Origin: an uncultured Alphaproteobacteria bacterium
GTDB taxonomy: Bacteria > Pseudomonadota > Alphaproteobacteria > Rs-D84
Direction: 5' to 3'
Assembly (NCBI GenBank): GCA_944390125.1
Contig: CALXOX010000001.1
Location: 270,990-334,989 of the forward strand
Length of the DNA stretch: 64,000 nt
Shown here: positions 1 to 64,000 of the stretch, piece by piece
Position numbering within the stretch: the stretch's first letter is position 1
How the letters are laid out: each line of letters opens with the position of its first letter
Notes under the pieces: generated by a model
What the model was told of the DNA's origin: nothing
Databases searched by the model: none
Seen by the model: only the letters and a program-made list of their open reading frames with translations
Translations under genes and position numbers: made by a program

Positions 1-1950
1 AACCATCCATCCATCTCTGCCTATAGCACGATAAGCCGTCATATGAGCCCCACTTACAGCACCGTCCATATAACCAGGATTCCCGACTGAAATTTCTGAT
101 AAAACATTACCATCAGAAGTAATAAAAGCACTGACCCCAGAATAATTAGCACGCACTATCGGTAATCCAGATTCTATTGCATATCTGCGCACCATATCAA
201 GATGTTGATATGTTCCAGGAGTATTACCGAACCAAGTATCATTCGTAATATTTACAATAACATCTGGTGTCTCTGAATCAGGCAACAAAGAATCCGAAAA
301 AATAATTTCGTAGCAAATCGCCGGAGCAAACATCATATCATGGCCATTTATATCTATATTGATAATTTCTGGTCCATTACCTTTTGATAACTGTCCAGGA
401 GTCGGAATAATATCCCCAAAAGGTCTGTATTCACCAAACGGCACCAAATGAGATTTACTATATATTTTTTGAATTTCACCATTTGAATTGGCAACTATCA
501 TTGAATTATATAAAGCCCCTTCAGAATAGGATGTTGCACCGATAATAACATTATTTCCCAAGGCGCTTGCGATTGGCATATTATCATTATTCATAACAAC
601 AAACGGATAAGAAGTTTCTGGAAAAACAATCAATTCCGGATTTCCTGGCGCACTTGCTAAATCTATCAAAAAGCGAACATTTTCTGTGGCATTTCTAATC
701 GCCTCTTCCCTTGAATGTGTTGCTTTTTGTGCGGCACTTCTTGCCGGTTGAACCACGCGAATTATAGGCGTTGAATTATTAGCATCTTGCGCCCGCACCA
801 CATTTCTATATCCATAAAACGCGCCCAAAAATACCAATAAAATAAAAGCAAAAAACATAAACCAACAATATCTATTCTTGCGATTTTCAAACAACTCTGA
901 CGCAACAGCAATCAATCCAATAATAACAAAAGTTGTACCCAGTGCGCCCCACAAAGCCATTGAGTTTGCAAAAACAGGAAAAGGCATCATAATATTTGAA
1001 ATTGGGTTCCATGGAAAACCTGTAAACAACCATTCTCTAAACCATAAAACCAGAGTCCAAATTGCTGCGAACAAAATCGCTCTACACGCCGGATTCGTGC
1101 GTATACGTAAGATTACAACAAACGGAATTGCGAATATAATTCCACCTAATAAACCAATACCAAGCAATGCTGGAATTGTCCAAACAGCAAATTGCGCTGC
1201 CAGTTCCGGCACGACGTAAATAGAATTTACAACCCACCAAAACATAGCTACGGCATATACGGCACTAAATGGGAATACACGTGCAAAGGCCATAAAAACA
1301 CTTGGTCTTTTATTTTCACGAAGAATCAATTTATATGCACAAGCAATTGATATTATTGTCAACCACCATAAATTAGTTGGTGCAAATCCCAAAGCAGCTA
1401 ATCCCCCCAGTAAGGCCAAAGTAAGATATTGCCATATACTATTTGAACCAAACTTCAAACGATTAAAAAACGATAAAATTTTACTTCCTGGACAACAAGA
1501 CAATTCTTTGCAAGCCACAGAATCCTGCACATAGGGATTTTTTATTCCCATAGATTTTAATATTTCTGTTTCTTTGTTCTCCATAATCTCTGCTTCTTTA
1601 TCTTTGATATGGTCATAACCCTGTAAGTGCAACATTCCATGCACAATCATATGAGCAGTATGATCTTGAACAGAAATTTTTTCTTGTTTCGCTTCTTTCA
1701 AAATCGTATCTAAAGATATATAAATATCGCCCAACAAAATATCATCACCCAATTCAAAAGATAAAACATTTGTTGGTTTATCAATATTTCTATATTCACG
1801 ATTTATCTTATGAATTTCGCTATCATTTGTAAGTGTAATAGAAACTTCTGCATCTGCAGAAACATTCAGCGCCGCGGCATTCGCTATTTTTTCAAAATCA
1901 ATTTTATATTTGCGCCAACGTTTATCGTCATAATTTATATAGACTTTCAT
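1..1950 (-). CDS. ybeY-lnt: YbeY-Lnt fusion: rRNA endonuclease joined to apolipoprotein N-acyltransferase (partial)
   Basis: One uninterrupted frame runs from the ATG at 1950 to the left window edge (650 codons seen). Residues 1-145 are YbeY, the RNase for 16S rRNA maturation and ribosome quality control, with the zinc motif HGMLHLQGYDH (His104, His108, His114) and the usual YbeY C-terminal helix. A linker of about 25 residues, containing a Cys-Cys pair, leads into Lnt, the inner-membrane enzyme that N-acylates lipoproteins. Lnt has its hydrophobic helices from about residue 172 and a nitrilase domain with the full catalytic triad: Glu445 (VFPET), Lys499 (SKSHLVPFGE) and Cys546 (AICYE). By comparison with E. 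coli Lnt about 20 residues lie outside the window. In related bacteria ybeY and lnt are neighbours but separate genes. It is the last gene after the MucR and lysozyme genes, 15 bases behind the latter. Confidence 0.93.
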   Translation of the reverse strand, partial: MKVYINYDDKRWRKYKIDFEKIANAAALNVSADAEVSITLTNDSEIHKINREYRNIDKPTNVLSFELGDDILLGDIYISLDTILKEAKQEKISVQDHTAHMIVHGMLHLQGYDHIKDKEAEIMENKETEILKSMGIKNPYVQDSVACKELSCCPGSKILSFFNRLKFGSNSIWQYLTLALLGGLAALGFAPTNLWWLTIISIACAYKLILRENKRPSVFMAFARVFPFSAVYAVAMFWWVVNSIYVVPELAAQFAVWTIPALLGIGLLGGIIFAIPFVVILRIRTNPACRAILFAAIWTLVLWFREWLFTGFPWNPISNIMMPFPVFANSMALWGALGTTFVIIGLIAVASELFENRKNRYCWFMFFAFILLVFLGAFYGYRNVVRAQDANNSTPIIRVVQPARSAAQKATHSREEAIRNATENVRFLIDLASAPGNPELIVFPETSYPFVVMNNDNMPIASALGNNVIIGATSYSEGALYNSMIVANSNGEIQKIYSKSHLVPFGEYRPFGDIIPTPGQLSKGNGPEIINIDINGHDMMFAPAICYEIIFSDSLLPDSETPDVIVNITNDTWFGNTPGTYQHLDMVRRYAIESGLPIVRANYSGVSAFITSDGNVLSEISVGNPGYMDGAVSGAHMTAYRAIGRDGWMV

Positions 1951-1965
1951 TTATTACACCTATGT

Positions 1966-3882
1966 TTATGCAATATTTTCATTATCTTTTATAATTTGAT
2001 TAGATACAGAAGTTCTGCTGAACATATCAATTTTCTGAGCAGCGTCTATAAAAGCAATTGTTTTCTGTGAACGTAATTTTTTTACACGTTCGACATCTTT
2101 TTTCACGCTCATATTACCATTAGCAACAGACAATTTATAATTCGCCAACGCTTTATCGTAATCACCCAACTGCTCGTATGCGAAGCCAGCATTATACTGT
2201 GCAGCGGCATATTGACTTTTATCCCCTATTCTATGAAGAATTTCACGAGCATGTGCAATTGCATCTTCATATCTACCCAGATGGTTATAAGTAGCCGCCA
2301 AATCATTATGCAACAAGGCGTTATTTGGATAATTTTTTAACATATTTTCAAATTGCTCTGCTGCGTTTGCATAATCATTATTGCTATATGCAGCAATAGC
2401 GTTTTGATATAATTCGTCATATCCCAACGTATAGGTCTTTACTTCCACACTTTCACGTGCCTTTGTAATTTTGCTAAAATCTTTATTATCTAATTCACAT
2501 TGACCGTTTTGACAGAATGCCAAAACATCAGCTGGTAAGTAATCTCCTACTTTTTTCCAGTCCTGTAAACTTTGTCCTTTAACATTCACAGGATTTGCCA
2601 ACCATTTTTGAAATTCTGCATAAGTCTGCCTATTTACTTGGCGATTATCAAGATCACCTGTAAAGAACGCACTTTTTTCTTCGCCCATAACTCTAAAAAA
2701 CTCGTACATTCCGTTTACAGGGCAATTCAATAGCATTTGCGGTGTTATATCGCCAGTCAACAATCCTGCCTCCAACCAACGACGCCAATAAATGCCCCTG
2801 CCCCCGGCTAAAAAACCACCTAGTTTATCCGCAACTTCAGCTTTATCCGCCCCACCAAGCCATTGTTCACCAAAACTTGTCGCACTTTGTATTGGATATT
2901 CTGCAAAACATTTTTGTACCAACGAATCGGGTAAAGCATAACCATATTCTTCATACAATTTGCGTAATTCTGTAAATCTATTTTTATGGTTTTTATCACT
3001 GGCCGCTTCTATCAATTTAGAATAAGAATTATAAACAATAGAACTCATTCCCAACGCTTCATTTGTCGTTTTTATATCAACACCATTTTGGGCCACATCA
3101 TAGCAATAAAGAACGAAATAAGTTTCCCCCTCTTCCAAATGCCAACGCGCCAGTTCATAAGCTTCATCATTGGTTATGGGGGGGGTATTCATCGTAACCC
3201 GACTTCCGTCTTTCAATACAGTAGAACCAAAACCAATCGTCGGAATTCCTTTTGAATCTCTGTATGGGGCATGCATTCCATTTTCATCAGTATGTACACC
3301 TTCTTTTGCAATCAAGTCTGCAATTAAGAAAGGAGTTATTGGCTGCATCTTATTTAGAAACGCTTTATAAGTCCCTTGTGCCTGTTTTTCCGCCTGTTTG
3401 TCCGCGCGCCATTCTTTATAAGTTTGAACTGCATCTGGTCCGTATTCTGCCGCGACATAACCTGCACCTGAGACAGCAGTCAGTCCCAACCACCATAAAA
3501 TATGCGCATATAAATTCGGATATTTTTTTGCAAAAGAATCCAATTTCTTTGCTTTACCTTCATTATTCAATGCAATCTCTTTTTCTGCATAATGCTTTTC
3601 CATATTACGCAGAAAAGCGTTATCCAGCGTCAACCATCTTGCCAACGTCAGTAAAAATTGGCTGCCGCCAGCTGCCAGCCAGGCAGACCACTTCATCGTT
3701 CCTAAGCCAATTACAGCAGCAGTATCACGAAATACAGGATTCGAAACTTTTATACCCGCATCATCTTTTTGCTTTCTGCGTTCCTGAATATACTTAGCAG
3801 GCTTTTTTTTCTCTATAAATTTCCGTAATTTTTTTGCTGCTTCTTCAGGCATTGCAACAATTGTTCTAAATTTTTCCGACAT
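1966..3882 (-). CDS. membrane-anchored GH24 (T4-type) lysozyme with TPR repeats
   Basis: A 638-residue protein. Two hydrophobic stretches (about 56-84 and 127-147) precede a T4-lysozyme-like catalytic region with Glu194 (AKEG), Asp209 (YRD) and Thr215 (PTIGFG). These correspond to Glu11, Asp20 and Thr26 of T4 lysozyme, and the Asp-to-Thr spacing is the same. From about residue 490 the protein carries tandem TPR-like repeats (NNDYANAAEQFENML, GRYEDAIAHA, GDYDKALANY), which usually bind partner proteins. No cleavable signal peptide is visible; the N-terminus is basic and probably cytoplasmic. The enzymatic call is from motifs; the use (envelope remodelling, or a domesticated phage endolysin) is inferred. 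It lies 14 bases downstream of the MucR-like gene and shows an AAGG ribosome site. Confidence 0.78.
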   Translation of the reverse strand: MSEKFRTIVAMPEEAAKKLRKFIEKKKPAKYIQERRKQKDDAGIKVSNPVFRDTAAVIGLGTMKWSAWLAAGGSQFLLTLARWLTLDNAFLRNMEKHYAEKEIALNNEGKAKKLDSFAKKYPNLYAHILWWLGLTAVSGAGYVAAEYGPDAVQTYKEWRADKQAEKQAQGTYKAFLNKMQPITPFLIADLIAKEGVHTDENGMHAPYRDSKGIPTIGFGSTVLKDGSRVTMNTPPITNDEAYELARWHLEEGETYFVLYCYDVAQNGVDIKTTNEALGMSSIVYNSYSKLIEAASDKNHKNRFTELRKLYEEYGYALPDSLVQKCFAEYPIQSATSFGEQWLGGADKAEVADKLGGFLAGGRGIYWRRWLEAGLLTGDITPQMLLNCPVNGMYEFFRVMGEEKSAFFTGDLDNRQVNRQTYAEFQKWLANPVNVKGQSLQDWKKVGDYLPADVLAFCQNGQCELDNKDFSKITKARESVEVKTYTLGYDELYQNAIAAYSNNDYANAAEQFENMLKNYPNNALLHNDLAATYNHLGRYEDAIAHAREILHRIGDKSQYAAAQYNAGFAYEQLGDYDKALANYKLSVANGNMSVKKDVERVKKLRSQKTIAFIDAAQKIDMFSRTSVSNQIIKDNENIA

Positions 3883-3896
3883 AATAAAACCTTGTA

Positions 3897-4262
3897 TTAT
3901 TTTTTACCAAGTCCCGTTTTTTTAGCTATTTTAGAGCGACGAGCCGAATAATTAGGCGCAACAAACGGGTAATCGTCTGGCAATCCCCATTTTTGACGAT
4001 ACTGCTGAGGCGTCATATTAAACTTTCGTCTTACATACCTGCGCAGCATAATATGCCATGTACCATCTTCCAAACATTGAATTTTATCTGGTCTGACAGA
4101 ATCCGCAATTTGTTGTTTTGAAACAGACGCGCCACGTAAACTTTCCCTAGCGCATCTTACTGCTTCTTCTAACGATAAACCAGGGTTAGCAGCAATTGCT
4201 GCGGCCGCTAAATTTGCAACAGCCAAAGTAAATTCAGGCGAGTCTTTATTTACACTTACCAA
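3897..4262 (-). CDS. MucR/Ros-family transcriptional regulator lacking the zinc ligands
   Basis: A 121-residue protein with the MucR/Ros C-terminal signature (NMTPQQYRQKWGLP, then YPFVAPNYSARRSKIAKKTGLG). MucR proteins are H-NS-like global regulators in Alphaproteobacteria that bind AT-rich DNA. The zinc site is degraded: of the Ros Cys-Cys-His-His set only Cys63 remains, and the other positions are Asp66, Tyr76 and Lys80. Some family members fold without zinc, so DNA binding may survive. The start is TTG at 4262 behind a GTGAGG ribosome site, since no ATG fits. It heads the unit with the lysozyme and YbeY-Lnt genes and is divergent from rarA. Confidence 0.88.
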   Translation of the reverse strand: MVSVNKDSPEFTLAVANLAAAAIAANPGLSLEEAVRCARESLRGASVSKQQIADSVRPDKIQCLEDGTWHIMLRRYVRRKFNMTPQQYRQKWGLPDDYPFVAPNYSARRSKIAKKTGLGKK

Positions 4263-4293
4263 TTGAAAACCTCACTCTTATTTATTAGAATTT

Positions 4294-4299
4294 ATTATA
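4294..4299 (-). promoter_or_regulatory. -10 box for the MucR-like gene
   Basis: A perfect TATAAT on the minus strand lies about 30 bases before the TTG start of the regulator. I see no convincing -35 element. The intergenic stretch also serves rarA in the other direction. Confidence 0.35.
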
Positions 4300-4338
4300 T
4301 CACAAATAGTTTATAAATAAAACCTAAGTAAAACAAAA

Positions 4339-5622
4339 ATGACCACGGAAAACAGACCCTTAGCCGACCTAATGCGTCCGACAACGATTGATGAAATTGT
4401 CGGTCAAAGACAGCTACTTGGCGAAAATGGCCTTGTTCGCCGTATGGTTGATAATCATAAATTATCAAATTTAATTTTATGGGGTCCACCGGGATGCGGT
4501 AAGACAACAATTGCGCGTGCACTGGCCAAATCAGTTGATATGGATTTTGTACCAATGTCAGCTGTTTTTTCAGGAACAGCAGATATAAAAAAAGCAATGG
4601 AAGCAGCGCGTATGAACCGTGAAATCGGACGATCAACCCTGTTATTCATAGACGAAATACATCGCTTTAATAAAACACAACAAGATACATTATTGCCATA
4701 TCTTGAAGATGGTACAGTTGTGTTTATGGGTGCAACTACAGAAAATCCAAGTTTCAATTTGAACAATGCGTTATTGTCACGTTGTCACGTTGGCGTACTG
4801 CAGCCACTATCTACGGAAGATTTAATGACTTTAATAAGTCGTGCAGAAGAATACCTTGGTAAAAAACTACCATTGGATGAATCGGCAAGATTACATTTGG
4901 CAAAGATGGCAGATGGAGATGCCCGTTTCTTATTAAACACAATCGAATATTTGTCCAATGCTAATTTTAAGAAAAAACTATCGCCTGACGCGCTAGATAC
5001 AGCAATTCAAAAGCGAGCACCATTATCCGACAAATCTGGTGACGAACATTATAATCTGATTTCGGCTGTTCATAAATCGTTACGCGCCAGTGATACAGAT
5101 GCTGCATTGTATTGGACAGCACGTATGATGACATCTGGTCAAGACCCAATGTACTTATTTCGACGTTTAACCCGCTTTGCCATGGAAGACATAGGCCTAG
5201 CCGACCCAAACGCAATGCAAATTGCATTATCTGCTTGGCAAGTATACGAACGTATGGGCAGTCCAGAAGGTGATTTAGCACTAACAGAATTAGTAATTTA
5301 TCTGGGCACAGCCCCTAAAAGTACTGCAAATTATCGTGCACAGAATGCAGCATATCAGGCAGCAAGAGATACCGGCAGTTTAATGCCACCGAAAAACATA
5401 TTAAACGCTCCAACGCGCATGATGAAAGAAATGGGATACGGCGCTGGATACATATACGAGCCAGACACAGCATCTGGATTCAGCGGTCAAAATTGTTTTC
5501 CTGAATCGATGGAGCGCCAAACATTCTATCGTCCAATAGAACGTGGTTTTGAACGTGAAATAAAAAAACGTTTAGAATATTGGGACTCTCTTAGAAAAAA
5601 GATAAACAAAGATAAAAACTAA
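4339..5622 (+). CDS. rarA: replication-associated recombination protein A (RarA/MgsA AAA+ ATPase)
   Basis: A 427-residue AAA+ protein of the clamp-loader type that acts at stalled forks. It has Walker A GPPGCGKT (49-56), Walker B LLFIDEIHRF (101-110), and the family segments ATTENPSF and LLSRCHV. The C-terminal half carries the helical tetramerisation region (LVIYLGTAPKS, NPPTRMMKE-like). Length is normal. The ribosome site is poor. Its stop overlaps the fabD stop by a few bases, so the two genes are strictly convergent with no room for a terminator. Confidence 0.95.
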   Translation: MTTENRPLADLMRPTTIDEIVGQRQLLGENGLVRRMVDNHKLSNLILWGPPGCGKTTIARALAKSVDMDFVPMSAVFSGTADIKKAMEAARMNREIGRSTLLFIDEIHRFNKTQQDTLLPYLEDGTVVFMGATTENPSFNLNNALLSRCHVGVLQPLSTEDLMTLISRAEEYLGKKLPLDESARLHLAKMADGDARFLLNTIEYLSNANFKKKLSPDALDTAIQKRAPLSDKSGDEHYNLISAVHKSLRASDTDAALYWTARMMTSGQDPMYLFRRLTRFAMEDIGLADPNAMQIALSAWQVYERMGSPEGDLALTELVIYLGTAPKSTANYRAQNAAYQAARDTGSLMPPKNILNAPTRMMKEMGYGAGYIYEPDTASGFSGQNCFPESMERQTFYRPIERGFEREIKKRLEYWDSLRKKINKDKN

Positions 5623-6584
5623 CGAGAAATCGAGTTAGCAATATTTTCAATCATTGTTTGTACATTTCTCAATCTATCTGTGTTGTAAGCATTCACACCA
5701 ACATTTGCTCTACTTATTAGACCGCTCAAAACCTTACCCGGTCCTAATTCATAAGCACTTGTAATATTATATTCTGGTAGTTTTTCCATGATTTCAAACC
5801 AGCGCACCCCATGTGTCATTTGATCTGACAAAGCATCTTTCACGTCTTGTGGGTTAGACATAACATTTGCGGTCTGGTTAGAAAACCAATTTGTTTTAGG
5901 AGATTGTACATCAATACTTTCCAACCGCTTACGTAATAAAATTTGAGCATTCTCCATCAACGCACAATGTGCAGGCACCGCAACATTTAAACGCTTTGCA
6001 ACACGTGCCCCCCTTTCTTTCGCGCGCAAAATAACTGCATCAAGTGCCTCATTCTGACCACTAATTGTGAACTGGTCACGTGCATTATGATTGGAAATTG
6101 CTGCATACCCATGTCCTGTTGCGGCCAACAAACACATTTCTACATCTTCTTTTCCAAGCCCCGCAATACACGCCATACCACCACCAGATTTATCCACCAT
6201 AGACATATAACTAGAACGTGCAGATAACAGACGAACCGCATCTTCAAAAGATATACTGCCAGCACAATGCAACGCAGAATACTGCCCCATTGAATGTCCA
6301 GTTATTGCGTATCCAATCTGATATAAAGGCCTGTCAAATTGCTTTTCTAATAACCGTGCAATTGAAACAGAATGAGCAAATGTCCCCAAGGACGTAATTT
6401 CTGGGGTATTCAATTCTTCTATTGGGCCCTCAAAACATAACTTAGCAATATTTTTATGTGAAATATCAGACACCTGTTCAAAAGTATGCCTAACCGTTTC
6501 ATACTCTTTGAACAAATCCTGTGCCATACCAATACGTTGAGCACCCTGCCCAGGAAAAACAAAAGCTATCTTTTCTTTTATCAT
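5619..6584 (-). CDS. fabD: malonyl-CoA:ACP transacylase FabD
   Basis: This enzyme loads malonate onto acyl carrier protein for fatty-acid synthesis. Features are FPGQGAQ near the N-terminus, the nucleophile motif GHSMG (Ser98; the family usually has GHSLG), the SARSSYM arginine and the AVPAHCALM histidine. I start at the ATG at 6584 because the 15 upstream in-frame codons encode a hydrophobic tail unlike any FabD. That gives 321 residues, the family norm. It stands alone: no acpP, fabG or fabH is nearby. A terminator belonging to the next gene lies upstream. Confidence 0.95.
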   Translation of the reverse strand: MIKEKIAFVFPGQGAQRIGMAQDLFKEYETVRHTFEQVSDISHKNIAKLCFEGPIEELNTPEITSLGTFAHSVSIARLLEKQFDRPLYQIGYAITGHSMGQYSALHCAGSISFEDAVRLLSARSSYMSMVDKSGGGMACIAGLGKEDVEMCLLAATGHGYAAISNHNARDQFTISGQNEALDAVILRAKERGARVAKRLNVAVPAHCALMENAQILLRKRLESIDVQSPKTNWFSNQTANVMSNPQDVKDALSDQMTHGVRWFEIMEKLPEYNITSAYELGPGKVLSGLISRANVGVNAYNTDRLRNVQTMIENIANSISR

Positions 6585-6640
6585 AAGAATAATTATTGCA
6601 CTAAAAACAAAAATGTCAACAAAATACAATCAAAAATAAA

Positions 6641-6667
6641 CCCCCGCGCCAAGGCGGGGATTTTTTA
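6641..6667 (-). terminator. intrinsic terminator after the 241-residue barrel gene
   Basis: A GC-rich hairpin (CCCCGC pairing with GCGGGG) has T-rich flanks on both strands and sits just after the barrel gene stop. It can work in either direction but only the minus-strand gene needs it. Confidence 0.75.
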
Positions 6668-6668
6668 T

Positions 6669-7394
6669 TTAGAACAAAACGTTCACATTCACACCGACTT
6701 GCAAATCGTCGCTTTCAAACTCATAGTCTAAATGCGCTGCATATTGCGTACGTCCATATTGACGTATAATCTTTCCACCCAACCATTCTTGGTTATAGTG
6801 AGGGTTCGTCGCTTTACGTAAAGTAAACTGAGCACCTAAACGCCAATCTGGTGCGATTCGAAAATAGGCTTCTGGAGTAGCATCAATAAATGCCATACCG
6901 CGTTCATCATCAAAAATCCAACTAGATTTAATTGTCGCCGCCAGCGTCATACCAGCCCATTGGCGCCCAAAACGATATCCAGCATAATAAGTTGAATCAG
7001 CAAAATCTGGCGTACGAACATGTGAAGAACCACCGACCTTCAATCCAAACAAAACATCAGATATAATATGTGCACTATTACCACCAGCTGTTCCAACACG
7101 ATATACTCCGCCTAAATCTACAGCAGAGAAACCATCTTCTGGTCCATCAAAATCCTGCTGAAAATGTACATTTGCGGCAATTGTTAAACGACTATTGATA
7201 CCATAAGAGAGCTCTTGTCCAAGACGCAAGACATTATCCCAATATGTTAAAGTAGTTTCAGACAGAACATGCTGTTCACTCAACATATATAACGGATCAG
7301 AAGTATCTAAATCCAAGCCATCAGCACGTGCATCCGACAAGACTGGAAACAAACCGACAAAAAACGCAAAAAAGGTAATTAAAAACTTACGCAT
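6669..7394 (-). CDS. putative outer-membrane beta-barrel protein
   Basis: A 241-residue protein with a signal peptide (MRKFLITFFAFFVGLFPVLSD...ARA). Alternating-pattern strands follow (LTYWDNVLRLGQELSYGI, STYYAGYRFGRQWAGMTLAA), and the last residue is phenylalanine (VNVNVLF), the hallmark recognised by the BAM machine. I start at the ATG at 7394, which has a strong AGGGGAG ribosome site, not at an upstream in-frame codon. I cannot assign a substrate. It follows another barrel gene of similar design, and the two may be distant paralogues. Confidence 0.7.
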   Translation of the reverse strand: MRKFLITFFAFFVGLFPVLSDARADGLDLDTSDPLYMLSEQHVLSETTLTYWDNVLRLGQELSYGINSRLTIAANVHFQQDFDGPEDGFSAVDLGGVYRVGTAGGNSAHIISDVLFGLKVGGSSHVRTPDFADSTYYAGYRFGRQWAGMTLAATIKSSWIFDDERGMAFIDATPEAYFRIAPDWRLGAQFTLRKATNPHYNQEWLGGKIIRQYGRTQYAAHLDYEFESDDLQVGVNVNVLF

Positions 7395-7422
7395 CTCTCC
7401 CCTTCCTATTTTCAATGGAAAA

Positions 7423-7452
7423 ATCCGGGGCACCATAAGTCAGCACCCCGGA
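7423..7452 (-). terminator. terminator or attenuator between the two barrel genes
   Basis: CCGGGG (7425-7430) pairs with CCCCGG (7446-7451), and ATTTTT follows on the minus strand. It would end most transcripts of the 401-residue barrel gene before the second one. Confidence 0.6.
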
Positions 7453-7465
7453 AACGAAACAACTT

Positions 7466-8671
7466 TTAGAACATAAATATAGCTTGTAATCCAACAGAAG
7501 CTTCTGAGTAATTATCTATATTCGCTGTTCCCATTCTGCGGAAAACACCGTCAACCGCATCCGTCTGCCAGAAAGACAAATCCTTTCCATCTGCAGAATC
7601 CCAGACCGCCATCTTACCATACAAGTTCAACGCGAACCAATCGTTCGGCTGCCATCCAATTGCAGCTTTCAAACTTGCCTGATTATGCCAATCATAATTT
7701 CCAACAATGGCTTCAAAGTTCAGGGTCCAATCTTCATCTAACACACTGAACACACCGACACCACCTTCAAAATAGAAAGTATTGTCAGCATCTGTATTAT
7801 ACGCCAAAAAGAATGTAGCTTCTTTACCGTCTTCTGTATTACCTGTTATACCATTGCCATAAGAATTACCCTCAAAGTTCATATACCAACCACGAACTAA
7901 ACCGTATATAGTAGAAGAACTAACTTTATAACCAGCTTTCAAATCCAAAACTATATTATTAGAAATATCTTGCTGATACTGATAGTAACCAGACAAAGTT
8001 GCAATCCAATCTGTTGTATCAACGAAACGCCATTGTAATCCTAACCCCATCAAGTTCAAGCCGCTATCATCCATGGTATCATCTGGTGCAACCGCCCAAT
8101 CAAATTTATAATCAGACATATCAAAGCGAGCCATTGCCAAAACAGACAAAGTATCCGTAATACCATAACTGAAGTCTTCTTTAATAGAAAACTGACTCAT
8201 ATCCCATTTACCATTTGGGTCAGAAATAGTTACATCTGTCACAGGTGTTAAAAACATATCATAAGAATTCATATTATAAGACAAATCTGTAACTGATCCG
8301 AACTTACCTTTTGTTGGCTGGAAGAAAGGATGAGCCAAATAATATTTACGCTTTAATTCTGTACGATATGTTTCAGCACGAGTCGTACGAACCGTTGCTG
8401 CAGAATTACCGCTGTCATATTGCTTATACAAAGCGCTACGATTTGCGGGCTGGGTATAGTATATATTTCTAGCATCTGCCTCGTCATAAGTTTTTGTTGT
8501 TGAACGAGTTGTGTACTTCTCATAATTTACCTGAGTACGTTCACGAACAGCAGGCATTCCTGTCAAATCCGCACTAGACGCAGCGCGTGTACCAGAATTA
8601 GTTGCAGCCAATACCGGCGTCGCTCCAAACAATACCGCCAATGCGGCGAACATAGACAAATGCTTTATCAT
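7466..8671 (-). CDS. putative outer-membrane beta-barrel protein with periplasmic N-terminal region
   Basis: A 401-residue protein with a clear signal peptide cleaved after about residue 22 (PVLAA). A low-complexity polar stretch rich in Thr, Arg and Tyr follows (about 25-110). Then comes a long alternating beta pattern with aromatic girdles (YGITDTLSVLAMARFDMS, WIATLSGYYQYQQD, NDWFALNLYGKMAVWD) ending in Phe (LQAIFMF). This is a typical BAM-inserted barrel. Function is unknown. An AAGGAG-type ribosome site precedes the ATG, and a perfect TATAAT on the minus strand at 8696-8701 suggests its own promoter behind the ftsK terminator. Confidence 0.72.
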   Translation of the reverse strand: MIKHLSMFAALAVLFGATPVLAATNSGTRAASSADLTGMPAVRERTQVNYEKYTTRSTTKTYDEADARNIYYTQPANRSALYKQYDSGNSAATVRTTRAETYRTELKRKYYLAHPFFQPTKGKFGSVTDLSYNMNSYDMFLTPVTDVTISDPNGKWDMSQFSIKEDFSYGITDTLSVLAMARFDMSDYKFDWAVAPDDTMDDSGLNLMGLGLQWRFVDTTDWIATLSGYYQYQQDISNNIVLDLKAGYKVSSSTIYGLVRGWYMNFEGNSYGNGITGNTEDGKEATFFLAYNTDADNTFYFEGGVGVFSVLDEDWTLNFEAIVGNYDWHNQASLKAAIGWQPNDWFALNLYGKMAVWDSADGKDLSFWQTDAVDGVFRRMGTANIDNYSEASVGLQAIFMF

Positions 8672-8733
8672 TATAAAATTCTCCTTTTTGTAAAAATTAT
8701 ATCATAAAACAGCCCTACAAAAAAGAAATAAAA

Positions 8734-8762
8734 CGTAAAAATCCGCCATATGGCGGATTTCC
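8734..8762 (-). terminator. ftsK terminator
   Basis: A perfect 20-base palindrome at 8740-8759 (AATCCGCC arms) is followed on the minus strand by a T run, directly behind the ftsK stop. Confidence 0.8.
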
Positions 8763-8766
8763 TATT

Positions 8767-11025
8767 TTATAAAATATGGCGTTTATTATTAGCATCTGGC
8801 GGACTAACAATTCCCTCCTGTTCCATACGTTCCATAAAGCCTGCCGCTTTGTTATAACCAACACCCAAACGTCGCTGTATATATGAAATGGTTGGTTTTT
8901 TATCACGCAACACGTATTCTTTTGCCTGCGTATATAAATCTGCGTCTTTGTCTGCCTTAGTAGGCGCAGCACCAGGAATTCCTGTACCACTTGCGCCACC
9001 AGACACATCTGTGTCTTCACCGTCCGTAACACCTGCCGCATATTCTGGCTCACCTTCTGCACGCAGGAAATCACCAACTCTATTCATTTCTTCATCAGAA
9101 ATAAATGCGCCATGTATACGTACAGGCACACGCCCCGCCTCACTGAACAGCATATCACCGCAAGACAACAGCTGCTCTGCCCCCTTTTCACCCAATGTAG
9201 TCATAGAGTCAATAACGCTTCGTGCTTGGAATGATACACGTGTTGGGAAGTTAGCTTTAATAACACCTGTAATAGTTGTGGCGTCTGGACGCTGTGTTGC
9301 CATAACCAAATGAATACCTGCAGCGCGTGCCTTCTGCGCTATACGTTGAACGCACGCTTCAACTTCTTTACGTGCAAGACTCATCAAATCTGCAACCTCA
9401 TCGATAATTATCACAATATAAGGCATATCAGATAAATCAACTTCTTGTGTTTCAAACAATAACTCGCCTGTCTCTTCGTCTGTACCAACCGCGACCTGAC
9501 GTGTCAGTTTTTCACCACTTGCACGCTTTTTTGCCGCAGCTTCGTTATAACTTTCAATATTTCTGGCGTTCAGAACCTGCAATTGCTTATAACGTTCTTC
9601 CATTTCACGAACGGCCCACTTCAAAGCATTTACAGCAGCTGCAGCATCTAATTTAACAATAGGAGTTATTAAATGAGGTATGTCGTCCCAGAAACCAAAA
9701 TCAACACCCTTTGGGTCGATAATAATAAGTTTACATTTGTCAGGTGTAAAATGATACACAATAGACATAATTATAGATTGCACAAAAACAGATTTACCAG
9801 AACCTGTACGTCCAGCAATCAACATATGTGGCATCTTTGCCAAATCAAAATACATTGGGTTTCCACCAATATCGACCCCCAAAGCCAAAGGTATTTTATA
9901 TTTAGAATTTATAAACGTATCATTATCAACCAAAGATTGGAAACGCACAGTCTGGCGAGTTATGTTTACCATTTCTACACCAATCAACTGTGTACTTGGT
10001 ATGTGTGCTATACGAATATTTTCAGTCGCCATCGCACGTGTCATATCTTTTACAGTCTTGCTAACATCAGCCATACGAACGCCACTATCTGGCATAAACT
10101 CATACAGAGTAACAATCGGTCCAGGTCTTATTCCAACAACCTTACCATGCACACCATATTCAGCGAAATGAACTTCCATCGCAGCCGCATTACGTTTCAA
10201 CTCAGGCGTTACTATATTCTTACCAAAATTTGAACGCTCTAAAAATGCTGGATCTGGCAATTCATATTCATGTTCACCAGAAATAACCTTTGTCTGTGTC
10301 GAACGCCCTGCTTTACGATTGCTACGCTTGGCCGGCTTGGATTTCCTTGTTTCCTGTTCTTCTTCATCATCCTCTTGTTCGACTTCTTCGTACTCCTCTT
10401 CCTCTTCAACAGAATCTTCTTCTGTCGCGGGCATCAAATGGAATACAGACAGCAGCCAACGAAATGCGCGCCATATAACAGAAGCAACACTTTTTATATG
10501 CGTCCACTTTATATGTAATAATAAAGCCCCCATCACAGCAAATGCAGCAATTGCAACCAGACCAACCAATATTTCCCATGCGCCAATCAAACTTGAAATA
10601 TCAGCAGCAACAATATAACCAATCATACCACCAAACGCAGATGCCGGCATAATTAGTCCCAACCCAATTGAACCGATACAAATTGTCACAAAACAACGAA
10701 TAAAATTATATTCTGGTGCAGTTTCTTCTTCCCATCCTGCCAACCAAGATATTCCCCATCTGGCAATACACAATATAAAGAACATAGCAGGAATAAAACC
10801 AACACCATACCGAATAAATCCGACTATTTGCCCCATAAAAGATTGTTCACCAAAAGTACTGGCTGCAGCAAATCCATTTAAATACGGATTATAAAAAAAC
10901 AATGAAAATAAAGCCCACAAACCAAGCCCCAGTAACACCGCCCCTGCGATACGCTTGGTTATCTTTTTAAGTGCTTTAGAAACACTTTCTGGGAAAAAAT
11001 TAGAATTCCTTGCCATGCCCCACAT
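8767..11025 (-). CDS. ftsK: DNA translocase FtsK
   Basis: A 752-residue divisome-linked motor that pumps chromosome DNA at the septum and activates XerCD at dif. Four hydrophobic segments lie in residues 25-170. A very acidic linker (about 201-225, nearly all Glu/Asp) is much shorter than in E. coli. The RecA-like motor has Walker A GRTGSGKS (405-412) and Walker B IVIIIDEVADLM. A C-terminal gamma winged helix (about 690-752, ISYIQRRLGVGYNKAAGFME) reads KOPS sites. An in-frame ATG at 11016 is an alternative start. XerD is encoded about 9 kb away in the same window. Confidence 0.96.
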   Translation of the reverse strand: MWGMARNSNFFPESVSKALKKITKRIAGAVLLGLGLWALFSLFFYNPYLNGFAAASTFGEQSFMGQIVGFIRYGVGFIPAMFFILCIARWGISWLAGWEEETAPEYNFIRCFVTICIGSIGLGLIMPASAFGGMIGYIVAADISSLIGAWEILVGLVAIAAFAVMGALLLHIKWTHIKSVASVIWRAFRWLLSVFHLMPATEEDSVEEEEEYEEVEQEDDEEEQETRKSKPAKRSNRKAGRSTQTKVISGEHEYELPDPAFLERSNFGKNIVTPELKRNAAAMEVHFAEYGVHGKVVGIRPGPIVTLYEFMPDSGVRMADVSKTVKDMTRAMATENIRIAHIPSTQLIGVEMVNITRQTVRFQSLVDNDTFINSKYKIPLALGVDIGGNPMYFDLAKMPHMLIAGRTGSGKSVFVQSIIMSIVYHFTPDKCKLIIIDPKGVDFGFWDDIPHLITPIVKLDAAAAVNALKWAVREMEERYKQLQVLNARNIESYNEAAAKKRASGEKLTRQVAVGTDEETGELLFETQEVDLSDMPYIVIIIDEVADLMSLARKEVEACVQRIAQKARAAGIHLVMATQRPDATTITGVIKANFPTRVSFQARSVIDSMTTLGEKGAEQLLSCGDMLFSEAGRVPVRIHGAFISDEEMNRVGDFLRAEGEPEYAAGVTDGEDTDVSGGASGTGIPGAAPTKADKDADLYTQAKEYVLRDKKPTISYIQRRLGVGYNKAAGFMERMEQEGIVSPPDANNKRHIL

Positions 11026-11072
11026 TTTATCATAAAAAACACAAAAATGTTAGGGCATAAGAAAAAATTTAA

Positions 11073-11771
11073 TTATTTATCAATTTCTGCACCGTAATGC
11101 TTTAATCCTGCTTTAACCAAATCAGCAGCAACCATACCAATAAATGCACCAAATATGACATCCGATGGCCAATGGGCCCCAACACAAACGCGAGACACAC
11201 CTATTATAATTGCTAAGCTCCACGTAAACCATTTAATTTTAGGCGCCAATAAGCCCAACATAATAAGGCCTGCAAACGAGGCAAACGTATGACCGGACGG
11301 CATAGAATTAAACGCCCAATCTGTTGAAAAAGGCACAAAACCAGTTTTATCTAACGCCTCAAAGAACACAGGTCTCATACGTCCTATAACTATTTTAAGA
11401 ATCTTACCAACGACACTTGCTGCCAAAACAGAACTTAAAACAAAAAACGCATAACTATTATGAGTTTTGCTAATAAAATCACGTCCGAAAGCAATCAAAC
11501 TAAACTTCTGTTTTTCATTTCTAAAGCGTGGTTTTGATTTGGTTATCTTTTTTATATAAAAAGCAAGTAACACAACAACTGAAACAATAATCCATATTTT
11601 AGCATCAAATACGACGTCAAAAATCCGCCATAAACCACAGTCAAAGTTTCTTAAAAAAAGATATAACGGTTCATCAAACCAGACAATTCCCAACCCAACC
11701 AATAAAGCCGTTATTACCGCAGCCCATGCCATCCAATTCCATTTGATTTTGTTATCTGTTGTTAAAAACAT
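11073..11771 (-). CDS. PAP2-family membrane phosphatase
   Basis: A 232-residue multi-pass membrane protein with all three lipid-phosphatase motifs: KIVIGRMRP, MPSGH, and SRVCVGAHWPSDV, the last with its catalytic His and Asp. Such enzymes remove phosphate from undecaprenyl pyrophosphate, phosphatidylglycerol phosphate or lipid A. The sequence alone does not choose between them. A GGGGAT ribosome site precedes the ATG. It lies between ftsK and the sec operon on the same strand, so an envelope role is likely. Confidence 0.88.
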   Translation of the reverse strand: MFLTTDNKIKWNWMAWAAVITALLVGLGIVWFDEPLYLFLRNFDCGLWRIFDVVFDAKIWIIVSVVVLLAFYIKKITKSKPRFRNEKQKFSLIAFGRDFISKTHNSYAFFVLSSVLAASVVGKILKIVIGRMRPVFFEALDKTGFVPFSTDWAFNSMPSGHTFASFAGLIMLGLLAPKIKWFTWSLAIIIGVSRVCVGAHWPSDVIFGAFIGMVAADLVKAGLKHYGAEIDK

Positions 11772-11794
11772 AATATCCCCATTTCTTACAAAAA

Positions 11795-13300
11795 TTACTC
11801 TGCAACCAGTTTATTGTAAACCTTGCTGTCCGTCAATATTTTAGCCGACACCGCAGCCGCCAACGCATCTTCATCTGCCCCACTTGTTATTGTCGGGCAC
11901 CCACGTCTTATAGCATCTGGGTCAACGTCTGGGTCTTGGTTAAAATCTTGAGCATTAAAATCATTATTTATAACATTTAAGAAAAATGCATTTTGCTGAT
12001 TCACAGATCTTATATTTGATAAACAGACTATTGGGAAAACACCACGTCCATCAATGGTCCTGCCATTACCTGTTTTTATTGCTTTATTTAACAGTTCCAA
12101 AGCACCACCATTTTCTAAATTTATTCTTGTGGCAATTCTTGCACTGCCAGCGGTCGGAGTTCCGACCAAAACACCACGTTCATTTTCATAAAAAGCAGCC
12201 ACTATAGCCTCAGCCGTACCACGTGTCATATCAGACATCAACACAACTACTGGTGCATCCGTAACAGCACTGCCACCAGGAATAACTTCAACTTCATCTT
12301 TTGCAGTTTCAACAATACGCATAACAGGCTTTGCACCTATAAACAAGCCCGCAAACTTAGCCGCAGCACGTTCATCATCACCTGTTGCTGCCCGCAAATC
12401 TAAAATAATTCCTGACACATCAGAATATTTTGCCAGTGCTTCATTTACAATAGAAACAGTGTTATCTGAAACTTTATGAACGACAATTTCCAAAATTCCA
12501 CCAGTTTCAGCATCGCTTCTATGCACCACATCTGCATCCGCCAATATTATAGTCGCACGACGCAATACAACATCCTTTTCACCAGATGGAGATAAAACTT
12601 TTATTTTTGAAGTTCCAGAATTAAAACCAGACATTACAGATGCTAAATCGGCATCAGACATGGATTTAACAGTTTGACCATTTATAGAAACAATTAAATC
12701 ACCCTCACGAATTCCAGCAGTATCTGCAGGCGAATCCTTATATATACCCGTCACACGATAATTACCACGTTCGTCACGATTACCCTCTAAACCGACACTC
12801 GTTAAAATTCTACCATCCTCTGTAATCTCTGCCGCACGAGAATAAATATATCTGCCATTTTCGTCAATGCCACGCATTAAACTATCTACAACCATTTGAT
12901 ACATCTCACTGGTTGACGCATTATGTAATGCAGTATCATTGGCACGCATTTTTAAAATCAATGCAGTCGTTATTTCACCAAAGCCATTCCAATCACCAGC
13001 CTTTGGACGAGGATAATTTGCAATAATTGCATCTTTCCAAACCAATACAATTCGCTCATCCGTTGCAGCAATATGAGCATTAGTATTTAATTTTTCCAAA
13101 CTTTCAATTGCAACATTGATATTTTTACCGCCCCATTTAACCCCATCTAGTTTTTCATAAATATCAGCAAAAGTCGCAGACACATCAAAAACGTTTAAAC
13201 CGTCTTGAACAGGTTCATCTTCAAAGAATAAACTGTCTGCAAAACAAGGCGACGCAACCAAGGCCAAAAAAGCGAATAAAAATAATTTTGTTATTTTCAT
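11795..13300 (-). CDS. S41 (CtpA/Prc-type) protease homologue with catalytic Ser and Lys lost
   Basis: A 501-residue exported protein with a signal peptide ending PCFA (about 21). It has a PDZ domain at about 165-245 (SVGLEG, DSPADTAGIREGDLIVSINGQ) and the S41 core. Aligned without gaps to E. coli Prc around its conserved Glu (here Glu364), the nucleophile Ser430 becomes Gly361, Asp441 becomes Glu372 and the general base Lys455 becomes Ser386. The segment reads DMTRGTAEA where active enzymes have SASASE. By known chemistry it cannot be a normal S41 protease; a PDZ scaffold or chaperone role is inferred. It follows secF closely and has a GGAGGGG ribosome site, so it belongs to the sec operon. 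Confidence 0.85.
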   Translation of the reverse strand: MKITKLFLFAFLALVASPCFADSLFFEDEPVQDGLNVFDVSATFADIYEKLDGVKWGGKNINVAIESLEKLNTNAHIAATDERIVLVWKDAIIANYPRPKAGDWNGFGEITTALILKMRANDTALHNASTSEMYQMVVDSLMRGIDENGRYIYSRAAEITEDGRILTSVGLEGNRDERGNYRVTGIYKDSPADTAGIREGDLIVSINGQTVKSMSDADLASVMSGFNSGTSKIKVLSPSGEKDVVLRRATIILADADVVHRSDAETGGILEIVVHKVSDNTVSIVNEALAKYSDVSGIILDLRAATGDDERAAAKFAGLFIGAKPVMRIVETAKDEVEVIPGGSAVTDAPVVVLMSDMTRGTAEAIVAAFYENERGVLVGTPTAGSARIATRINLENGGALELLNKAIKTGNGRTIDGRGVFPIVCLSNIRSVNQQNAFFLNVINNDFNAQDFNQDPDVDPDAIRRGCPTITSGADEDALAAAVSAKILTDSKVYNKLVAE

Positions 13301-13340
13301 TTATCAAACCCCTCCCCTTGGTTGCACATAAACAACAATA

Positions 13341-14207
13341 CTATTTTGTTTCATCACGTAGATTAAAGTGATACAAAATAACATTGGAAATATAAATACT
13401 TGTGAACGTTCCCATTACGACCGCAAAAGTCATCGCGATTGCAAAATCCTGCAACATAGAACCGCCAAACAAATACAACGCAACCATAGCCAATATTGTT
13501 GACAATCCAGTCATAATAGTTCTGCGCATCATTTCATTTACAGACAAATCAATCAAATCATCCATAGGCATTTTATGATACATCTTTATGTTCTCTTCGA
13601 TACGGTCATAGTTTACGACCTTGTCATTGATAGAGTAGCCTACACCCATCAAAATAACGGCAATTGCTGTCTGATTGAATTCCAATCCTGTTATTGAAAA
13701 GAATCCAAACATTATGATGAAGTCCAAACACAGCGACACGAAAGACCCGATTGCATAACCACCGCGATAGCGCACCCATACATATACAGACATCAATATA
13801 AAAGAGAATAATACCGCCAAGATACCGCCACGAACAAGTTCTCCACCGATTTTCGGTCCTACGATTTGCACTTGCGAATATTCTACCTTATTTCCCAGAA
13901 TATTTTTAATTTCTGCAACACGCTGATTTTGTTCTGCATCGGTTGCACCTTTATGCAAACCGACACGGACTAATATTGCGCCATTATCACCGACAGATTG
14001 CAATTCTGGTTTAAACTGCTCTAAATCCGCACGCATCTTGTCAATTGTGTAATCAGCAGCTACAGGGGTAACTTCCATTGATATACCACCAGCAAAATCA
14101 ATACCATAATTCAAACCACGTACACATAACGACAAAATAGACAAACCAACCAATGCCGCCGCAACCCAGTACGATAATTTGCGATATTTCATAAATTTCA
14201 GTTTCAT
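13341..14207 (-). CDS. secF: protein translocase subunit SecF
   Basis: A 288-residue inner-membrane protein that with SecD uses the proton gradient to drive late export. Features are the first transmembrane helix followed by GLNYGIDFAGGISMEV, a periplasmic domain, and the five-helix RND block with GVGYSINDKVVNYDRIEEN. Length is normal. It starts 11 bases after the secD stop with an AGAGG ribosome site. Confidence 0.97.
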   Translation of the reverse strand: MKLKFMKYRKLSYWVAAALVGLSILSLCVRGLNYGIDFAGGISMEVTPVAADYTIDKMRADLEQFKPELQSVGDNGAILVRVGLHKGATDAEQNQRVAEIKNILGNKVEYSQVQIVGPKIGGELVRGGILAVLFSFILMSVYVWVRYRGGYAIGSFVSLCLDFIIMFGFFSITGLEFNQTAIAVILMGVGYSINDKVVNYDRIEENIKMYHKMPMDDLIDLSVNEMMRRTIMTGLSTILAMVALYLFGGSMLQDFAIAMTFAVVMGTFTSIYISNVILYHFNLRDETK

Positions 14208-14218
14208 AGAAAAACCTC

Positions 14219-15778
14219 TTACTTGCTTCTTACATAACCAATTTTTTTATTTTTGCCATTCATGTACCAATCAATGATAACTTTTGACAACGATACACAC
14301 GTGAACAGCGTGGTTAAAACACCGATGGACAGCGTTACAGCGAATCCACGAATTGGTCCAGCACCGAATTGGAACAAGACTAACGAACAAATTAAATTAG
14401 TCAAATTCCCGTCCAAAACAGCTTTCATAGAACGGTGGAAACCAGCCTCTACAGCTCGCAAAGAAGTAGATCCAGCGCGCATTTCATCACGAATTCGTTC
14501 AAACGGTAAAATATTAGCGTCCACGGCCATACCCAGCGTCAAAACGATACCTGCAATACCAGGAAGCGTCAACGTCGCCCCCAACAAAGCAGATATACCA
14601 ATAATCATTGCCAAGTTGATAACCAAGACAAAACTTGCAATAACTCCGAATTCACGATAGCAAACAATCATGAATATCATGATGAATATCATGCCAAACA
14701 AAGATGCAATTTTACCTTCAGCAATTGTGTCTGCACCCAAACCAGCACCTACAGTACGCTCTTCAATAACCTGTAACGGCGCAGGCAACGCACCACTACG
14801 CAGCAAAACTGCTAAATCTTTCGCACCCTGCAGAGTAAACCCACCAGAAATCTGACCACGACCACCAGGAATTGGTTCACGAATAGTTGGTGCAGACAAA
14901 ACCATATCATCCAAAACAATTGCGAAACGTTCATTTACATGTTCTGTAGTCAAACGTGCAAACTTACGCGCACCAGCAGAATCGAATACCGTTGTCACAA
15001 CCGGCATATTATTTTGATCAAAGTCAGCTTGAGAATCTTTCAAAGATTCGCCTGAAACCTCAACACGAGAATATACAGGAATCAACTGATCAGGCGCCTC
15101 CATCAAAGGCAAAAATTCTGTTCCCTTTGGTGCACGCCCAGACGCCAATTGTTCTTGAGTAATATTCTCATTTACCAAGTGAAATGTCATTTTAGCGGTC
15201 TGACCAATCAATTCTTTGATACGTTCCGGATTATCAACACCAGGCAACTGAATCAAAATATATTTTCCACCCTGACTTTGAATAGAAGGTTCTTTTGTAC
15301 CCAAAGCATCAATACGGCGACGAACAATTTCGATACTACGAGACAAAGCATCCTGAACCATTTCATCTTTTGCTTTTTGAGAATAAGTCAAAGATATAGT
15401 ACGACCATCTACAGAAATATTTACATTGTCACCAAATTCACTTCTGATTCTTCCACGTGCTTTGGAAACATCATCTTCATCACGTACAACAAAAGAAACA
15501 ACGCCGTCACTATTGCGCATGTTAGAAAATCTGATAACCCCCTTATCACGATTTATCAATGCACTGCGCGCATCTTCATATAACTGCGCTGTTTTATCTT
15601 TCATCATTGTATCGGTATCAACCTCTAACAACAATTGCGCGCCACCCTTCAAATCTAATCCCAACGGAATTGGCTGAATCCAAGACGGAAAATAAGGCGC
15701 CAAACTTGGTGCAATTGTCGGCACAGCCAACAGAACGCCAAACACTGCAACAAAAATAATTGCCAATTTTTTAAACAT
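14219..15778 (-). CDS. secD: protein translocase subunit SecD
   Basis: A 519-residue partner of SecF. After helix 1 it shows GLDLKGGAQLLLEVD, the P1 periplasmic region (RRRIDALGTKEPSIQ, LPGVDNPERIKELIG) and the helical block with TLTLPGIAGIVLTLGMAVDANILPFERIRDE. I start at the ATG at 15778, seven bases after AAAGGG, instead of an in-frame TTG two codons earlier. The genes are separate, not fused as SecDF. Confidence 0.96.
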   Translation of the reverse strand: MFKKLAIIFVAVFGVLLAVPTIAPSLAPYFPSWIQPIPLGLDLKGGAQLLLEVDTDTMMKDKTAQLYEDARSALINRDKGVIRFSNMRNSDGVVSFVVRDEDDVSKARGRIRSEFGDNVNISVDGRTISLTYSQKAKDEMVQDALSRSIEIVRRRIDALGTKEPSIQSQGGKYILIQLPGVDNPERIKELIGQTAKMTFHLVNENITQEQLASGRAPKGTEFLPLMEAPDQLIPVYSRVEVSGESLKDSQADFDQNNMPVVTTVFDSAGARKFARLTTEHVNERFAIVLDDMVLSAPTIREPIPGGRGQISGGFTLQGAKDLAVLLRSGALPAPLQVIEERTVGAGLGADTIAEGKIASLFGMIFIMIFMIVCYREFGVIASFVLVINLAMIIGISALLGATLTLPGIAGIVLTLGMAVDANILPFERIRDEMRAGSTSLRAVEAGFHRSMKAVLDGNLTNLICSLVLFQFGAGPIRGFAVTLSIGVLTTLFTCVSLSKVIIDWYMNGKNKKIGYVRSK

Positions 15779-15789
15779 AACCAAACCCT

Positions 15790-16110
15790 TTACTCAACGT
15801 TTACGACGGCACCTTTATTGACCTCAATAACAACGCCATCTGCAACTTCCATTTCAATTGATTTTTCATTTATCTTTTTAATGGTGCCATAAATACCGGC
15901 CGCCAAAACACGATTACCAACCTGTAAAGAATCCAACATTTTTTGATATTCAGCCATACGTTTCTTGTTTGGACGAACCATAAAAAAGTAAATTATCGCA
16001 AAGATAATAGCGCAATACAGCAACATGCCCCACCAATCACCACTCGTTGCAGGAGCTGCGGAATTAGTGACAGTATTTACCGTTTCTACGACTGCGGTTG
16101 TTTCTTCCAT
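15790..16110 (-). CDS. yajC: preprotein translocase subunit YajC
   Basis: A 106-residue single-pass membrane protein of the SecDF-YajC complex. The helix at about 28-46 is followed by the family block FFMVRPNKKRMAEYQKML and GNRVLAAGIYGTIKKI. The N-terminal 25 residues are polar and Thr/Ala rich. AAGGAG precedes the ATG. It is the first gene of yajC-secD-secF-pseudoprotease. Confidence 0.96.
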   Translation of the reverse strand: MEETTAVVETVNTVTNSAAPATSGDWWGMLLYCAIIFAIIYFFMVRPNKKRMAEYQKMLDSLQVGNRVLAAGIYGTIKKINEKSIEMEVADGVVIEVNKGAVVNVE

Positions 16111-16201
16111 AATTTTTCTCCTTAAATATATATTTTATTGGTTCAGAATAGTAAAAAAAGCCAGTTATGTAAAGGAAAATAGTTTAAATAAGCCCCTAAA
16201 A

Positions 16202-17935
16202 TCAGATACGTTCAAACCAACCATCAATCTCGCTCAAAGGAATTATTTTATAGACAGGCCGTCCATGATTGCACTCACCTGCTCGACTAGTATTTTCTAT
16301 ATCGCGCAGCAAAGCGTCCATTTGTGCCATATCTAACTTCTGACCTGCACGAACACTATGATGACAGGCAAAATTTGCCAACTTCAAATGCAACTTTTCA
16401 CCAAGTTGAGATGAATGTCCATAAATTCTAACTTCGTCCGCAACGGCATGAAATAAATCTGCCCAGTTTAAATCCCAATCTGCAGGTTTTTCAAAAACAG
16501 CAATCGCATCATCGCCAAATGCATCAATATGTAAACCAGATTTACGCATTTCATCAGCTATGGATAAAACAGCCTCGACATCTTCTGCACGCAAAGACAC
16601 AACTATTGGTGTCAATAAAGGTTGTACTTTTATCGCATGTTGACGTAAACGTTCATAAGTTATACGCTCATGCGCGGCATGTTGATCAACTATGACTAAA
16701 TTTTCGCCACTTTGTGCTAAGATATATTTATTACCTATCTGCCCTATTACGCGCCCTAAAGGTAAAAAATCATCCGTAACAGATTCTGCTATTTCTTCCT
16801 GTTTAATAACTTCTTCATTTTTTTGAACAGGTGTTTCAAACATAAACGCACTGTCAGGCCCACGGTGAGGTGCACATACACAGAATTCAGGCTTTCTAAA
16901 ATTCATACTTTGTGGTACAGATTTTGGGGCTGAAGAAACAGACTCAAAACTAACCCTGGCAGATAAAGTTTGTGACAGCGTTTCCCGTAACGCTTTTATA
17001 ATAAAAGAACGAATATGAGACGGCTCTAAGAAATGCACTTCTGTCTTTGCCGGCGACACATTTACATCAACACTACGCGGTTCAACCGTCAAATACAATG
17101 CACATAAAGGGAACTCACGTGCATGCATAACATCCATATAAGCTGCACGTAAGGCCCCAACTAAAACTTTGTCTTTAACCGGTCTGCCATTTACAAATAA
17201 ATACTGGTCAACCGAAGATGCACGGCGCAAAGTAGGCTCTGATATAAAGCCATGTAAAGATAATGTATTATTAGAAGAAGATTTTGCATTTACTTCTAAC
17301 ATTCTTCCGCGCACATCATCACCCATGACGGCAACGATACGTTCGCTCATTTCCTGATTTTTTGGAAAGCGCCACTTATTATTTAATGTAAATCCAACAT
17401 CAGGGCGCGCCATAGCAAGACGCTTTACAACCTCCAGCACAGACAACATTTCTGCCCTGTCGGCACGTAAAAATTTTAAACGCGCCGGTGTCTTTGCAAA
17501 TAAATTTTTTGCTCTAATTCTGGTTCCTGCATCCCAATCTGACGGTCTGATTTCACCAGTACTGCAATCCAATGCCCAGCCATTTAAATCCGCACCATTA
17601 CAAGTATCTATAACCATATCAGATACAGATGCAATTGATGGCAAAGCTTCACCACGAAATCCCATAAAATTTATATTCAATAAATCATCAGACGGCAATT
17701 TTGATGTTGCATGGCGTGTAATACTTTTGGCTAAATCTTCACGCGACATACCGCAACCATTATCAATAACAGAAATCATGGTGCGTCCGCCATCAATAAC
17801 GTCAATAACTATCTGGTCTGCACCAGCATCCAGCGCATTTTCAACCAACTCTTTAACAACGCTTGCGGGACGTTCAACAACCTCGCCGGCAGCTATTTGA
17901 TTTATTAAAGAATCAGGTAAAACGCGAATCGGCAT
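16202..17935 (-). CDS. mutL: DNA mismatch repair protein MutL
   Basis: A 577-residue protein with the GHKL ATPase N-terminus (IAAGEVVERPASVVKELVENALDAGA, DNGCGM, GFRGEALPSI, FAKTPARLKFL). The C-terminal domain carries the endonuclease metal motif DQHAAHERITYE, with ACHHSVRAGQ and CNHGRP, so this is the nicking type of MutL, expected in bacteria without MutH. The linker between the domains is short. It begins 7 bases after greA and forms an operon with it. Confidence 0.97.
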   Translation of the reverse strand: MPIRVLPDSLINQIAAGEVVERPASVVKELVENALDAGADQIVIDVIDGGRTMISVIDNGCGMSREDLAKSITRHATSKLPSDDLLNINFMGFRGEALPSIASVSDMVIDTCNGADLNGWALDCSTGEIRPSDWDAGTRIRAKNLFAKTPARLKFLRADRAEMLSVLEVVKRLAMARPDVGFTLNNKWRFPKNQEMSERIVAVMGDDVRGRMLEVNAKSSSNNTLSLHGFISEPTLRRASSVDQYLFVNGRPVKDKVLVGALRAAYMDVMHAREFPLCALYLTVEPRSVDVNVSPAKTEVHFLEPSHIRSFIIKALRETLSQTLSARVSFESVSSAPKSVPQSMNFRKPEFCVCAPHRGPDSAFMFETPVQKNEEVIKQEEIAESVTDDFLPLGRVIGQIGNKYILAQSGENLVIVDQHAAHERITYERLRQHAIKVQPLLTPIVVSLRAEDVEAVLSIADEMRKSGLHIDAFGDDAIAVFEKPADWDLNWADLFHAVADEVRIYGHSSQLGEKLHLKLANFACHHSVRAGQKLDMAQMDALLRDIENTSRAGECNHGRPVYKIIPLSEIDGWFERI

Positions 17936-17942
17936 ATAAATA

Positions 17943-18413
17943 TTATTCCTTGAACTTTACTTCCAAGATTTCATATTCTTTTTCGCCACTTGGCAATTTA
18001 ACAATGCAAGTATCACCAACGCAACGTCCAATCATTGCCCTGCCAACTGGTGATGTACAAGATATAACCTGTTTACCATCAGATTCTATATCAGATAAAA
18101 TACGACATTGCATACGGTTCCCGTCTTCGTCTTCGGCCACGACCCGTGCACCAAAAACAACCCTGTCCCCAGATAAACTATCAACATCAATAACATCCGC
18201 ATTGTTTATGAAATCTTCAATAAATTGAATACGTTTATCTATTTGACGTTGCTTTTCCTTAGCTGCGCTATAATCCGCATTTTCCGACAAATCACCCAAA
18301 GAACGAGCCCACTGAACCGTCTTCAAAATTTCTGGGCGTTGTACTTCTTTCAAATCTTTTAATTCTTTTATTAAACCGTCAAAACCGGCTCGTGAAATTG
18401 GTCTTTTTTCCAT
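17943..18413 (-). CDS. greA: transcript cleavage factor GreA
   Basis: A 156-residue factor that rescues backtracked RNA polymerase. The N-terminal coiled coil contains the acidic tip LGDLSENADYSAAKEKQ. The C-terminal FKBP-like domain contains SPVGRAMIGRCVGD. Length is standard. Its promoter shares a -35 hexamer with the divergent lptG promoter. Confidence 0.97.
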   Translation of the reverse strand: MEKRPISRAGFDGLIKELKDLKEVQRPEILKTVQWARSLGDLSENADYSAAKEKQRQIDKRIQFIEDFINNADVIDVDSLSGDRVVFGARVVAEDEDGNRMQCRILSDIESDGKQVISCTSPVGRAMIGRCVGDTCIVKLPSGEKEYEILEVKFKE

Positions 18414-18441
18414 AATAGCTAACCCTATTTATTTCGTTGAA

Positions 18442-18469
18442 ATTATAAGCATTCATTTTAATTTTGCAA
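18442..18469 (-). promoter_or_regulatory. greA-mutL promoter
   Basis: On the minus strand -35 TTGCAA (18464-18469) is separated by 16 bases from a perfect -10 TATAAT (18442-18447). The -35 hexamer is its own reverse complement and is also used by the plus-strand promoter. Confidence 0.6.
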
Positions 18470-18492
18470 TTGTCAAATGAACAAGGTATACT
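18464..18492 (+). promoter_or_regulatory. lptG promoter
   Basis: The -35 TTGCAA at 18464-18469, a 17-base spacer and -10 TATACT at 18487-18492 predict a start near 18500. That gives a leader of only about 13 bases, without a Shine-Dalgarno sequence. Confidence 0.6.
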
Positions 18493-18512
18493 TTTTAAGT
18501 TGATATATAGAT

Positions 18513-19574
18513 ATGAGATTGAAACCGAAAATTTTGACACGCTTCCTAATGAGCCGCTTCTTTTCAAGCGTCGGCCTGGTTATGCTGGTTGTGTGCGGCA
18601 TCATTATGGCTGTAACATTTGTAGAGCGCCTACCGTCTAATCCGACAGCAACAGCAGCATTATTTGAATCATGGCGTCGACTGCTGGAATACGTCCCCCT
18701 ATTCTTACCTCTGGCTGTATTCATGGGGACTTTATTGGCATCTTACAATCTGACGAAATCCAGTGAAAGTATAATTGTATCAAGTGCAGGTTTATCACCA
18801 TATCAAATGGCGCGCCCTTTTCTGATTGGTGCCACACTAATTGGTATCTTTGCGACGACCGTTCTGAATCCATATTCTGTAGATTTGAATTCAAAAGATA
18901 TAACGCCTGACCATTTGGTTTTAATTGATGACGAAATATGGTTACGTGAATCATCAGAAAATGGCTATATAACCATGAATGCTAAGAATATGCATAAATC
19001 TGGTGATATATTACTATTTGATAACGCAACAATATACATTCAGGATACTACATTTAAACTATCTGATAGAGTCCAAGCAAAAACCGTTACTTTGTCTGAT
19101 GCCGGTCTTAGTGCGAACAATGCTACAATTTGGAACAGTAAAGGTGTACCAACGACAAAAGACTGGCATATAACCACCTTGTTGACCCCACAAACAGTTC
19201 TCGACAGATACTTACAACCGGATCAAATATCCTTCTGGGAATTACCAAGTTTTATAAAGAAGATGCAAACTATCGGTGTTCCAGTACGTGGTCATTTGGT
19301 ACAGTTTTGGATGTTGCTGTTTTTACCACTAACCATGATAGCAATGGCGACATTAGGTGTAGCTTTCTCACAGACGCGCCAACGCCGAAATTATAGTTTT
19401 GGGTTAAAGTTCGGATTAGGTATTTTAACATGCTTTGCTGTATACTTTCTGGTAAATATGTTTAACGCCTTGGGTTCTACTGGTGTCGTTCCCCCATTAT
19501 TGGCAATCATTGCGCCACCGTTGATAATAATTGCAGCATCTGGTGTTTTCATTACAAGCTTTGATACAATTTAA
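18513..19574 (+). CDS. lptG: LPS export permease LptG (LptF/LptG family)
   Basis: A 353-residue permease of the LptB2FG transporter that extracts LPS from the inner membrane. Three N-terminal transmembrane helices include LEYVPLFLPLAVFMGTLLA, followed by the coupling segment ELTKSSESIIVSSAGLS-like. A periplasmic jellyroll follows, then three C-terminal helices (FLPLTMIAMATLGVAFS onward). LptG is favoured over LptF by the lone promoter-proximal position and length, but the two are hard to separate. No second LptF-type gene is in the window. Confidence 0.88.
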   Translation: MRLKPKILTRFLMSRFFSSVGLVMLVVCGIIMAVTFVERLPSNPTATAALFESWRRLLEYVPLFLPLAVFMGTLLASYNLTKSSESIIVSSAGLSPYQMARPFLIGATLIGIFATTVLNPYSVDLNSKDITPDHLVLIDDEIWLRESSENGYITMNAKNMHKSGDILLFDNATIYIQDTTFKLSDRVQAKTVTLSDAGLSANNATIWNSKGVPTTKDWHITTLLTPQTVLDRYLQPDQISFWELPSFIKKMQTIGVPVRGHLVQFWMLLFLPLTMIAMATLGVAFSQTRQRRNYSFGLKFGLGILTCFAVYFLVNMFNALGSTGVVPPLLAIIAPPLIIIAASGVFITSFDTI

Positions 19575-19601
19575 TAATTAGAATAACTACAGGAAAAAAT
19601 T

Positions 19602-19733
19602 ATGCCATTACGCAAAAAGAACACAAAACGTAATCAAATTATTATATGGACGCTGATAGCAGTATTAGTAATATTGATGATAATCTCTTTTCCAACTACC
19701 CAAAATGTAACTGAGATTGTTTTGTATCAATGA
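19602..19733 (+). CDS. small single-pass membrane protein, 43 residues
   Basis: The ATG at 19602 follows AGGAAAAAAT. The protein has a basic N-terminus (PLRKKNTKRNQ), one hydrophobic helix (IIIWTLIAVLVILMIISF) and a short C-tail ending VLYQ. Its TGA overlaps the xerD ATG (ATGA), so translation is coupled. It lies 27 bases after lptG. I do not recognise it. The coupling, ribosome site and clean topology make it a credible gene. Confidence 0.6.
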   Translation: MPLRKKNTKRNQIIIWTLIAVLVILMIISFPTTQNVTEIVLYQ

Positions 19734-20596
19734 ATTATATAGATATATTTTTAGAGGCCTTATCTGCAGAAAAAGGACGCAGCAAGAAAACGCTGGAAAG
19801 TTATGCAAGCGATTTGCGTCATGCAGACGAAACCATTCCGGGCGGGCTATTAAACGCTGGTCCAGCAGAAGTGCAGGATTATTTATCCCACCTGCCCGAC
19901 CGTGCGTCTTCTATTGCACGAAAAGCCAGTGCAATTCGTGGATTTTATAAATTTCTAATGCTGGAAAAAATAATTTCTGAAAACCCAGCGGCAAATCTAG
20001 AATTACCTAAGAGAACTAGAACACTACCAAAATTCCTATCCTTGGAAGAAATTGAATTATTGATATCATCTGCTGGTGACACAAGAAATTCTGTGCGCCT
20101 GCGCGCAATGTTAGAACTGGTTTACGCATCGGGCCTACGCGTATCAGAGTTATGCGAATTACCAATGACAGCGAACCTTGGCGACAAATTGCTTATACAT
20201 GGTAAAGGTGCAAAAGAACGAATTGTCCCCATGCATGAGCGTGCCCAACACGCTTTACATAAATGGTTAGAAATACGTGGCGATGATAAATCCAAATATG
20301 TATTTCCTTCTTCTGGTAAAACAGGTCATATTACGCGTGATGGTTTCTTCAAGATTTTAAAAAAATGTGCGATATTGGCTGGTATTGATCCAAATAGAGT
20401 AAGCCCGCACGTATTAAGACATTCTTTTGCTTCACACTTATTGGCTGGTGGTGCGAATTTGCGTGCGATACAAACAATGCTTGGTCACGAAGATATTTCT
20501 ACGACACAAATATATACACACGTTTTGCCAGAAAAATTAAAAGAAACTGTGCAAATGCATCATCCGTTGGGTAACAATGGGGAAATAATCAAATGA
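19730..20596 (+). CDS. xerD: site-specific tyrosine recombinase XerD
   Basis: A 288-residue recombinase that resolves chromosome dimers at dif with XerC and FtsK. The catalytic set is present: Arg137 (ASGLRVSEL), Lys161 region, His227 and Arg230 (HVLRHSFASHLL), His253 (LGHED) and the nucleophile Tyr262 (IYTHV). The N-terminal SAM-like domain is normal. XerD is favoured over XerC by sequence feel only. It overlaps the small upstream gene and the J-domain gene by four bases on each side. Confidence 0.9.
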   Translation: MNYIDIFLEALSAEKGRSKKTLESYASDLRHADETIPGGLLNAGPAEVQDYLSHLPDRASSIARKASAIRGFYKFLMLEKIISENPAANLELPKRTRTLPKFLSLEEIELLISSAGDTRNSVRLRAMLELVYASGLRVSELCELPMTANLGDKLLIHGKGAKERIVPMHERAQHALHKWLEIRGDDKSKYVFPSSGKTGHITRDGFFKILKKCAILAGIDPNRVSPHVLRHSFASHLLAGGANLRAIQTMLGHEDISTTQIYTHVLPEKLKETVQMHHPLGNNGEIIK

Positions 20597-21102
20597 TAAA
20601 AAAATGTGATCATCCTGGCTGCGGTAAAGCCGGTACTTGTCGTGCGCCCAAAACGCGTGATTTGAAAGACTATTGGTGGTTCTGCAAAGAGCACGCTGCT
20701 GAATATAATAAGAATTGGAATTATTATGCAGGTATGACACCAGAAGAAATCGAAGAAGACTGGGAACGTCAAACGTTTGGTTCACCACTAAAAGATAAAA
20801 AGCAAGCAGAGCAAGACAATGCTGATTACATCAACTTCTTGAATGATTTTATAACCGGCAGATCTTCGTTTGATAAAGTACCACCACGTAAAAGCACATT
20901 ACCAAGCAGTGTTGTTGGTGCATTAAAAACATTTGATTTACCAATAACAGCATCATGGCGCGAAATATCCGCACGTTATCGAGCGCTAGCAAAAAAATAC
21001 CACCCAGATACATCAACAAGTGATAAAAATGTTGCTGCAGAAAACTTTACAAAGATTTCCACGGCATACGAAACCTTAAAGAAACACTTTGGAAAAAAAT
21101 AA
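20593..21102 (+). CDS. J-domain protein with N-terminal Cys/His region
   Basis: A 169-residue protein. The N-terminus has a putative zinc-binding pattern (CDHPGC, TC, WWFCKEH at 5-34). The C-terminal J domain (about 108-169) holds the HPD tripeptide at 137-139 (KKYHPDTS), which stimulates the ATPase of DnaK. The two-part design is common in Alphaproteobacteria; the client is unknown. It overlaps xerD by four bases and closes the lptG-xerD operon. Confidence 0.85.
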   Translation: MIKKCDHPGCGKAGTCRAPKTRDLKDYWWFCKEHAAEYNKNWNYYAGMTPEEIEEDWERQTFGSPLKDKKQAEQDNADYINFLNDFITGRSSFDKVPPRKSTLPSSVVGALKTFDLPITASWREISARYRALAKKYHPDTSTSDKNVAAENFTKISTAYETLKKHFGKK

Positions 21103-21128
21103 TCGGGACGAATCCCGATTATTTTTTT
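21101..21128. terminator. bidirectional terminator between the J-domain gene and trxB
   Basis: AATCGGGA pairs with TCCCGATT, with T runs on both strands. The two convergent genes stop at its edges. Confidence 0.8.
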
Positions 21129-22035
21129 AACTACGCGTATTTAAAAATGCAATTGCATCCATCGCGGCACTGCACCCTGCCCCAACCGCTGTTGCTATTT
21201 GCATTTTTAACTCAGATTGAACGTCGCCAGCAACATACATACCTTCAGGCAATTCACTTGGAATTATACGTCCCATATTATCGCGTCCAAATTCTTCTGA
21301 TAAATAATCAGTATTAGCTTCATGACCAATTGCCACAAACAAACCATCACAAATAATTTCTTGATCATCTGTCGTTGTAACAACAAGTCTATCATCATCT
21401 GTTTTCGCAATTTTTTTCAAATCTGTATTAAACAAACATTCTATATTTTCACGCTCCGCAACACGATTACGCAAGACCTCCTCTGCGCGAGTAAACGCAC
21501 CTTTACGATACACAATCTTTACGTTACGAGCAACATCAGCTAAATACAAAGCATCGTTCAAAGCAGAATTTCCACCACCCATTACAATAACATCTTTACC
21601 ATAATAGAAGAACCCATCGCATGTTGCACAATAGGATACACCCTTACCAAATAATTCTTTTGCACCTTCTATCTCTAACTTACGCGGTGATGCACCAGTT
21701 GCAATGATAACAACCTTTGCAACATAACGATTGCCATCGTCACATAAAATATTAAAACCACTTTCTACATCACCAGATATTGTTTTAGCAGAAACGAATT
21801 TAATTTTTGCACCAAAAGTCTCTGCCTGATTTTTCATAAATTCGGCTAATTCTAAACCACTGCCTTTCCAACCAGGATAGTTTTCTAATACAGCAATACC
21901 AGCAGTTTGCCCCCCCAAACGGTCACCACCAAGTACCAACGTATCCTTACCAGCACGAGAGCAATACAATGCCGCGGTTAAACCCGCAGGTCCTGAACCT
22001 AAAATTATAACGTCGTGCATAATAACTTCGTTCAT
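21127..22035 (-). CDS. trxB: thioredoxin reductase
   Basis: A 302-residue flavoenzyme that passes NADPH electrons to thioredoxin. It has the FAD motif GSGPAGLTAALY, the redox centre CATC (Cys136-Cys139), the NADPH motif GGGNSALNDAL and the C-terminal YVAGDVQ. I start at the ATG at 22035, which has AGGAGA eight bases upstream; a longer in-frame extension encodes no known sequence. Confidence 0.96.
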   Translation of the reverse strand: MNEVIMHDVIILGSGPAGLTAALYCSRAGKDTLVLGGDRLGGQTAGIAVLENYPGWKGSGLELAEFMKNQAETFGAKIKFVSAKTISGDVESGFNILCDDGNRYVAKVVIIATGASPRKLEIEGAKELFGKGVSYCATCDGFFYYGKDVIVMGGGNSALNDALYLADVARNVKIVYRKGAFTRAEEVLRNRVAERENIECLFNTDLKKIAKTDDDRLVVTTTDDQEIICDGLFVAIGHEANTDYLSEEFGRDNMGRIIPSELPEGMYVAGDVQSELKMQIATAVGAGCSAAMDAIAFLNTRS

Positions 22036-22161
22036 AATATATTCTCCTATTCTTTTCGCGCCATAGCATAACACAATCACCAAACAGGCGCAAATAATTT
22101 CGGCTATACATAAAATCTGGGCTTTTTTGATTGATTTTTAGACACATAAGCAATAAAATCA

Positions 22162-22254
22162 TTCTTACTATGATAAGAAGTTATTACTTTTTCTGCACAT
22201 CATCATCCCCTTTTGGGGTGCGTATTTAATTTATTATAAATAACACATATGTTA
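22162..22254. promoter_or_regulatory. trxB-serS intergenic region with inverted repeats and a serS promoter
   Basis: The 280 bases between the genes hold no ORF. They contain TTCTTA/TAAGAA arms around CTATGA (22162-22179), a possible promoter (TTGGGG 22213-22218, 16 bases, TATAAA 22235-22240), and ATAAC/GTTAT arms (22239-22254) overlapping the -10 end. The last could be an operator. Confidence 0.35.
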
Positions 22255-22315
22255 TTGCGCTTAGTAAAAAGCGGTATTACCATTACAAAAAACCATTAAA
22301 TTTAAGGAAAATATT

Positions 22316-23596
22316 ATGTTGGATATTAGATATATTCGTGAAAACCCAGAAATAGTCAAAAACGCGTGCCGCGTAAAAGGTTTTGAAGATCACGTAGATG
22401 AAATACTATCTTTAGATGAACGTGTACGCGAATTAAAAACGCTGACACAAAATATGACGGCAGAAAAAAATAAAATTACGAAAGAAATACCAACTGCCCC
22501 TGACAAAGCCCCTTTAATTGCAAAATCAAAACAGATTAGTGAAGAAATTGCGGCCGACATGGCAGAGCTTGCTGACAAAGAGGCAAAATTAAAAGACTTA
22601 CTACATCGCGTACCACAAATTCCGTCTCCTGATGCGCCAATTGGTCCAGACGACAGTGCAAATGTTGAAGTACGCCGCGTTGGTACACCACGTGAATTTG
22701 ACTTTACTCCACGTGCACAATGGGATTTATTGGATATGAATGGCTGGTGGATGCCGGAAAAGATTGCCCAAATTTGTGGCACCAGAACTTATTGCTTGGT
22801 AGGCGAAGCAGCAGAATTACAATTAGCCATTGAGACATATGTAATTCAGAAATTGATTTCAAAAGGTTTTACATTTATCGAATGTCCGTCTATTACAAAG
22901 CCCCAAACAATATTTGATGCCGGTCACTTCATGGGCGCAGATTTATCAGTAATGAACAATGATGTATTCATGCTGACAGATACAGACAGATGTTTGGCTG
23001 GTACCGCAGAAATTATATTAAATTCTTTGCACAGCGGTGAAATATTACCAGAAAATGCACTGCCTATTAAATATGCAGGCTTCTCTCCATGCTTCCGTAA
23101 AGAGGCCGGTGCTGCGGGACGCGACACTCGTGGTTTAGCACGCTTTCATCAGTTTAACAAGGTTGAACAATACATATATTGCAAACCGGAACAATCCGAT
23201 GAAATGCATGAACATATATTAAATAACTTATGTGAAGTTATGGAAGACTTTGAATTACCATATAGAGTAATTGCTAATTCAACTGGCGACATGGGCTTTA
23301 ACAAAGTAAAAATGAATGACGTTGAAGCATGGGTACCTAGTGAAAATGCATACAAAGAATTAGGCAGTTGCTCTTCAATTGGTACATTCCAAGCCCGCAG
23401 AACAAATACCAGATATCGTGAAAACGGTACTAACGAAGTTAAATTCTGCGCTACATTGAATAACACAGGTATTGCTGTACCACGTGCATTGGTTCCAATT
23501 TTAGAAAATCATCAAAATGCAGATGGCAGTGTAAACATACCGAAAAAATTACAACCTTTAATGGGCGGCAGAACCAAAATTGGTGGAAAGCACTAA
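22316..23596 (+). CDS. serS: seryl-tRNA synthetase
   Basis: A 426-residue class II synthetase. The N-terminal coiled-coil arm that grips the long variable arm of tRNA-Ser covers about 30-110. Motif 2 is FRKEAGAAGRDTRGLARFHQF. Motif 3 reads LNNTGIAVPRALVPILENHQ, where most bacteria have NGS...VGR. Length is standard. TAAGGAAAAT provides the ribosome site. Confidence 0.97.
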   Translation: MLDIRYIRENPEIVKNACRVKGFEDHVDEILSLDERVRELKTLTQNMTAEKNKITKEIPTAPDKAPLIAKSKQISEEIAADMAELADKEAKLKDLLHRVPQIPSPDAPIGPDDSANVEVRRVGTPREFDFTPRAQWDLLDMNGWWMPEKIAQICGTRTYCLVGEAAELQLAIETYVIQKLISKGFTFIECPSITKPQTIFDAGHFMGADLSVMNNDVFMLTDTDRCLAGTAEIILNSLHSGEILPENALPIKYAGFSPCFRKEAGAAGRDTRGLARFHQFNKVEQYIYCKPEQSDEMHEHILNNLCEVMEDFELPYRVIANSTGDMGFNKVKMNDVEAWVPSENAYKELGSCSSIGTFQARRTNTRYRENGTNEVKFCATLNNTGIAVPRALVPILENHQNADGSVNIPKKLQPLMGGRTKIGGKH

Positions 23597-23599
23597 TAA

Positions 23600-23627
23600 A
23601 AAATCCCCACATTCGTGGGGATTTTTT
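23600..23627. terminator. bidirectional terminator after serS
   Basis: AATCCCCAC pairs with GTGGGGATT around ATTC, flanked by A and T runs. It serves serS and the convergent orphan gene. Confidence 0.82.
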
Positions 23628-24093
23628 AACGTTGATTCATATTTTCCATAGACACGCGAGCTGCAAATGCGGTTGGATTTTTGAACTTAAATACCAAGCT
23701 CTTAAACAAAGACGTTGATGTTCTATAGTTCCAGTTCTTTATGGCTTTTAACAAGTTGTTTTGCTTGTCTGTATCAAAAACATTGTAATAGTCTTCTATA
23801 GCATATAAAACCTGTGAAAAAGCCTGCCAGACAGAATTATCAACCACTCTACCAGCAGAATCTTTACGCATAAAAACTTCTGCATCTGGTTCCAAGTTTG
23901 CCTCAACTCGCGCTTCATAATTAGAAAACATCTTAGGTGCTTGCGCGATTTTCCCGACAATTTTGATTGTTTTCATAATTTGCTCATACTCTTGTTTGTT
24001 TTTTGCTTTATCAAGCATTCTTTTTAAATACACATCAACAGAAGCAAAAAATTTTTTTATAGTTAAATCCAAATCTATTAAATTTCCAACCAA
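23626..24093 (-). CDS. uncharacterised helical protein, paralogue of its upstream neighbour
   Basis: A 155-residue soluble, mostly helical, basic protein that I do not recognise. It aligns with the preceding gene product over a region beginning IMKTIKIVGKIAQAPKMFS (neighbour: MARKLVYMGQVAKMPEAYFS), then LLKAIKNWNYRTS (SDVQNWEYGRTR) and a tail ending N/F-x-QR. No signal peptide or membrane segment is seen. The pair is tandem and probably one operon. Confidence 0.65.
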   Translation of the reverse strand: MVGNLIDLDLTIKKFFASVDVYLKRMLDKAKNKQEYEQIMKTIKIVGKIAQAPKMFSNYEARVEANLEPDAEVFMRKDSAGRVVDNSVWQAFSQVLYAIEDYYNVFDTDKQNNLLKAIKNWNYRTSTSLFKSLVFKFKNPTAFAARVSMENMNQR

Positions 24094-24130
24094 TTTTATC
24101 TCCTTATTTTTAATATTCTCAATTCATATT

Positions 24131-24670
24131 TTAACGTTGAAATTCCATACACAAAGATTTCAAAGGTCTTAAAAGCGGATTTGTTTTTGCTAATTCTACT
24201 TTCTTTTTTAGGCCTTTGACCTTTTTGAAAATTTTATTTGATTCTTGAACATACATGAAATCTGCCATTCCATCATTACGTGTGCGCCCATATTCCCAGT
24301 TTTGCACATCTGAACAAAAATTATAAAAAGCACTCAATAAATCAGAATTCAGCAGTCCGGTCAAATTATTGAAAACAATACCCTTTGGGTCTTGGACTAT
24401 ATAAAAGGCATACCTTGCCTGAACATTATACTCTTTTGCCCAATTATTGGCTCGTCCCAACCATTCTTCTTCGGTTTCTTCACGAGAAAAATATGCTTCT
24501 GGCATTTTAGCGACCTGCCCCATATAAACTAACTTACGAGCCATTTCACAACGCTTTTTATTTGTCATACCAGACCAATCTTTGGCCAAACTTATCTTGG
24601 CCAAAGTTCTAAAATCAGAAAAACCTGCCTTTATTGCAGAATAAACTTCTTGCTCACTTACTTTTTGCAT
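24131..24670 (-). CDS. uncharacterised helical protein, paralogue of its downstream neighbour
   Basis: A 179-residue basic, helical, apparently cytoplasmic protein without a family I recognise. It shares spaced motifs with the next gene (see that entry) but has an extra 25-residue N-terminal segment. A GGAGATTTTTT ribosome site precedes the ATG. It is divergent from typA across 150 bases that contain the typA promoter. Likely a lineage-specific family. Confidence 0.65.
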   Translation of the reverse strand: MQKVSEQEVYSAIKAGFSDFRTLAKISLAKDWSGMTNKKRCEMARKLVYMGQVAKMPEAYFSREETEEEWLGRANNWAKEYNVQARYAFYIVQDPKGIVFNNLTGLLNSDLLSAFYNFCSDVQNWEYGRTRNDGMADFMYVQESNKIFKKVKGLKKKVELAKTNPLLRPLKSLCMEFQR

Positions 24671-24745
24671 AAAAAATCTCCTGTTAAATCAGCGTCCTTA
24701 AATTTTAGTACAAAAACTAAAAATGTCAATAAAATATATAGATAT

Positions 24746-24774
24746 TTGTTGAAAATTCGAATTTATAGTATAAT
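24746..24774 (+). promoter_or_regulatory. typA promoter
   Basis: TTGTTG (24746-24751), a 17-base spacer and TATAAT (24769-24774). The predicted start near 24782 leaves a 40-base leader with GAGGG before the ATG. Confidence 0.6.
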
Positions 24775-24821
24775 CTATTGGTTACAAAAAATTTAGCAGT
24801 ATTATAGAGGGTATAAAAAGT

Positions 24822-26660
24822 ATGTCTATGAAAATTCGCAATATTGCAATTATTGCTCACGTTGACCACGGTAAGACAACATTGGTCGACAATATGTTAA
24901 AGCAAGCCGGCACATTTCGTGCAAATGAAAAAGTTGCCGAACGCGTAATGGATAGCGGCGACATCGAACGTGAACGCGGTATAACTATTTCCGCAAAGCC
25001 GACCTCTATTCAATGGGGAGATTATAAAATCAACATTGTTGATACACCGGGACACGCTGACTTTGGTGGCGAAGTAGAACGTATTTTATCTATGGTTGAT
25101 GGTGTTGTTTTATTGGTAGATGCCGCGGAAGGTCCATTACCACAAACAAAATTTGTATTATCAAAGGCATTAAAACTTGGCTTACGTCCTATTGTTTGCA
25201 TAAACAAAGTAGACCGTAGTGACGCGCGTCCAGAAGAAGTTTTAACAGAAACATTTGATTTGTTTGATAAATTAGGTGCAACTGATTCTCAATTAGATTT
25301 CCCATATTTATTTGCAGTCGGTCGTGATGGCTGGGCAGTTCGCAATTTAAATGATGAACATAAAGATTTAACACCTTTGTTCCAATTGATTGTGGACCAC
25401 GTACCTGCTCCAGATTGCAATGGTACTCGCTGTCAAATTGATGCACCATTTTCTATGTTGGCAACAACGTTAGAGGCAGACCCATACGTTGGCAGAATTC
25501 TGACTGGGAAAATCGAATCGGGCACCGTTCGTGTTGGTCAATCTGTGAAAGCCATCAACATGAAAGGCGAATTCATAGAAAACGCAAAGATAACAAAAAT
25601 TATTGAACATCGTGGTATTGAAAAAGTATCCTTAGAATCTGCATCTGCAGGAGACATTGTTGTTATCGCCGGTTTTTCAAAAGCAACTGTGGCGGACACA
25701 TTGTGTGCTCCAGAAGTTACAGAACCAATTCCTGCAATGCCAATTGATCCACCTACCCTGACTATGACATTCTTTGTAAATACATCTCCATTGGCGGGTA
25801 AATCTGGTAAAAAACTGACATCCCGTATGATTGGCGAACGTCTATTTAAAGAAGCAGAAACAAACATTGCTTTGCGCGTTACACAAAGTGCTAACAACGA
25901 ATCGTTTGAAGTATCCGGTCGTGGTGAACTGCAATTGGGAATTCTGATTGAAACCATGCGTCGTGAGGGTTTTGAACTAAGTGTATCTCGTCCACGCGTA
26001 GTTATGCAGGACGGTTCAAACGGTGAAAAACTGGAACCAATTGAAGAAGTTGTTATTGATGTAGACGACGAGTTTAGTGGTGTTGTTATTGAAAAAATGA
26101 CAAAACGCAAAGCAACTATTACTGAAATGAAATCATCTGGTAACGGGAAAACTAGAATTGTATTTTCTGCTCCATCCCGCGGTTTAATTGGCTACTTGTC
26201 TGAATTCCGTACAGACACACGTGGTACTGGGGTTATGAATCGTGTATTCTCGGGTTATGAACCATATCGTGGTCCTATTATGCAGTATCGTCCAGGAGTA
26301 TTGGTTTCAATGGAAAACGGCGTAACATCAACATACGCATTACATAATTTGGAACCCCGTGGCGTATTATTCGTTGGCCCACAAACAGAAGTATATTCTG
26401 GTATGATTATAGGGGAACACAGCAAAGAAAATGATTTGGAAGTCAACCCTGTAAAAGGTAAAGAACTAACAAACATACGTTCTGTAACAGCTGATGAAAA
26501 ATTATTCTTGGCGCCACCACGTAAAATTTCCCTAGAAGAAGCATTGTCTTATATTCAGGATGACGAGTTAGTTGAAGTAACGCCTGCAACGATTCGTCTG
26601 CGCAAAAAAGAATTAGACAGCAACATCAGAAAGAAAACACGTAAAAACGTTGAAATATAA
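24822..26660 (+). CDS. typA: ribosome-associated GTPase TypA/BipA
   Basis: A 612-residue translational GTPase of the EF-G type used in stress and cold ribosome assembly. It has G1 AHVDHGKTT, the G2 threonine in ERGITI, G3 DTPGH and G4 NKVD. Later domains include the BipA-specific ending (NLEPRGVLFVGPQTEVYSGMIIGEH). Length is standard. Confidence 0.97.
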   Translation: MSMKIRNIAIIAHVDHGKTTLVDNMLKQAGTFRANEKVAERVMDSGDIERERGITISAKPTSIQWGDYKINIVDTPGHADFGGEVERILSMVDGVVLLVDAAEGPLPQTKFVLSKALKLGLRPIVCINKVDRSDARPEEVLTETFDLFDKLGATDSQLDFPYLFAVGRDGWAVRNLNDEHKDLTPLFQLIVDHVPAPDCNGTRCQIDAPFSMLATTLEADPYVGRILTGKIESGTVRVGQSVKAINMKGEFIENAKITKIIEHRGIEKVSLESASAGDIVVIAGFSKATVADTLCAPEVTEPIPAMPIDPPTLTMTFFVNTSPLAGKSGKKLTSRMIGERLFKEAETNIALRVTQSANNESFEVSGRGELQLGILIETMRREGFELSVSRPRVVMQDGSNGEKLEPIEEVVIDVDDEFSGVVIEKMTKRKATITEMKSSGNGKTRIVFSAPSRGLIGYLSEFRTDTRGTGVMNRVFSGYEPYRGPIMQYRPGVLVSMENGVTSTYALHNLEPRGVLFVGPQTEVYSGMIIGEHSKENDLEVNPVKGKELTNIRSVTADEKLFLAPPRKISLEEALSYIQDDELVEVTPATIRLRKKELDSNIRKKTRKNVEI

Positions 26661-27498
26661 ACGTCTTTTCTTAATTGCCGGCTATAGCGCGCAAAACAAA
26701 GTTGATGCGTCGTTGGTTTTTATGGTCAAAACTCTATCAAACTTTGGTGATATAGTTTTAGTAATGGACAGCGACGTATCAAAAACAGAACTAGAAAAAT
26801 TATCTCCTTATGTTATTTACGCTGCCGCAGAAAGGCACAAAGAGTACGATTTTGGTTCTTACAAACGTGCATATCTGTATGCAAAAGAATCTGATATTTT
26901 ATCCGAATACGATTTTCTTTACCTTGTAAACGATTCGATTTACGGACCGTTATATCAAATGGATTTTTTCTTTGATCAAATGGAAAAATCAAATGCAGAT
27001 GCGTTTGGATTGGTATGCAATCCTCATAAAGAACATTCTCATATTCAATCTTGGTTTATAGGAATGCGTCAATCTGTATTTATGACAAAATGGTTTGGTA
27101 AATTTATTACTTCTGTTATTCATCAAGACAGCAAAGGCGCCATCACCTATCTTTACGAGCAAGGCTTTACAAGACTTATCGAAGCCAATAAAAAGACTTG
27201 GAAATGTATTTATTCCATACCGGGTCGTGGTATTTATAACGATATAAAAAAAGTGTATCGCAAAGGCTTACCGTTTATGAAAAAAGTTGCATTTACCAGA
27301 CATAATGGGGCACTTGGTCGACAAATTTTATATGTATTAAACCACACAAATTCAGAAGCACGGAACGCTATAATAGCTGGCGCCAAAGACACTTTTGGAG
27401 AACAATATATAAACTGGCTTTTAACTAAAAATCCTATTAAGATACTTGTGAGAAATATAAAATATTTCACAAAGAAAATATTTACTGAGGGCTTATGA
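26650..27498 (+). CDS. RgpF-like rhamnan/polysaccharide synthesis glycosyltransferase
   Basis: A 282-residue protein resembling the rhamnan synthesis F family: HKEYDFGSYKRAYLYA, LYLVNDSIYGPLYQM and QSWFIGMRQSVF are its characteristic blocks. These proteins add or modify sugars of cell-wall or O-antigen polymers. The start is a TTG inside the last codons of typA, chosen because the first strand (KRLFLIAGYS) is needed. No ribosome site is visible, so translational coupling to typA is likely. The next gene overlaps its stop by ATGA. Confidence 0.8.
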   Translation: MKYKRLFLIAGYSAQNKVDASLVFMVKTLSNFGDIVLVMDSDVSKTELEKLSPYVIYAAAERHKEYDFGSYKRAYLYAKESDILSEYDFLYLVNDSIYGPLYQMDFFFDQMEKSNADAFGLVCNPHKEHSHIQSWFIGMRQSVFMTKWFGKFITSVIHQDSKGAITYLYEQGFTRLIEANKKTWKCIYSIPGRGIYNDIKKVYRKGLPFMKKVAFTRHNGALGRQILYVLNHTNSEARNAIIAGAKDTFGEQYINWLLTKNPIKILVRNIKYFTKKIFTEGL

Positions 27499-28346
27499 AA
27501 ACCGCACATAAAAATAATTTAAAAAAAATTGCGGCCATAACAATGGCTCGTAATGATGATTTCTTTCTGCAACGTTGGATAAAATATTACGGCAAAGAAA
27601 TAGGCACAGAAAATCTCTATATATATTTAGACGGAGAAGACCAAAATATTCCGAAAAATGCAGGCAAAGCCCATATAACAAAATTTCCACATACAGACAT
27701 GTCTCGTGCAACCGGTGACAAATATCGCATAGGGAAATTATCCGCTCTTGCACAAGAATTGTTAAAAACATACGACATAGTAATTGGATGTGATTGTGAC
27801 GAGTTTCTGATTGTAGATCCAGATACAAACAAATCATTATCAGAGTATTTATCTGATTTAAAAATAAACACCACCGTATCTGGTTTAGGATTGGATATCG
27901 GGCAAAATCTAAACAAAGAAAAAGTTCTGAACAAGCAAGAAGCTTTATTAGCACAGCGCGAATATGCTCTGTTATCCACCAGATACACAAAGCCAGTTGT
28001 TATAAACAAACCTGTGAACTGGGGCAGCGGTTTTCACAGCATTCATAAACATAATTTTCATATAGATAAAAATTTATATCTCTTGCACTTTGGTGCAGTT
28101 GATATGCAAATGTTATTAGACAAAGCGGCTGCACGCGGTCCAGATTGGGTAAATCACCTGCGCCGTCGTGGAAACGGCACAATAAATGCAACCAGCAATT
28201 TACCAGTTCGTAATGAAAAATGGTTAAAAATTGCACGCATTATACAAACATATGCCAGACCCATATACGCACTAGACAAGCCTGGAATGTTTGGACTAAA
28301 ACGTGTAGTAAAAATACCAAAACGCTTTCAGAAATCAGGCATATGA
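27495..28346 (+). CDS. glycosyltransferase (GT2/GT92-like fold)
   Basis: A 283-residue putative glycosyltransferase. It begins with an N-terminal MARNDDFFLQRWIKYYGKEIG block (working away from the sugar acceptor), then has YDIVIGCDCDEF, the DxD-type metal and donor site, and a basic C-terminal tail that may touch the membrane. It is coupled to the RgpF-like gene. The 3' end overlaps the convergent GT4 gene by 12 bases. Confidence 0.75.
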   Translation: MKTAHKNNLKKIAAITMARNDDFFLQRWIKYYGKEIGTENLYIYLDGEDQNIPKNAGKAHITKFPHTDMSRATGDKYRIGKLSALAQELLKTYDIVIGCDCDEFLIVDPDTNKSLSEYLSDLKINTTVSGLGLDIGQNLNKEKVLNKQEALLAQREYALLSTRYTKPVVINKPVNWGSGFHSIHKHNFHIDKNLYLLHFGAVDMQMLLDKAAARGPDWVNHLRRRGNGTINATSNLPVRNEKWLKIARIIQTYARPIYALDKPGMFGLKRVVKIPKRFQKSGI

Positions 28347-29477
28347 TTTTATCAATTTGATAATTTCTTTCGAAACAGCACCTGAATCAAATCGCGCAAG
28401 ATTTTCTTGTGCGATTTTTTTCATTTCTTTCACGCGCTTTTTATCATTCAACGCAACACACATGCATTCTGCCAACTGCTGCGCATTTCCAGGTTCAAAC
28501 AATAACCCACCTGCCCCGTCACACAAAATTTCACGCGGCCCATTTCTACAATCTGAAGAAATATTCAACGTATCAACTGAAATTGCTTCTATCAGTACAG
28601 TTGGCAAGCCTTCACTTTTACTGGATAAAATATTTGCTACAGCCCCACGCATATACCCAAACGGATTTGATAACGCACCAGTAAATACAATCTGTTGTGA
28701 CGACGACAAAGTCTTTGCCATCTGTTCATAGCGCGTTTTATAACTTCCATCACCTATAACATATAACTTTACATCAGGTCGATTCGTTTTATTCCAAAAA
28801 ATATCAAATCCCTTTAATAGGGTTGGAATGTCTTTATCTGCATACAAACGGGACACACAGCAAAAATACTTTCCAGCTGGCACCTTTTCTTCTTTAGATT
28901 TTTGTACAGCACGATTTATATCTATTGGATTATAAATACGCATAATTTTATCTGAATATTCCGGATAAAGTCTTTTAAATTCAGAAACAAAACCGTCGGT
29001 AAGAGCAACCAATAAATTATAGTTTTTCATATACTTTACATAATTACCGACTATGAAAGCATCTATGGAATAATGCCACCAAGTCAACTTAGGTTTTGAA
29101 ATCTTTTTTAACTCTGAATTAAAAGAAAAATTAAAAAAATCTATAAAAACATCTATATCTTTAATATCACGAAAGCCTATAAACGTTCTTTTAAACCATC
29201 TATATAAATCACGACATATATGCTGAAAAATACGGGTTAAAAAGAAATGTGATAAATTAGTTCCCAGCCAACGTGATGGATATAAAGTATAAACCTTCAC
29301 TTGCGGATGAGATTTAAACCAATCAAGATATACCTGCTCTTTAATATTCACATATGTTATAACAGATACTTCTATATTTTTATGTTTCAGCAAAGTATCC
29401 ATGGTTCGAATCAATACAGATTCCACACCACCAATTCTCATATCACGAACACAAAAAGCAACTTTAGTTTTTTTCAT
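28335..29477 (-). CDS. family 4 glycosyltransferase
   Basis: A 380-residue GT-B enzyme. It opens with the acceptor-side glycine loop (MRIGGVESVL). The C-terminal half has CVSRLYADKDIPTLLKGF, YVIGDG and SSKSEGLPTVLIEAI, the EX7E donor-binding motif region. It transfers a nucleotide-activated sugar, probably onto a surface glycan. The start overlaps the GT2 gene by four bases, so it is the last gene of recA-GT-GT2-GT4. Confidence 0.9.
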   Translation of the reverse strand: MKKTKVAFCVRDMRIGGVESVLIRTMDTLLKHKNIEVSVITYVNIKEQVYLDWFKSHPQVKVYTLYPSRWLGTNLSHFFLTRIFQHICRDLYRWFKRTFIGFRDIKDIDVFIDFFNFSFNSELKKISKPKLTWWHYSIDAFIVGNYVKYMKNYNLLVALTDGFVSEFKRLYPEYSDKIMRIYNPIDINRAVQKSKEEKVPAGKYFCCVSRLYADKDIPTLLKGFDIFWNKTNRPDVKLYVIGDGSYKTRYEQMAKTLSSSQQIVFTGALSNPFGYMRGAVANILSSKSEGLPTVLIEAISVDTLNISSDCRNGPREILCDGAGGLLFEPGNAQQLAECMCVALNDKKRVKEMKKIAQENLARFDSGAVSKEIIKLIKSYA

Positions 29478-30499
29478 TTTTTACAAATCTTTATAAACTT
29501 ACAAATATCACAGCGTAATTTCTTTGCCCATTTTGTTGGAGGGTTATCCAAAGCACCCATTTTTTCCAAAGCACAAAAACGCTTACGAGCATCTTCTAAA
29601 TCTGCGCTATTATCTAAGTACTTTATTTTACGAAAAGCCCACTTGATAAAATACCACTTAAATTTCTTAGACCACTGCTGCATCTGATAATCCGTAGCAT
29701 TTTCCTTATAAAGCATATAAGCATTTTCTAAACCGTCACACAAACTATGTAATATACGTAATTGCTTAGCAGACAGAACAATTCCACCAAAATTAGGTAT
29801 ATAAAAATATAACGGCAACGGCGCAATTGTAACACGCGGATTCTTTAGCATAACAGCTGACCACCACGGAAAATCTTCAAACAAAATTCCCTTGATAAAA
29901 GGCGTATCAGAAATCAATTCACGACGATATAAATTCTTCCATACCTGACAATGTTTTATCAACCATTTACGCTTTGGATTAAATGCATTATGCGCACTTT
30001 CTGTCGCATAAGCATACACATCATCTGTCACCAAAGTTTTTATATGTGCCGGATTATATCTTTTATGAATTCTACCAGGTACAACATTATCAGTATCTAA
30101 GCCTAATTTATGTCGTACCATCAATTGCGGACGATAAATTCTGTCGTACGTAAATGATACAATATCAGAACCGTCACGCGTCGCCAAGAAATGAGAAATT
30201 TCCATAGTCTGCGGATGAATAAAATCATCACTATCCAAGAATAAAATGAAATCCCCATCAGCAACTTTCATACCGGCATTTCTTGCGTCAGACAATCCAC
30301 CGTTTTCTTTTGTTACAATTCTAAAGCGCTCATCACGCGCAGCATATTCTTCTAAAATCGCTGCACTATTATCTGGACTGCCATCATTTACACAGATTGC
30401 TTCCCAATCTGAAAAAGTCTGATTTAAAACACTGTCCAAACATCTGCGTAAATATTTTTCTACATTGTATACTGGTATTATGACTGAAATTGCCGGCAT
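29474..30499 (-). CDS. family 2 glycosyltransferase
   Basis: A 341-residue GT-A enzyme with the standard start (ISVIIPVYNVEKYLRRCLDSVLNQ), VNDGSPDNS, GLSDARNAG and the DSDD metal motif (FILFLDSDDFI). The C-terminus is basic with Trp-rich helices. It makes a capsule or LPS sugar linkage; specificity cannot be read. It lies 20 bases after the preceding glycosyltransferase gene. Confidence 0.92.
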   Translation of the reverse strand: MPAISVIIPVYNVEKYLRRCLDSVLNQTFSDWEAICVNDGSPDNSAAILEEYAARDERFRIVTKENGGLSDARNAGMKVADGDFILFLDSDDFIHPQTMEISHFLATRDGSDIVSFTYDRIYRPQLMVRHKLGLDTDNVVPGRIHKRYNPAHIKTLVTDDVYAYATESAHNAFNPKRKWLIKHCQVWKNLYRRELISDTPFIKGILFEDFPWWSAVMLKNPRVTIAPLPLYFYIPNFGGIVLSAKQLRILHSLCDGLENAYMLYKENATDYQMQQWSKKFKWYFIKWAFRKIKYLDNSADLEDARKRFCALEKMGALDNPPTKWAKKLRCDICKFIKICKK

Positions 30500-30519
30500 A
30501 TAGTGCTCCCTAAGAAAAT

Positions 30520-31428
30520 TTAGTCCTTATACATTTTATTTATCATAACATCTGCAAAACTACCCTTTGGTGGGTTCTTTGCCTGTGCATAAGTCGTCTT
30601 TTGGAAAAACGCACCTGATGTCACTTTATCAAATGTTTTCTGATTAAATGGTTTATCTGCATATTCCCACCATAACGCATGCGTCGGGTCTTGATCAACA
30701 TGCGGCATTTGCGCAAAGTACTTTTTTGCACGCGGGTCATTTAACACCAATGTTCTGAATAATAACTGATGCATAAAATAATCAAAGCTATGATTTTCAT
30801 GCATCCAATAATCTAAAATCATCGCCCGCCACGCGTCTAATAAATATGCACCTTTTCTAGCGCGTATAAAACAGTTCTGCATAAAGCTATATGGACTGCC
30901 AACCTTTTGCCCAGCCATATAAACAAAGAAGTCCTGTTCTATAATCCAATCAGGAATTGATGCAGTCGCAAACCCCGTTGAATCTAACCAAATTCCACCA
31001 TGTTCATACAATAATTCAACGCGACAGATATCTGCAAAGTGAGCGTTTTTTATTTTACCCTCTGCCCTCTTTTTCCAAATAACATCTGGCAAAGTTATGT
31101 ATTTTTTAAGAGTATCTTCATCCAAAACAACCAATTCTTGCTTACAGTTCTTTCTAACACTACGAAAACACGCCTTGACCAAATCAGGCGCGTTCTCTTC
31201 TCCCTGTAACCAAATTGTAAAGATTTTTTCGTTTTTATCGTCTTTGACAACGGGCCGTTCAACAACTGCTGCCGCTGCTGGCAAATACCGCTTAAAATAT
31301 CGCGGTATCGCAGTCGTCAAAACATCGCAACGAACAGCACGACGTACGTCCCTGTCACGCCAAAACCAATTCAAAACATGCCCACGAATTATAACGTCAG
31401 ACATAGCAAAAAATCTTGCCAAATTCAT
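30520..31428 (-). CDS. capsular polysaccharide synthesis glycosyltransferase (GT32-like)
   Basis: A 302-residue protein of the Caps_synth/Gly_transf_sug type. Blocks are FTIWLQGEENAPDLVKACFRS, HFADICRVELLYEHGGIWLDST (the DxD region) and a C-terminal ALWWEY. It starts only 9 bases after the recA stop behind a GGAG ribosome site that overlaps the recA end, so it is cotranscribed with recA. Confidence 0.85.
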   Translation of the reverse strand: MNLARFFAMSDVIIRGHVLNWFWRDRDVRRAVRCDVLTTAIPRYFKRYLPAAAAVVERPVVKDDKNEKIFTIWLQGEENAPDLVKACFRSVRKNCKQELVVLDEDTLKKYITLPDVIWKKRAEGKIKNAHFADICRVELLYEHGGIWLDSTGFATASIPDWIIEQDFFVYMAGQKVGSPYSFMQNCFIRARKGAYLLDAWRAMILDYWMHENHSFDYFMHQLLFRTLVLNDPRAKKYFAQMPHVDQDPTHALWWEYADKPFNQKTFDKVTSGAFFQKTTYAQAKNPPKGSFADVMINKMYKD

Positions 31429-31437
31429 AACTTACTC

Positions 31438-32529
31438 CTATTCCATATCCATTGATTCTTCAGTGGATACATCAATATCGTCATCAACAGGTCCAGTCGT
31501 CATTTCTTCAGCAATGCCCTGGGCACGTGCCATAATTTTATCCAACAGTTCTTTTTGAACTTCTTCGTGTTCCTTCAACCATTGGCGAGCGTTCGCTTCA
31601 CCCTGTCCCATACGTTCATTATTGTAAGAATAGAAACTTCCCGCCTTTTCAATCAGGTCGTACTTCACACCCATATCTAATATTTCACTGATACGAGAAA
31701 TACCTTCACCATACATAATTTTAAAATCAACCGTACGGAAAGGTGGTGCAACTTTGTTCTTTACAACCTTTACCCGAGTTTCATTTCCGATGATATTTTC
31801 TTTATCTTTAATCTGTCCTGTACGACGGATATCAAGACGTACAGATGCATAGAACTTTAACGCATTACCACCAGAAGTCGTTTCAGGATTACCGAACATA
31901 ACACCAATTTTCATACGAATCTGATTGATGAATATCAGTAAAGTATTGCTGCGAGATACAGAGCCTGCCAACTTCTTTAAACTCTGAGACATCAAACGTG
32001 CGGTTGTTCCGACAAAAGAATCACCAATATTACCTTCTAACTCTGCCTTTGGTACCAATGCAGCAACCGAATCAATTACCACTACATCAACAGCGCCCGA
32101 TTTAATCAATGTATCTGCAATTTCCAGCGCCTGTTCACCAGAATCAGGCTGAGAAATAATTAAATTAGCGACATCAACACCTAATTTTTTTGCATAACTT
32201 GGATCCAATGCATTTTCTGCATCAATATACGCACATGTGCCGCCTTTCTTTTGTGCTTCTGCAACGGCATGCAATGCCAATGTTGTCTTACCAGAACTTT
32301 CTGGCCCATAAATTTCAACAATACGACCACGAGGATATCCGCCAATTCCCAGTGCAATATCCAATCCTAATGACCCAGATGAAATCGCCTCTATATTCTG
32401 TTGGGACCCATCCCCCATTTTCATAATAGCTTCTTTACCAAACTGCTTTTGAATTTGCGCCAATGCGGATTCCAGCGCAGGATTTTTTGCTGGTGCATTT
32501 GTTTCTTTTACTGCTTCTTTTTTTGCCAT
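31438..32529 (-). CDS. recA: recombinase RecA
   Basis: A 363-residue strand-exchange protein and SOS co-protease. Walker A is GPESSGKT (75-82), with [18 protein letters not shown], loop L2 and [25 protein letters not shown] all intact. I start at the ATG at 32529 (GGGGAAG ribosome site) because 68 further in-frame codons upstream have no RecA character and overlap the MFS gene. The acidic C-tail is normal. Confidence 0.98.
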
Positions 32530-32556
32530 AAAACTTCCCCTTTTCTTATCAGGAAA

Positions 32557-32610
32557 ATCATACAAATTATTTATGCCGCACGCAACGAAAATAAGAGCAT
32601 ATTCGCACGC
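32557..32610 (-). promoter_or_regulatory. recA promoter with upstream direct repeats
   Basis: Minus strand -35 TTGCGT (32580-32585), 17 bases, -10 TATGAT (32557-32562). On the plus strand CGCACGC occurs at 32577-32583 and again at 32604-32610, 27 bases apart. I see no GTTC-N7-GTTC SOS box of the alphaproteobacterial type. Confidence 0.5.
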
Positions 32611-32617
32611 GACAAAA

Positions 32618-33802
32618 TTACTTTTTGGCAAGAACCAATAACGCTGAAAGCCCTCCGATAATTGCCGTAACAACCCATACAGCAGACGTTCCACCAAAAA
32701 CAGAAATACATAGCGCTCCCAACATAGGCGCAATAATATTCGGCAAATTCACACTTGTTCTAAACACGCCATAAAACTTCGTTTGTTCCGATTTTTTGGC
32801 TGTATCAAAAAACAATAAATCATGAACAGATTCCATCAACGCCCCTGATATCTGCCACATAACAAATATTGCCAACAAAGGATAGCCTGTCACAAAAGTC
32901 GCCAAGACCGAAAAAACAGCAAACGAAGAAAAACCTATCAACAGCCACTTTGTTTTGCCGTATTTGCGCACCAACTTTGCCATAAGTTCTGACAATATAA
33001 GATACGGTATTATTCCTAGGGTCAAAACCCAACCCAAAACATCTTTTGAAAAACCGTTTTCAATAACAACAATAGGCACATACAGATATCGCATGGCGCG
33101 TAAAGAATAATAACCAAAATTCACGGCATACGCACGCGGCATCCCTGGTCGCTTAAAAAACGCAACCGCATTTTTCCACAAAACTCTAAAAGTTCTACGT
33201 GGATCAGCAGGTTTTATTTTTTTATCCTCTTGAACTATACGGAATAACTTAAATGCCATCCAACCGGCCAAATATATCAATGCAGACGCAAAGAACGCTG
33301 CCCTGTTATTAAACTGATTTGCAATTGCAACAGCAATCATTGGTGCAAATAAAGCTCCGACATTCATCCACAAATGATATCTAGAATTCAAAGGAGCCAT
33401 TCCTGTTTTCCCAGCAAAATCTGACATAAACAAAGGAATCAAAACACCAACCAAAGTAATAGCAATGCCTGTTGTATAATCTAATATAACGAAAGTACTT
33501 GGCCGTATAGAAAAACTCATCATTGCATAGCACACAGCCAACATCAGCATAGAAAAGTAAAAGACTCTGACTTTCGAAAATCTACGAAATAATTCATTAG
33601 CAAACAATCCCACAATCATACAAAAAGCAGCATAAATACCAACATACACACCAACGACTGCGGAATTCATAAAGATTTCCATTAAAACCAGTGAGTAAAC
33701 AGCATTATAAATGCCATCAGCAAACCCAGTAAACAAACCAAGGTTTGCAAATGAAAAACCACTAACACCACTTTTTACAGAAATATATTTATCTTTTGCC
33801 AT
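32618..33802 (-). CDS. MFS transporter
   Basis: A 394-residue membrane protein with about twelve hydrophobic segments in two halves split by a basic loop ([15 protein letters not shown]). The MFS pattern includes an N-terminal GFADGIYN and [30 protein letters not shown] (motif A-like). The substrate is unknown; the small, charge-poor pore fits a drug or metabolite exporter. It is upstream of recA but separated by the recA promoter. Confidence 0.85.
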
Positions 33803-33837
33803 AGCTTGTATATTGTATCATAAAAAAAGCCAAAATA

Positions 33838-33863
33838 AAAATCCGCTGATTAGCGGATTTTTA
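33838..33863 (-). terminator. secB terminator
   Basis: AAATCCGCT pairs with AGCGGATTT around GATT, with A and T runs on both sides, 22 bases after the secB stop. Confidence 0.78.
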
Positions 33864-33884
33864 AAAACAACAAATGATATATAA

Positions 33885-34343
33885 TTATTTATTGTTTGCA
33901 GGCGCCTGTGCTTGCTGAGCTTGTTTCTGCTTTTCTTCATACAACTTTTCAAAATCAACTGGCTGCATAACAAACGTTGGAAATCCTGATTCAGAAGTCA
34001 TACGAGCAATCAACGCACGTACAGCTGGGAACAACAATGTTGGAACATTTATCAACAAAGTACGTTTTTTAACTTCTTCGTCTTTTTCTTCTTCCATCTG
34101 GACCAAGCCAGAATAAGTAGATTCAATCAAGAAAATAGATTTATCACCATTTTCCAATTTAGAATGTACCTTTGTAATCAAATCAACCATAAACAGATTA
34201 TTTTCAGCACCTTTAATCTGGATATCAATATTGATTTCCATTTTGGCCTGTCCATTGTCACTTTTAAAGAACAATTCTGGAACATTTGGGCTTTCAAAAG
34301 AGAAATCTTTCAAAAATTGTGTAATGATGTTAAATCTTGCCAT
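33885..34343 (-). CDS. secB: protein-export chaperone SecB
   Basis: A 152-residue tetrameric chaperone that keeps preproteins unfolded for SecA. The family pattern is clear: YLKDFSFESPNVPELF-like start, a beta sheet (MEINIDIQIKGAENNLFMVDLITKV), INVPTLLFPAVRALIARMTSESGFP and a Gln/Ala-rich tail. Length is normal. Confidence 0.96.
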   Translation of the reverse strand: MARFNIITQFLKDFSFESPNVPELFFKSDNGQAKMEINIDIQIKGAENNLFMVDLITKVHSKLENGDKSIFLIESTYSGLVQMEEEKDEEVKKRTLLINVPTLLFPAVRALIARMTSESGFPTFVMQPVDFEKLYEEKQKQAQQAQAPANNK

Positions 34344-34425
34344 TGCGTTTACTCCTTTTTTTACGCATCATTTTATGATAATATAGCATTATAAATAATT
34401 TTTACAAGTGGGGGGAAGTAATAAA

Positions 34426-35529
34426 ATGTCTGGTTCTATAAAACGGATTTTGTTCCGCATGCTGGCGGGTGCGCTGTGTGCAATTACATTGTCATCATGC
34501 GATTTATCTACCCCGACCCACCAAGGCGATAATTCTGTAATTCCATCAAACTTAAAAAAAGTATCTTATAATGACCTGCCCGGCTGGCGCGAAGACGATG
34601 TACGCTATGCTTTACAGGCATTTCGTAATTCCTGTCGTGCAAGGATTCAATACTCAGGTAAAGTAATTCCAGACCGCGAATTATTTGAAGAAAAATGCCG
34701 TATGTTACCATCGGCCTCTGCAGACGTAGCAACTATTCGCGCCTGGTTTGAATCAAACTTCCAACCATATCAAATACATAATAATGACGGTTCCACTAGG
34801 GGCTTATACACAGGATATTACTCCCCAATTATTCCAGGATGCCGGACTAAGACGGCACAATGTAATGAGCCTTTAATGGGTGTACCGACAGACGGTCGCA
34901 ATTATAAAGGTGTACCAAAGAAGCAAATCGTAGAACAACAAATTGGTCGTCCATTATATTGGGCAAACATTGTTGACGTTCAAAATATTCAAATTCAAGG
35001 CAGCGGTATGTTGCAGTTAGACGATGGTACAATGGTGAAACTGAATTTTGCTGCTGTAAACGACCTGCCGTTTAAATCAATTGGTGAACAATTACGTTCC
35101 CGCGGCATAAGACCACCAAACGGTTATTCTGCAGACGCAGTGTGGCAATACCTGAAACAGAACCCGTCTTTGGCGAAAGAAGTGATTTACAATAATCCAC
35201 GCTACGTATACTTCTATGAATCAGTTCCACCGGATGTAATTGGTAAATTAGGAACTCCTTTATCAAAAATACGCTCCATAGCAATGGATGACGACATTTA
35301 TACATTGGGCTTACCTGTGTATGTAGACACCAACTTATCAGACGGTCGCAGATTTCGTCGCCTGATGATTGCCCAGGATACAGGTAGTGCAATTCGTGGT
35401 TGGATTCGTGCAGATATATTCTTTGGTAAAGGCGAAGAAGCTTATAAATTTGCACACGGTCAACATGCTCAGGGTCAAATGTTTATTTTAATGCCGAAAG
35501 AATACACATATGTCAAACCAACCAAATGA
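34426..35529 (+). CDS. mltA: membrane-bound lytic murein transglycosylase A
   Basis: A 367-residue lipoprotein that cleaves peptidoglycan glycan strands. The lipobox is LSSC after a short signal sequence. The MltA domain has GLYTGYYSPIIPG, GSGMLQLDDGTMVKLNFAAVNDLPFKSIG and the C-terminal 3D domain with the catalytic Asp region QDTGSAIRGWIRADIFFG. I start at the ATG at 34426, eight bases after GGGGGAAG, not at an in-frame GTG upstream. Confidence 0.95.
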   Translation: MSGSIKRILFRMLAGALCAITLSSCDLSTPTHQGDNSVIPSNLKKVSYNDLPGWREDDVRYALQAFRNSCRARIQYSGKVIPDRELFEEKCRMLPSASADVATIRAWFESNFQPYQIHNNDGSTRGLYTGYYSPIIPGCRTKTAQCNEPLMGVPTDGRNYKGVPKKQIVEQQIGRPLYWANIVDVQNIQIQGSGMLQLDDGTMVKLNFAAVNDLPFKSIGEQLRSRGIRPPNGYSADAVWQYLKQNPSLAKEVIYNNPRYVYFYESVPPDVIGKLGTPLSKIRSIAMDDDIYTLGLPVYVDTNLSDGRRFRRLMIAQDTGSAIRGWIRADIFFGKGEEAYKFAHGQHAQGQMFILMPKEYTYVKPTK

Positions 35530-35839
35530 TTTCAGCAAACGTTCCAAACGTCCGCAAACCATCGCCAGCGCTATGGGCGATTTGATGCGGATATTTGGCG
35601 TTCGTGCCTCAGATGCTGATTTAGTCAAACGTTGGGATAAAATTATGGGTCCTGAAATTTCTGGTATTGCAAGTATTGCAGCGATAAAAAAAACAAGGGA
35701 CGGAACATTTAATATAACCTTACGTCCGACCAATCCGGCATTCACATTACAATTATCTTATATGTCGGATGAAATAAAAGAAAAGATAAATAAATATTTT
35801 GGTAGAGACGCCGTTGCAAAAATAAGTTTCAGGAAATAA
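35510..35839 (+). CDS. DUF721 protein (DciA-like replicative helicase loader)
   Basis: A 109-residue protein with the DUF721 core (RWDKIMGPEISGIA, GTFNITLRPTNPAFTLQLSY, INKYFGRDAVAKI). DciA proteins help load DnaB in bacteria lacking DnaC, and the short alphaproteobacterial forms carry this domain. It starts inside the last 20 bases of mltA, so translation is coupled. The function is from family knowledge. Confidence 0.85.
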   Translation: MSNQPNDFSKRSKRPQTIASAMGDLMRIFGVRASDADLVKRWDKIMGPEISGIASIAAIKKTRDGTFNITLRPTNPAFTLQLSYMSDEIKEKINKYFGRDAVAKISFRK

Positions 35840-35842
35840 AAA

Positions 35843-35878
35843 ACGCCGTATATGCTAGAAAAACAGCACATACGGCGA
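35843..35878 (-). terminator. terminator after the 92-residue membrane gene
   Basis: A long stem (CGCCGTATaTGCT with AGCAcATACGGCG, one mismatch) is followed by TTTTTTATTT on the minus strand. It may also end mltA-DUF721. Confidence 0.7.
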
Positions 35879-35894
35879 ATTACATTTATATAAT

Positions 35895-36173
35895 TTATTT
35901 AATCATTTTTCCTTCCCACCAGATTGCTATTGCAGGAACTAAGAAAATTATAACACCGGCCAGTTCCCACAATGCCAATGTTCCAACAGCATAAACAAAG
36001 AACATAGGTGCAGAAACCCCAGTAATCCAAACGCCAAAATAAATCAGTTGCGGAATAAAAGTCAATAACCAGACCAACAAAACCAACAAAGTATTCACAG
36101 CAAACGCGCGAAACAAAACACGCTGTTTCGATAATAGCTTCATACTACGTTTTTCTTGGAAATCATTTTTCAT
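35895..36173 (-). CDS. small two-helix membrane protein of unknown function
   Basis: A 92-residue protein with a basic N-terminus (EKRSMKLLSKQR) and two long hydrophobic segments (about 29-57 and 62-86) ending in a basic GKMIK. I start at the ATG at 36173 behind GAGGGGG. I do not recognise the family. It lies 51 bases after ruvC on the same strand and has its own terminator. Confidence 0.65.
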   Translation of the reverse strand: MKNDFQEKRSMKLLSKQRVLFRAFAVNTLLVLLVWLLTFIPQLIYFGVWITGVSAPMFFVYAVGTLALWELAGVIIFLVPAIAIWWEGKMIK

Positions 36174-36224
36174 AACTACCCCCTCTTTGCTGGTCACTAT
36201 AATTATACCACAAAAGCCAGATTC

Positions 36225-36704
36225 TTAAAAATTGAATTTACTCATATTAGCATGCGCCAGCGCAATTGCAATCGCATCACTTTCATCCGCTGTTTTCGGT
36301 TTGGCTGCCGGTAATAAAATTCTGACCATTTTATATACTTGCTCTTTATCAGCATGCCCAGCAGAAGTCAGTGCTTTTTTAATTTTATTTGGCTCATATT
36401 CAAATATAGGAATATCTTTATTTGCGACCGCAACAATGGCAGCCGCACGTGCATGACCTAAAATCAGCGTTGTTTTCGGATTTTGATTTACAAATGTAAT
36501 TTCTATACTACATACATCCGGAGAAAACGTTTCACAAAGTTCCGTCACGCCACGAAAAATTATTGCTAACCTTTCTGGTAAAGCCAAAGATGTTTTTGGC
36601 AAAATTACGCCACTAGCGACATAATGCCGCTCTGCCCCATTTGAATCTATAACTGCCCAACCAGTATGTAGCAATCCTGGATCAATACCTATAATTCTTG
36701 TCAT
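36225..36704 (-). CDS. ruvC: Holliday junction resolvase RuvC
   Basis: A 159-residue dimeric nuclease. The catalytic acidic residues lie in IIGIDPGLLHTGW (Asp), SIEITFVNQNPKTTLILGHARAA (Glu) and the C-terminal DESDAIAIALAHA (two Asp). Length is normal. A GGTGAG ribosome site is present. RuvC is not next to ruvA here, which reads in the opposite direction across yebC. Confidence 0.97.
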   Translation of the reverse strand: MTRIIGIDPGLLHTGWAVIDSNGAERHYVASGVILPKTSLALPERLAIIFRGVTELCETFSPDVCSIEITFVNQNPKTTLILGHARAAAIVAVANKDIPIFEYEPNKIKKALTSAGHADKEQVYKMVRILLPAAKPKTADESDAIAIALAHANMSKFNF

Positions 36705-36738
36705 AACTCACCAACTTATACATATAATATATATAATA

Positions 36739-36768
36739 AAAAAGTGTCGCCAATGCGACACTTTTATT
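36739..36768 (-). terminator. hairpin between yebC and ruvC
   Basis: AAAGTGTCGC pairs with GCGACACTTT, followed on the minus strand by a T run. It would stop most yebC transcripts, so ruvC would need read-through or its own AT-rich -10 (36710-36735). Confidence 0.72.
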
Positions 36769-36782
36769 TTGATTTGATACAA

Positions 36783-37499
36783 CTACGCTGCAGCAGTGAA
36801 AACTTTTTGAACGTCGTCATTGTCGTCCAAAGCATCGACCAACTTTTCAACCTTTGCATATGTTTCATCGTCTAAATCCATTGGCATATTTGGAATCCAA
36901 GTCAATTCAGCATTTTCTGGTTCACCCAATTTATCTGCCAAAGCTTTCTGAATTGTTATGAAATCATCTGGCTTCGTTGTGATAATAAAGCCTTCTTCAG
37001 AAGATTCCAAATTATCGGCATTTACGTCCATGATAATTTCCATCATTTCATCTTCTGTTTTACCAATAGATGCAGGATAGAAAATCTGACCAGCGCGTGT
37101 AAACATAAACACAACACTGCCCTCTTCGCCCATATTGCCGCCATTTTTTGCAAAAATATTACGAACTTCTGGAACAGTACGGCGTGGATTATCAGTCAAA
37201 GCTTCTACAATAACAGGAACAGCACCAGGCCCATAGCCCTCGTAACGAACTGCAACATAATTTTCCGTATTTGAACCAGACGCTTTTTCAATTGCGCGCT
37301 TTATGTTATCGTTCGGCATAGAATTCTTACGAGCATTCAAAACTGCCAGACGTAATCTAGGATTATTATCTGGATTTTTGTCACCCAGTTTTGCCGCCAT
37401 TGTTATTTCACGTGCCAGCTTCGTAAACAAACCGCTACGAGCCGCATCCACAGCACCCTTTTTGTGCTGAATATTATGCCATTTGCTGTGTCCACTCAT
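36783..37499 (-). CDS. yebC: YebC/PmpR-family protein
   Basis: A 238-residue protein with the start GHSKWHNIQHKKGAVDAARSGLFTKLAREI and the middle block GGNMGEEGSVVFMF. The family includes DNA-binding regulators and, in recent work, translation factors easing proline-rich stalls. It commonly sits with ruvCAB, as here. Divergent from ruvA across 50 bases. Confidence 0.96.
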   Translation of the reverse strand: MSGHSKWHNIQHKKGAVDAARSGLFTKLAREITMAAKLGDKNPDNNPRLRLAVLNARKNSMPNDNIKRAIEKASGSNTENYVAVRYEGYGPGAVPVIVEALTDNPRRTVPEVRNIFAKNGGNMGEEGSVVFMFTRAGQIFYPASIGKTEDEMMEIIMDVNADNLESSEEGFIITTKPDDFITIQKALADKLGEPENAELTWIPNMPMDLDDETYAKVEKLVDALDDNDDVQKVFTAAA

Positions 37500-37549
37500 A
37501 TTTGACCTTTTACTTTTATTTGATTAAAATTACTACAAAAGGATAACAA

Positions 37550-38128
37550 ATGATTGGGAAATTGCAAGGCATAGTTGATTATATTGGCGATGGTTTTGTC
37601 ATCTTGATGGTACACGATGTTGGATATAAAGTTTTTACCCCTGAATACCTGACCCCGAAATCAACTGTATCCTTATGGATAGAAACCGTCGTACGAGAAG
37701 ATTCAATTCGTCTTTTTGGCTTTTCCAGCCTTTCGACCCAAAACCTGTTCATACAACTAAACGGAGTATCGGGCGTTGGTCCAAAAGTAGCATTGGCGAT
37801 AATGAGCACGATAAAGACAGATACTCTAATGTCTGCAATTGCAACTGGTGACGCCAAAACAATTGCGACAGCACCCGGTGTTGGGAAAAAAGTTGCAGAA
37901 AAAATAATTTTGGAATTAAAAAACAAGGTCGGTGGTGCGTCTTTCGATTTTGGTACGTCTAATTCTGACGCATCTGCCCTGCCTGATTTGCTGGCTGCGC
38001 TAGAATCATTGGGCTACAGAAGATTGGATATTATTGATATGGCACAAAAATTGGTAAAAGAAAATCCAAGCTCGGACGTTGCCAAACTAGTACCAATGGC
38101 ATTAAAAGAAATCAGTGGGAATAAGTAA
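37550..38128 (+). CDS. ruvA: Holliday junction DNA helicase subunit RuvA
   Basis: A 192-residue tetramer that binds four-way junctions. It has the OB start (MIGKLQGIVDYIGDGFVILMV), two helix-hairpin-helix motifs (LNGVSGVGPKVALAI, APGVGKKVAEKIILELKNK) and the C-terminal RuvB-binding domain. RuvB is not in the window. An AAGGA ribosome site precedes the ATG. mnmE starts two bases after its stop. Confidence 0.96.
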   Translation: MIGKLQGIVDYIGDGFVILMVHDVGYKVFTPEYLTPKSTVSLWIETVVREDSIRLFGFSSLSTQNLFIQLNGVSGVGPKVALAIMSTIKTDTLMSAIATGDAKTIATAPGVGKKVAEKIILELKNKVGGASFDFGTSNSDASALPDLLAALESLGYRRLDIIDMAQKLVKENPSSDVAKLVPMALKEISGNK

Positions 38129-38130
38129 AC

Positions 38131-39438
38131 ATGAATAATAACGAAACTATTTTTGCGCTGTCCAGCGGACATGGAAAGTCCGGTGTGGCAGTAATTCGTG
38201 TATCGGGCGACGATTTATATAAATTATTTTTAAAAATAACTAACCGCAAATCCGCAGATGCTCGCCACGCATATTTTGCAAATATGCGTGATAACGACGG
38301 GGGTATTATAGACCAGATTGTTGCAACATATTTTGCCACACCAGCTTCTTTTACCGGAACCGACATGATAGAAATCTATTCACATGGTGCACCGGCGGTA
38401 ATTGATAAAATCTTTGAATACCTAACTGCAACTGGTGCCCGTATGGCGACCCCTGGCGAGTTTTCAAAACGTGCATTTTATAATGGTAAAATGGACCTGG
38501 CCGATGTGGACGGATTGGCAGCACTACTGGACGCCCAAACAGACGCACAAAGAAAAAGTGCGCTTACATCTATGATGGGCGGCGACAGCAAAATTTATGA
38601 CACATGGCGCAAACAAATGATAGAAATTTCCGCCTACGCAGCTGCAACACTTGATTACGCCGAAGACGAATTACCGGCTAATATTGAAAGTACTATCAGA
38701 AATAAAACAAAAATTTTATATACAGAAATTGAGAATGCTTTATCGCGCTATGCAGCGGTTCGCGCAATCCGCAACGGTTTTAACATTGCGTTGGTTGGTG
38801 ATACAAACGTCGGAAAATCGTCTCTATTTAATGCAATACTTGGTGCAAACCGTGCAATCGTTTCAGATATTCCTGGTACAACTCGCGATGTCGTATCTGC
38901 ATCAATGGATATTGGTGGATATCTGGTAAACCTATCTGATACAGCGGGGCTACGTGAAACAGAAGACACAATAGAAAATATAGGAATTCAACGCACGCAA
39001 TCCGAAATCGAAAACGCAAATTTGATACTACGTGTTGTTGATGGTTCTAAGACATTTAAAACACCAACTTTATCAGATAATGAAATTTTGGTAATAAATA
39101 AGTCTGACTTATCAAAAGTCACCGATACCCCTAATGCAATTTATGTATCTGCTAAAAACGGCACGGGGATAGACATACTGATACAAGCCATAAAAGATAA
39201 AATTGAAAAACTTACCAAAGATTCCGAATCCAGTGTTGCAGTAAATGCTCGTACCCGCACCCTGCTGACCAATGCGGCCAACGAGTTAAAAAATGCATTA
39301 AATTCCCCTGACGGAAATTACGATATCTTTTCTGAACACACTCGTCAGGCGGCAGACTATATCGGTAAAATCTTAGGTACAATTACCGCAGCAGATGTTA
39401 TGGACGCAACTTTTTCACAACTATGCCTTGGTAAATAA
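38131..39438 (+). CDS. mnmE: tRNA modification GTPase MnmE
   Basis: A 435-residue enzyme that with MnmG makes the 5-carboxymethylaminomethyl group on wobble uridine. It has an N-terminal tetrahydrofolate-binding domain (TPGEFSKRAFYNGKMDL), the inserted G domain (GDTNVGKSS, DTAGLRET, NKSD) and the C-terminal CLGK with Cys432 (CIGK in most). The C-terminal half is slightly compact. It is coupled to ruvA. Confidence 0.96.
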   Translation: MNNNETIFALSSGHGKSGVAVIRVSGDDLYKLFLKITNRKSADARHAYFANMRDNDGGIIDQIVATYFATPASFTGTDMIEIYSHGAPAVIDKIFEYLTATGARMATPGEFSKRAFYNGKMDLADVDGLAALLDAQTDAQRKSALTSMMGGDSKIYDTWRKQMIEISAYAAATLDYAEDELPANIESTIRNKTKILYTEIENALSRYAAVRAIRNGFNIALVGDTNVGKSSLFNAILGANRAIVSDIPGTTRDVVSASMDIGGYLVNLSDTAGLRETEDTIENIGIQRTQSEIENANLILRVVDGSKTFKTPTLSDNEILVINKSDLSKVTDTPNAIYVSAKNGTGIDILIQAIKDKIEKLTKDSESSVAVNARTRTLLTNAANELKNALNSPDGNYDIFSEHTRQAADYIGKILGTITAADVMDATFSQLCLGK

Positions 39439-39523
39439 AAACTTTAACTATTTAAACCAACTGTTTGTTTTCTTTATATTTTTTACAAAGTTGATAAAAT
39501 AGTTTAAGTAAATAATATAAATA

Positions 39524-39553
39524 AAAACACCCACCAAAATGGTGGGTGTTTAA
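39524..39553. terminator. bidirectional terminator between mnmE and the acyl-CoA ligase gene
   Basis: AACACCCACC pairs with GGTGGGTGTT around AAAAT, flanked by A and T runs. Confidence 0.8.
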
Positions 39554-39569
39554 TAACGTTTATTACCCA

Positions 39570-41150
39570 TTATTCTTTTCTGATTGGGTATTTGCCATCA
39601 ATCAAGTTTTGACGAACAACGTGGTGTTTTACCTTTTGTGTACTTGTCACAGGCAAATCATCTGTTGTCATGGCAAAGTGAGTTACCCATTTATATGACG
39701 CAACCTTTTTATTAGCCTGTGCAATAGCAGCAGCCAACTTTTCCAACGTCATAGAAGGTTCAACACTAAACACGCCATAAGTAACTGTTTTATTCTTTAC
39801 CTTATGTTCAAAAACAGCAACGTTTTTAACACCAGGTATTTCTATAAACATACCTTCCAATTCATCTGGATAAACATTTTTACCAGAATCCAAAACAATA
39901 ACCTGCTTTTTACGACCGGCAAAGTGCAGTTCACCATTTTTATCCATAGACACCATGTCTCCGGTATTAAAGAAGCCACGTTCATCAAACACCTCAGAGT
40001 TCACACCAGGGTTATTCAAATAGCCGCCAAACACCTGATGACCACGCAACCACAGAACGCCGACGCCATCTTCGTTTTTATCACGAATTTCACATTCATT
40101 GTTCGTAGTCGGTCCACCAAACGCAAATGGTAAACGTTTTTTGGTTGGTTTTGATATACAGATAGGCCCAACAGTTTCTGTTAAACCATAACCCTGAATA
40201 AACGTCAAGCCAAGGCGTTCATAGAAGGTTTCCACTTCAGGTTTCGTTGCTGCACCACCTGCAATCAACAAGCGTGCACGACCACCGAATACCGCCAAAA
40301 CAGGTTCTTGAACTTTACGCACCAAGGCGCCCAAACCAATTTTCTGCAACAACTTTCCGTATTTCAGCACAATAGACACCAACCACCATTTATGCTGAGC
40401 TTTTATGTTATCGATAATCTTATTGCGGAAAACTTCCCACAGTCTTGGAACAGCAGGAATAACATGCGGACGATATTTTTTGAAGTCGTCTAATATCTCC
40501 TTTGGGTTTACAGTCGGCTGCAATAATACCCCTGCCCCATAATGAAGCGTTGCCAACAATTCAACGGCAAAGCCGAAAATGTGGTACATAGGTAAGAATC
40601 CATACATAACGAATCCAGGTTGAATCCATTCATGCATATCTTCCAACGAATTAGAACATTCAATCAAATTGAAGTGTGTCAAAGGTACAACTTTTGGTGT
40701 ACCCGTTGATCCAGATGTAAATGACAAAGTCGCAACATCCAAAGACTCTAACTGAGCAGGTTTTAATTTAGGGTCTGCTTTGCCATCTTTCTTTGTAATG
40801 TCATAAAATTCAAAATTCTTTGTTTTATAGAAGAAAGACTTTTCGGCACAAACCATATGACAATCAGTTGTTGCCGTCATATTATCATACTCGAATGGGG
40901 TTAAATTAGTATCCAGCAACAAAGCTGTTCCACCCAAATACCAAATTGCAAACAAAGTGATTGGAAATTCTGGTATATTATGCGCCAAAACACCAACAAC
41001 ATCACCCTTTTTTACACCCGCGACATGCAATGAAGTCGCACGAGCCTTAACCAAATCAACAAATCCTGCGAACGTAACGTTTTCACGTACCAGAAATAAA
41101 TTATCTGGCCAAGTCGTTGCTGCGCGTTCCAGTAATTGATACATATTCAT
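39570..41150 (-). CDS. AMP-binding long-chain acyl-CoA (or acyl-ACP) ligase
   Basis: A 526-residue ANL-superfamily enzyme. It has the P-loop-like SFTSGSTGTPKVVPLTH, the A5 motif IQGYGLTETVGP, FNTGDMVSMDKNGELHFAGRKKQVIV with the hinge residue, and the C-terminal lysine region TSTQKVKHH. It activates a fatty acid with ATP. The alkyl chain length, and CoA or ACP as acceptor, cannot be read. AAGGA lies nine bases before the ATG. Confidence 0.88.
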   Translation of the reverse strand: MNMYQLLERAATTWPDNLFLVRENVTFAGFVDLVKARATSLHVAGVKKGDVVGVLAHNIPEFPITLFAIWYLGGTALLLDTNLTPFEYDNMTATTDCHMVCAEKSFFYKTKNFEFYDITKKDGKADPKLKPAQLESLDVATLSFTSGSTGTPKVVPLTHFNLIECSNSLEDMHEWIQPGFVMYGFLPMYHIFGFAVELLATLHYGAGVLLQPTVNPKEILDDFKKYRPHVIPAVPRLWEVFRNKIIDNIKAQHKWWLVSIVLKYGKLLQKIGLGALVRKVQEPVLAVFGGRARLLIAGGAATKPEVETFYERLGLTFIQGYGLTETVGPICISKPTKKRLPFAFGGPTTNNECEIRDKNEDGVGVLWLRGHQVFGGYLNNPGVNSEVFDERGFFNTGDMVSMDKNGELHFAGRKKQVIVLDSGKNVYPDELEGMFIEIPGVKNVAVFEHKVKNKTVTYGVFSVEPSMTLEKLAAAIAQANKKVASYKWVTHFAMTTDDLPVTSTQKVKHHVVRQNLIDGKYPIRKE

Positions 41151-41219
41151 AACAAAAATTCCTTGTTTTTTTTATATTGGACAGGCATTATTATACCCAC
41201 TAGGAAAAAGATTTCAATT

Positions 41220-41990
41220 ATGAAAATACTTACATTAAATATAAACTCTATAAGGGCTCACGCAGAAAGTTTTATTGACATTTTGCGCGCAGGCGAATAT
41301 GACGTAATTCTTGTGCAAGAACTAAAGGTCGAAACGGCTAATTTTCCACATAACATTTTCGAAGAATATGGCTATAACGTGAAGGTTTTTGGCCAAAAAA
41401 GCTGGAATGGTGTCGCCGTCTTTTCTAAATATTCTATTGAAGATACTATAACAGGCATGCCAAATTATCCGGACGTGAACGCCCGATTTATAGAATGCGT
41501 TATTGACGGTCATATCCGTGTAATAAACGTGTATATGCCCAATGGAGACACAATAGATTCTCCAAAATTCCCATATAAATTGGAATGGATGCACGCCTTT
41601 ACAGATTATATAAGCCAATATCTAAATTCCCCAGAACAGGTTATCATAGGTGGGGATTTTAATGTTGCCCTGACAGATCAAGATGTGTGGAAACCAGCAA
41701 ATTATGTAGGAATCGCTATTGCTGCACCACAGGCACGTGAAATAATGCAATCTTGGCTAGATTCTGGCTGGACAGACGTTTGGCGCACAATGCACCCAAA
41801 CGATATAGATTACACATGGTACGGTTACCGCGGTCGTGATACTGTCGGGAATCGTCAAGGCCTACGTTTAGATTATTTCTTGGCGAACCCATCTGCCATG
41901 AAATCCATAAAAATGTGTGAAATAGATATGGCACCGCGCCTAGCTGAAAAACCAACAGACCACTGTGGTTTAATGCTTAAAATAGACTAA
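41220..41990 (+). CDS. xthA: exodeoxyribonuclease III (AP endonuclease)
   Basis: A 256-residue enzyme for base-excision repair. Active-site blocks are LNINSIRAH (Asn), VQELKVE (Glu metal ligand), VYMPNG, GGDFNVAL (Asp, Asn) and the C-terminal TDHCGLML (Asp-His). I start at the ATG at 41220; the in-frame extension upstream looks random. It is divergent from the acyl-CoA ligase gene. Confidence 0.95.
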   Translation: MKILTLNINSIRAHAESFIDILRAGEYDVILVQELKVETANFPHNIFEEYGYNVKVFGQKSWNGVAVFSKYSIEDTITGMPNYPDVNARFIECVIDGHIRVINVYMPNGDTIDSPKFPYKLEWMHAFTDYISQYLNSPEQVIIGGDFNVALTDQDVWKPANYVGIAIAAPQAREIMQSWLDSGWTDVWRTMHPNDIDYTWYGYRGRDTVGNRQGLRLDYFLANPSAMKSIKMCEIDMAPRLAEKPTDHCGLMLKID

Positions 41991-41996
41991 AACAAA

Positions 41997-44510
41997 CTAA
42001 TCATTACAACGGGCTAAATCATCGTACATCTTGTATTTAGCCTCATTTTTATCCCTATATTCATACGGTGCGCGTCCGACCAAGAATATGTCTATAACCT
42101 GTTTTACTTTGGCCACAGCTGCATCCATCATTTGTTGCGTCACAACGGCATCATAATTTATGGTCCTTACATCGCCATTCTTTAACTGCAAAAACATCAT
42201 GACGGGCGTTTTTGATTTGGCAGTTGTTTTTATAGGAAATCCACAATTTTGCAGCATATAAGCTTCTAAAGGCAGTTGCGGCATCATACCATCTTCTAAC
42301 TGGGACTTTGATGGAATCCCACCTGTTTTAATATCTAACACTCCACCATCCCAGACTCTATCTGCGCGTGCGCGCACATTATGCCCATCGATATTTATTT
42401 TACCGTCTATTTCTGGAACAGAGCCAACAAGTTCGGTCATTAAATTTGATACAACAGGTGCTATTTCTAAAAATCTCTTATGCCAAAAGTGGAAAAGCAC
42501 ACTATCAGGCCCAAGTTTTTCTAAAGCCCGTGCATCCATATCACGCACCAGAGAATTTGGCGAGAAATCACGTGCTTTTTCAATTACTGAATGAACAAGA
42601 TTACCAAAATCCCTTACATCAGGTGCCGCCCAATAATCGTTTAATACCCGCAAGCGTAACATATGACGCGCATAAAATGCGTACGGATTGTGTATCAGAT
42701 ACTCTAAATCCGTCACATATATATCACCCCAATCAACGGGTGGTGTTGGCGGACTATAATCCAACGGTCTTGCCGGGACATTGTCACGACCACGAACGGC
42801 AGATAAAATGTTTTTGGCCACATCCGTATCATACTTTCCACAACGCACCGCTACACGAGACAAAAATCTTGATTGCATTGTTTTTACACCACCAGATACA
42901 GCACTGCGCAGCCAATAAACTTCCGTGCCACAAGACAAATTCATAAAATCTAACGCCTGTAAAGATACCTTTCTGTCGGGTGAAGGCAGTCCTATTTTTT
43001 CAGCAGTATCTCGGGGCAACCAGGCATTTTCATAACCGCGTGCTGGAAACATTCCGTCATTCAAGCCGGTCAAAATAACAACATCTGCCGTCTGCATTCT
43101 AGACTCTATAGTTCCCAAAACAACAGCCTGGGCTGTATCATCCATCTGCCCACGAATCTGCACAGAACTAATCGCATCTGCAACAAACGAACGTGCATCA
43201 GTCAAAGTCAATTGTATATCGGCAGCTTTCAAATAGTCAGACAAGTCTTTTATTGCGGTCCATATTTGAACCGATGATGCGTCTTCTATATCAAATATTG
43301 GCTTAAAAGATAATTCACAATCCTCAACCATACGTATTACTGTTTCCATTAAATCGTAATCTGAGGCTGAATATAACTTTTCAAAAATCGATGTGTCGTC
43401 CTGCTCTATCCACTCGTCAAACTTATTCAATATTGCGCGACCAGCCGGCGTCATCGTCCCAGGCAAACCGCCTGAAAAATCAGCAGTCAAACCACGCGAT
43501 TCAAAAGCAGATGCGATACGTTGATTTCCGGCTGCGTCTGGTGTTATTACCAAAACAGTCTTGTTTTCTGAAATTGCCCGTGTTGCAATTTCAGCGACTG
43601 CCGCGGCTTCTTCACTTTCCCGTTCACAAACAACCATATGACAATGCGATACCATGTCACCATTTTTTGGAATACTTGGATTATTTCCAAAGGCGAAATT
43701 CAAAAATTCTATCGCACTTTCCCCAACATCAATTGGAATTAAATCTTCTGGTGCAACCCCAATGCGCGATAAAAACTTATATTCCGCATTATATGGATTC
43801 GTATTTAATTCAAAATCCGCCACATCCCCAGATATGTGCCCTGACAAAATTATACGCCCATTTTCAGATTGAGACACCGCAACCATTAAATCTGCAGTTG
43901 CTGGAACACTTGCCGTAGACCCACATACAACAACCAATTTATAATTATCTAATAATTTTATCCACGCACGAATATCAGCATTCCTTACCTGCGTCGTCGT
44001 CGGCCTGTTATCTGCGATTACAGACTGAACTTTAGATAAAATATTTAATAACTGAGCCTTGTGCTGAAAATGTGCAGCGTACTTTTCATCAACTAATTCT
44101 GTCCAATTGATTTTAGTTGCGTCAACACCTTCGTTTTCCAAATAATCCTGCATACGCAGCAAATCGTGTGCTATAGGTAAAGCCGTCGTTATATTACCAA
44201 TTGCTGCATCCGCCGCCAGTAATTTTGTTGCTATAACCAAGCGCAAAGTATTCGACACGGCTTCCAACTGCTCATCTTCATCTGTTAGGTCTTCATCGGC
44301 AGCCTCGCCCAACGCAACCAAACGAGGCAATATTATGCTGTGCCCCGCCCTATTTACTAAATACTTTTCCAGTCCTCTTACCGCACGACGACTTGGCAAA
44401 AAAATCAGCATATCAGACAAAGGTACCCCAGACGCTTCCAGTACTTTATATAAAGCGTCCATCATGCGTGCCGGATTTGTCGCATAAAAGATATTTTTAT
44501 TTGATGCCAA
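41997..44510 (-). CDS. addB: double-strand break repair protein AddB (alphaproteobacterial type)
   Basis: An 837-residue nuclease/helicase-like subunit. The N-terminal helicase-like region lacks Walker A (MLIFLPSRRAVRGLEKYL), as expected for alphaproteobacterial AddB. It shares TGLNDGMFPARGYENAWLP with the family. The C-terminal PD-(D/E)xK nuclease has FGNLVHSVIEKA, RARADRVWDGGVLDIKTG (catalytic Asp and Lys) and MPQLPLEAYML. The partner addA is not in the window. Its first 14 bases overlap the engB stop. Confidence 0.88.
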   Translation of the reverse strand: MASNKNIFYATNPARMMDALYKVLEASGVPLSDMLIFLPSRRAVRGLEKYLVNRAGHSIILPRLVALGEAADEDLTDEDEQLEAVSNTLRLVIATKLLAADAAIGNITTALPIAHDLLRMQDYLENEGVDATKINWTELVDEKYAAHFQHKAQLLNILSKVQSVIADNRPTTTQVRNADIRAWIKLLDNYKLVVVCGSTASVPATADLMVAVSQSENGRIILSGHISGDVADFELNTNPYNAEYKFLSRIGVAPEDLIPIDVGESAIEFLNFAFGNNPSIPKNGDMVSHCHMVVCERESEEAAAVAEIATRAISENKTVLVITPDAAGNQRIASAFESRGLTADFSGGLPGTMTPAGRAILNKFDEWIEQDDTSIFEKLYSASDYDLMETVIRMVEDCELSFKPIFDIEDASSVQIWTAIKDLSDYLKAADIQLTLTDARSFVADAISSVQIRGQMDDTAQAVVLGTIESRMQTADVVILTGLNDGMFPARGYENAWLPRDTAEKIGLPSPDRKVSLQALDFMNLSCGTEVYWLRSAVSGGVKTMQSRFLSRVAVRCGKYDTDVAKNILSAVRGRDNVPARPLDYSPPTPPVDWGDIYVTDLEYLIHNPYAFYARHMLRLRVLNDYWAAPDVRDFGNLVHSVIEKARDFSPNSLVRDMDARALEKLGPDSVLFHFWHKRFLEIAPVVSNLMTELVGSVPEIDGKINIDGHNVRARADRVWDGGVLDIKTGGIPSKSQLEDGMMPQLPLEAYMLQNCGFPIKTTAKSKTPVMMFLQLKNGDVRTINYDAVVTQQMMDAAVAKVKQVIDIFLVGRAPYEYRDKNEAKYKMYDDLARCND

Positions 44511-45051
44511 TTATAGCCCTTAAAGGTTCTAGTCCTGTTTTCTTTTCTGCAGATGTTTCTAAAATTTCTGCTGCCATTGCCGGATGATTCTCATGACTTA
44601 CTTCGAGCTGTGATTTCTCACGAACTTTCTTGTCTTTCTTAGTGTAAACCACTTGATATGGAATTCCGTGCGCATCACAAAAATCCATTAAATCTAAATC
44701 AGAATCACGTGCCCCAATACGAGAATCTATCAAAACAAATAGCCGACGCAATTGCCGACGAGTCATTAAATATTCTTCCAACCTTTCAAGCCAAACAAAA
44801 GCATCTTCACGTGACACCCGTGCATAACCATAACCTGGCAAATCAACTATCATGGCTTTATCGTCAAGATTAAATAAATTCAAAGTCTGTGTACGTCCAG
44901 GCGTATTAGAAGTGCGTGCCACATTTGCGCCAACAATTGCATTTATCAAAGAGGATTTCCCAACATTACTGCGTCCAACGAAAGCGTATTCAGGGAACTG
45001 AGTATTTGGCAAAGAAGCAACTTTATCAAAACCACCAACAAACTTTATCAT
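44497..45051 (-). CDS. engB: ribosome biogenesis GTPase EngB/YsxC
   Basis: A 184-residue GTPase for 50S assembly with G1 GRSNVGKSS (26-34), the G2 threonine in TPGRTQTLN, G3 DLPGYGYA and G4 TKKDK. Length is slightly short but normal. It is sandwiched by overlaps: four bases with rsmI before it and 14 with addB after it. Confidence 0.96.
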   Translation of the reverse strand: MIKFVGGFDKVASLPNTQFPEYAFVGRSNVGKSSLINAIVGANVARTSNTPGRTQTLNLFNLDDKAMIVDLPGYGYARVSREDAFVWLERLEEYLMTRRQLRRLFVLIDSRIGARDSDLDLMDFCDAHGIPYQVVYTKKDKKVREKSQLEVSHENHPAMAAEILETSAEKKTGLEPLRAIIGIK

Positions 45052-45848
45052 TCTTCGTCCCCTTTGTTCAGCATTCGCTTATACGCCTCTTTTTTAGAAA
45101 TTCCCGCACGCTTAGCCAAGTCAGCAGCAGCAGATTTAGTCGATACATCAGCAGCAATATCGTTTATAATTTCAGATATTTCTGTATCCGACATTCTATG
45201 TTCTGGCGCCGGTGCAACAACAATTACAATTTCACCACGAGGTGGCTCTATATGTAATAAATCTGCAGGATATCCGATTATTGCTTCTTCGTGAATTTTT
45301 GTTATTTCACGAACGATTGCAATTTGACGTTCCGGCATAATACGATTTAACGCTGCAATAGTCGTCATAATCCGATTAGGGCTTTCATAATAAATTATTG
45401 TATGCCGAATTTTATTATCTTCACGTAATTTCTTCTCGTCAAAGAACCCACAGAAAGTAAACCTATCAGTTGGGAACCCAGATAACACCAGCGCAGAAAT
45501 TGCCGCTACTGGTCCAGGAACTACATATACAGGAATTCCTGCTTCACGTGCTGCACGAACAAGACGAAATCCAGGATCACTAACCCCTGGCATACCAGCG
45601 TCAGATACGGCTGCAATAGATATACCAGATTGTAATTTTTCTATTAAATCAGGAATAACATCACGTTCATTATGCTCATGACAAGAAACACGTGGTGTTT
45701 TGATATCAAAATGAGTAGCTAACTTTCCGAAGACCCGCGTATCTTCAGCGGCAATCAAATCGACATTTTTCAAGACTTCAATTGCACGCGGCGACATATC
45801 CGACAAATTTCCGATTGGAGTTCCGACTATATAAAGCCCAGTTTGCAT
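45048..45848 (-). CDS. rsmI: 16S rRNA 2'-O-methyltransferase RsmI
   Basis: A 266-residue tetrapyrrole-methylase-fold enzyme that methylates C1402 of 16S rRNA. It has VGTPIGNLSDMSPRAIEVL, EDTRVFGKL, AVSDAGMPGVSDPG and YESPNRIMTT. The C-terminal basic stretch (AKRAGISKKEAYKRML) is normal. It is divergent from the LpoA-like gene, an arrangement also seen for rsmI (yraL) and lpoA in E. coli. Confidence 0.96.
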   Translation of the reverse strand: MQTGLYIVGTPIGNLSDMSPRAIEVLKNVDLIAAEDTRVFGKLATHFDIKTPRVSCHEHNERDVIPDLIEKLQSGISIAAVSDAGMPGVSDPGFRLVRAAREAGIPVYVVPGPVAAISALVLSGFPTDRFTFCGFFDEKKLREDNKIRHTIIYYESPNRIMTTIAALNRIMPERQIAIVREITKIHEEAIIGYPADLLHIEPPRGEIVIVVAPAPEHRMSDTEISEIINDIAADVSTKSAAADLAKRAGISKKEAYKRMLNKGDEE

Positions 45849-45884
45849 TACAAATCCTTTTATAGTAAAATAATACAGAATAAA

Positions 45885-47516
45885 ATGGATTTTTCAATGC
45901 ATATGAACAGAATTTTTGGATTTCTAACTTTATTAGTCGTTACTGGTTGTGCAACAGAAACCACACAACAGACCAATTGGTTTACTGAATATGGTACATT
46001 AGAAACAGGCACCCCTATTCAGATGCAATATGGTTCACCAGATATGCAACCTGGTACCCCGTCTGACAATCTTTTGGGTGCACCTGTACATCGTATGGCA
46101 GTAATGTTGCCATTGACAGGCAGCGCTGCATCAACAGGCAAAGAAATCCGCACATCCATTGAAACAGCAGTTCTACAAAATGCGCCACGCAATTTGTCCG
46201 TCGCATTTTATGACACTGCGGACAATTTAACAGAAACGATAAATGAAGTATTACTTGATAATCCAGAAGTTATTATAGGTCCAGTATTTTCAAATGATGT
46301 TCGTACTCTACGTGATACCAAACCAGAAACACTACCTGTATTATCCTTTACATCAGATGCCTCTGCACTTGGGAACGGCGTTATGACAATGGCATTGATG
46401 CCAACAAATGGTGTAGAAGCCATCGTCAAAGAGATGCAAAACGATGGTATTACAGGATTTATAATTCTGGCTCCAGACACACAATCTGGTCGTTTAATGG
46501 CAGGAACAGCACTTGGAGCATCGGAAGTTTATAACATTCCTGTTTCTGGGATATTCTACTATAAAGAAAAAAATTCTGATTCAATAAAGGATACTGCACT
46601 AAGTGCATCTATGAATGGCGCCCGAACAGCTGCAAATACACGTGCACGTGAAATACTGTCAGACATTTTGACAACAGAGCGTTTAACGGCAATCGAAAAA
46701 TCATCATTAAACATACAACTGGAACGTTTATCTAAAGCAGAAACCTTGGGCAAACTACCTTACAATGGCGTGCTGTTTCTAGGCACGGGTGATGATACAG
46801 AAAGCCTAGCTTCGTTCCTGCGTTATTATGGGGTTGGTTCACGCGAGACAAAGTTCTATGGCACGGCCGTATGGGACGGTTCAGATATAGTCAACGACTT
46901 TACAATGACTGGTGCCAAATACGCAGTATTGCCAGACACATCCCCAGAATTTGTAAATTTATATGAACGTATGTCAGGTACAATTCCTGGCCGCTTGGCG
47001 GGTTTTGGTTATGACGCTGCAAATATGGCTATGGGTATGGTATATTCACCAAAATCAAACGCTGCATATTTATTGGATCCAAGTGGTTATGCAGGTGTTG
47101 AAGGTTTATATCGTCTGAAACCGACGGGTGAAAACGAACGTGCATTACAGATAGTGCAATTAGCCGGTAATGGAACAACAGAAGTTGTAAAATACGCTGC
47201 GACCAATTTTATGGTACCTATTTATAATCTAGAACAGCGAAAAATCAAACCTGCCAGTGATATGGCACTAGAGACACCTGGGATAAACCCGAATGAATAT
47301 ATTGTTATTCCACAGCGTTTAGAATCTAAATATAAATCAAAAACTTATGGTGCACATATAACAAATGCAGCGCTTACAACGCCACAGCAAACAGAAAGTA
47401 TAGTGATACTACCAGAAGACGATAGTGATGCCGTCATAACATCGCCTGACTTTCAACCAGTGGCATTAGAATCTGTGAACCGCACATACATAGACAGCGT
47501 GGAAATAGAAGAATAA
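45885..47516 (+). CDS. LpoA-like penicillin-binding-protein activator lipoprotein
   Basis: A 543-residue lipoprotein with lipobox VVTGC. Its periplasmic-binding-fold domain (about 80-400) begins HRMAVMLPLTGSAASTGKEIRTSIETA and includes IIGPVFSNDVRTL and LAPDTQSGRLMAGTALG. In E. coli LpoA activates PBP1A from the outer membrane; this protein lacks the N-terminal TPR half of LpoA. The tail after residue 420 is disordered. I start at the ATG at 45885; ATGs at 45897 and 45903 are also possible. Adjacency to rsmI supports the call. Confidence 0.82.
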   Translation: MDFSMHMNRIFGFLTLLVVTGCATETTQQTNWFTEYGTLETGTPIQMQYGSPDMQPGTPSDNLLGAPVHRMAVMLPLTGSAASTGKEIRTSIETAVLQNAPRNLSVAFYDTADNLTETINEVLLDNPEVIIGPVFSNDVRTLRDTKPETLPVLSFTSDASALGNGVMTMALMPTNGVEAIVKEMQNDGITGFIILAPDTQSGRLMAGTALGASEVYNIPVSGIFYYKEKNSDSIKDTALSASMNGARTAANTRAREILSDILTTERLTAIEKSSLNIQLERLSKAETLGKLPYNGVLFLGTGDDTESLASFLRYYGVGSRETKFYGTAVWDGSDIVNDFTMTGAKYAVLPDTSPEFVNLYERMSGTIPGRLAGFGYDAANMAMGMVYSPKSNAAYLLDPSGYAGVEGLYRLKPTGENERALQIVQLAGNGTTEVVKYAATNFMVPIYNLEQRKIKPASDMALETPGINPNEYIVIPQRLESKYKSKTYGAHITNAALTTPQQTESIVILPEDDSDAVITSPDFQPVALESVNRTYIDSVEIEE

Positions 47517-47538
47517 TAAATAACCTCAACAATAAAAA

Positions 47539-47562
47539 AAACACCGCATAAGGCGGTGTTTC
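47539..47562. terminator. terminator shared by the LpoA-like gene and the tRNA unit
   Basis: ACACCGC pairs with GCGGTGT. A T run follows on the minus strand and a shorter one on the plus strand. On the minus strand it directly follows the truncated tRNA-Tyr 3' copy. Confidence 0.7.
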
Positions 47563-47568
47563 TTATTG

Positions 47569-47587
47569 TGGTGGGAGTGGGTGGATT
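47569..47587 (-). repeat. truncated copy of the tRNA-Tyr 3' end
   Basis: Nineteen bases are identical to the last 19 bases of the tRNA-Tyr gene at 47736-47754, including the encoded CCA. The 148 bases between the copies hold no ORF, but do hold a tRNA-Tyr terminator and a strong hairpin (ACGCAAA with TTTGCGT, about 47595-47614). Confidence 0.75.
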
Positions 47588-47702
47588 GTAATTCCCAACG
47601 CAAATACTTTTGCGTCGGGCCCCTTTCACTGCGCACTTCGTGCTTGTTCCGAACCTAACAATCTGACGATTGTATGCCCTAATCCTTATACCACAGCACA
47701 AA

Positions 47703-47731
47703 ACAAAAACCGACCTACTCAGTCGGTTTGT
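47703..47731 (-). terminator. terminator directly after tRNA-Tyr
   Basis: AAACCGAC pairs with GTCGGTTT, with TTTTTG following on the minus strand, five bases after the tRNA. Confidence 0.75.
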
Positions 47732-47735
47732 GTTT

Positions 47736-47822
47736 TGGTGGGAGTGGGTGGATTCGAACCACCTCAGGCTTAAGCCAACAGATTTACAGTCTGCCCCGGC
47801 TCTCCAACTCCGGCGCACGCCC
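47736..47822 (-). tRNA. tRNA-Tyr (GUA)
   Basis: An 87-base class II tRNA with a long variable arm, anticodon loop CTGTAAA (GTA), T arm GGTGG-TTCGAAT-CCACC and encoded CCA. The D arm pairs as CCGG/CCGG. The acceptor stem is GGGCGTG against CACTCCC, so position 4 pairs C with U, a mismatch where GGGAGTG would be perfect. Confidence 0.9.
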
Positions 47823-47827
47823 AATCC

Positions 47828-47847
47828 CTTGGTGCGGGCAGCGGGAA
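47828..47847 (-). repeat. truncated copy of the tRNA-Gly 3' end
   Basis: Twenty bases are identical to 47943-47962, the 3' end of tRNA-Gly with CCA and two flanking bases. Weaker identity extends into the T loop (GTTCG). It lies between tRNA-Gly and tRNA-Tyr, five bases before the tRNA-Tyr 5' end. Confidence 0.78.
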
Positions 47848-47944
47848 ACCGAACGTATAAGAACACAATGAGTTGCGTTATTAGCAACGAATTGATGTTC
47901 GCGTCGTAAGGTTACCCAAATCTACGCCACCCTACCTTATCTCT

Positions 47945-48019
47945 TGGTGCGGGCAGCGGGAATCGAACCCGCATTTCAAGCTTGGAAGGCTTGCATACTA
48001 GCCTTTGTACTATGCCCGC
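47945..48019 (-). tRNA. tRNA-Gly (UCC)
   Basis: A 75-base tRNA with encoded CCA. Acceptor stem GCGGGCA pairs with TGCCCGC. The anticodon loop CTTCCAA gives UCC, and the T arm is GCGGG-TTCGATT-CCCGC. All stems are well paired. Confidence 0.95.
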
Positions 48020-48039
48020 AACAAATTCAAAGCCCTGTG

Positions 48040-48067
48040 ATTATATACTATTTTTGTCCAAACGCAA
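48040..48067 (-). promoter_or_regulatory. promoter of the tRNA-Gly/tRNA-Tyr unit
   Basis: -35 TTGCGT (48062-48067), 16 bases, -10 TATAAT (48040-48045) on the minus strand, about 20 bases before the tRNA 5' end. Confidence 0.65.
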
Positions 48068-48094
48068 GTATTTAATTTATCACCTGACTACGCT

Positions 48095-48976
48095 CTAACG
48101 AATTCCGTGAATTATATTCTCCATTTCTAACAAAAATGCCCTGTCGTACCCGCGTGCCTTCAAACGTTGCACCATCAAGTGCGCTGCATCAGCAACTCCC
48201 AAACTTTTACAAATTTCTACAACAGTTATTATCTCGTCACGTGTCATCTTATCAGTCGGCATCAGCGCAACAGCAACACCAAGCTCACGAACTGCGGCCT
48301 TCATATACGAAGCTTTATTATCACAGCAGCCATATTCATACAGCACAGAATATGTCTTAGCGTTTGATAAAAACTCTTCGTACGTATACGCATTAGGATT
48401 TATATTTTTCATCACACGGTTTTCAATCGTCTGACATATTTTTTCATCAGAGTACAGATATTCAACTGATGTCATAGATTTATTTTCATAACCATACCCA
48501 GCTTTTAAACCTTCTGCTATGGCTTGTTTACGTGCAGACATATCTGTAAAAAATGTAGAATTCTCAGAACATCCATACTTTGCTAAAGCCTTATAAACCT
48601 GTGCAGACCTTTCCTGCCATAAATAATCATTGCTGTCATCAGGCGCAATATCTTTTAACAACAATTTCTCCACAACAGCACATGCTGGCTGCATTTCCAT
48701 TGTTTCTGCAACTTGGGCAGTTTCAACCATTCCCCCTTGTGCGGATACTTGTTCATCTACAACTTCACTCACAACGGGCGTTTCAACAACCTGCTCTGCA
48801 GAATCTGACGGTATAATTTTACTTACAACATCACGCCAATTTACAATGCCACCGTCCTGCAAGACCCATGCAGTAGCCCCTGCAACAATCAATACAACTA
48901 TGAAACCCCATAACCACACACGACCACGATGAATACGCTTATTTTCTTTCGCTAAATTTTGCTTATTTCTTTTCAT
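48095..48976 (-). CDS. membrane-anchored protein with two dicysteine helical hairpins
   Basis: A 293-residue protein. A basic cytoplasmic N-terminus, one transmembrane helix (21-40) and a Val/Glu-rich linker lead to two related repeats (about 96-160 and 178-240). Each is a helical pair closed by Cys residues: Cys99-Cys136 and Cys181-Cys217/218. The second reads NAKTYSVLYEYGCCDN, close to NADTYSTLADRGCQEN in the protein at 49904-50629. The C-terminus is helical (FLLEMENIIHGIR, again shared). I start at the ATG at 48976 behind GGAGGGAG. Periplasmic placement of the cysteines is inferred. No known family recognised. Last protein gene of the lolCD operon. Confidence 0.7.
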   Translation of the reverse strand: MKRNKQNLAKENKRIHRGRVWLWGFIVVLIVAGATAWVLQDGGIVNWRDVVSKIIPSDSAEQVVETPVVSEVVDEQVSAQGGMVETAQVAETMEMQPACAVVEKLLLKDIAPDDSNDYLWQERSAQVYKALAKYGCSENSTFFTDMSARKQAIAEGLKAGYGYENKSMTSVEYLYSDEKICQTIENRVMKNINPNAYTYEEFLSNAKTYSVLYEYGCCDNKASYMKAAVRELGVAVALMPTDKMTRDEIITVVEICKSLGVADAAHLMVQRLKARGYDRAFLLEMENIIHGIR

Positions 48977-48997
48977 TTCTCCCTCCAAATTACAGTT

Positions 48998-49252
48998 TTA
49001 TTTTATTGGTGGATAACAATCGCCATTACCTTCTGGACAACAGTTAAAGCCTAAATCACCCATATTTGTATAAATTTCGCCAACACAACAACCATTATTA
49101 TCTGGACTACTGCCGTCGGGACACAAAGACGAATAATTAGCTCTATATGCAGTATTTCCTACATTCACAGCCAATAAGTACCCGGCAAACGCACCACAAA
49201 TAAAACACAAAATACATAAAGCAATAACGTATATATTTATTTTTTGTTTCAT
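48998..49252 (-). CDS. short anchored protein with an 8-Cys CYPPI module
   Basis: An 84-residue protein: one transmembrane helix (8-29), then a module at 44-83 with pattern C-x-DGS-x-P...GCC-x-GE...MG-x-L-x-F-x-CCP...G-x-CYPPI. Almost the same module ends the next upstream protein. The Cys spacing suggests a small disulfide-bonded or metal-binding domain in the periplasm. Its ATG overlaps the upstream TGA (ATGA). Function unknown. Confidence 0.7.
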   Translation of the reverse strand: MKQKINIYVIALCILCFICGAFAGYLLAVNVGNTAYRANYSSLCPDGSSPDNNGCCVGEIYTNMGDLGFNCCPEGNGDCYPPIK

Positions 49253-49911
49253 AATGAATCACCAGTATTTATTGGAGGATAACATTCACCGCCATCGTCC
49301 GGACAACATGCAAACACAAGATTTCCCATATCTTTAAAAGTCTCACCCTCGCAGCATCCGAATTGATTTGGTTTACTGCCATCTGTACAAAGACCAGCCG
49401 CAACATTCGCGGCAGCAGTTTCTGCATCAACCTCTACAACAGCAGATTTATCTATATCAGAACAATCCTTGTCGTGTTGATTTTGCAGAGGTTTTAACTC
49501 TATTTCCGTTGCCCCATTATTTTTGAGAACATCCATATTGTTTTTCAGTTCTTCGCATAAACTTTCACGTTTCCCAATATAATCACTTAAAACAGTCTGC
49601 GAAGTCATAACAACCGTTTCTACAACCGGGGTTGCAATTTGATTGGTTGTTGCCGTTGCAGTTATCGTAGAAACGCGTCCGGACGTACGACGTCCAGAAG
49701 CTGTTTTTGAGCAATTACTGCGATATTGCGCCTGCAACTGCGATAGTTCCGTACTTTGTTCCTCTGTAGGTTCTGTAATCGCCGCAAGTTCACTTATACG
49801 TGATTGAATTTTATTACAATCAGTACGTTCTGACACATCTGCACCAACAACTGGCAAAGTTATTATGCTAAACAAAGCAAACGCAAAAGCTTTTTTCAAA
49901 GTGTTATTCAT
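49249..49911 (-). CDS. secreted protein with two Cys hairpins and a CYPPI module
   Basis: A 220-residue protein with a cleavable signal peptide (about 1-24, VVGAD). Two helical hairpins follow, closed by Cys32-Cys67 (ending LQAQYRSNC) and Cys119-Cys150 (ending LQNQHDKDC), separated by a Thr/Val-rich linker. The end (175-214) is the Cys-rich CYPPI module shared with the 84-residue neighbour. The hairpin also occurs in the upstream protein (ending LNQAYSNGC). Not recognised; probably periplasmic. It overlaps its neighbours on both sides. Confidence 0.7.
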   Translation of the reverse strand: MNNTLKKAFAFALFSIITLPVVGADVSERTDCNKIQSRISELAAITEPTEEQSTELSQLQAQYRSNCSKTASGRRTSGRVSTITATATTNQIATPVVETVVMTSQTVLSDYIGKRESLCEELKNNMDVLKNNGATEIELKPLQNQHDKDCSDIDKSAVVEVDAETAAANVAAGLCTDGSKPNQFGCCEGETFKDMGNLVFACCPDDGGECYPPINTGDSL

Positions 49912-50629
49912 TTATAACCTGTTCCATTTGCAAGATAAAATCCGTTGCGGGATCTATCAGTTTTTCCATTTTGTCCAAAAATTCTTGGGCTTCACGCTGC
50001 ATATCCAATTTTTTAAACGTATCTATCACTATTTCTGCATCACGTTGTCTCATATTTTCTTCTGGTTGCAGCGCTGTAGCTATTTCCAATTCGCGTAATG
50101 CCAATGTCTTATACATATCTGCATTTTCCTGACAACCGCGATCTGCCAATGTACTGTAAGTATCAGCATTCGCCAAATGCTCTCTATAACTACCAGTATC
50201 TTCTGGATGCAGACGTTGTTTTAATAATTGTTCAATTCTTGAACAGGTTGACATTATCTCTGTACGTTCTGTTGCTTTGACTACTGGTTCTTTTTCAATT
50301 ATAACCAACCTACCTGCGCATCCATTAGAATATGCCTGATTCAATTCATTCAGCATATCAATATTTTCAGCAGTTGCCCCTTTCGACGTAACATTTACTA
50401 TTTCATTAGCAATGGCGTCACACTGCTCTGCATTTAATGCACGTAGTGCCACTTCATCATTACGATAAGACAACCCTAAAATTAAACCACAAGCAAATAA
50501 TCCTGCCAAAGCAATCGCACTCCACACTTTATGGCGTGTACTGCAACAATCTACCGAACAAGTTGCAGACTTGGCCGAAGTTATTTTTCTGGTTGTCTTT
50601 AAAGTTTTTTTGTTAGCTGCTTTCTTCAT
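49904..50629 (-). CDS. membrane-anchored protein with two kinds of Cys hairpin
   Basis: A 241-residue protein with a Lys/Thr-rich cytoplasmic tail containing a CSVDCC cluster, and one transmembrane helix (34-53). Hairpin 1 is Cys70-Cys104 (the type found in the 220-residue neighbour). Hairpin 2 is Cys129-Cys166 with NADTYSTLADRGCQEN and the following RELEIATAL helix (the type found twice in the 293-residue protein). It therefore links the two module sets. I start at the ATG at 50629, directly after GGAGAGGGG. It follows lolD by 25 bases. Confidence 0.7.
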   Translation of the reverse strand: MKKAANKKTLKTTRKITSAKSATCSVDCCSTRHKVWSAIALAGLFACGLILGLSYRNDEVALRALNAEQCDAIANEIVNVTSKGATAENIDMLNELNQAYSNGCAGRLVIIEKEPVVKATERTEIMSTCSRIEQLLKQRLHPEDTGSYREHLANADTYSTLADRGCQENADMYKTLALRELEIATALQPEENMRQRDAEIVIDTFKKLDMQREAQEFLDKMEKLIDPATDFILQMEQVINE

Positions 50630-50654
50630 ATCCCCTCTCCCATTTTCATATGTA

Positions 50655-51365
50655 TTATTGCACAATTCCGTCACAAATTGTAATTTTTCTGTCGGCCCGT
50701 GCCGCCAAGTTCATGTCATGAGTAACAAATAGCATAGCCATTTTGTTTTTACGAACCAAATTCAACAATAAATCAAATACCGAGGCCGCATGATTTGGAT
50801 CCAAACTTCCAGTTGGTTCGTCCGCCAATAAAATTTCTGGATCATTTGCCAATGCACGTGCAACCGCCGTACGCTGTTGTTCGCCGCCAGACATCTCGCC
50901 AGGCAAATGCGATGCACGATGTACAACGTTCGCTGCCTTTAACAACTTCATTGCACGCGCATCAGCCGTACGTTCATCTACACCATTTGCCAACATAGGC
51001 AAAACAACGTTTTCCAATGCGGTAAAATCTGACAACAAATTATGGCGCTGATAAACAAAACCTATTTTGCGGCGTCTGGTCATAGTACGCATTTCATCAT
51101 CCATCTTTTGGACAGGTGTACCTGCCAGCAATATGCTGCCACTTGTCGGTTTATCAAGCAATCCTACGCACTGCAACAATGTTGATTTACCACTACCCGA
51201 AGGACCAACCAAAGCAATAATTTCGCCACGGTGTAAATCAAAACCACCGCCACGTAAAATATGTAATGGTTGACCGCCTTCCATAAAAGTCTTTTTAATA
51301 TCACGCACAGACAGAACAACATCTGCCTTGGAAACCTTTGATAAAGAATTCAATATATTTGCCAT
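50655..51365 (-). CDS. lolD: lipoprotein-releasing ABC ATPase LolD
   Basis: A 236-residue ATPase that powers release of lipoproteins from the inner membrane to LolA. Walker A is GPSGSGKS (54-61), the signature MSGGEQQR, and Walker B ILLADEPTGSLD with the His switch. The LolD-type GFVYQRHNLLSDFTALENV is present. AAGGA precedes the ATG. It starts 11 bases after lolC. Confidence 0.95.
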   Translation of the reverse strand: MANILNSLSKVSKADVVLSVRDIKKTFMEGGQPLHILRGGGFDLHRGEIIALVGPSGSGKSTLLQCVGLLDKPTSGSILLAGTPVQKMDDEMRTMTRRRKIGFVYQRHNLLSDFTALENVVLPMLANGVDERTADARAMKLLKAANVVHRASHLPGEMSGGEQQRTAVARALANDPEILLADEPTGSLDPNHAASVFDLLLNLVRKNKMAMLFVTHDMNLAARADRKITICDGIVQ

Positions 51366-51376
51366 TTATGTTTCCT

Positions 51377-52630
51377 TTATTCATTGCGTAATACATCAAC
51401 TGGATCAGTACTTGCGGCTTTCCATGCAGGATATAACGTCGCCAAGAATGCCAACAATATAGCCAATAGCGCAATACCAACAACTGTACTTGGAACTAGT
51501 TTTGATGGTAATTCAGATAAGTAATACAACTCTGCAGGGAACAAATCACGTCCCGTTGCCCATTGAAAAAATTGACGTATAGGTTCAATATATATAGCAA
51601 TTATAACACCAAATAATGTTCCAAACGCGGCCCCCATAACACCAATACTTGTTCCAGACAAAATAAATATTTTCATCATAGACTTACGCGATACACCAAA
51701 AGTCCGCAAAACAGCAATATCCTTTGACTTATCTTTTACCAGCATAACTAAGCTTGAGACTATATTAAACGCAGCAACAATAACTATAAGCATAAGAATC
51801 AAAAACATAACATTAGATTCTACTTGTAACGCACCGACAAAACCTCTGTTCAAATCGCGCCAATCACGAACGACGAAACCGTCTGGCAGTAAACGTGATA
51901 AAGCATCACGAACTTCTTCTGTATCTTCTGGATCTTTTAAAAATAAATCGATATGCGTAACACCATTAGGTATATTCAAATACTTCTGTGCTGTTTCTAA
52001 TGGCATAAAGATATATCCAGAATCATATTCATACATTCCCATAAAGAAAGACGACATAACCGGATAAGACATAATACGTGGCATAGAACCCAACGGTGTT
52101 GGTGTTGCATTATTAGCAGAAGCTAAAGAAACATTATCCCCCATTGTGACACCAAGTGCACGTGCCAAAGAAGAACCAATGACTAACTCGCCATCCTGAA
52201 TTTTATCTAAAGCCTTGCCATAAATTTTTGTTCCAGTAACAGATTTTGCCGCCAAATCAGACATACGAATACCACGAACCATAGCACCAGAATTATTGCC
52301 ATTTGCCATAACCATAACTTGCCCTTCGGCAATTGGAACTATTCCAACGGCATTAGCAGCAACAACTTTATTCTGTTTCATTTTATCAATCAGGAAATCA
52401 TAATCTTGAATTGCCCCATCTTGATAATACACAACAACATGCCCGTTCATACCAACAATTCGCGACAACAAAGTATCATGAAAACCACCCATGACAGACA
52501 TCACGACTATCAGGGTTGCAACACCTAAAGTAATACCTATCAAAGAGACCCAAGATATAACAGACCCAAATCCACGTCTTTTGGCAGCTAAATATCTAAA
52601 AGCAATTTTTCTTTCCAGTTTTGAAAACAT
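51377..52630 (-). CDS. lolC: lipoprotein-releasing permease LolC/E
   Basis: A 417-residue permease: one N-terminal helix (SVISWVSLIGITLGVATLIVVMSVMGGF), a large periplasmic domain, then three helices with the MacB/FtsX pattern (NIVSSLVMLVKDKSKDIAVLRTFG). With LolD it forms the sorting transporter. Only one permease is present, as in many Alphaproteobacteria that use a LolF-like homodimer. GGAG is eight bases before the ATG. Confidence 0.94.
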   Translation of the reverse strand: MFSKLERKIAFRYLAAKRRGFGSVISWVSLIGITLGVATLIVVMSVMGGFHDTLLSRIVGMNGHVVVYYQDGAIQDYDFLIDKMKQNKVVAANAVGIVPIAEGQVMVMANGNNSGAMVRGIRMSDLAAKSVTGTKIYGKALDKIQDGELVIGSSLARALGVTMGDNVSLASANNATPTPLGSMPRIMSYPVMSSFFMGMYEYDSGYIFMPLETAQKYLNIPNGVTHIDLFLKDPEDTEEVRDALSRLLPDGFVVRDWRDLNRGFVGALQVESNVMFLILMLIVIVAAFNIVSSLVMLVKDKSKDIAVLRTFGVSRKSMMKIFILSGTSIGVMGAAFGTLFGVIIAIYIEPIRQFFQWATGRDLFPAELYYLSELPSKLVPSTVVGIALLAILLAFLATLYPAWKAASTDPVDVLRNE

Positions 52631-52640
52631 CTATATACTC

Positions 52641-53987
52641 CTACATACCAGCACCTAAGAAATCACGTAGCGCATCACCAACCAAAGGTACATCTGAACC
52701 AGCAGGCATCTTTGCGGCATCAACTATTGATATTATACGCGGCGACATAAATACCACCAATTCCGCAAACGGACTTATCAATGTTTCCGGTGTTGTAACA
52801 AAAGAATGCGTAGGTATACCAATAATCACATAATTGTCACCGACATTAGATGGAATATTAAATGACGACAATTCACCATTGCTCGTACGTAACACTATCT
52901 TTGCATCAATTTTATCTTTTCCACCATAATCACCATACTTACCAGTTGCACCAATTACCAAATCAGTTTCTAATCTGTCTTCTTTACTGCACTGACCAAT
53001 ATCAAATCGCGATTGCCACCCGTTTGGTATAACAAAGGTCCCCTGAGATATCAGAACAACATTTGCCTGTTGATACAAAAATTCTTGCAAAGTTTTTGTA
53101 TTTATTTCAGGACTTACAACCAGCGCACGCCCGACAACACCAGGAATTGACATTTTGATATTACTATCACCAAAAGCCGGCAATAAGTTCATCCATATAA
53201 TAGGATTATCTGTACGCGGATACACACGATAAACATCTATATCCCAAGCAATCATATATTTCTTAGATGCGATATCTGATATAATTTTTGCAACTTCACG
53301 TTCCGTCTGATAATTTCCTTCAAACACCAACGTCTTATCCTGCCAATCTACCAACAAATTACGAACATCTGCACCATGCATAGCATCCAACAATGCCATT
53401 ATTATACTTTCATTTTTAGGCATTTTTATCATCCACTTTGCACGATTATCCAAATGTATTTCAGCGTTTTCGGCATCATAAGAATAATAAACACGCCCCA
53501 TTTTTGATATCAATTCAACACTATCTGCCAAATTACCAGACGCAATAGAACCAGATATTTTTTCTATAACTTCGCCATCTTCTATAACTGCAATATCTGT
53601 ACCATCAAGTAATTTATCCAACGTTTCTTTAACGGTCAATTGTTTGAATTCATAATCCGTTACCTGTAACTCTGGCAAAGCATCACCAGTACCCAAACGT
53701 ATCATTTCAATTGGTTCTTCTGGAACAACAGAAACAATTGTCTGATTATCCCAATTTACTTTACAGCGCTTTGGTAATTCTATTGAAAAACGTTGTGCAG
53801 TATCTGTCGTCAAAGCAGCTTTTTTAGGAAAGATAGGAACAGAATTTTCATCAATAACAAAATTCTCGACAACATTTATTGTGTCGTACTGCGGTACATT
53901 TTCCTGTCCGCGTTGGGTACAGCCTAAAAACAATCCGGCGCTTACAGCCAAGATAAAAAATCCGCACATTTGTCTGATTATTTTCAT
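52641..53987 (-). CDS. secretin-like lipoprotein (type IVb pilus PilN-like)
   Basis: A 448-residue lipoprotein with lipobox FLGC. The middle resembles secretin N0/N1 domains (QLTVKETLDKLLDGTDIAVIE, LVDWQDKTLVFEGNYQTEREVAKIISDI, DIDVYRVYP). The C-terminus ends like a secretin gate (SPFAELVVFMSPRIIS). The similarity is remote. There are no pilus or type II secretion genes nearby; the gene sits upstream of lolC and is cotranscribed, so it may be an orphan or repurposed secretin. Ten bases separate it from lolC. Confidence 0.55.
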   Translation of the reverse strand: MKIIRQMCGFFILAVSAGLFLGCTQRGQENVPQYDTINVVENFVIDENSVPIFPKKAALTTDTAQRFSIELPKRCKVNWDNQTIVSVVPEEPIEMIRLGTGDALPELQVTDYEFKQLTVKETLDKLLDGTDIAVIEDGEVIEKISGSIASGNLADSVELISKMGRVYYSYDAENAEIHLDNRAKWMIKMPKNESIIMALLDAMHGADVRNLLVDWQDKTLVFEGNYQTEREVAKIISDIASKKYMIAWDIDVYRVYPRTDNPIIWMNLLPAFGDSNIKMSIPGVVGRALVVSPEINTKTLQEFLYQQANVVLISQGTFVIPNGWQSRFDIGQCSKEDRLETDLVIGATGKYGDYGGKDKIDAKIVLRTSNGELSSFNIPSNVGDNYVIIGIPTHSFVTTPETLISPFAELVVFMSPRIISIVDAAKMPAGSDVPLVGDALRDFLGAGM

Positions 53988-54008
53988 TTCGTCCCCTTAT
54001 CCTTAAAC

Positions 54009-54335
54009 TTATATATTCATGACACGTTCAAATTCTTCCAACGTCATTTCATAGATTGGTTTTTGAGTAGGCGTTGTTAAATCTTTTACCTTTTCATATT
54101 GTTCACCAAACCTATGTATAACAGCAGCAACATCTGCTGGAACAGAATTTTTATTTTGTTCTATCAATCGTCTGCCATATTCATAAACAAATTCTAACAC
54201 ATCTGCCAAAAAGAAGCGGCCAACATAATTTTCCATTGCAATTCCGCCTTTTTGTACACATATAGCCGAAGACATCATTGTCATCTGGTTATACAAATTT
54301 GCCATTTTAATAAAATTCTGAACACTCAGTGCCAT
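54009..54335 (-). CDS. uncharacterised small helical protein heading the lol operon
   Basis: A 108-residue soluble, predicted all-helical protein (NFIKMANLYNQMTMMSS, DVLEFVYEYGRRLIEQN, TLEEFERVMNI) without signal or membrane segment. I do not recognise it. AGGAAAGAGC precedes the ATG. A promoter at 54363-54392 points to it, making it the first gene of the secretin-like/lolCD/Cys-module operon. Confidence 0.6.
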   Translation of the reverse strand: MALSVQNFIKMANLYNQMTMMSSAICVQKGGIAMENYVGRFFLADVLEFVYEYGRRLIEQNKNSVPADVAAVIHRFGEQYEKVKDLTTPTQKPIYEMTLEEFERVMNI

Positions 54336-54362
54336 GCTCTTTCCTATATTCCCTTTTACCCT

Positions 54363-54392
54363 ATTATAAAAACTATTGCCCCCCTAAGGCAA
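54363..54392 (-). promoter_or_regulatory. promoter of the lol/Cys-module operon
   Basis: Minus strand -35 TTGCCT (54387-54392), 18 bases, -10 TATAAT (54363-54368). It overlaps the opposing promoter within 30 bases. Confidence 0.5.
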
Positions 54393-54404
54393 TTAAATTA
54401 TAAT
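54376..54404 (+). promoter_or_regulatory. promoter of the lipoprotein-ftsQ-ftsA unit
   Basis: -35 TTGCCC (54376-54381), 17 bases, -10 TATAAT (54399-54404). The expected transcript start is at or next to the ATG at 54412, with no ribosome site. The two opposed -35 boxes form an inverted repeat (TTGCC...GGCAA). Confidence 0.5.
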
Positions 54405-54411
54405 GCAAAAG

Positions 54412-54792
54412 ATGAGAATAAAATACATTGCTTTTCTACTGATATTATCGGCATGCGCATCTGCCAATCGTGGCAGTATTGATGACGCAACAGTTTTAAA
54501 CTGGGAAAATGAGTCCGTAACAATGGAACAATTTGTTCGCGATCATAAAGCTTGCTTAGGAATAAATGAGCCATCTTATATGCCACGCTCAAGAATTGCA
54601 AAGTTATTAGCACCAAACCAAAGCAGTCTTATGCCAGACTGGGACGGATTATGGGTAACATTCCAGTCAAATGAATATAAAGACGTTGGTCAGCGTGCTT
54701 TGTTATCAGTACCACGAAATACAACATCAAAATCAGTTGGTTCATATCGTAAGTGTATGTTTAGACGTGGTTATTTACTGCGTGCATCATAA
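54412..54792 (+). CDS. small lipoprotein of unknown function
   Basis: A 126-residue protein with signal sequence and lipobox (MRIKYIAFLLILSAC). The mature part has two more Cys (KACLG, KCMFRRGY) that may form a disulfide. Not recognised. An ATG three codons upstream (54403) overlaps the -10 box, so I prefer 54412, which would be leaderless. It is 50 bases before ftsQ. Confidence 0.7.
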   Translation: MRIKYIAFLLILSACASANRGSIDDATVLNWENESVTMEQFVRDHKACLGINEPSYMPRSRIAKLLAPNQSSLMPDWDGLWVTFQSNEYKDVGQRALLSVPRNTTSKSVGSYRKCMFRRGYLLRAS

Positions 54793-54829
54793 AGTTTTGT
54801 CCTGACTTTTCAATATACATATTTTGTGA

Positions 54830-54835
54830 TATAAT
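54830..54835 (+). promoter_or_regulatory. -10 box directly upstream of ftsQ
   Basis: TATAAT ends seven bases before the ftsQ ATG, with no Shine-Dalgarno between, suggesting a leaderless ftsQ transcript. The -35 is weak. Confidence 0.4.
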
Positions 54836-54842
54836 TGAACGT

Positions 54843-55523
54843 ATGAAACGTTCAATTTTATTTTGGGTTTATTTTGTTGTAGCCATTGTTATGGCTGTGT
54901 ACCTTGCAACAAGAGTTATAATGGTATGCACGGGGCGTAGCAATTTGTCTTATGTCAGAAGCATGAGTTTATCTGCAGACATACCAAACAAAGATTTAAG
55001 CCCAATTGCAACTGCAGCAGCGGTTGCACCTGGCACACGTGCATACGGCAAAACATTGGATGAAATAAACGCCAGAATAATGGCAACCCCTGGTGTCCGC
55101 AAGGCAGCAACACGCCGTTTACCATCTGGTAATTTATCAATTCGTGTTCAATTATATCAAGCGGTTGCTCAATGGACAGATGGGACATCTTATTACCCAC
55201 TATCTGCAGACGGCACAATTGTGAACAAACCAACAGATACAAGGAATCCGAATACTGTTGTTTTTCGTGGCGAGGTTCCAAATGACATATCAGAAATTAC
55301 AAACACGGCACATAATTTAGTTGGCGATTTGGATTATCTGGAATTTATTGAAAACCGCAGATGGAACCTGCATACGACTGGTGGAATAACAATAATGTTG
55401 CCAGAAAAAAATCCTGAGAATGCGGTTGCAAGTCTTATAACGTTGAACAAGAATCATCAAATTCTGTCCAAGGATATAAAGCTGATAGATATGCGTGATA
55501 GTTCACGAATATTAGTAAAATAA
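54843..55523 (+). CDS. ftsQ: cell division protein FtsQ
   Basis: A 226-residue bitopic divisome protein. A short cytoplasmic start and helix (about 4-27) are followed by a POTRA-like domain (GKTLDEINARIMATPGVRKAATRRLPSGNLSIRV, QLYQAVAQW, YYPLSADGTIV) and the FtsQ beta domain ending IDMRDSSRILVK. It is shorter than many alphaproteobacterial FtsQ but complete. It directly precedes ftsA-rpe by 12 bases, the usual ftsQ-ftsA order. Confidence 0.88.
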   Translation: MKRSILFWVYFVVAIVMAVYLATRVIMVCTGRSNLSYVRSMSLSADIPNKDLSPIATAAAVAPGTRAYGKTLDEINARIMATPGVRKAATRRLPSGNLSIRVQLYQAVAQWTDGTSYYPLSADGTIVNKPTDTRNPNTVVFRGEVPNDISEITNTAHNLVGDLDYLEFIENRRWNLHTTGGITIMLPEKNPENAVASLITLNKNHQILSKDIKLIDMRDSSRILVK

Positions 55524-55535
55524 AAGTCATAAAAA

Positions 55536-57317
55536 ATGAATTTATCAGACTCAAGTTTTTTATGTCTTGATATAGGCACAAGCGGTGTTCGTGGTATTGC
55601 ACATCGTGTTCGTTCTGGCCACTTAGCAAAATCTGCTATGTATTCAGTTGACAGTTTTGATACAGTATTTGCACTAAAATCAGTTATTGATGAATTAGAG
55701 CATCAAATTGGCGATCATTTTGAAGATGCATATATCACAGGAAATTTTGGTTCCGCCGTTTTTAAGATAAGTCCTAAGACAAAAAAATGGCGCAGCGAAC
55801 ATAAATTTACTCAATCTGATGTCGCATCAATGATAGGTCAAATAACCCCACCAGAAGGTTATTTTCCCATACATATAGTTCCATTGAGATATGAAACCCC
55901 AAACATGTCAAAATTGTATTCTCCTGTTGGGTACATAGACAATGCTTTGACAGCAATATTTGGTGCAATATACTACTCATCGGAATCCATGTCGGACTTG
56001 ACATCAACGCTGCATGCTGCGCACATTCAACCATATTCTTTTTATGATCCCCAATATTTACAAAATGCTGTGCATCATAAAAAGAGACGTGCAGAAATGT
56101 ACATTGATTTTGGAGCCGAATTTACCAGCGTTTCGATATGGTTAGACAATGGTCCAATATTCTTCCAAAAGTTACACTTTGGTGGTACAGATATAACAAA
56201 TGATATTGCTGAAAAATTAAACATAAATTTTGAAGATGCAGAACGTATAAAAAGAAATGTCGGCGGTTTAATGCCAAAAGAAATGGACAGATTTACCCCA
56301 GCAGACACAGCATATGATTTTTCACGTGCCGACGTAAATAATATAATAGTTCCAAATATAATTGATATATGCCAACAAATAAAATCTGTATGTGCGGCCC
56401 CTTTTAAACATACCACCCCAAACGTGATAATAATTTCTGGTGGCGGTGCAGAAATGGATTCTATGGCAGATTTTATAGAAAACGTATTCGGCATTCCTGT
56501 TGAAAATATGTCACGTGCGGCATCTGTACAGGCATTATCATCATACATCTGGAACCTAGAATCTTCTCATCGAGAAGCATACGCAGCACGTACAACAAGG
56601 ATAAAAAATGCTTACGATAAAATGACATCAATCTTTAAGCGCAAGCCAAAACAAAAAGTTCGTTTTATTCCTATCATGCCAAGCACGTTGTGTTTTGACA
56701 TGAAAAGTTCAGAAACATATTCATTATTCCGTTCTGGCGGAATATCAATGATTCACGTTGATATAATGGACGGTCTGTATGTTGAAAATATTCGTGGCAG
56801 CATATCAGAATTAAAATATATCCGTGCACACACAATGGCGCACTTGCATGTACATTTAATGACGGAAAGTCCCGACGTGTGGGCGGCCGATGCTATACGT
56901 GCAGGAGCAAATACAATCGTAGTATCAACAAACACATCTGGTGTCCGTGCTGCAATAAAATCGATAAAAGCTGCCGGCCGCCGTGCTGGTGTTGCACTAA
57001 ATCCGGAATCGTCTGTTGAAATATTAAAACCGATACTTCGCGAAATAGACGAAGTTATGATTATGACTGTTACCCCCGGTGCAGCAGGACAAGAATTTGA
57101 TGAAAGTTGTTTAAAAAAGATAAGCGTGCTTGCCGCCACACGTAAAAAATACGGATTAAAATATCTTATTTCTGTAGATGGTGGAATAAATTCAGAAACC
57201 GCACAAAAATGTTGGGATGCTGGTGCTGATTTACTTGTCAGTGGTTCATACCTTGCAAAGAGTAATGATTTTCCTTTAGCAGTACAAAGTTTATTAAAAC
57301 AAAAATCAGAAAAATAA
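55536..57317 (+). CDS. ftsA-rpe: FtsA fused to ribulose-phosphate 3-epimerase
   Basis: One 593-residue frame. Residues 1-369 are FtsA, the actin-like FtsZ membrane tether: phosphate-1 LDIGTSGVRG (11-20), the 1C region (YFPIHIVPLRYETP...SPVG), phosphate-2 YIDFGAEFTSVSIW (189-202) and the adenosine motif IIISGGGAEMDSM (298-310). Residues 353-371 (RIKNAYDKMTSIFKRK) look like the amphipathic membrane helix that normally ends FtsA. It then enters a TIM barrel (about 375-590) of the Rpe family with Ser383, metal ligands His407, Asp409, His440 and Asp548, methionines Met411 and Met442, PGAAGQ and VSGS. The HVE segment of common Rpe reads STN (464-466). ftsZ does not follow; a terminator does. Confidence 0.93.
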   Translation: MNLSDSSFLCLDIGTSGVRGIAHRVRSGHLAKSAMYSVDSFDTVFALKSVIDELEHQIGDHFEDAYITGNFGSAVFKISPKTKKWRSEHKFTQSDVASMIGQITPPEGYFPIHIVPLRYETPNMSKLYSPVGYIDNALTAIFGAIYYSSESMSDLTSTLHAAHIQPYSFYDPQYLQNAVHHKKRRAEMYIDFGAEFTSVSIWLDNGPIFFQKLHFGGTDITNDIAEKLNINFEDAERIKRNVGGLMPKEMDRFTPADTAYDFSRADVNNIIVPNIIDICQQIKSVCAAPFKHTTPNVIIISGGGAEMDSMADFIENVFGIPVENMSRAASVQALSSYIWNLESSHREAYAARTTRIKNAYDKMTSIFKRKPKQKVRFIPIMPSTLCFDMKSSETYSLFRSGGISMIHVDIMDGLYVENIRGSISELKYIRAHTMAHLHVHLMTESPDVWAADAIRAGANTIVVSTNTSGVRAAIKSIKAAGRRAGVALNPESSVEILKPILREIDEVMIMTVTPGAAGQEFDESCLKKISVLAATRKKYGLKYLISVDGGINSETAQKCWDAGADLLVSGSYLAKSNDFPLAVQSLLKQKSEK

Positions 57318-57345
57318 ACCCCGATATAAATCTGGGTTTATTTTA
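57315..57345. terminator. terminator after ftsA-rpe
   Basis: AAACCCCGAT pairs with ATCTGGGTTT (one mismatch). T-rich flanks lie on both strands. Confidence 0.65.
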
Positions 57346-57486
57346 CAAACAATGCTGTTTTAATGGATAAAATCCATTGGGATGTGGGTTTGGGATCTTT
57401 TAAAGCCCTTATGCATGTTTGCAATGCAGACGTCAGTATCCACATAGTCGCTTTTAAGCAACCGACATAAAAATAAAATTATTATA
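57346..57486 (-). other. structured intergenic stretch, possible small RNA
   Basis: Between convergent ftsA-rpe and tsaE about 200 bases hold no ORF but several hairpins. These are AATGGAT/ATCCATT (57362-57378), ATGTGG/CCACAT (57382-57387 with 57440-57445) enclosing TGCAT/ATGCA (57412-57428), and GTCG...CGAC (57447-57466). On the minus strand TATAAT lies at 57481-57486 and the terminator at 57315-57345 would end a transcript of about 150 bases. No known RNA family recognised. Confidence 0.3.
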
Positions 57487-57523
57487 ATAAACAAACAATA
57501 AGTACGTATTCACATACAGACAA

Positions 57524-57925
57524 CTACTTCATAAGCAAAGTTCTTGAATCACCATCACCAGATAAATATATATGAATTGTATCAGCTGGTAAAATATCTG
57601 CGGCGATATCAGGCCATTCTATCAAAGTAATGTCATTTTGAATTGCATATGGCAATCCTATTTCTGTCAACTCAGACCTGTCTTCTATTCTATACAAATC
57701 AAAATGAGAAATACCGTCATAGTTTTGAACGATAGTAAACGTAGGGCTTGGAACAACTGTATCTTCACCGCGCAAAGTTTGAATAATTGTACGCGCAATT
57801 TCTGATTTACCCATTCCTAAATCACCATGCAAAGCAACTACACAAGGAGCTTTTAAAGTCTTTGCAAAATTTCGCGCCCAATTACGAGTTTCCTCTATAT
57901 TTTTTAAAACATATGTTTTTTCCAT
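57524..57925 (-). CDS. tsaE: tRNA threonylcarbamoyladenosine biosynthesis ATPase TsaE
   Basis: A 133-residue ATPase of the t6A pathway with Walker A GDLGMGKS (34-41), SPTFTIVQNYDG, HFDLYRI and LIEWPD. Length is normal. It starts five bases after the uvrB stop, so it is the second gene of uvrB-tsaE. Confidence 0.95.
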   Translation of the reverse strand: MEKTYVLKNIEETRNWARNFAKTLKAPCVVALHGDLGMGKSEIARTIIQTLRGEDTVVPSPTFTIVQNYDGISHFDLYRIEDRSELTEIGLPYAIQNDITLIEWPDIAADILPADTIHIYLSGDGDSRTLLMK

Positions 57926-57930
57926 TTTAC

Positions 57931-59919
57931 CTACTCCAACAATAATAAATCGTCTTCCATTTTATGTATTGCATCACGTAATTCTGCAGCTGTTTCAAAT
58001 TCCAAATTTTCGGCTGCATCGCGCATTTGCTTAGTCAATTTCTTTATTTCTTTACGTAACGTTTCTGCATCCATAACACCATCAGAAGTATAAACAAAAC
58101 GACGCTTTTTATCTGTCTTTTCTTGTTTATCACCAACCTCATTAAATACGGCTTTTGTGACTGTTTTTGGTGTTATATTATGTTCACGATTATACGCCAT
58201 TTGCTTTTCACGACGACGCGCTGTCTCACCCAACGCAGCACGCATAGAATCCGTCATGTTATCCGCATATAATATAACCCGACCATTTGCATTTCTAGCC
58301 GCACGACCAATTGTCTGAATCAATGAACGCGTTGAACGCAAGAACCCCTCTTTATCTGCGTCCATAATTGCGACCAGTTCACATTCTGGTACATCCAACC
58401 CTTCACGTAACAAGTTTATTCCAACCAAAACATCAAACTTACCAAGACGCAAATCGCGCAACAATTCTATGCGTTCTAATGTTTCGATATCACTATGTAG
58501 ATATTTGGCACGAACACCGTTTTCAACAAAATAGTCAGTCAACTGCTCTGCCATTTTCTTAGTCAGCGTCGTAACCAATACCCTGCCCTTTACTTTCTTT
58601 ACCTCATCCAATAAATCATCTACCTGATGAGCTGTTGGACGTACTTCGCAAACAGGGTCTAATAACCCCGTAGGTCTAATAACTTGTTCAGAAACAATTC
58701 CACCAGATTGGTTTAATTCCCATTCAGCCGGCGTTGCTGACACAAAAATAGTCTGCGGACGAAGACTGTCCCATTCTTCGAAAGTCAGCGGTCTATTATC
58801 AATGCAGGCTGGCAAACGGAACCCATATTGAGACAAAGTCTCTTTACGAGCCCTATCCCCGCGCGACATCGCGCCAATTTGCGGTACGGTAACGTGGCTT
58901 TCATCGATAAATAGAATCGCATCTTTTGGCAAGTATTCAAACAAGGTCGGTGGTGGTTGACCTGGTGCACGACCAGACAAATAGCGAGAATAATTTTCAA
59001 TACCGCGACATGTACCAGTTGACTCCATCATCTCGATATCAAAGTTTACACGCTCGCGCAAGCGCTGCTCTTCAATATATTTCATATTTTCGTGGAAATA
59101 TTCTAACCGGTCTTTCAAGTCTTCACGTATTTGACCAATTGCTTGCAAAATAGACGGCATCGGTGTTGCATAGTGCGTATTAGGATATACAGCAATTCTA
59201 TCTAATTTATGCAACTTGGCACCAGTTAAAGTATCAAACTCCCAAATTTCTTCTATTTCATCCCCCCAGAAAGACAACTTCCAGCCTCTATCCTGTGAGT
59301 GAGATGGAAACAAATCCAACGTATCGCCCCGGACACGAAAACAGCCGCGTTCAAAAGCCATATCATTTCGTTTATATTGAATATCAACCAGCGAATGCAT
59401 AACATCCGCCATACTTATCTTGTCGCCAGTGTGTAAAACAACCTTCATTCCAGAATATTGTTCCGGAGACCCCATACCATAAATAGAAGAAACCGATGAA
59501 ACAACCACCACATCACGTTCTTCCAACATGGCTCGCGTTGCACTATGGCGCATACGGTCAAGTTGTTCGTTTATAGACGCGTCTTTATCAATATACGTAT
59601 CCGTTGTAGGTAAATATGCTTCTGGTTGATAATAATCATAGTACGACACAAAATATTCCACGTGATTATTCGGGAAAAAAGCCTTCATTTCGGTATATAA
59701 CTGTGCCGCCAAAATTTTATTAGGCGCCATAATCATGGCTGGTCTACCTAATTCTGCAATTACATTGGCCATTGTAAAGGTTTTTCCAGACCCAGTAACC
59801 CCCAACAGCACCTGGCTGCGTCGCCCATCATTGATACCCGCAACCAATTCAGAAATTGCTTGCGGTTGATCACCCATAGGTTTGTAATCACTTTGAAGAT
59901 CAAATATTTTTTTATTCAC
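57931..59919 (-). CDS. uvrB: excinuclease ABC subunit B
   Basis: A 662-residue damage-verification helicase of nucleotide excision repair. Walker A is GVTGSGKT (40-47); the beta-hairpin region [12 protein letters not shown], the helicase motifs ([28 protein letters not shown]) and the C-terminal UVR motif binding UvrC ([24 protein letters not shown]) follow. The start is GTG with no ribosome site; a minus-strand TATATT (59927-59932) ends seven bases before it, suggesting a leaderless transcript. Confidence 0.97.
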
Positions 59920-59944
59920 AAGTTATAATATAATTCATTATAAT
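59915..59944 (+). promoter_or_regulatory. promoter of the AsmA-like gene
   Basis: TTCACA (59915-59920), 18 bases, TATAAT (59939-59944). AAGGAAAG lies before the ATG at 59966. Confidence 0.5.
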
Positions 59945-59965
59945 CAAAATACAAGGAAAGAGAGA

Positions 59966-62440
59966 ATGTCCCTGAAACCTAGATACAAGCGCAGAATCTT
60001 TTGGTCTATAATTATAACAATTGGCCTTTTATTGATGGCAATTGTTCTGGTTCCTCCTATGATAGACTTAAACTATCTGAAACCAAAGATAGAGCAGACA
60101 ATTTCTGAACAGACAGGCGTCAACGCAAAAATAAACGGTGACATACATTTTAGTCTATTAGGACGTGCAACCATTGTTGCTCACGAAGTCAGCATTCAAC
60201 GTGGCACAATTGGTTCAATGATGTTTTCTGTACCTTTAACCAGCATATTCGATATACAAAATGCTAAATTATCTGGTGATATAACTATATACAATGCGGA
60301 CTTATCAATAAACACACTGATACCAAAAACTTTCGGTGTTCCAATTGAAATTCATAACTCAGATGTAAATTTCAGAAATCGTCACTTTGAAATAATCAAT
60401 GCAACATTGGCAAATGGTCATTTAATAGGAGTCATACGTACCCAAAATCATAAATACGATATTGATTTTGAAAACGATGAATTTTATATACGTAACCAAA
60501 ACGACAACCTTGAAATATCTGGTCGTGTTTTTGCAGACGGTTCCGCCAGTGGACAGATAGCAATGGAAACGAACGAAATAAATCGTTGGTTTGGTTTTTC
60601 TGAGCCTAAAATTGAAGAATCAATCGATTTAACAATGAATTTTGATTGGGACGGTGGTCGTGGCTGGAAATTTAGTAATATAAAAACAAAAAAACTGAAA
60701 GGTAATATAAAAATTCAACCAAATGGGGAAAAAACTGTAGAATTGCAAGGCACTGATATTGACTATGATTTTACGTTTTTAACAGAACCGTCCAGGATAT
60801 TTTATCAAACAAAATTTAACCTTGATTTTACTGGTGCTTTAAAATTTGGCGATCACACTTTCAAACATTTAAAGATAGAAGCCACAGGCACAAGAGACGC
60901 ACTAGAAATAACAAACATTGTGGCTGATGATATTGCAATAACTGGTGGAGTAATTGATGTCTTTGGTGCCCATGATTTAATGATAACAATGCCCTACGAA
61001 GGAGAACCTGCAACGTGTCTTTTCTATGGAACTCCAGAAACTTGGAAATGCGAACGCTTCTCATATGACGATTACGTCGGTGCAATCTCTGTATCACCAG
61101 AAAAGTTTGATTTGTTAGTATACTCTCAAAAAGAAATGCCTGAACGCAATGACTTTATAAAAAAATTATTAAAACTTGCGCCACGAGGCCATATGGATTT
61201 TGAATTTTCAAACATCGCTGGAACTTATGATATCGATGGCGATAAGATTATACCTACGTATAAATTTGCACAGAACAAATCATTGCATTGGCTTGACCCA
61301 AGCATTAAACAAATACCACAATTCATGCAAAATGCTGTTGGTAATTTTTCCTGGGAAGATGATATGATGCACTTTGTACCAAATTCTGGTCGCTGGGAAT
61401 TATATTTAACAGACAACTATTTTTATATTTTGGGCACAAACGCAAAAGATTGGTTCCCAGGTATTGATTTACAAGCTCTTAATAATTTAGAGTACACAGT
61501 ATCAGGAACATATCGCGGTGAAAACGTATCAAACTTAGAAATAGTCATTGCAGGTCATACATTTACAGGAAGCGTAACAGGAAAAAACATCACGCTGCAT
61601 ACTGACGTGCTAGACATAGACTCATTTCTAAATCAAAACTATATTGATAACTACGAAGAACTTGGTTATTTAACTGCTGCACCAATAACGATACCTTTTT
61701 CATTACCAGTAAACATATCATTATCTGCAGATGCAATGATATACAACGGAACGCTGTTTCAAAACTTTGTATATTCACTAAAACCAAATATACAGACCTT
61801 TTCTATCACAGACAACGACCGTGGTAATCTGCTGGCCACATTCAAACGTGATGGAAATAAATATGACATATTTGCACAATTAAACAGATTTGTTATAGAC
61901 GGTAATTTATTGTCTTCTTCTGCACCATTGAACATACAAGATTCTATGATAACCGCCGAAATAAATATGAAAACCTTTGGTAACATAGCACATGATTTAG
62001 AATATAACATGTCTGGTAATTTAGATTTAACATTTGAAGGTGGTTATCTTGTTGGTATTGGTGTAGACGAATTTTTTGCCTCTGCAGACACTATAAATAC
62101 ATTTAACGCAGAATATGCACTATCTTATGCACTGGAAAGTGGTAAATCCGCAATAAAATCTATGAGAGTAATTGGAAAGTATGACAAGGGGAATTTTGAA
62201 ACAACAAAGCCAATTGCTTTACGTTTACGCCATACAGACGCAACTGGCGAATTGATGATAGACAACGGTATGATGAGCGCGACATTTGACTTAGTTCTAC
62301 GTGGCACATCACCTGTACCAGCGCCAATAGAATTGAGAATAAATTCTGACAACAGCCGTAAATATTCATTATCAGAAATCATGAAAAACTTTGATTCAAC
62401 GTTTATGCGTGATTTTGTAAAAACACATAATAAATTCTGA
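59966..62440 (+). CDS. AsmA-family envelope protein
   Basis: An 824-residue protein with a basic start, one transmembrane helix (about 11-33) and a long periplasmic beta-rich body. The N-terminus matches AsmA (VPPMIDLNYLKPKIEQTISEQTGVNAKINGDIHFSLLGRATIVAHEVSI), and the C-terminal third has the AsmA-type repeats (NMSGNLDLTFEGGYLVGIGVDEFF). The family resembles bridge-like lipid-transfer proteins and affects outer-membrane lipid homeostasis in E. coli. The exact role here is inferred. Confidence 0.85.
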   Translation: MSLKPRYKRRIFWSIIITIGLLLMAIVLVPPMIDLNYLKPKIEQTISEQTGVNAKINGDIHFSLLGRATIVAHEVSIQRGTIGSMMFSVPLTSIFDIQNAKLSGDITIYNADLSINTLIPKTFGVPIEIHNSDVNFRNRHFEIINATLANGHLIGVIRTQNHKYDIDFENDEFYIRNQNDNLEISGRVFADGSASGQIAMETNEINRWFGFSEPKIEESIDLTMNFDWDGGRGWKFSNIKTKKLKGNIKIQPNGEKTVELQGTDIDYDFTFLTEPSRIFYQTKFNLDFTGALKFGDHTFKHLKIEATGTRDALEITNIVADDIAITGGVIDVFGAHDLMITMPYEGEPATCLFYGTPETWKCERFSYDDYVGAISVSPEKFDLLVYSQKEMPERNDFIKKLLKLAPRGHMDFEFSNIAGTYDIDGDKIIPTYKFAQNKSLHWLDPSIKQIPQFMQNAVGNFSWEDDMMHFVPNSGRWELYLTDNYFYILGTNAKDWFPGIDLQALNNLEYTVSGTYRGENVSNLEIVIAGHTFTGSVTGKNITLHTDVLDIDSFLNQNYIDNYEELGYLTAAPITIPFSLPVNISLSADAMIYNGTLFQNFVYSLKPNIQTFSITDNDRGNLLATFKRDGNKYDIFAQLNRFVIDGNLLSSSAPLNIQDSMITAEINMKTFGNIAHDLEYNMSGNLDLTFEGGYLVGIGVDEFFASADTINTFNAEYALSYALESGKSAIKSMRVIGKYDKGNFETTKPIALRLRHTDATGELMIDNGMMSATFDLVLRGTSPVPAPIELRINSDNSRKYSLSEIMKNFDSTFMRDFVKTHNKF

Positions 62441-62450
62441 TAAATATAAA

Positions 62451-62813
62451 TTACTTACGGCAAGTCTCACGAATGAAATTTTCGCGTGTAATGATGTTAC
62501 CACAATCATCAGCGTAATATCTATATTGGCGACCAATTGGTGCACTATAAAAACCACCTGCACAAAATTCTATTCCGCGCGAATTACGAACCAGCATTTT
62601 ATTTTTACCAATTAAATCCGCAGGTCTGCCCAAGAATAATATAGATAAAAAATTCAACAATCTGTGTGATGTGGCATTACGCGGCGCATATAACGCATTA
62701 CCACGTTTAATTAAACCCGATAAATTATATACATCTGGATGAGATTTTAAGACATTTCTTTGGTATGCACTTAAACCCAAAATATCCGCAAGCTTATCAA
62801 TATCAGATTTCAT
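62451..62813 (-). CDS. uncharacterised 120-residue protein
   Basis: A small basic protein. It begins with a helical segment (DIDKLADILGLSAYQRNVLKSHPDVY) and ends in a Gly/Tyr/Arg-rich part with Cys (EFCAGGFYSAPIGRQYRYYADDCG, RETCRK). GGGGCGGGA precedes the ATG. No signal peptide or known family. It is convergent with the AsmA-like gene (10 bases apart). Confidence 0.6.
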   Translation of the reverse strand: MKSDIDKLADILGLSAYQRNVLKSHPDVYNLSGLIKRGNALYAPRNATSHRLLNFLSILFLGRPADLIGKNKMLVRNSRGIEFCAGGFYSAPIGRQYRYYADDCGNIITRENFIRETCRK

Positions 62814-62884
62814 TCCCGCCCCATTTTTATCCTAAGATTATATATATGCGGGAATAAAAATTTAATAGGTTTGATTTCTTATAA

Positions 62885-62912
62885 AAAACAAGGCAACCAC
62901 GGTTGCCCTGCT
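62885..62912 (-). terminator. aspS terminator
   Basis: GGCAACC pairs with GGTTGCC, followed by TTTTTT on the minus strand, about 20 bases after the aspS stop. Confidence 0.75.
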
Positions 62913-62931
62913 TTTCTTTTATACCAACGTT

Positions 62932-64000
62932 TTATCCCTTTTTGCGAACTTGGATATGAACCTCGCGAAGTTGTTTTTCTGTAACTTCACTTGGGCTTCC
63001 CATCATCAAGTCCTGACCACGTTGATTGGTTGGGAATATAACAACTTCACGCAAGTTTGGTTCGTTCAGCATAATCTGAACAAGTCTATCCAGACCAAAC
63101 GCACAACCGCCGTGCGGAGGCGCGCCATATTGGAATGCGGTATACATACCACCAAACTTTTGTTTAACGATTTCTTCGTCATAACCTGTTATTTCAAAGC
63201 AACGCAACATAATTTCAGGATTATAATTACGCAAACCACCACTACATATTTCAGCGCCATTTAATACCATATCAAACTGCGCCGCTTTAATAGACAATGG
63301 GTCTTTTGTTTTTAATTCTTCCAATGTTGCCATTGGGTAAGAGAATGGATTATGTGTAAATGCCAATCCCGTCGGTGATTCTTCATCTTCTTCAAAGAAT
63401 GGGAATGATTCAATCCAACATAGACGGAATTCTTTTGGATCTATCAAACCTAAATCTTCACCTAATTTATTGCGTAATTTACCTGCGGCTTTTGCTGCAA
63501 CTTCTTCTTTGTCGCATATAAAGAACAAGGAAGAATTATCACCAGAAAATTCACGCAATTTTGCAATACGCTCTGTATCCAATTTCTTAGCAACAGGGCC
63601 TTTTGCTTCATCTGCAAAAACGATATAACCTAAACCACCCAAGCCAAGTTCTTTAACTGCATAATCACCAAGTTTATCAAACCAAGAACGTGGTTTATCA
63701 GCACTATTTGGCGCAGGTACAGCACGCACGACAGCGCCCTGCTCTATAGCATTTGCGAAGATACCGAAATCAGAACCACGGAATATTTCTGTAACGTCAG
63801 AAATAATGATAGGATTTCTTAAATCTGGTTTATCACTGCCATACTTTAACATTGCTTCATCAAATGGAATATGCGGAATATCTGGACAGATTTTTGCATC
63901 CGGCACAAATTCTTTGATAATTGCTGGCAATAGAGTATTACCCACAGCTTGAATATCCGGCAAATCGACAAAGGACATTTCTAAGTCCAATTGATAGAAT
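62932..64000 (-). CDS. aspS: aspartyl-tRNA synthetase (3' part)
   Basis: The C-terminal 355 residues of a bacterial AspRS; the gene continues past the right edge. The frame at the edge reads FYQLDLEMSFVD, the class II motif 2 region. The bacterial GAD insertion domain follows (SDFGIFANAIEQGAVVRAVPAP). Then come FTHNPFSYPM, NGAEICSGGLRNYNPEIM and motif 3 GAPPHGGCAFGLDRLVQIML. It charges tRNA-Asp (and possibly tRNA-Asn, which cannot be judged here). Confidence 0.96.
   Translation of the reverse strand, partial: FYQLDLEMSFVDLPDIQAVGNTLLPAIIKEFVPDAKICPDIPHIPFDEAMLKYGSDKPDLRNPIIISDVTEIFRGSDFGIFANAIEQGAVVRAVPAPNSADKPRSWFDKLGDYAVKELGLGGLGYIVFADEAKGPVAKKLDTERIAKLREFSGDNSSLFFICDKEEVAAKAAGKLRNKLGEDLGLIDPKEFRLCWIESFPFFEEDEESPTGLAFTHNPFSYPMATLEELKTKDPLSIKAAQFDMVLNGAEICSGGLRNYNPEIMLRCFEITGYDEEIVKQKFGGMYTAFQYGAPPHGGCAFGLDRLVQIMLNEPNLREVVIFPTNQRGQDLMMGSPSEVTEKQLREVHIQVRKKG

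Follow-up and report, generated by a model that had tools for sequence, protein, structure and literature searches.

A genus-wide fusion of FtsA to ribulose-phosphate 3-epimerase in Candidatus Enterousia, a lineage that has lost FtsZ

Throughout the genus Candidatus Enterousia, the actin-like division protein FtsA is joined in a single reading frame to a ribulose-phosphate 3-epimerase (Rpe), and the same genus has lost ftsZ. FtsZ is used for division by nearly all bacteria, and FtsA is normally understood as its membrane anchor. The loss of FtsZ, FtsA itself and Rpe are each already known; what is new, judged against the open-access literature, is that FtsA is kept without FtsZ and is fused to an enzyme. 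In that literature we found no report of either condition, no paper joining FtsA, Rpe and a fusion, and none treating the order Rs-D84 together with FtsZ. Our overall reading, which we judge to be as apt to be right as wrong, is that a single, genus-defining fusion yielded an FtsA-Rpe protein that would organise septal wall synthesis without FtsZ, with its Rpe domain both catalysing and clustering.

In the window (the whole stretch of 64,000 nucleotides that was analysed), the ftsA-rpe fusion gene occupies positions 55536..57317 of the forward strand, the strand of every window feature given below, and comprises 593 codons and one stop, as established by ORF reading, Pfam, AlphaFold2 and Foldseek. 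A sequence-only reading of this DNA had described the two-domain frame, and its coordinates, length, domain order and residue numbers proved exact. In the fusion protein, the Pfam family FtsA (PF14450) matches residues 189-326 with 57.5 bits against a cut-off of 31.8, and Ribul_P_3_epim (PF00834) matches residues 382-573 with 156.6 bits against a cut-off of 21.1. The structure prediction that this reading had called for (AlphaFold2, 80-sequence alignment; pLDDT 90.9, pTM 0.61) returned a complete FtsA fold and a complete Rpe barrel; in the modelled order, one FtsA fold (residues 1-340) comes first, then a helix of 25 residues (343-367), a short, basic and disordered segment (369-374) and finally one TIM barrel. 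The FtsA actin-like domain (55536..56555) is recognised by PF14450, by its invariant columns and by Foldseek, which aligned it over about 370 columns with the FtsA crystal structures 3wt0, 1e4g, 7q6i, 4a2a and 7q6d; it includes the subdomain 1C region (about residues 74-148; 55755..55979), which stands in place of actin 1B and in which the model matches full-length FtsA structures. The Rpe TIM-barrel domain (residues 377-589; 56664..57302) is recognised by PF00834 and by Foldseek, the nearest comparison being Rpe 2fli with a target TM-score of 0.91 and an rmsd of 1.4 A.

The fusion is a permanent trait of the whole genus. Candidatus Enterousia has been placed in the order Rs-D84 and has reduced genomes (PMC12306168); the genome to which the window belongs consists of 897,036 bases in 8 contigs and is 99.17% complete. 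The full-length fusion is present in 23 of 24 genus genomes, with 47-79% identity, the exception being a genome that is 70% complete, and it was not found in any of the 16 other genomes of the order. It lies on 80 named contigs, among them the complete 1,001,484-base chromosome OX097180.1 (Ca. E. intestinigallinarum); related contigs are named either Candidatus Enterousia or uncultured Alphaproteobacteria and come from animal guts. On a wider scale, PF00834 matches in 146 of 156 genus genomes (102 of the 103 of good quality), and the frames listed, leaving aside a handful of additional stand-alone copies, measure about 590-633 aa. In a search of 385 genomes across the class, where any other full-length fusion would be expected at the top of the ranking, the only end-to-end matches among those listed were the four Enterousia, against about 380 alphaproteobacterial genomes from outside the genus. 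Wherever the locus is readable, the architecture search proposed by the sequence-only reading recovered the same two-domain frame throughout the genus. An artefact, whether from chimeric assembly or from overlooking a stop that separates two genes, has next to no probability and was rejected: the frame is the same at 104 readable loci of the genus, from many separate studies, and on one complete chromosome, with no sign of the stop or frameshift between the halves that had been named as possible counter-evidence.

The surroundings of the gene bear on its ancestry. In the window, ftsQ (54843..55523; PF03799 FtsQ_DivIB_C, 38.7 bits) belongs to the same operon and ends 12 bases before the fusion, and it lies immediately upstream in all 78 Enterousia loci where this could be tested, at a median gap of 4 nt; in 18 of them it overlaps the fusion gene by 4 nt. 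Sister families of the order share this gene content and arrangement in one ftsQ-ftsA-rpe operon, with overlaps or near-overlaps between the genes; unlike in Enterousia, however, ftsA and rpe are separate there and FtsZ is present. The ftsA/rpe junction is a single shared base in G025 and G028, a 4-base overlap in G031 and a gap of about 16 bases in G024, and in family f4 an ABC-transporter-like gene lies between the two. The start of the stand-alone Rpe of G024 (MFKKRKQKI...) resembles the fused linker SIFKRKPKQKV. The sequence-only reading had regarded unfused close relatives, with rpe next to ftsA, as an argument against the fusion; such relatives are absent from the genus, where the fusion is universal wherever readable, but they do exist in the sister families, and since the two genes are unfused neighbours there, the objection resolves as ancestry. 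The simplest reading of these sequences is a single in-frame fusion of neighbouring ftsA and rpe at the base of the genus. Purifying selection acts on both halves, the median dN/dS of close pairs being 0.065 for FtsA, 0.168 for helix plus linker and 0.051 for Rpe; mean column identity is 67% in FtsA and 80% in Rpe and is lowest, at 46%, in the linker. Release of a free Rpe from an internal start was rejected, as the 80 sequences have no conserved alternative start at the junction upstream of the barrel: M381 is Met in 46 of the 80, and the first invariant Met, M389, already lies within the barrel.

Fusion and FtsZ loss coincide at one taxonomic boundary. The FtsZ model TIGR00065 finds a match in 0 of 24 Enterousia genomes as against 16 of 16 other genomes of the order (14 above the cut-off; G029 with 283 bits, G027 with 31 bits). 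The tubulin/FtsZ family PF00091, which matched in 13 of 14 control genomes, has no match in any of the 156 genus genomes, 103 of them of good quality; among these negatives is G041, a complete chromosome in a single contig of 1,001,484 bases, rated 99% complete. A profile built from the FtsZ sequences of the order, among them the highly divergent copy of G027, matched in 0 of 147 genus genomes in a search that had no positive control. As all three models are without a match, a hidden, highly diverged FtsZ in the genus was rejected; so was a diverged copy in the syntenic position, because the phage-like cluster whose portal gene adjoins ftsZ in family f4 exists in Enterousia without ftsZ. The gene has thus been lost from Ca. 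Enterousia. The sequence-only reading had supposed that the epimerase would be carried on the division ring; in a genus without FtsZ there is no Z-ring, and this cannot hold as stated.

The septal synthases have been retained despite the loss of FtsZ. The window's genome keeps FtsW (best model TIGR02614), adjoining MurG, and an FtsI-like PBP with a weak FtsL match (30 bits) adjacent, as well as RodA, PBP2, PBP1a and MreC; MreB has been reported for the order (PMC12306168).

The FtsA half shares with the FtsA of E. coli, T. maritima and S. aureus (7q6d, 4a2a and 3wt0) the actin-like fold including 1C, the nucleotide-site residues (D12, G14, D191, G302 and G303, invariant in 80 sequences) and an operon with ftsQ; a predicted amphipathic helix, terminal in those model species, would be a further likeness. 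Unlike them, it has this helix in an internal position, a C-terminal Rpe domain and no FtsZ partner, so that the customary role of binding or anchoring FtsZ falls away in this genus. Moreover, a loop of about 13 residues is missing from its subdomain 1A, and its score with TIGR01174, the NCBIfam ftsA equivalog, is 73.4 bits, below the cut-off of 175.85; the fused protein may therefore not behave like model FtsA. Pfam SHS2_FTSA has no match in the fusion protein, though it is detected in the sister families. By its sequence, this half is best classed as a divergent FtsA and not filed as an equivalog. An identity as PilM was rejected on the lower Pfam PilM and MreB scores, on the nearest solved structures, which are FtsA, and on the neighbouring ftsQ. 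An arginine of the 2B helix, which we take to be a conserved FtsZ-binding residue of FtsA, is lost in Enterousia; it is lost likewise in FtsZ-bearing f4 species, and its loss is hence uninformative on FtsZ binding.

In the sister families the C-terminus of FtsA forms a short amphipathic helix. Its predicted counterpart in the fusion (residues 343-367; 56562..56636), the putative equivalent of the C-terminal membrane-targeting helix of FtsA and now internal, was recognised from the model and the hydrophobic moment; it has a hydrophobic face, keeps the pattern [RK][IW]xNxxxK[IL]xx[ILV]F and is followed by a basic tail. A basic flexible linker (residues 368-376; 56637..56663) was recognised from the model and its charge. 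The median net charge of residues 355-376 is +9. The hydrophobic moment computed from column means has its maximum at 100 degrees (p 0.06 by shuffling), which is suggestive of an amphipathic membrane helix. The claim that the putative FtsA anchor has become internal stands, but the segment that had been singled out (353-371) is part of no transmembrane helix; it belongs to a predicted amphipathic helix with a strongly basic tail.

The Rpe half resembles the Rpe of S. pyogenes (2fli) in its TIM barrel, with 37% identity, and in its metal ligands, pocket methionines and phosphate-loop residues. As the sequence-only reading had maintained, the barrel keeps its metal ligands: H407 and D409 of the HVD motif (56754..56762), H440 (56853..56855) and D548, which adjoins the phosphate-loop residues G549-G550 (57177..57185), are invariant in 104 of 104 loci, and M411, M442, M508, M510, G515, G518, G549, G550, G570 and S571 are identical in the 13 of 13 genomes compared singly. 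Unlike 2fli, the fused Rpe lies behind a putative membrane helix and carries SxN in place of the strand-4 HxE. The altered segment S464-T465-N466 (56925..56933), already noticed in the window and placed by alignment with stand-alone and solved Rpe, is conserved genus-wide (S464 in 102, T465 in 100 and N466 in 99 of 104 loci); HxE is the motif of the order's stand-alone Rpe and of the five solved Rpe/AlsE aligned. Given this genus-wide replacement, catalysis is not assured. The fused domain scores 181.2 bits with NF004076 (PRK05581.1-4), above the cut-off of 165, and 159.6 bits with the Rpe equivalog TIGR01163, below the cut-off of 212.6.

A search for a second rpe in the window's genome, as had been proposed, gave none: the fused barrel is the only PF00834 match. 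A stand-alone Rpe of about 217-229 aa occurs in seven genomes (G113, G125, G135, G137, G142, G167 and G169), all of which keep the fusion. This second Rpe-like gene belongs to a sugar cluster (L155-L159, L165, L168), alongside a nucleotidyltransferase/kinase protein and a HAD-like gene; the cluster perhaps serves surface sugars. Replacement of the fused copy by the second was rejected, the latter being confined to seven genomes and to the surface-sugar cluster while the fused copy is intact. Transketolase is short in most genus genomes, about 597 aa with the middle of the profile missing; one such copy, a profile match, is at L169:3120-4901 (G000:C1:21134-22873) on the reverse strand. Because most genomes have a transketolase, there is normally a pathway in which the fused Rpe can act, and it is predicted to be the sole epimerase of most species. 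Four genomes at least 91% complete (G012, G013, G057 and G133, the last 100% complete) have no transketolase match; the metal ligands are all intact in these four and in the genomes with a second Rpe.

We propose that the overlapping or adjacent ftsA and rpe of an ftsQ-ftsA-rpe operon became one frame, once, in the lineage that also lost ftsZ. The product would be a membrane-bound, nucleotide-binding FtsA that organises FtsQ and probably FtsL, FtsI and FtsW without FtsZ; its internal amphipathic helix would still hold it on the membrane and leave the barrel in the cytoplasm, where, in most species, the Rpe domain would carry out the Rpe reaction for the cell. Multivalency is normally given by FtsZ filaments. 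Rpe enzymes form dimers or hexamers (PMC9978339), and the fused Rpe thus probably clusters FtsA; by this analogy, the oligomer would tie FtsA molecules together and lend them some FtsZ-like multivalency. Membrane binding, assembly, a division role independent of FtsZ, clustering driven by Rpe and epimerase activity are what we infer for the protein. That this amounts to an actin-based divisome in a walled genus, in which FtsA, clustered on the membrane by the oligomer of its fused Rpe, takes over from FtsZ the organisation of FtsWI-driven septation, we advance tentatively, as a proposal with somewhat less to be said for it than against it. We know of no cultured Enterousia.

The main rival holds that the fusion is neutral: translationally coupled neighbours were joined in frame in a shrinking genome, FtsA does its divisome job with an ordinary epimerase tethered to it, and the halves are functionally unlinked. 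Such an origin would be easy to picture, for even in the unfused state of the sister families ftsA and rpe can share 1-4 bases, the genome is below 1 Mb, purifying selection acts on each half separately, and conservation is lowest in the linker. We nevertheless consider it unlikely, though a serious contender: the link is unbroken in every genome read, even where there is a second Rpe or where a good genome lacks the transketolase match, and fusion and FtsZ loss have one taxonomic boundary in common.

A functional link of another kind would be a metabolic gate, in which the Rpe domain acts as a sensor of ribulose/xylulose 5-phosphate that switches FtsA polymerisation according to its ligand state, so that pentose supply is coupled to septation. 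The ligand-binding site is conserved even without transketolase, and without HxE the domain might bind its ligand but not turn it over fully. In E. coli, deletion of rpe gives small, slow-growing cells, and in pentose-phosphate mutants the frequency of Z-rings is uncoupled from growth rate (PMC5825171); moonlighting enzymes that act on division, such as OpgH, are known (PMC3723540). The model, however, with its flexible linker and pTM of 0.61, gives no sign of an allosteric interface, and an only Rpe beside a transketolase, as in most genomes, fits plain catalysis; we regard the gate as improbable. Slightly less probable still, in our estimation, is a reading in which FtsA does no more than anchor the epimerase to the membrane or act as its scaffold while MreB runs division as in Chlamydia. 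It would account for a diverged FtsA with no FtsZ to bind, and RodA, PBP2 and MreC are kept, with MreB reported for the order; chlamydial MreB can direct division without FtsZ (PMC7029139). But an anchor would hardly explain the invariant nucleotide-site residues, the ftsQ-ftsA operon intact at every testable locus and the retention of FtsW and FtsI.

Other lineages have lost ftsZ and kept peptidoglycan synthases, as Enterousia has. Chlamydia is the best studied FtsZ-less group with peptidoglycan, and Planctomycetes divide without FtsZ by budding or otherwise, whereas in Enterousia FtsA is fused to an enzyme. Chlamydia is without ftsA too (PMC10591338) and uses MreB, whereas Enterousia keeps FtsA, FtsQ, FtsW and FtsI. 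A genus with FtsA and septal synthases but without FtsZ makes directly testable the long-standing question whether FtsA alone can organise septal wall synthesis, and what must replace the multivalency of FtsZ. If FtsA-Rpe does form an actin-based divisome of the kind proposed, a metabolic enzyme has become a structural part of the division machine; the fusion would also be a rare case of a central-metabolism enzyme covalently built into a division protein.

A T7-like phage capsid cluster (portal, major head protein, tail proteins and internal virion protein) occurs in 37 of 40 order genomes, including Enterousia, usually once per genome and with the large terminase split in two genes (L176:9786-19000, G000 contig C3; L177-L179, L184; relatives L127, L129, L133, L141, L144, L181 and L182). 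Its appearance is that of a domesticated, gene-transfer-agent-like element. The sole ftsZ of several sister families adjoins the portal gene, inside or beside this cluster (L127:4632-6425, L129:5764-7347, L133:6384-8096, L144:6033-8036, L141:4519-5745); the Enterousia cluster without ftsZ is a hint of how ftsZ could have been lost. The last of these loci is the extremely diverged FtsZ of G027 (family f5), a genome whose FtsA is shortened and has no terminal amphipathic helix (L140:3209-4315); this state is possibly an intermediate stage of FtsZ decay. A ParA/MipZ-like ATPase (VIVVGNEKGGSGKST) also adjoins the ftsZ/phage cluster in sister families (L129:1428-2243, L133:11598-12461, L144:10139-10984).
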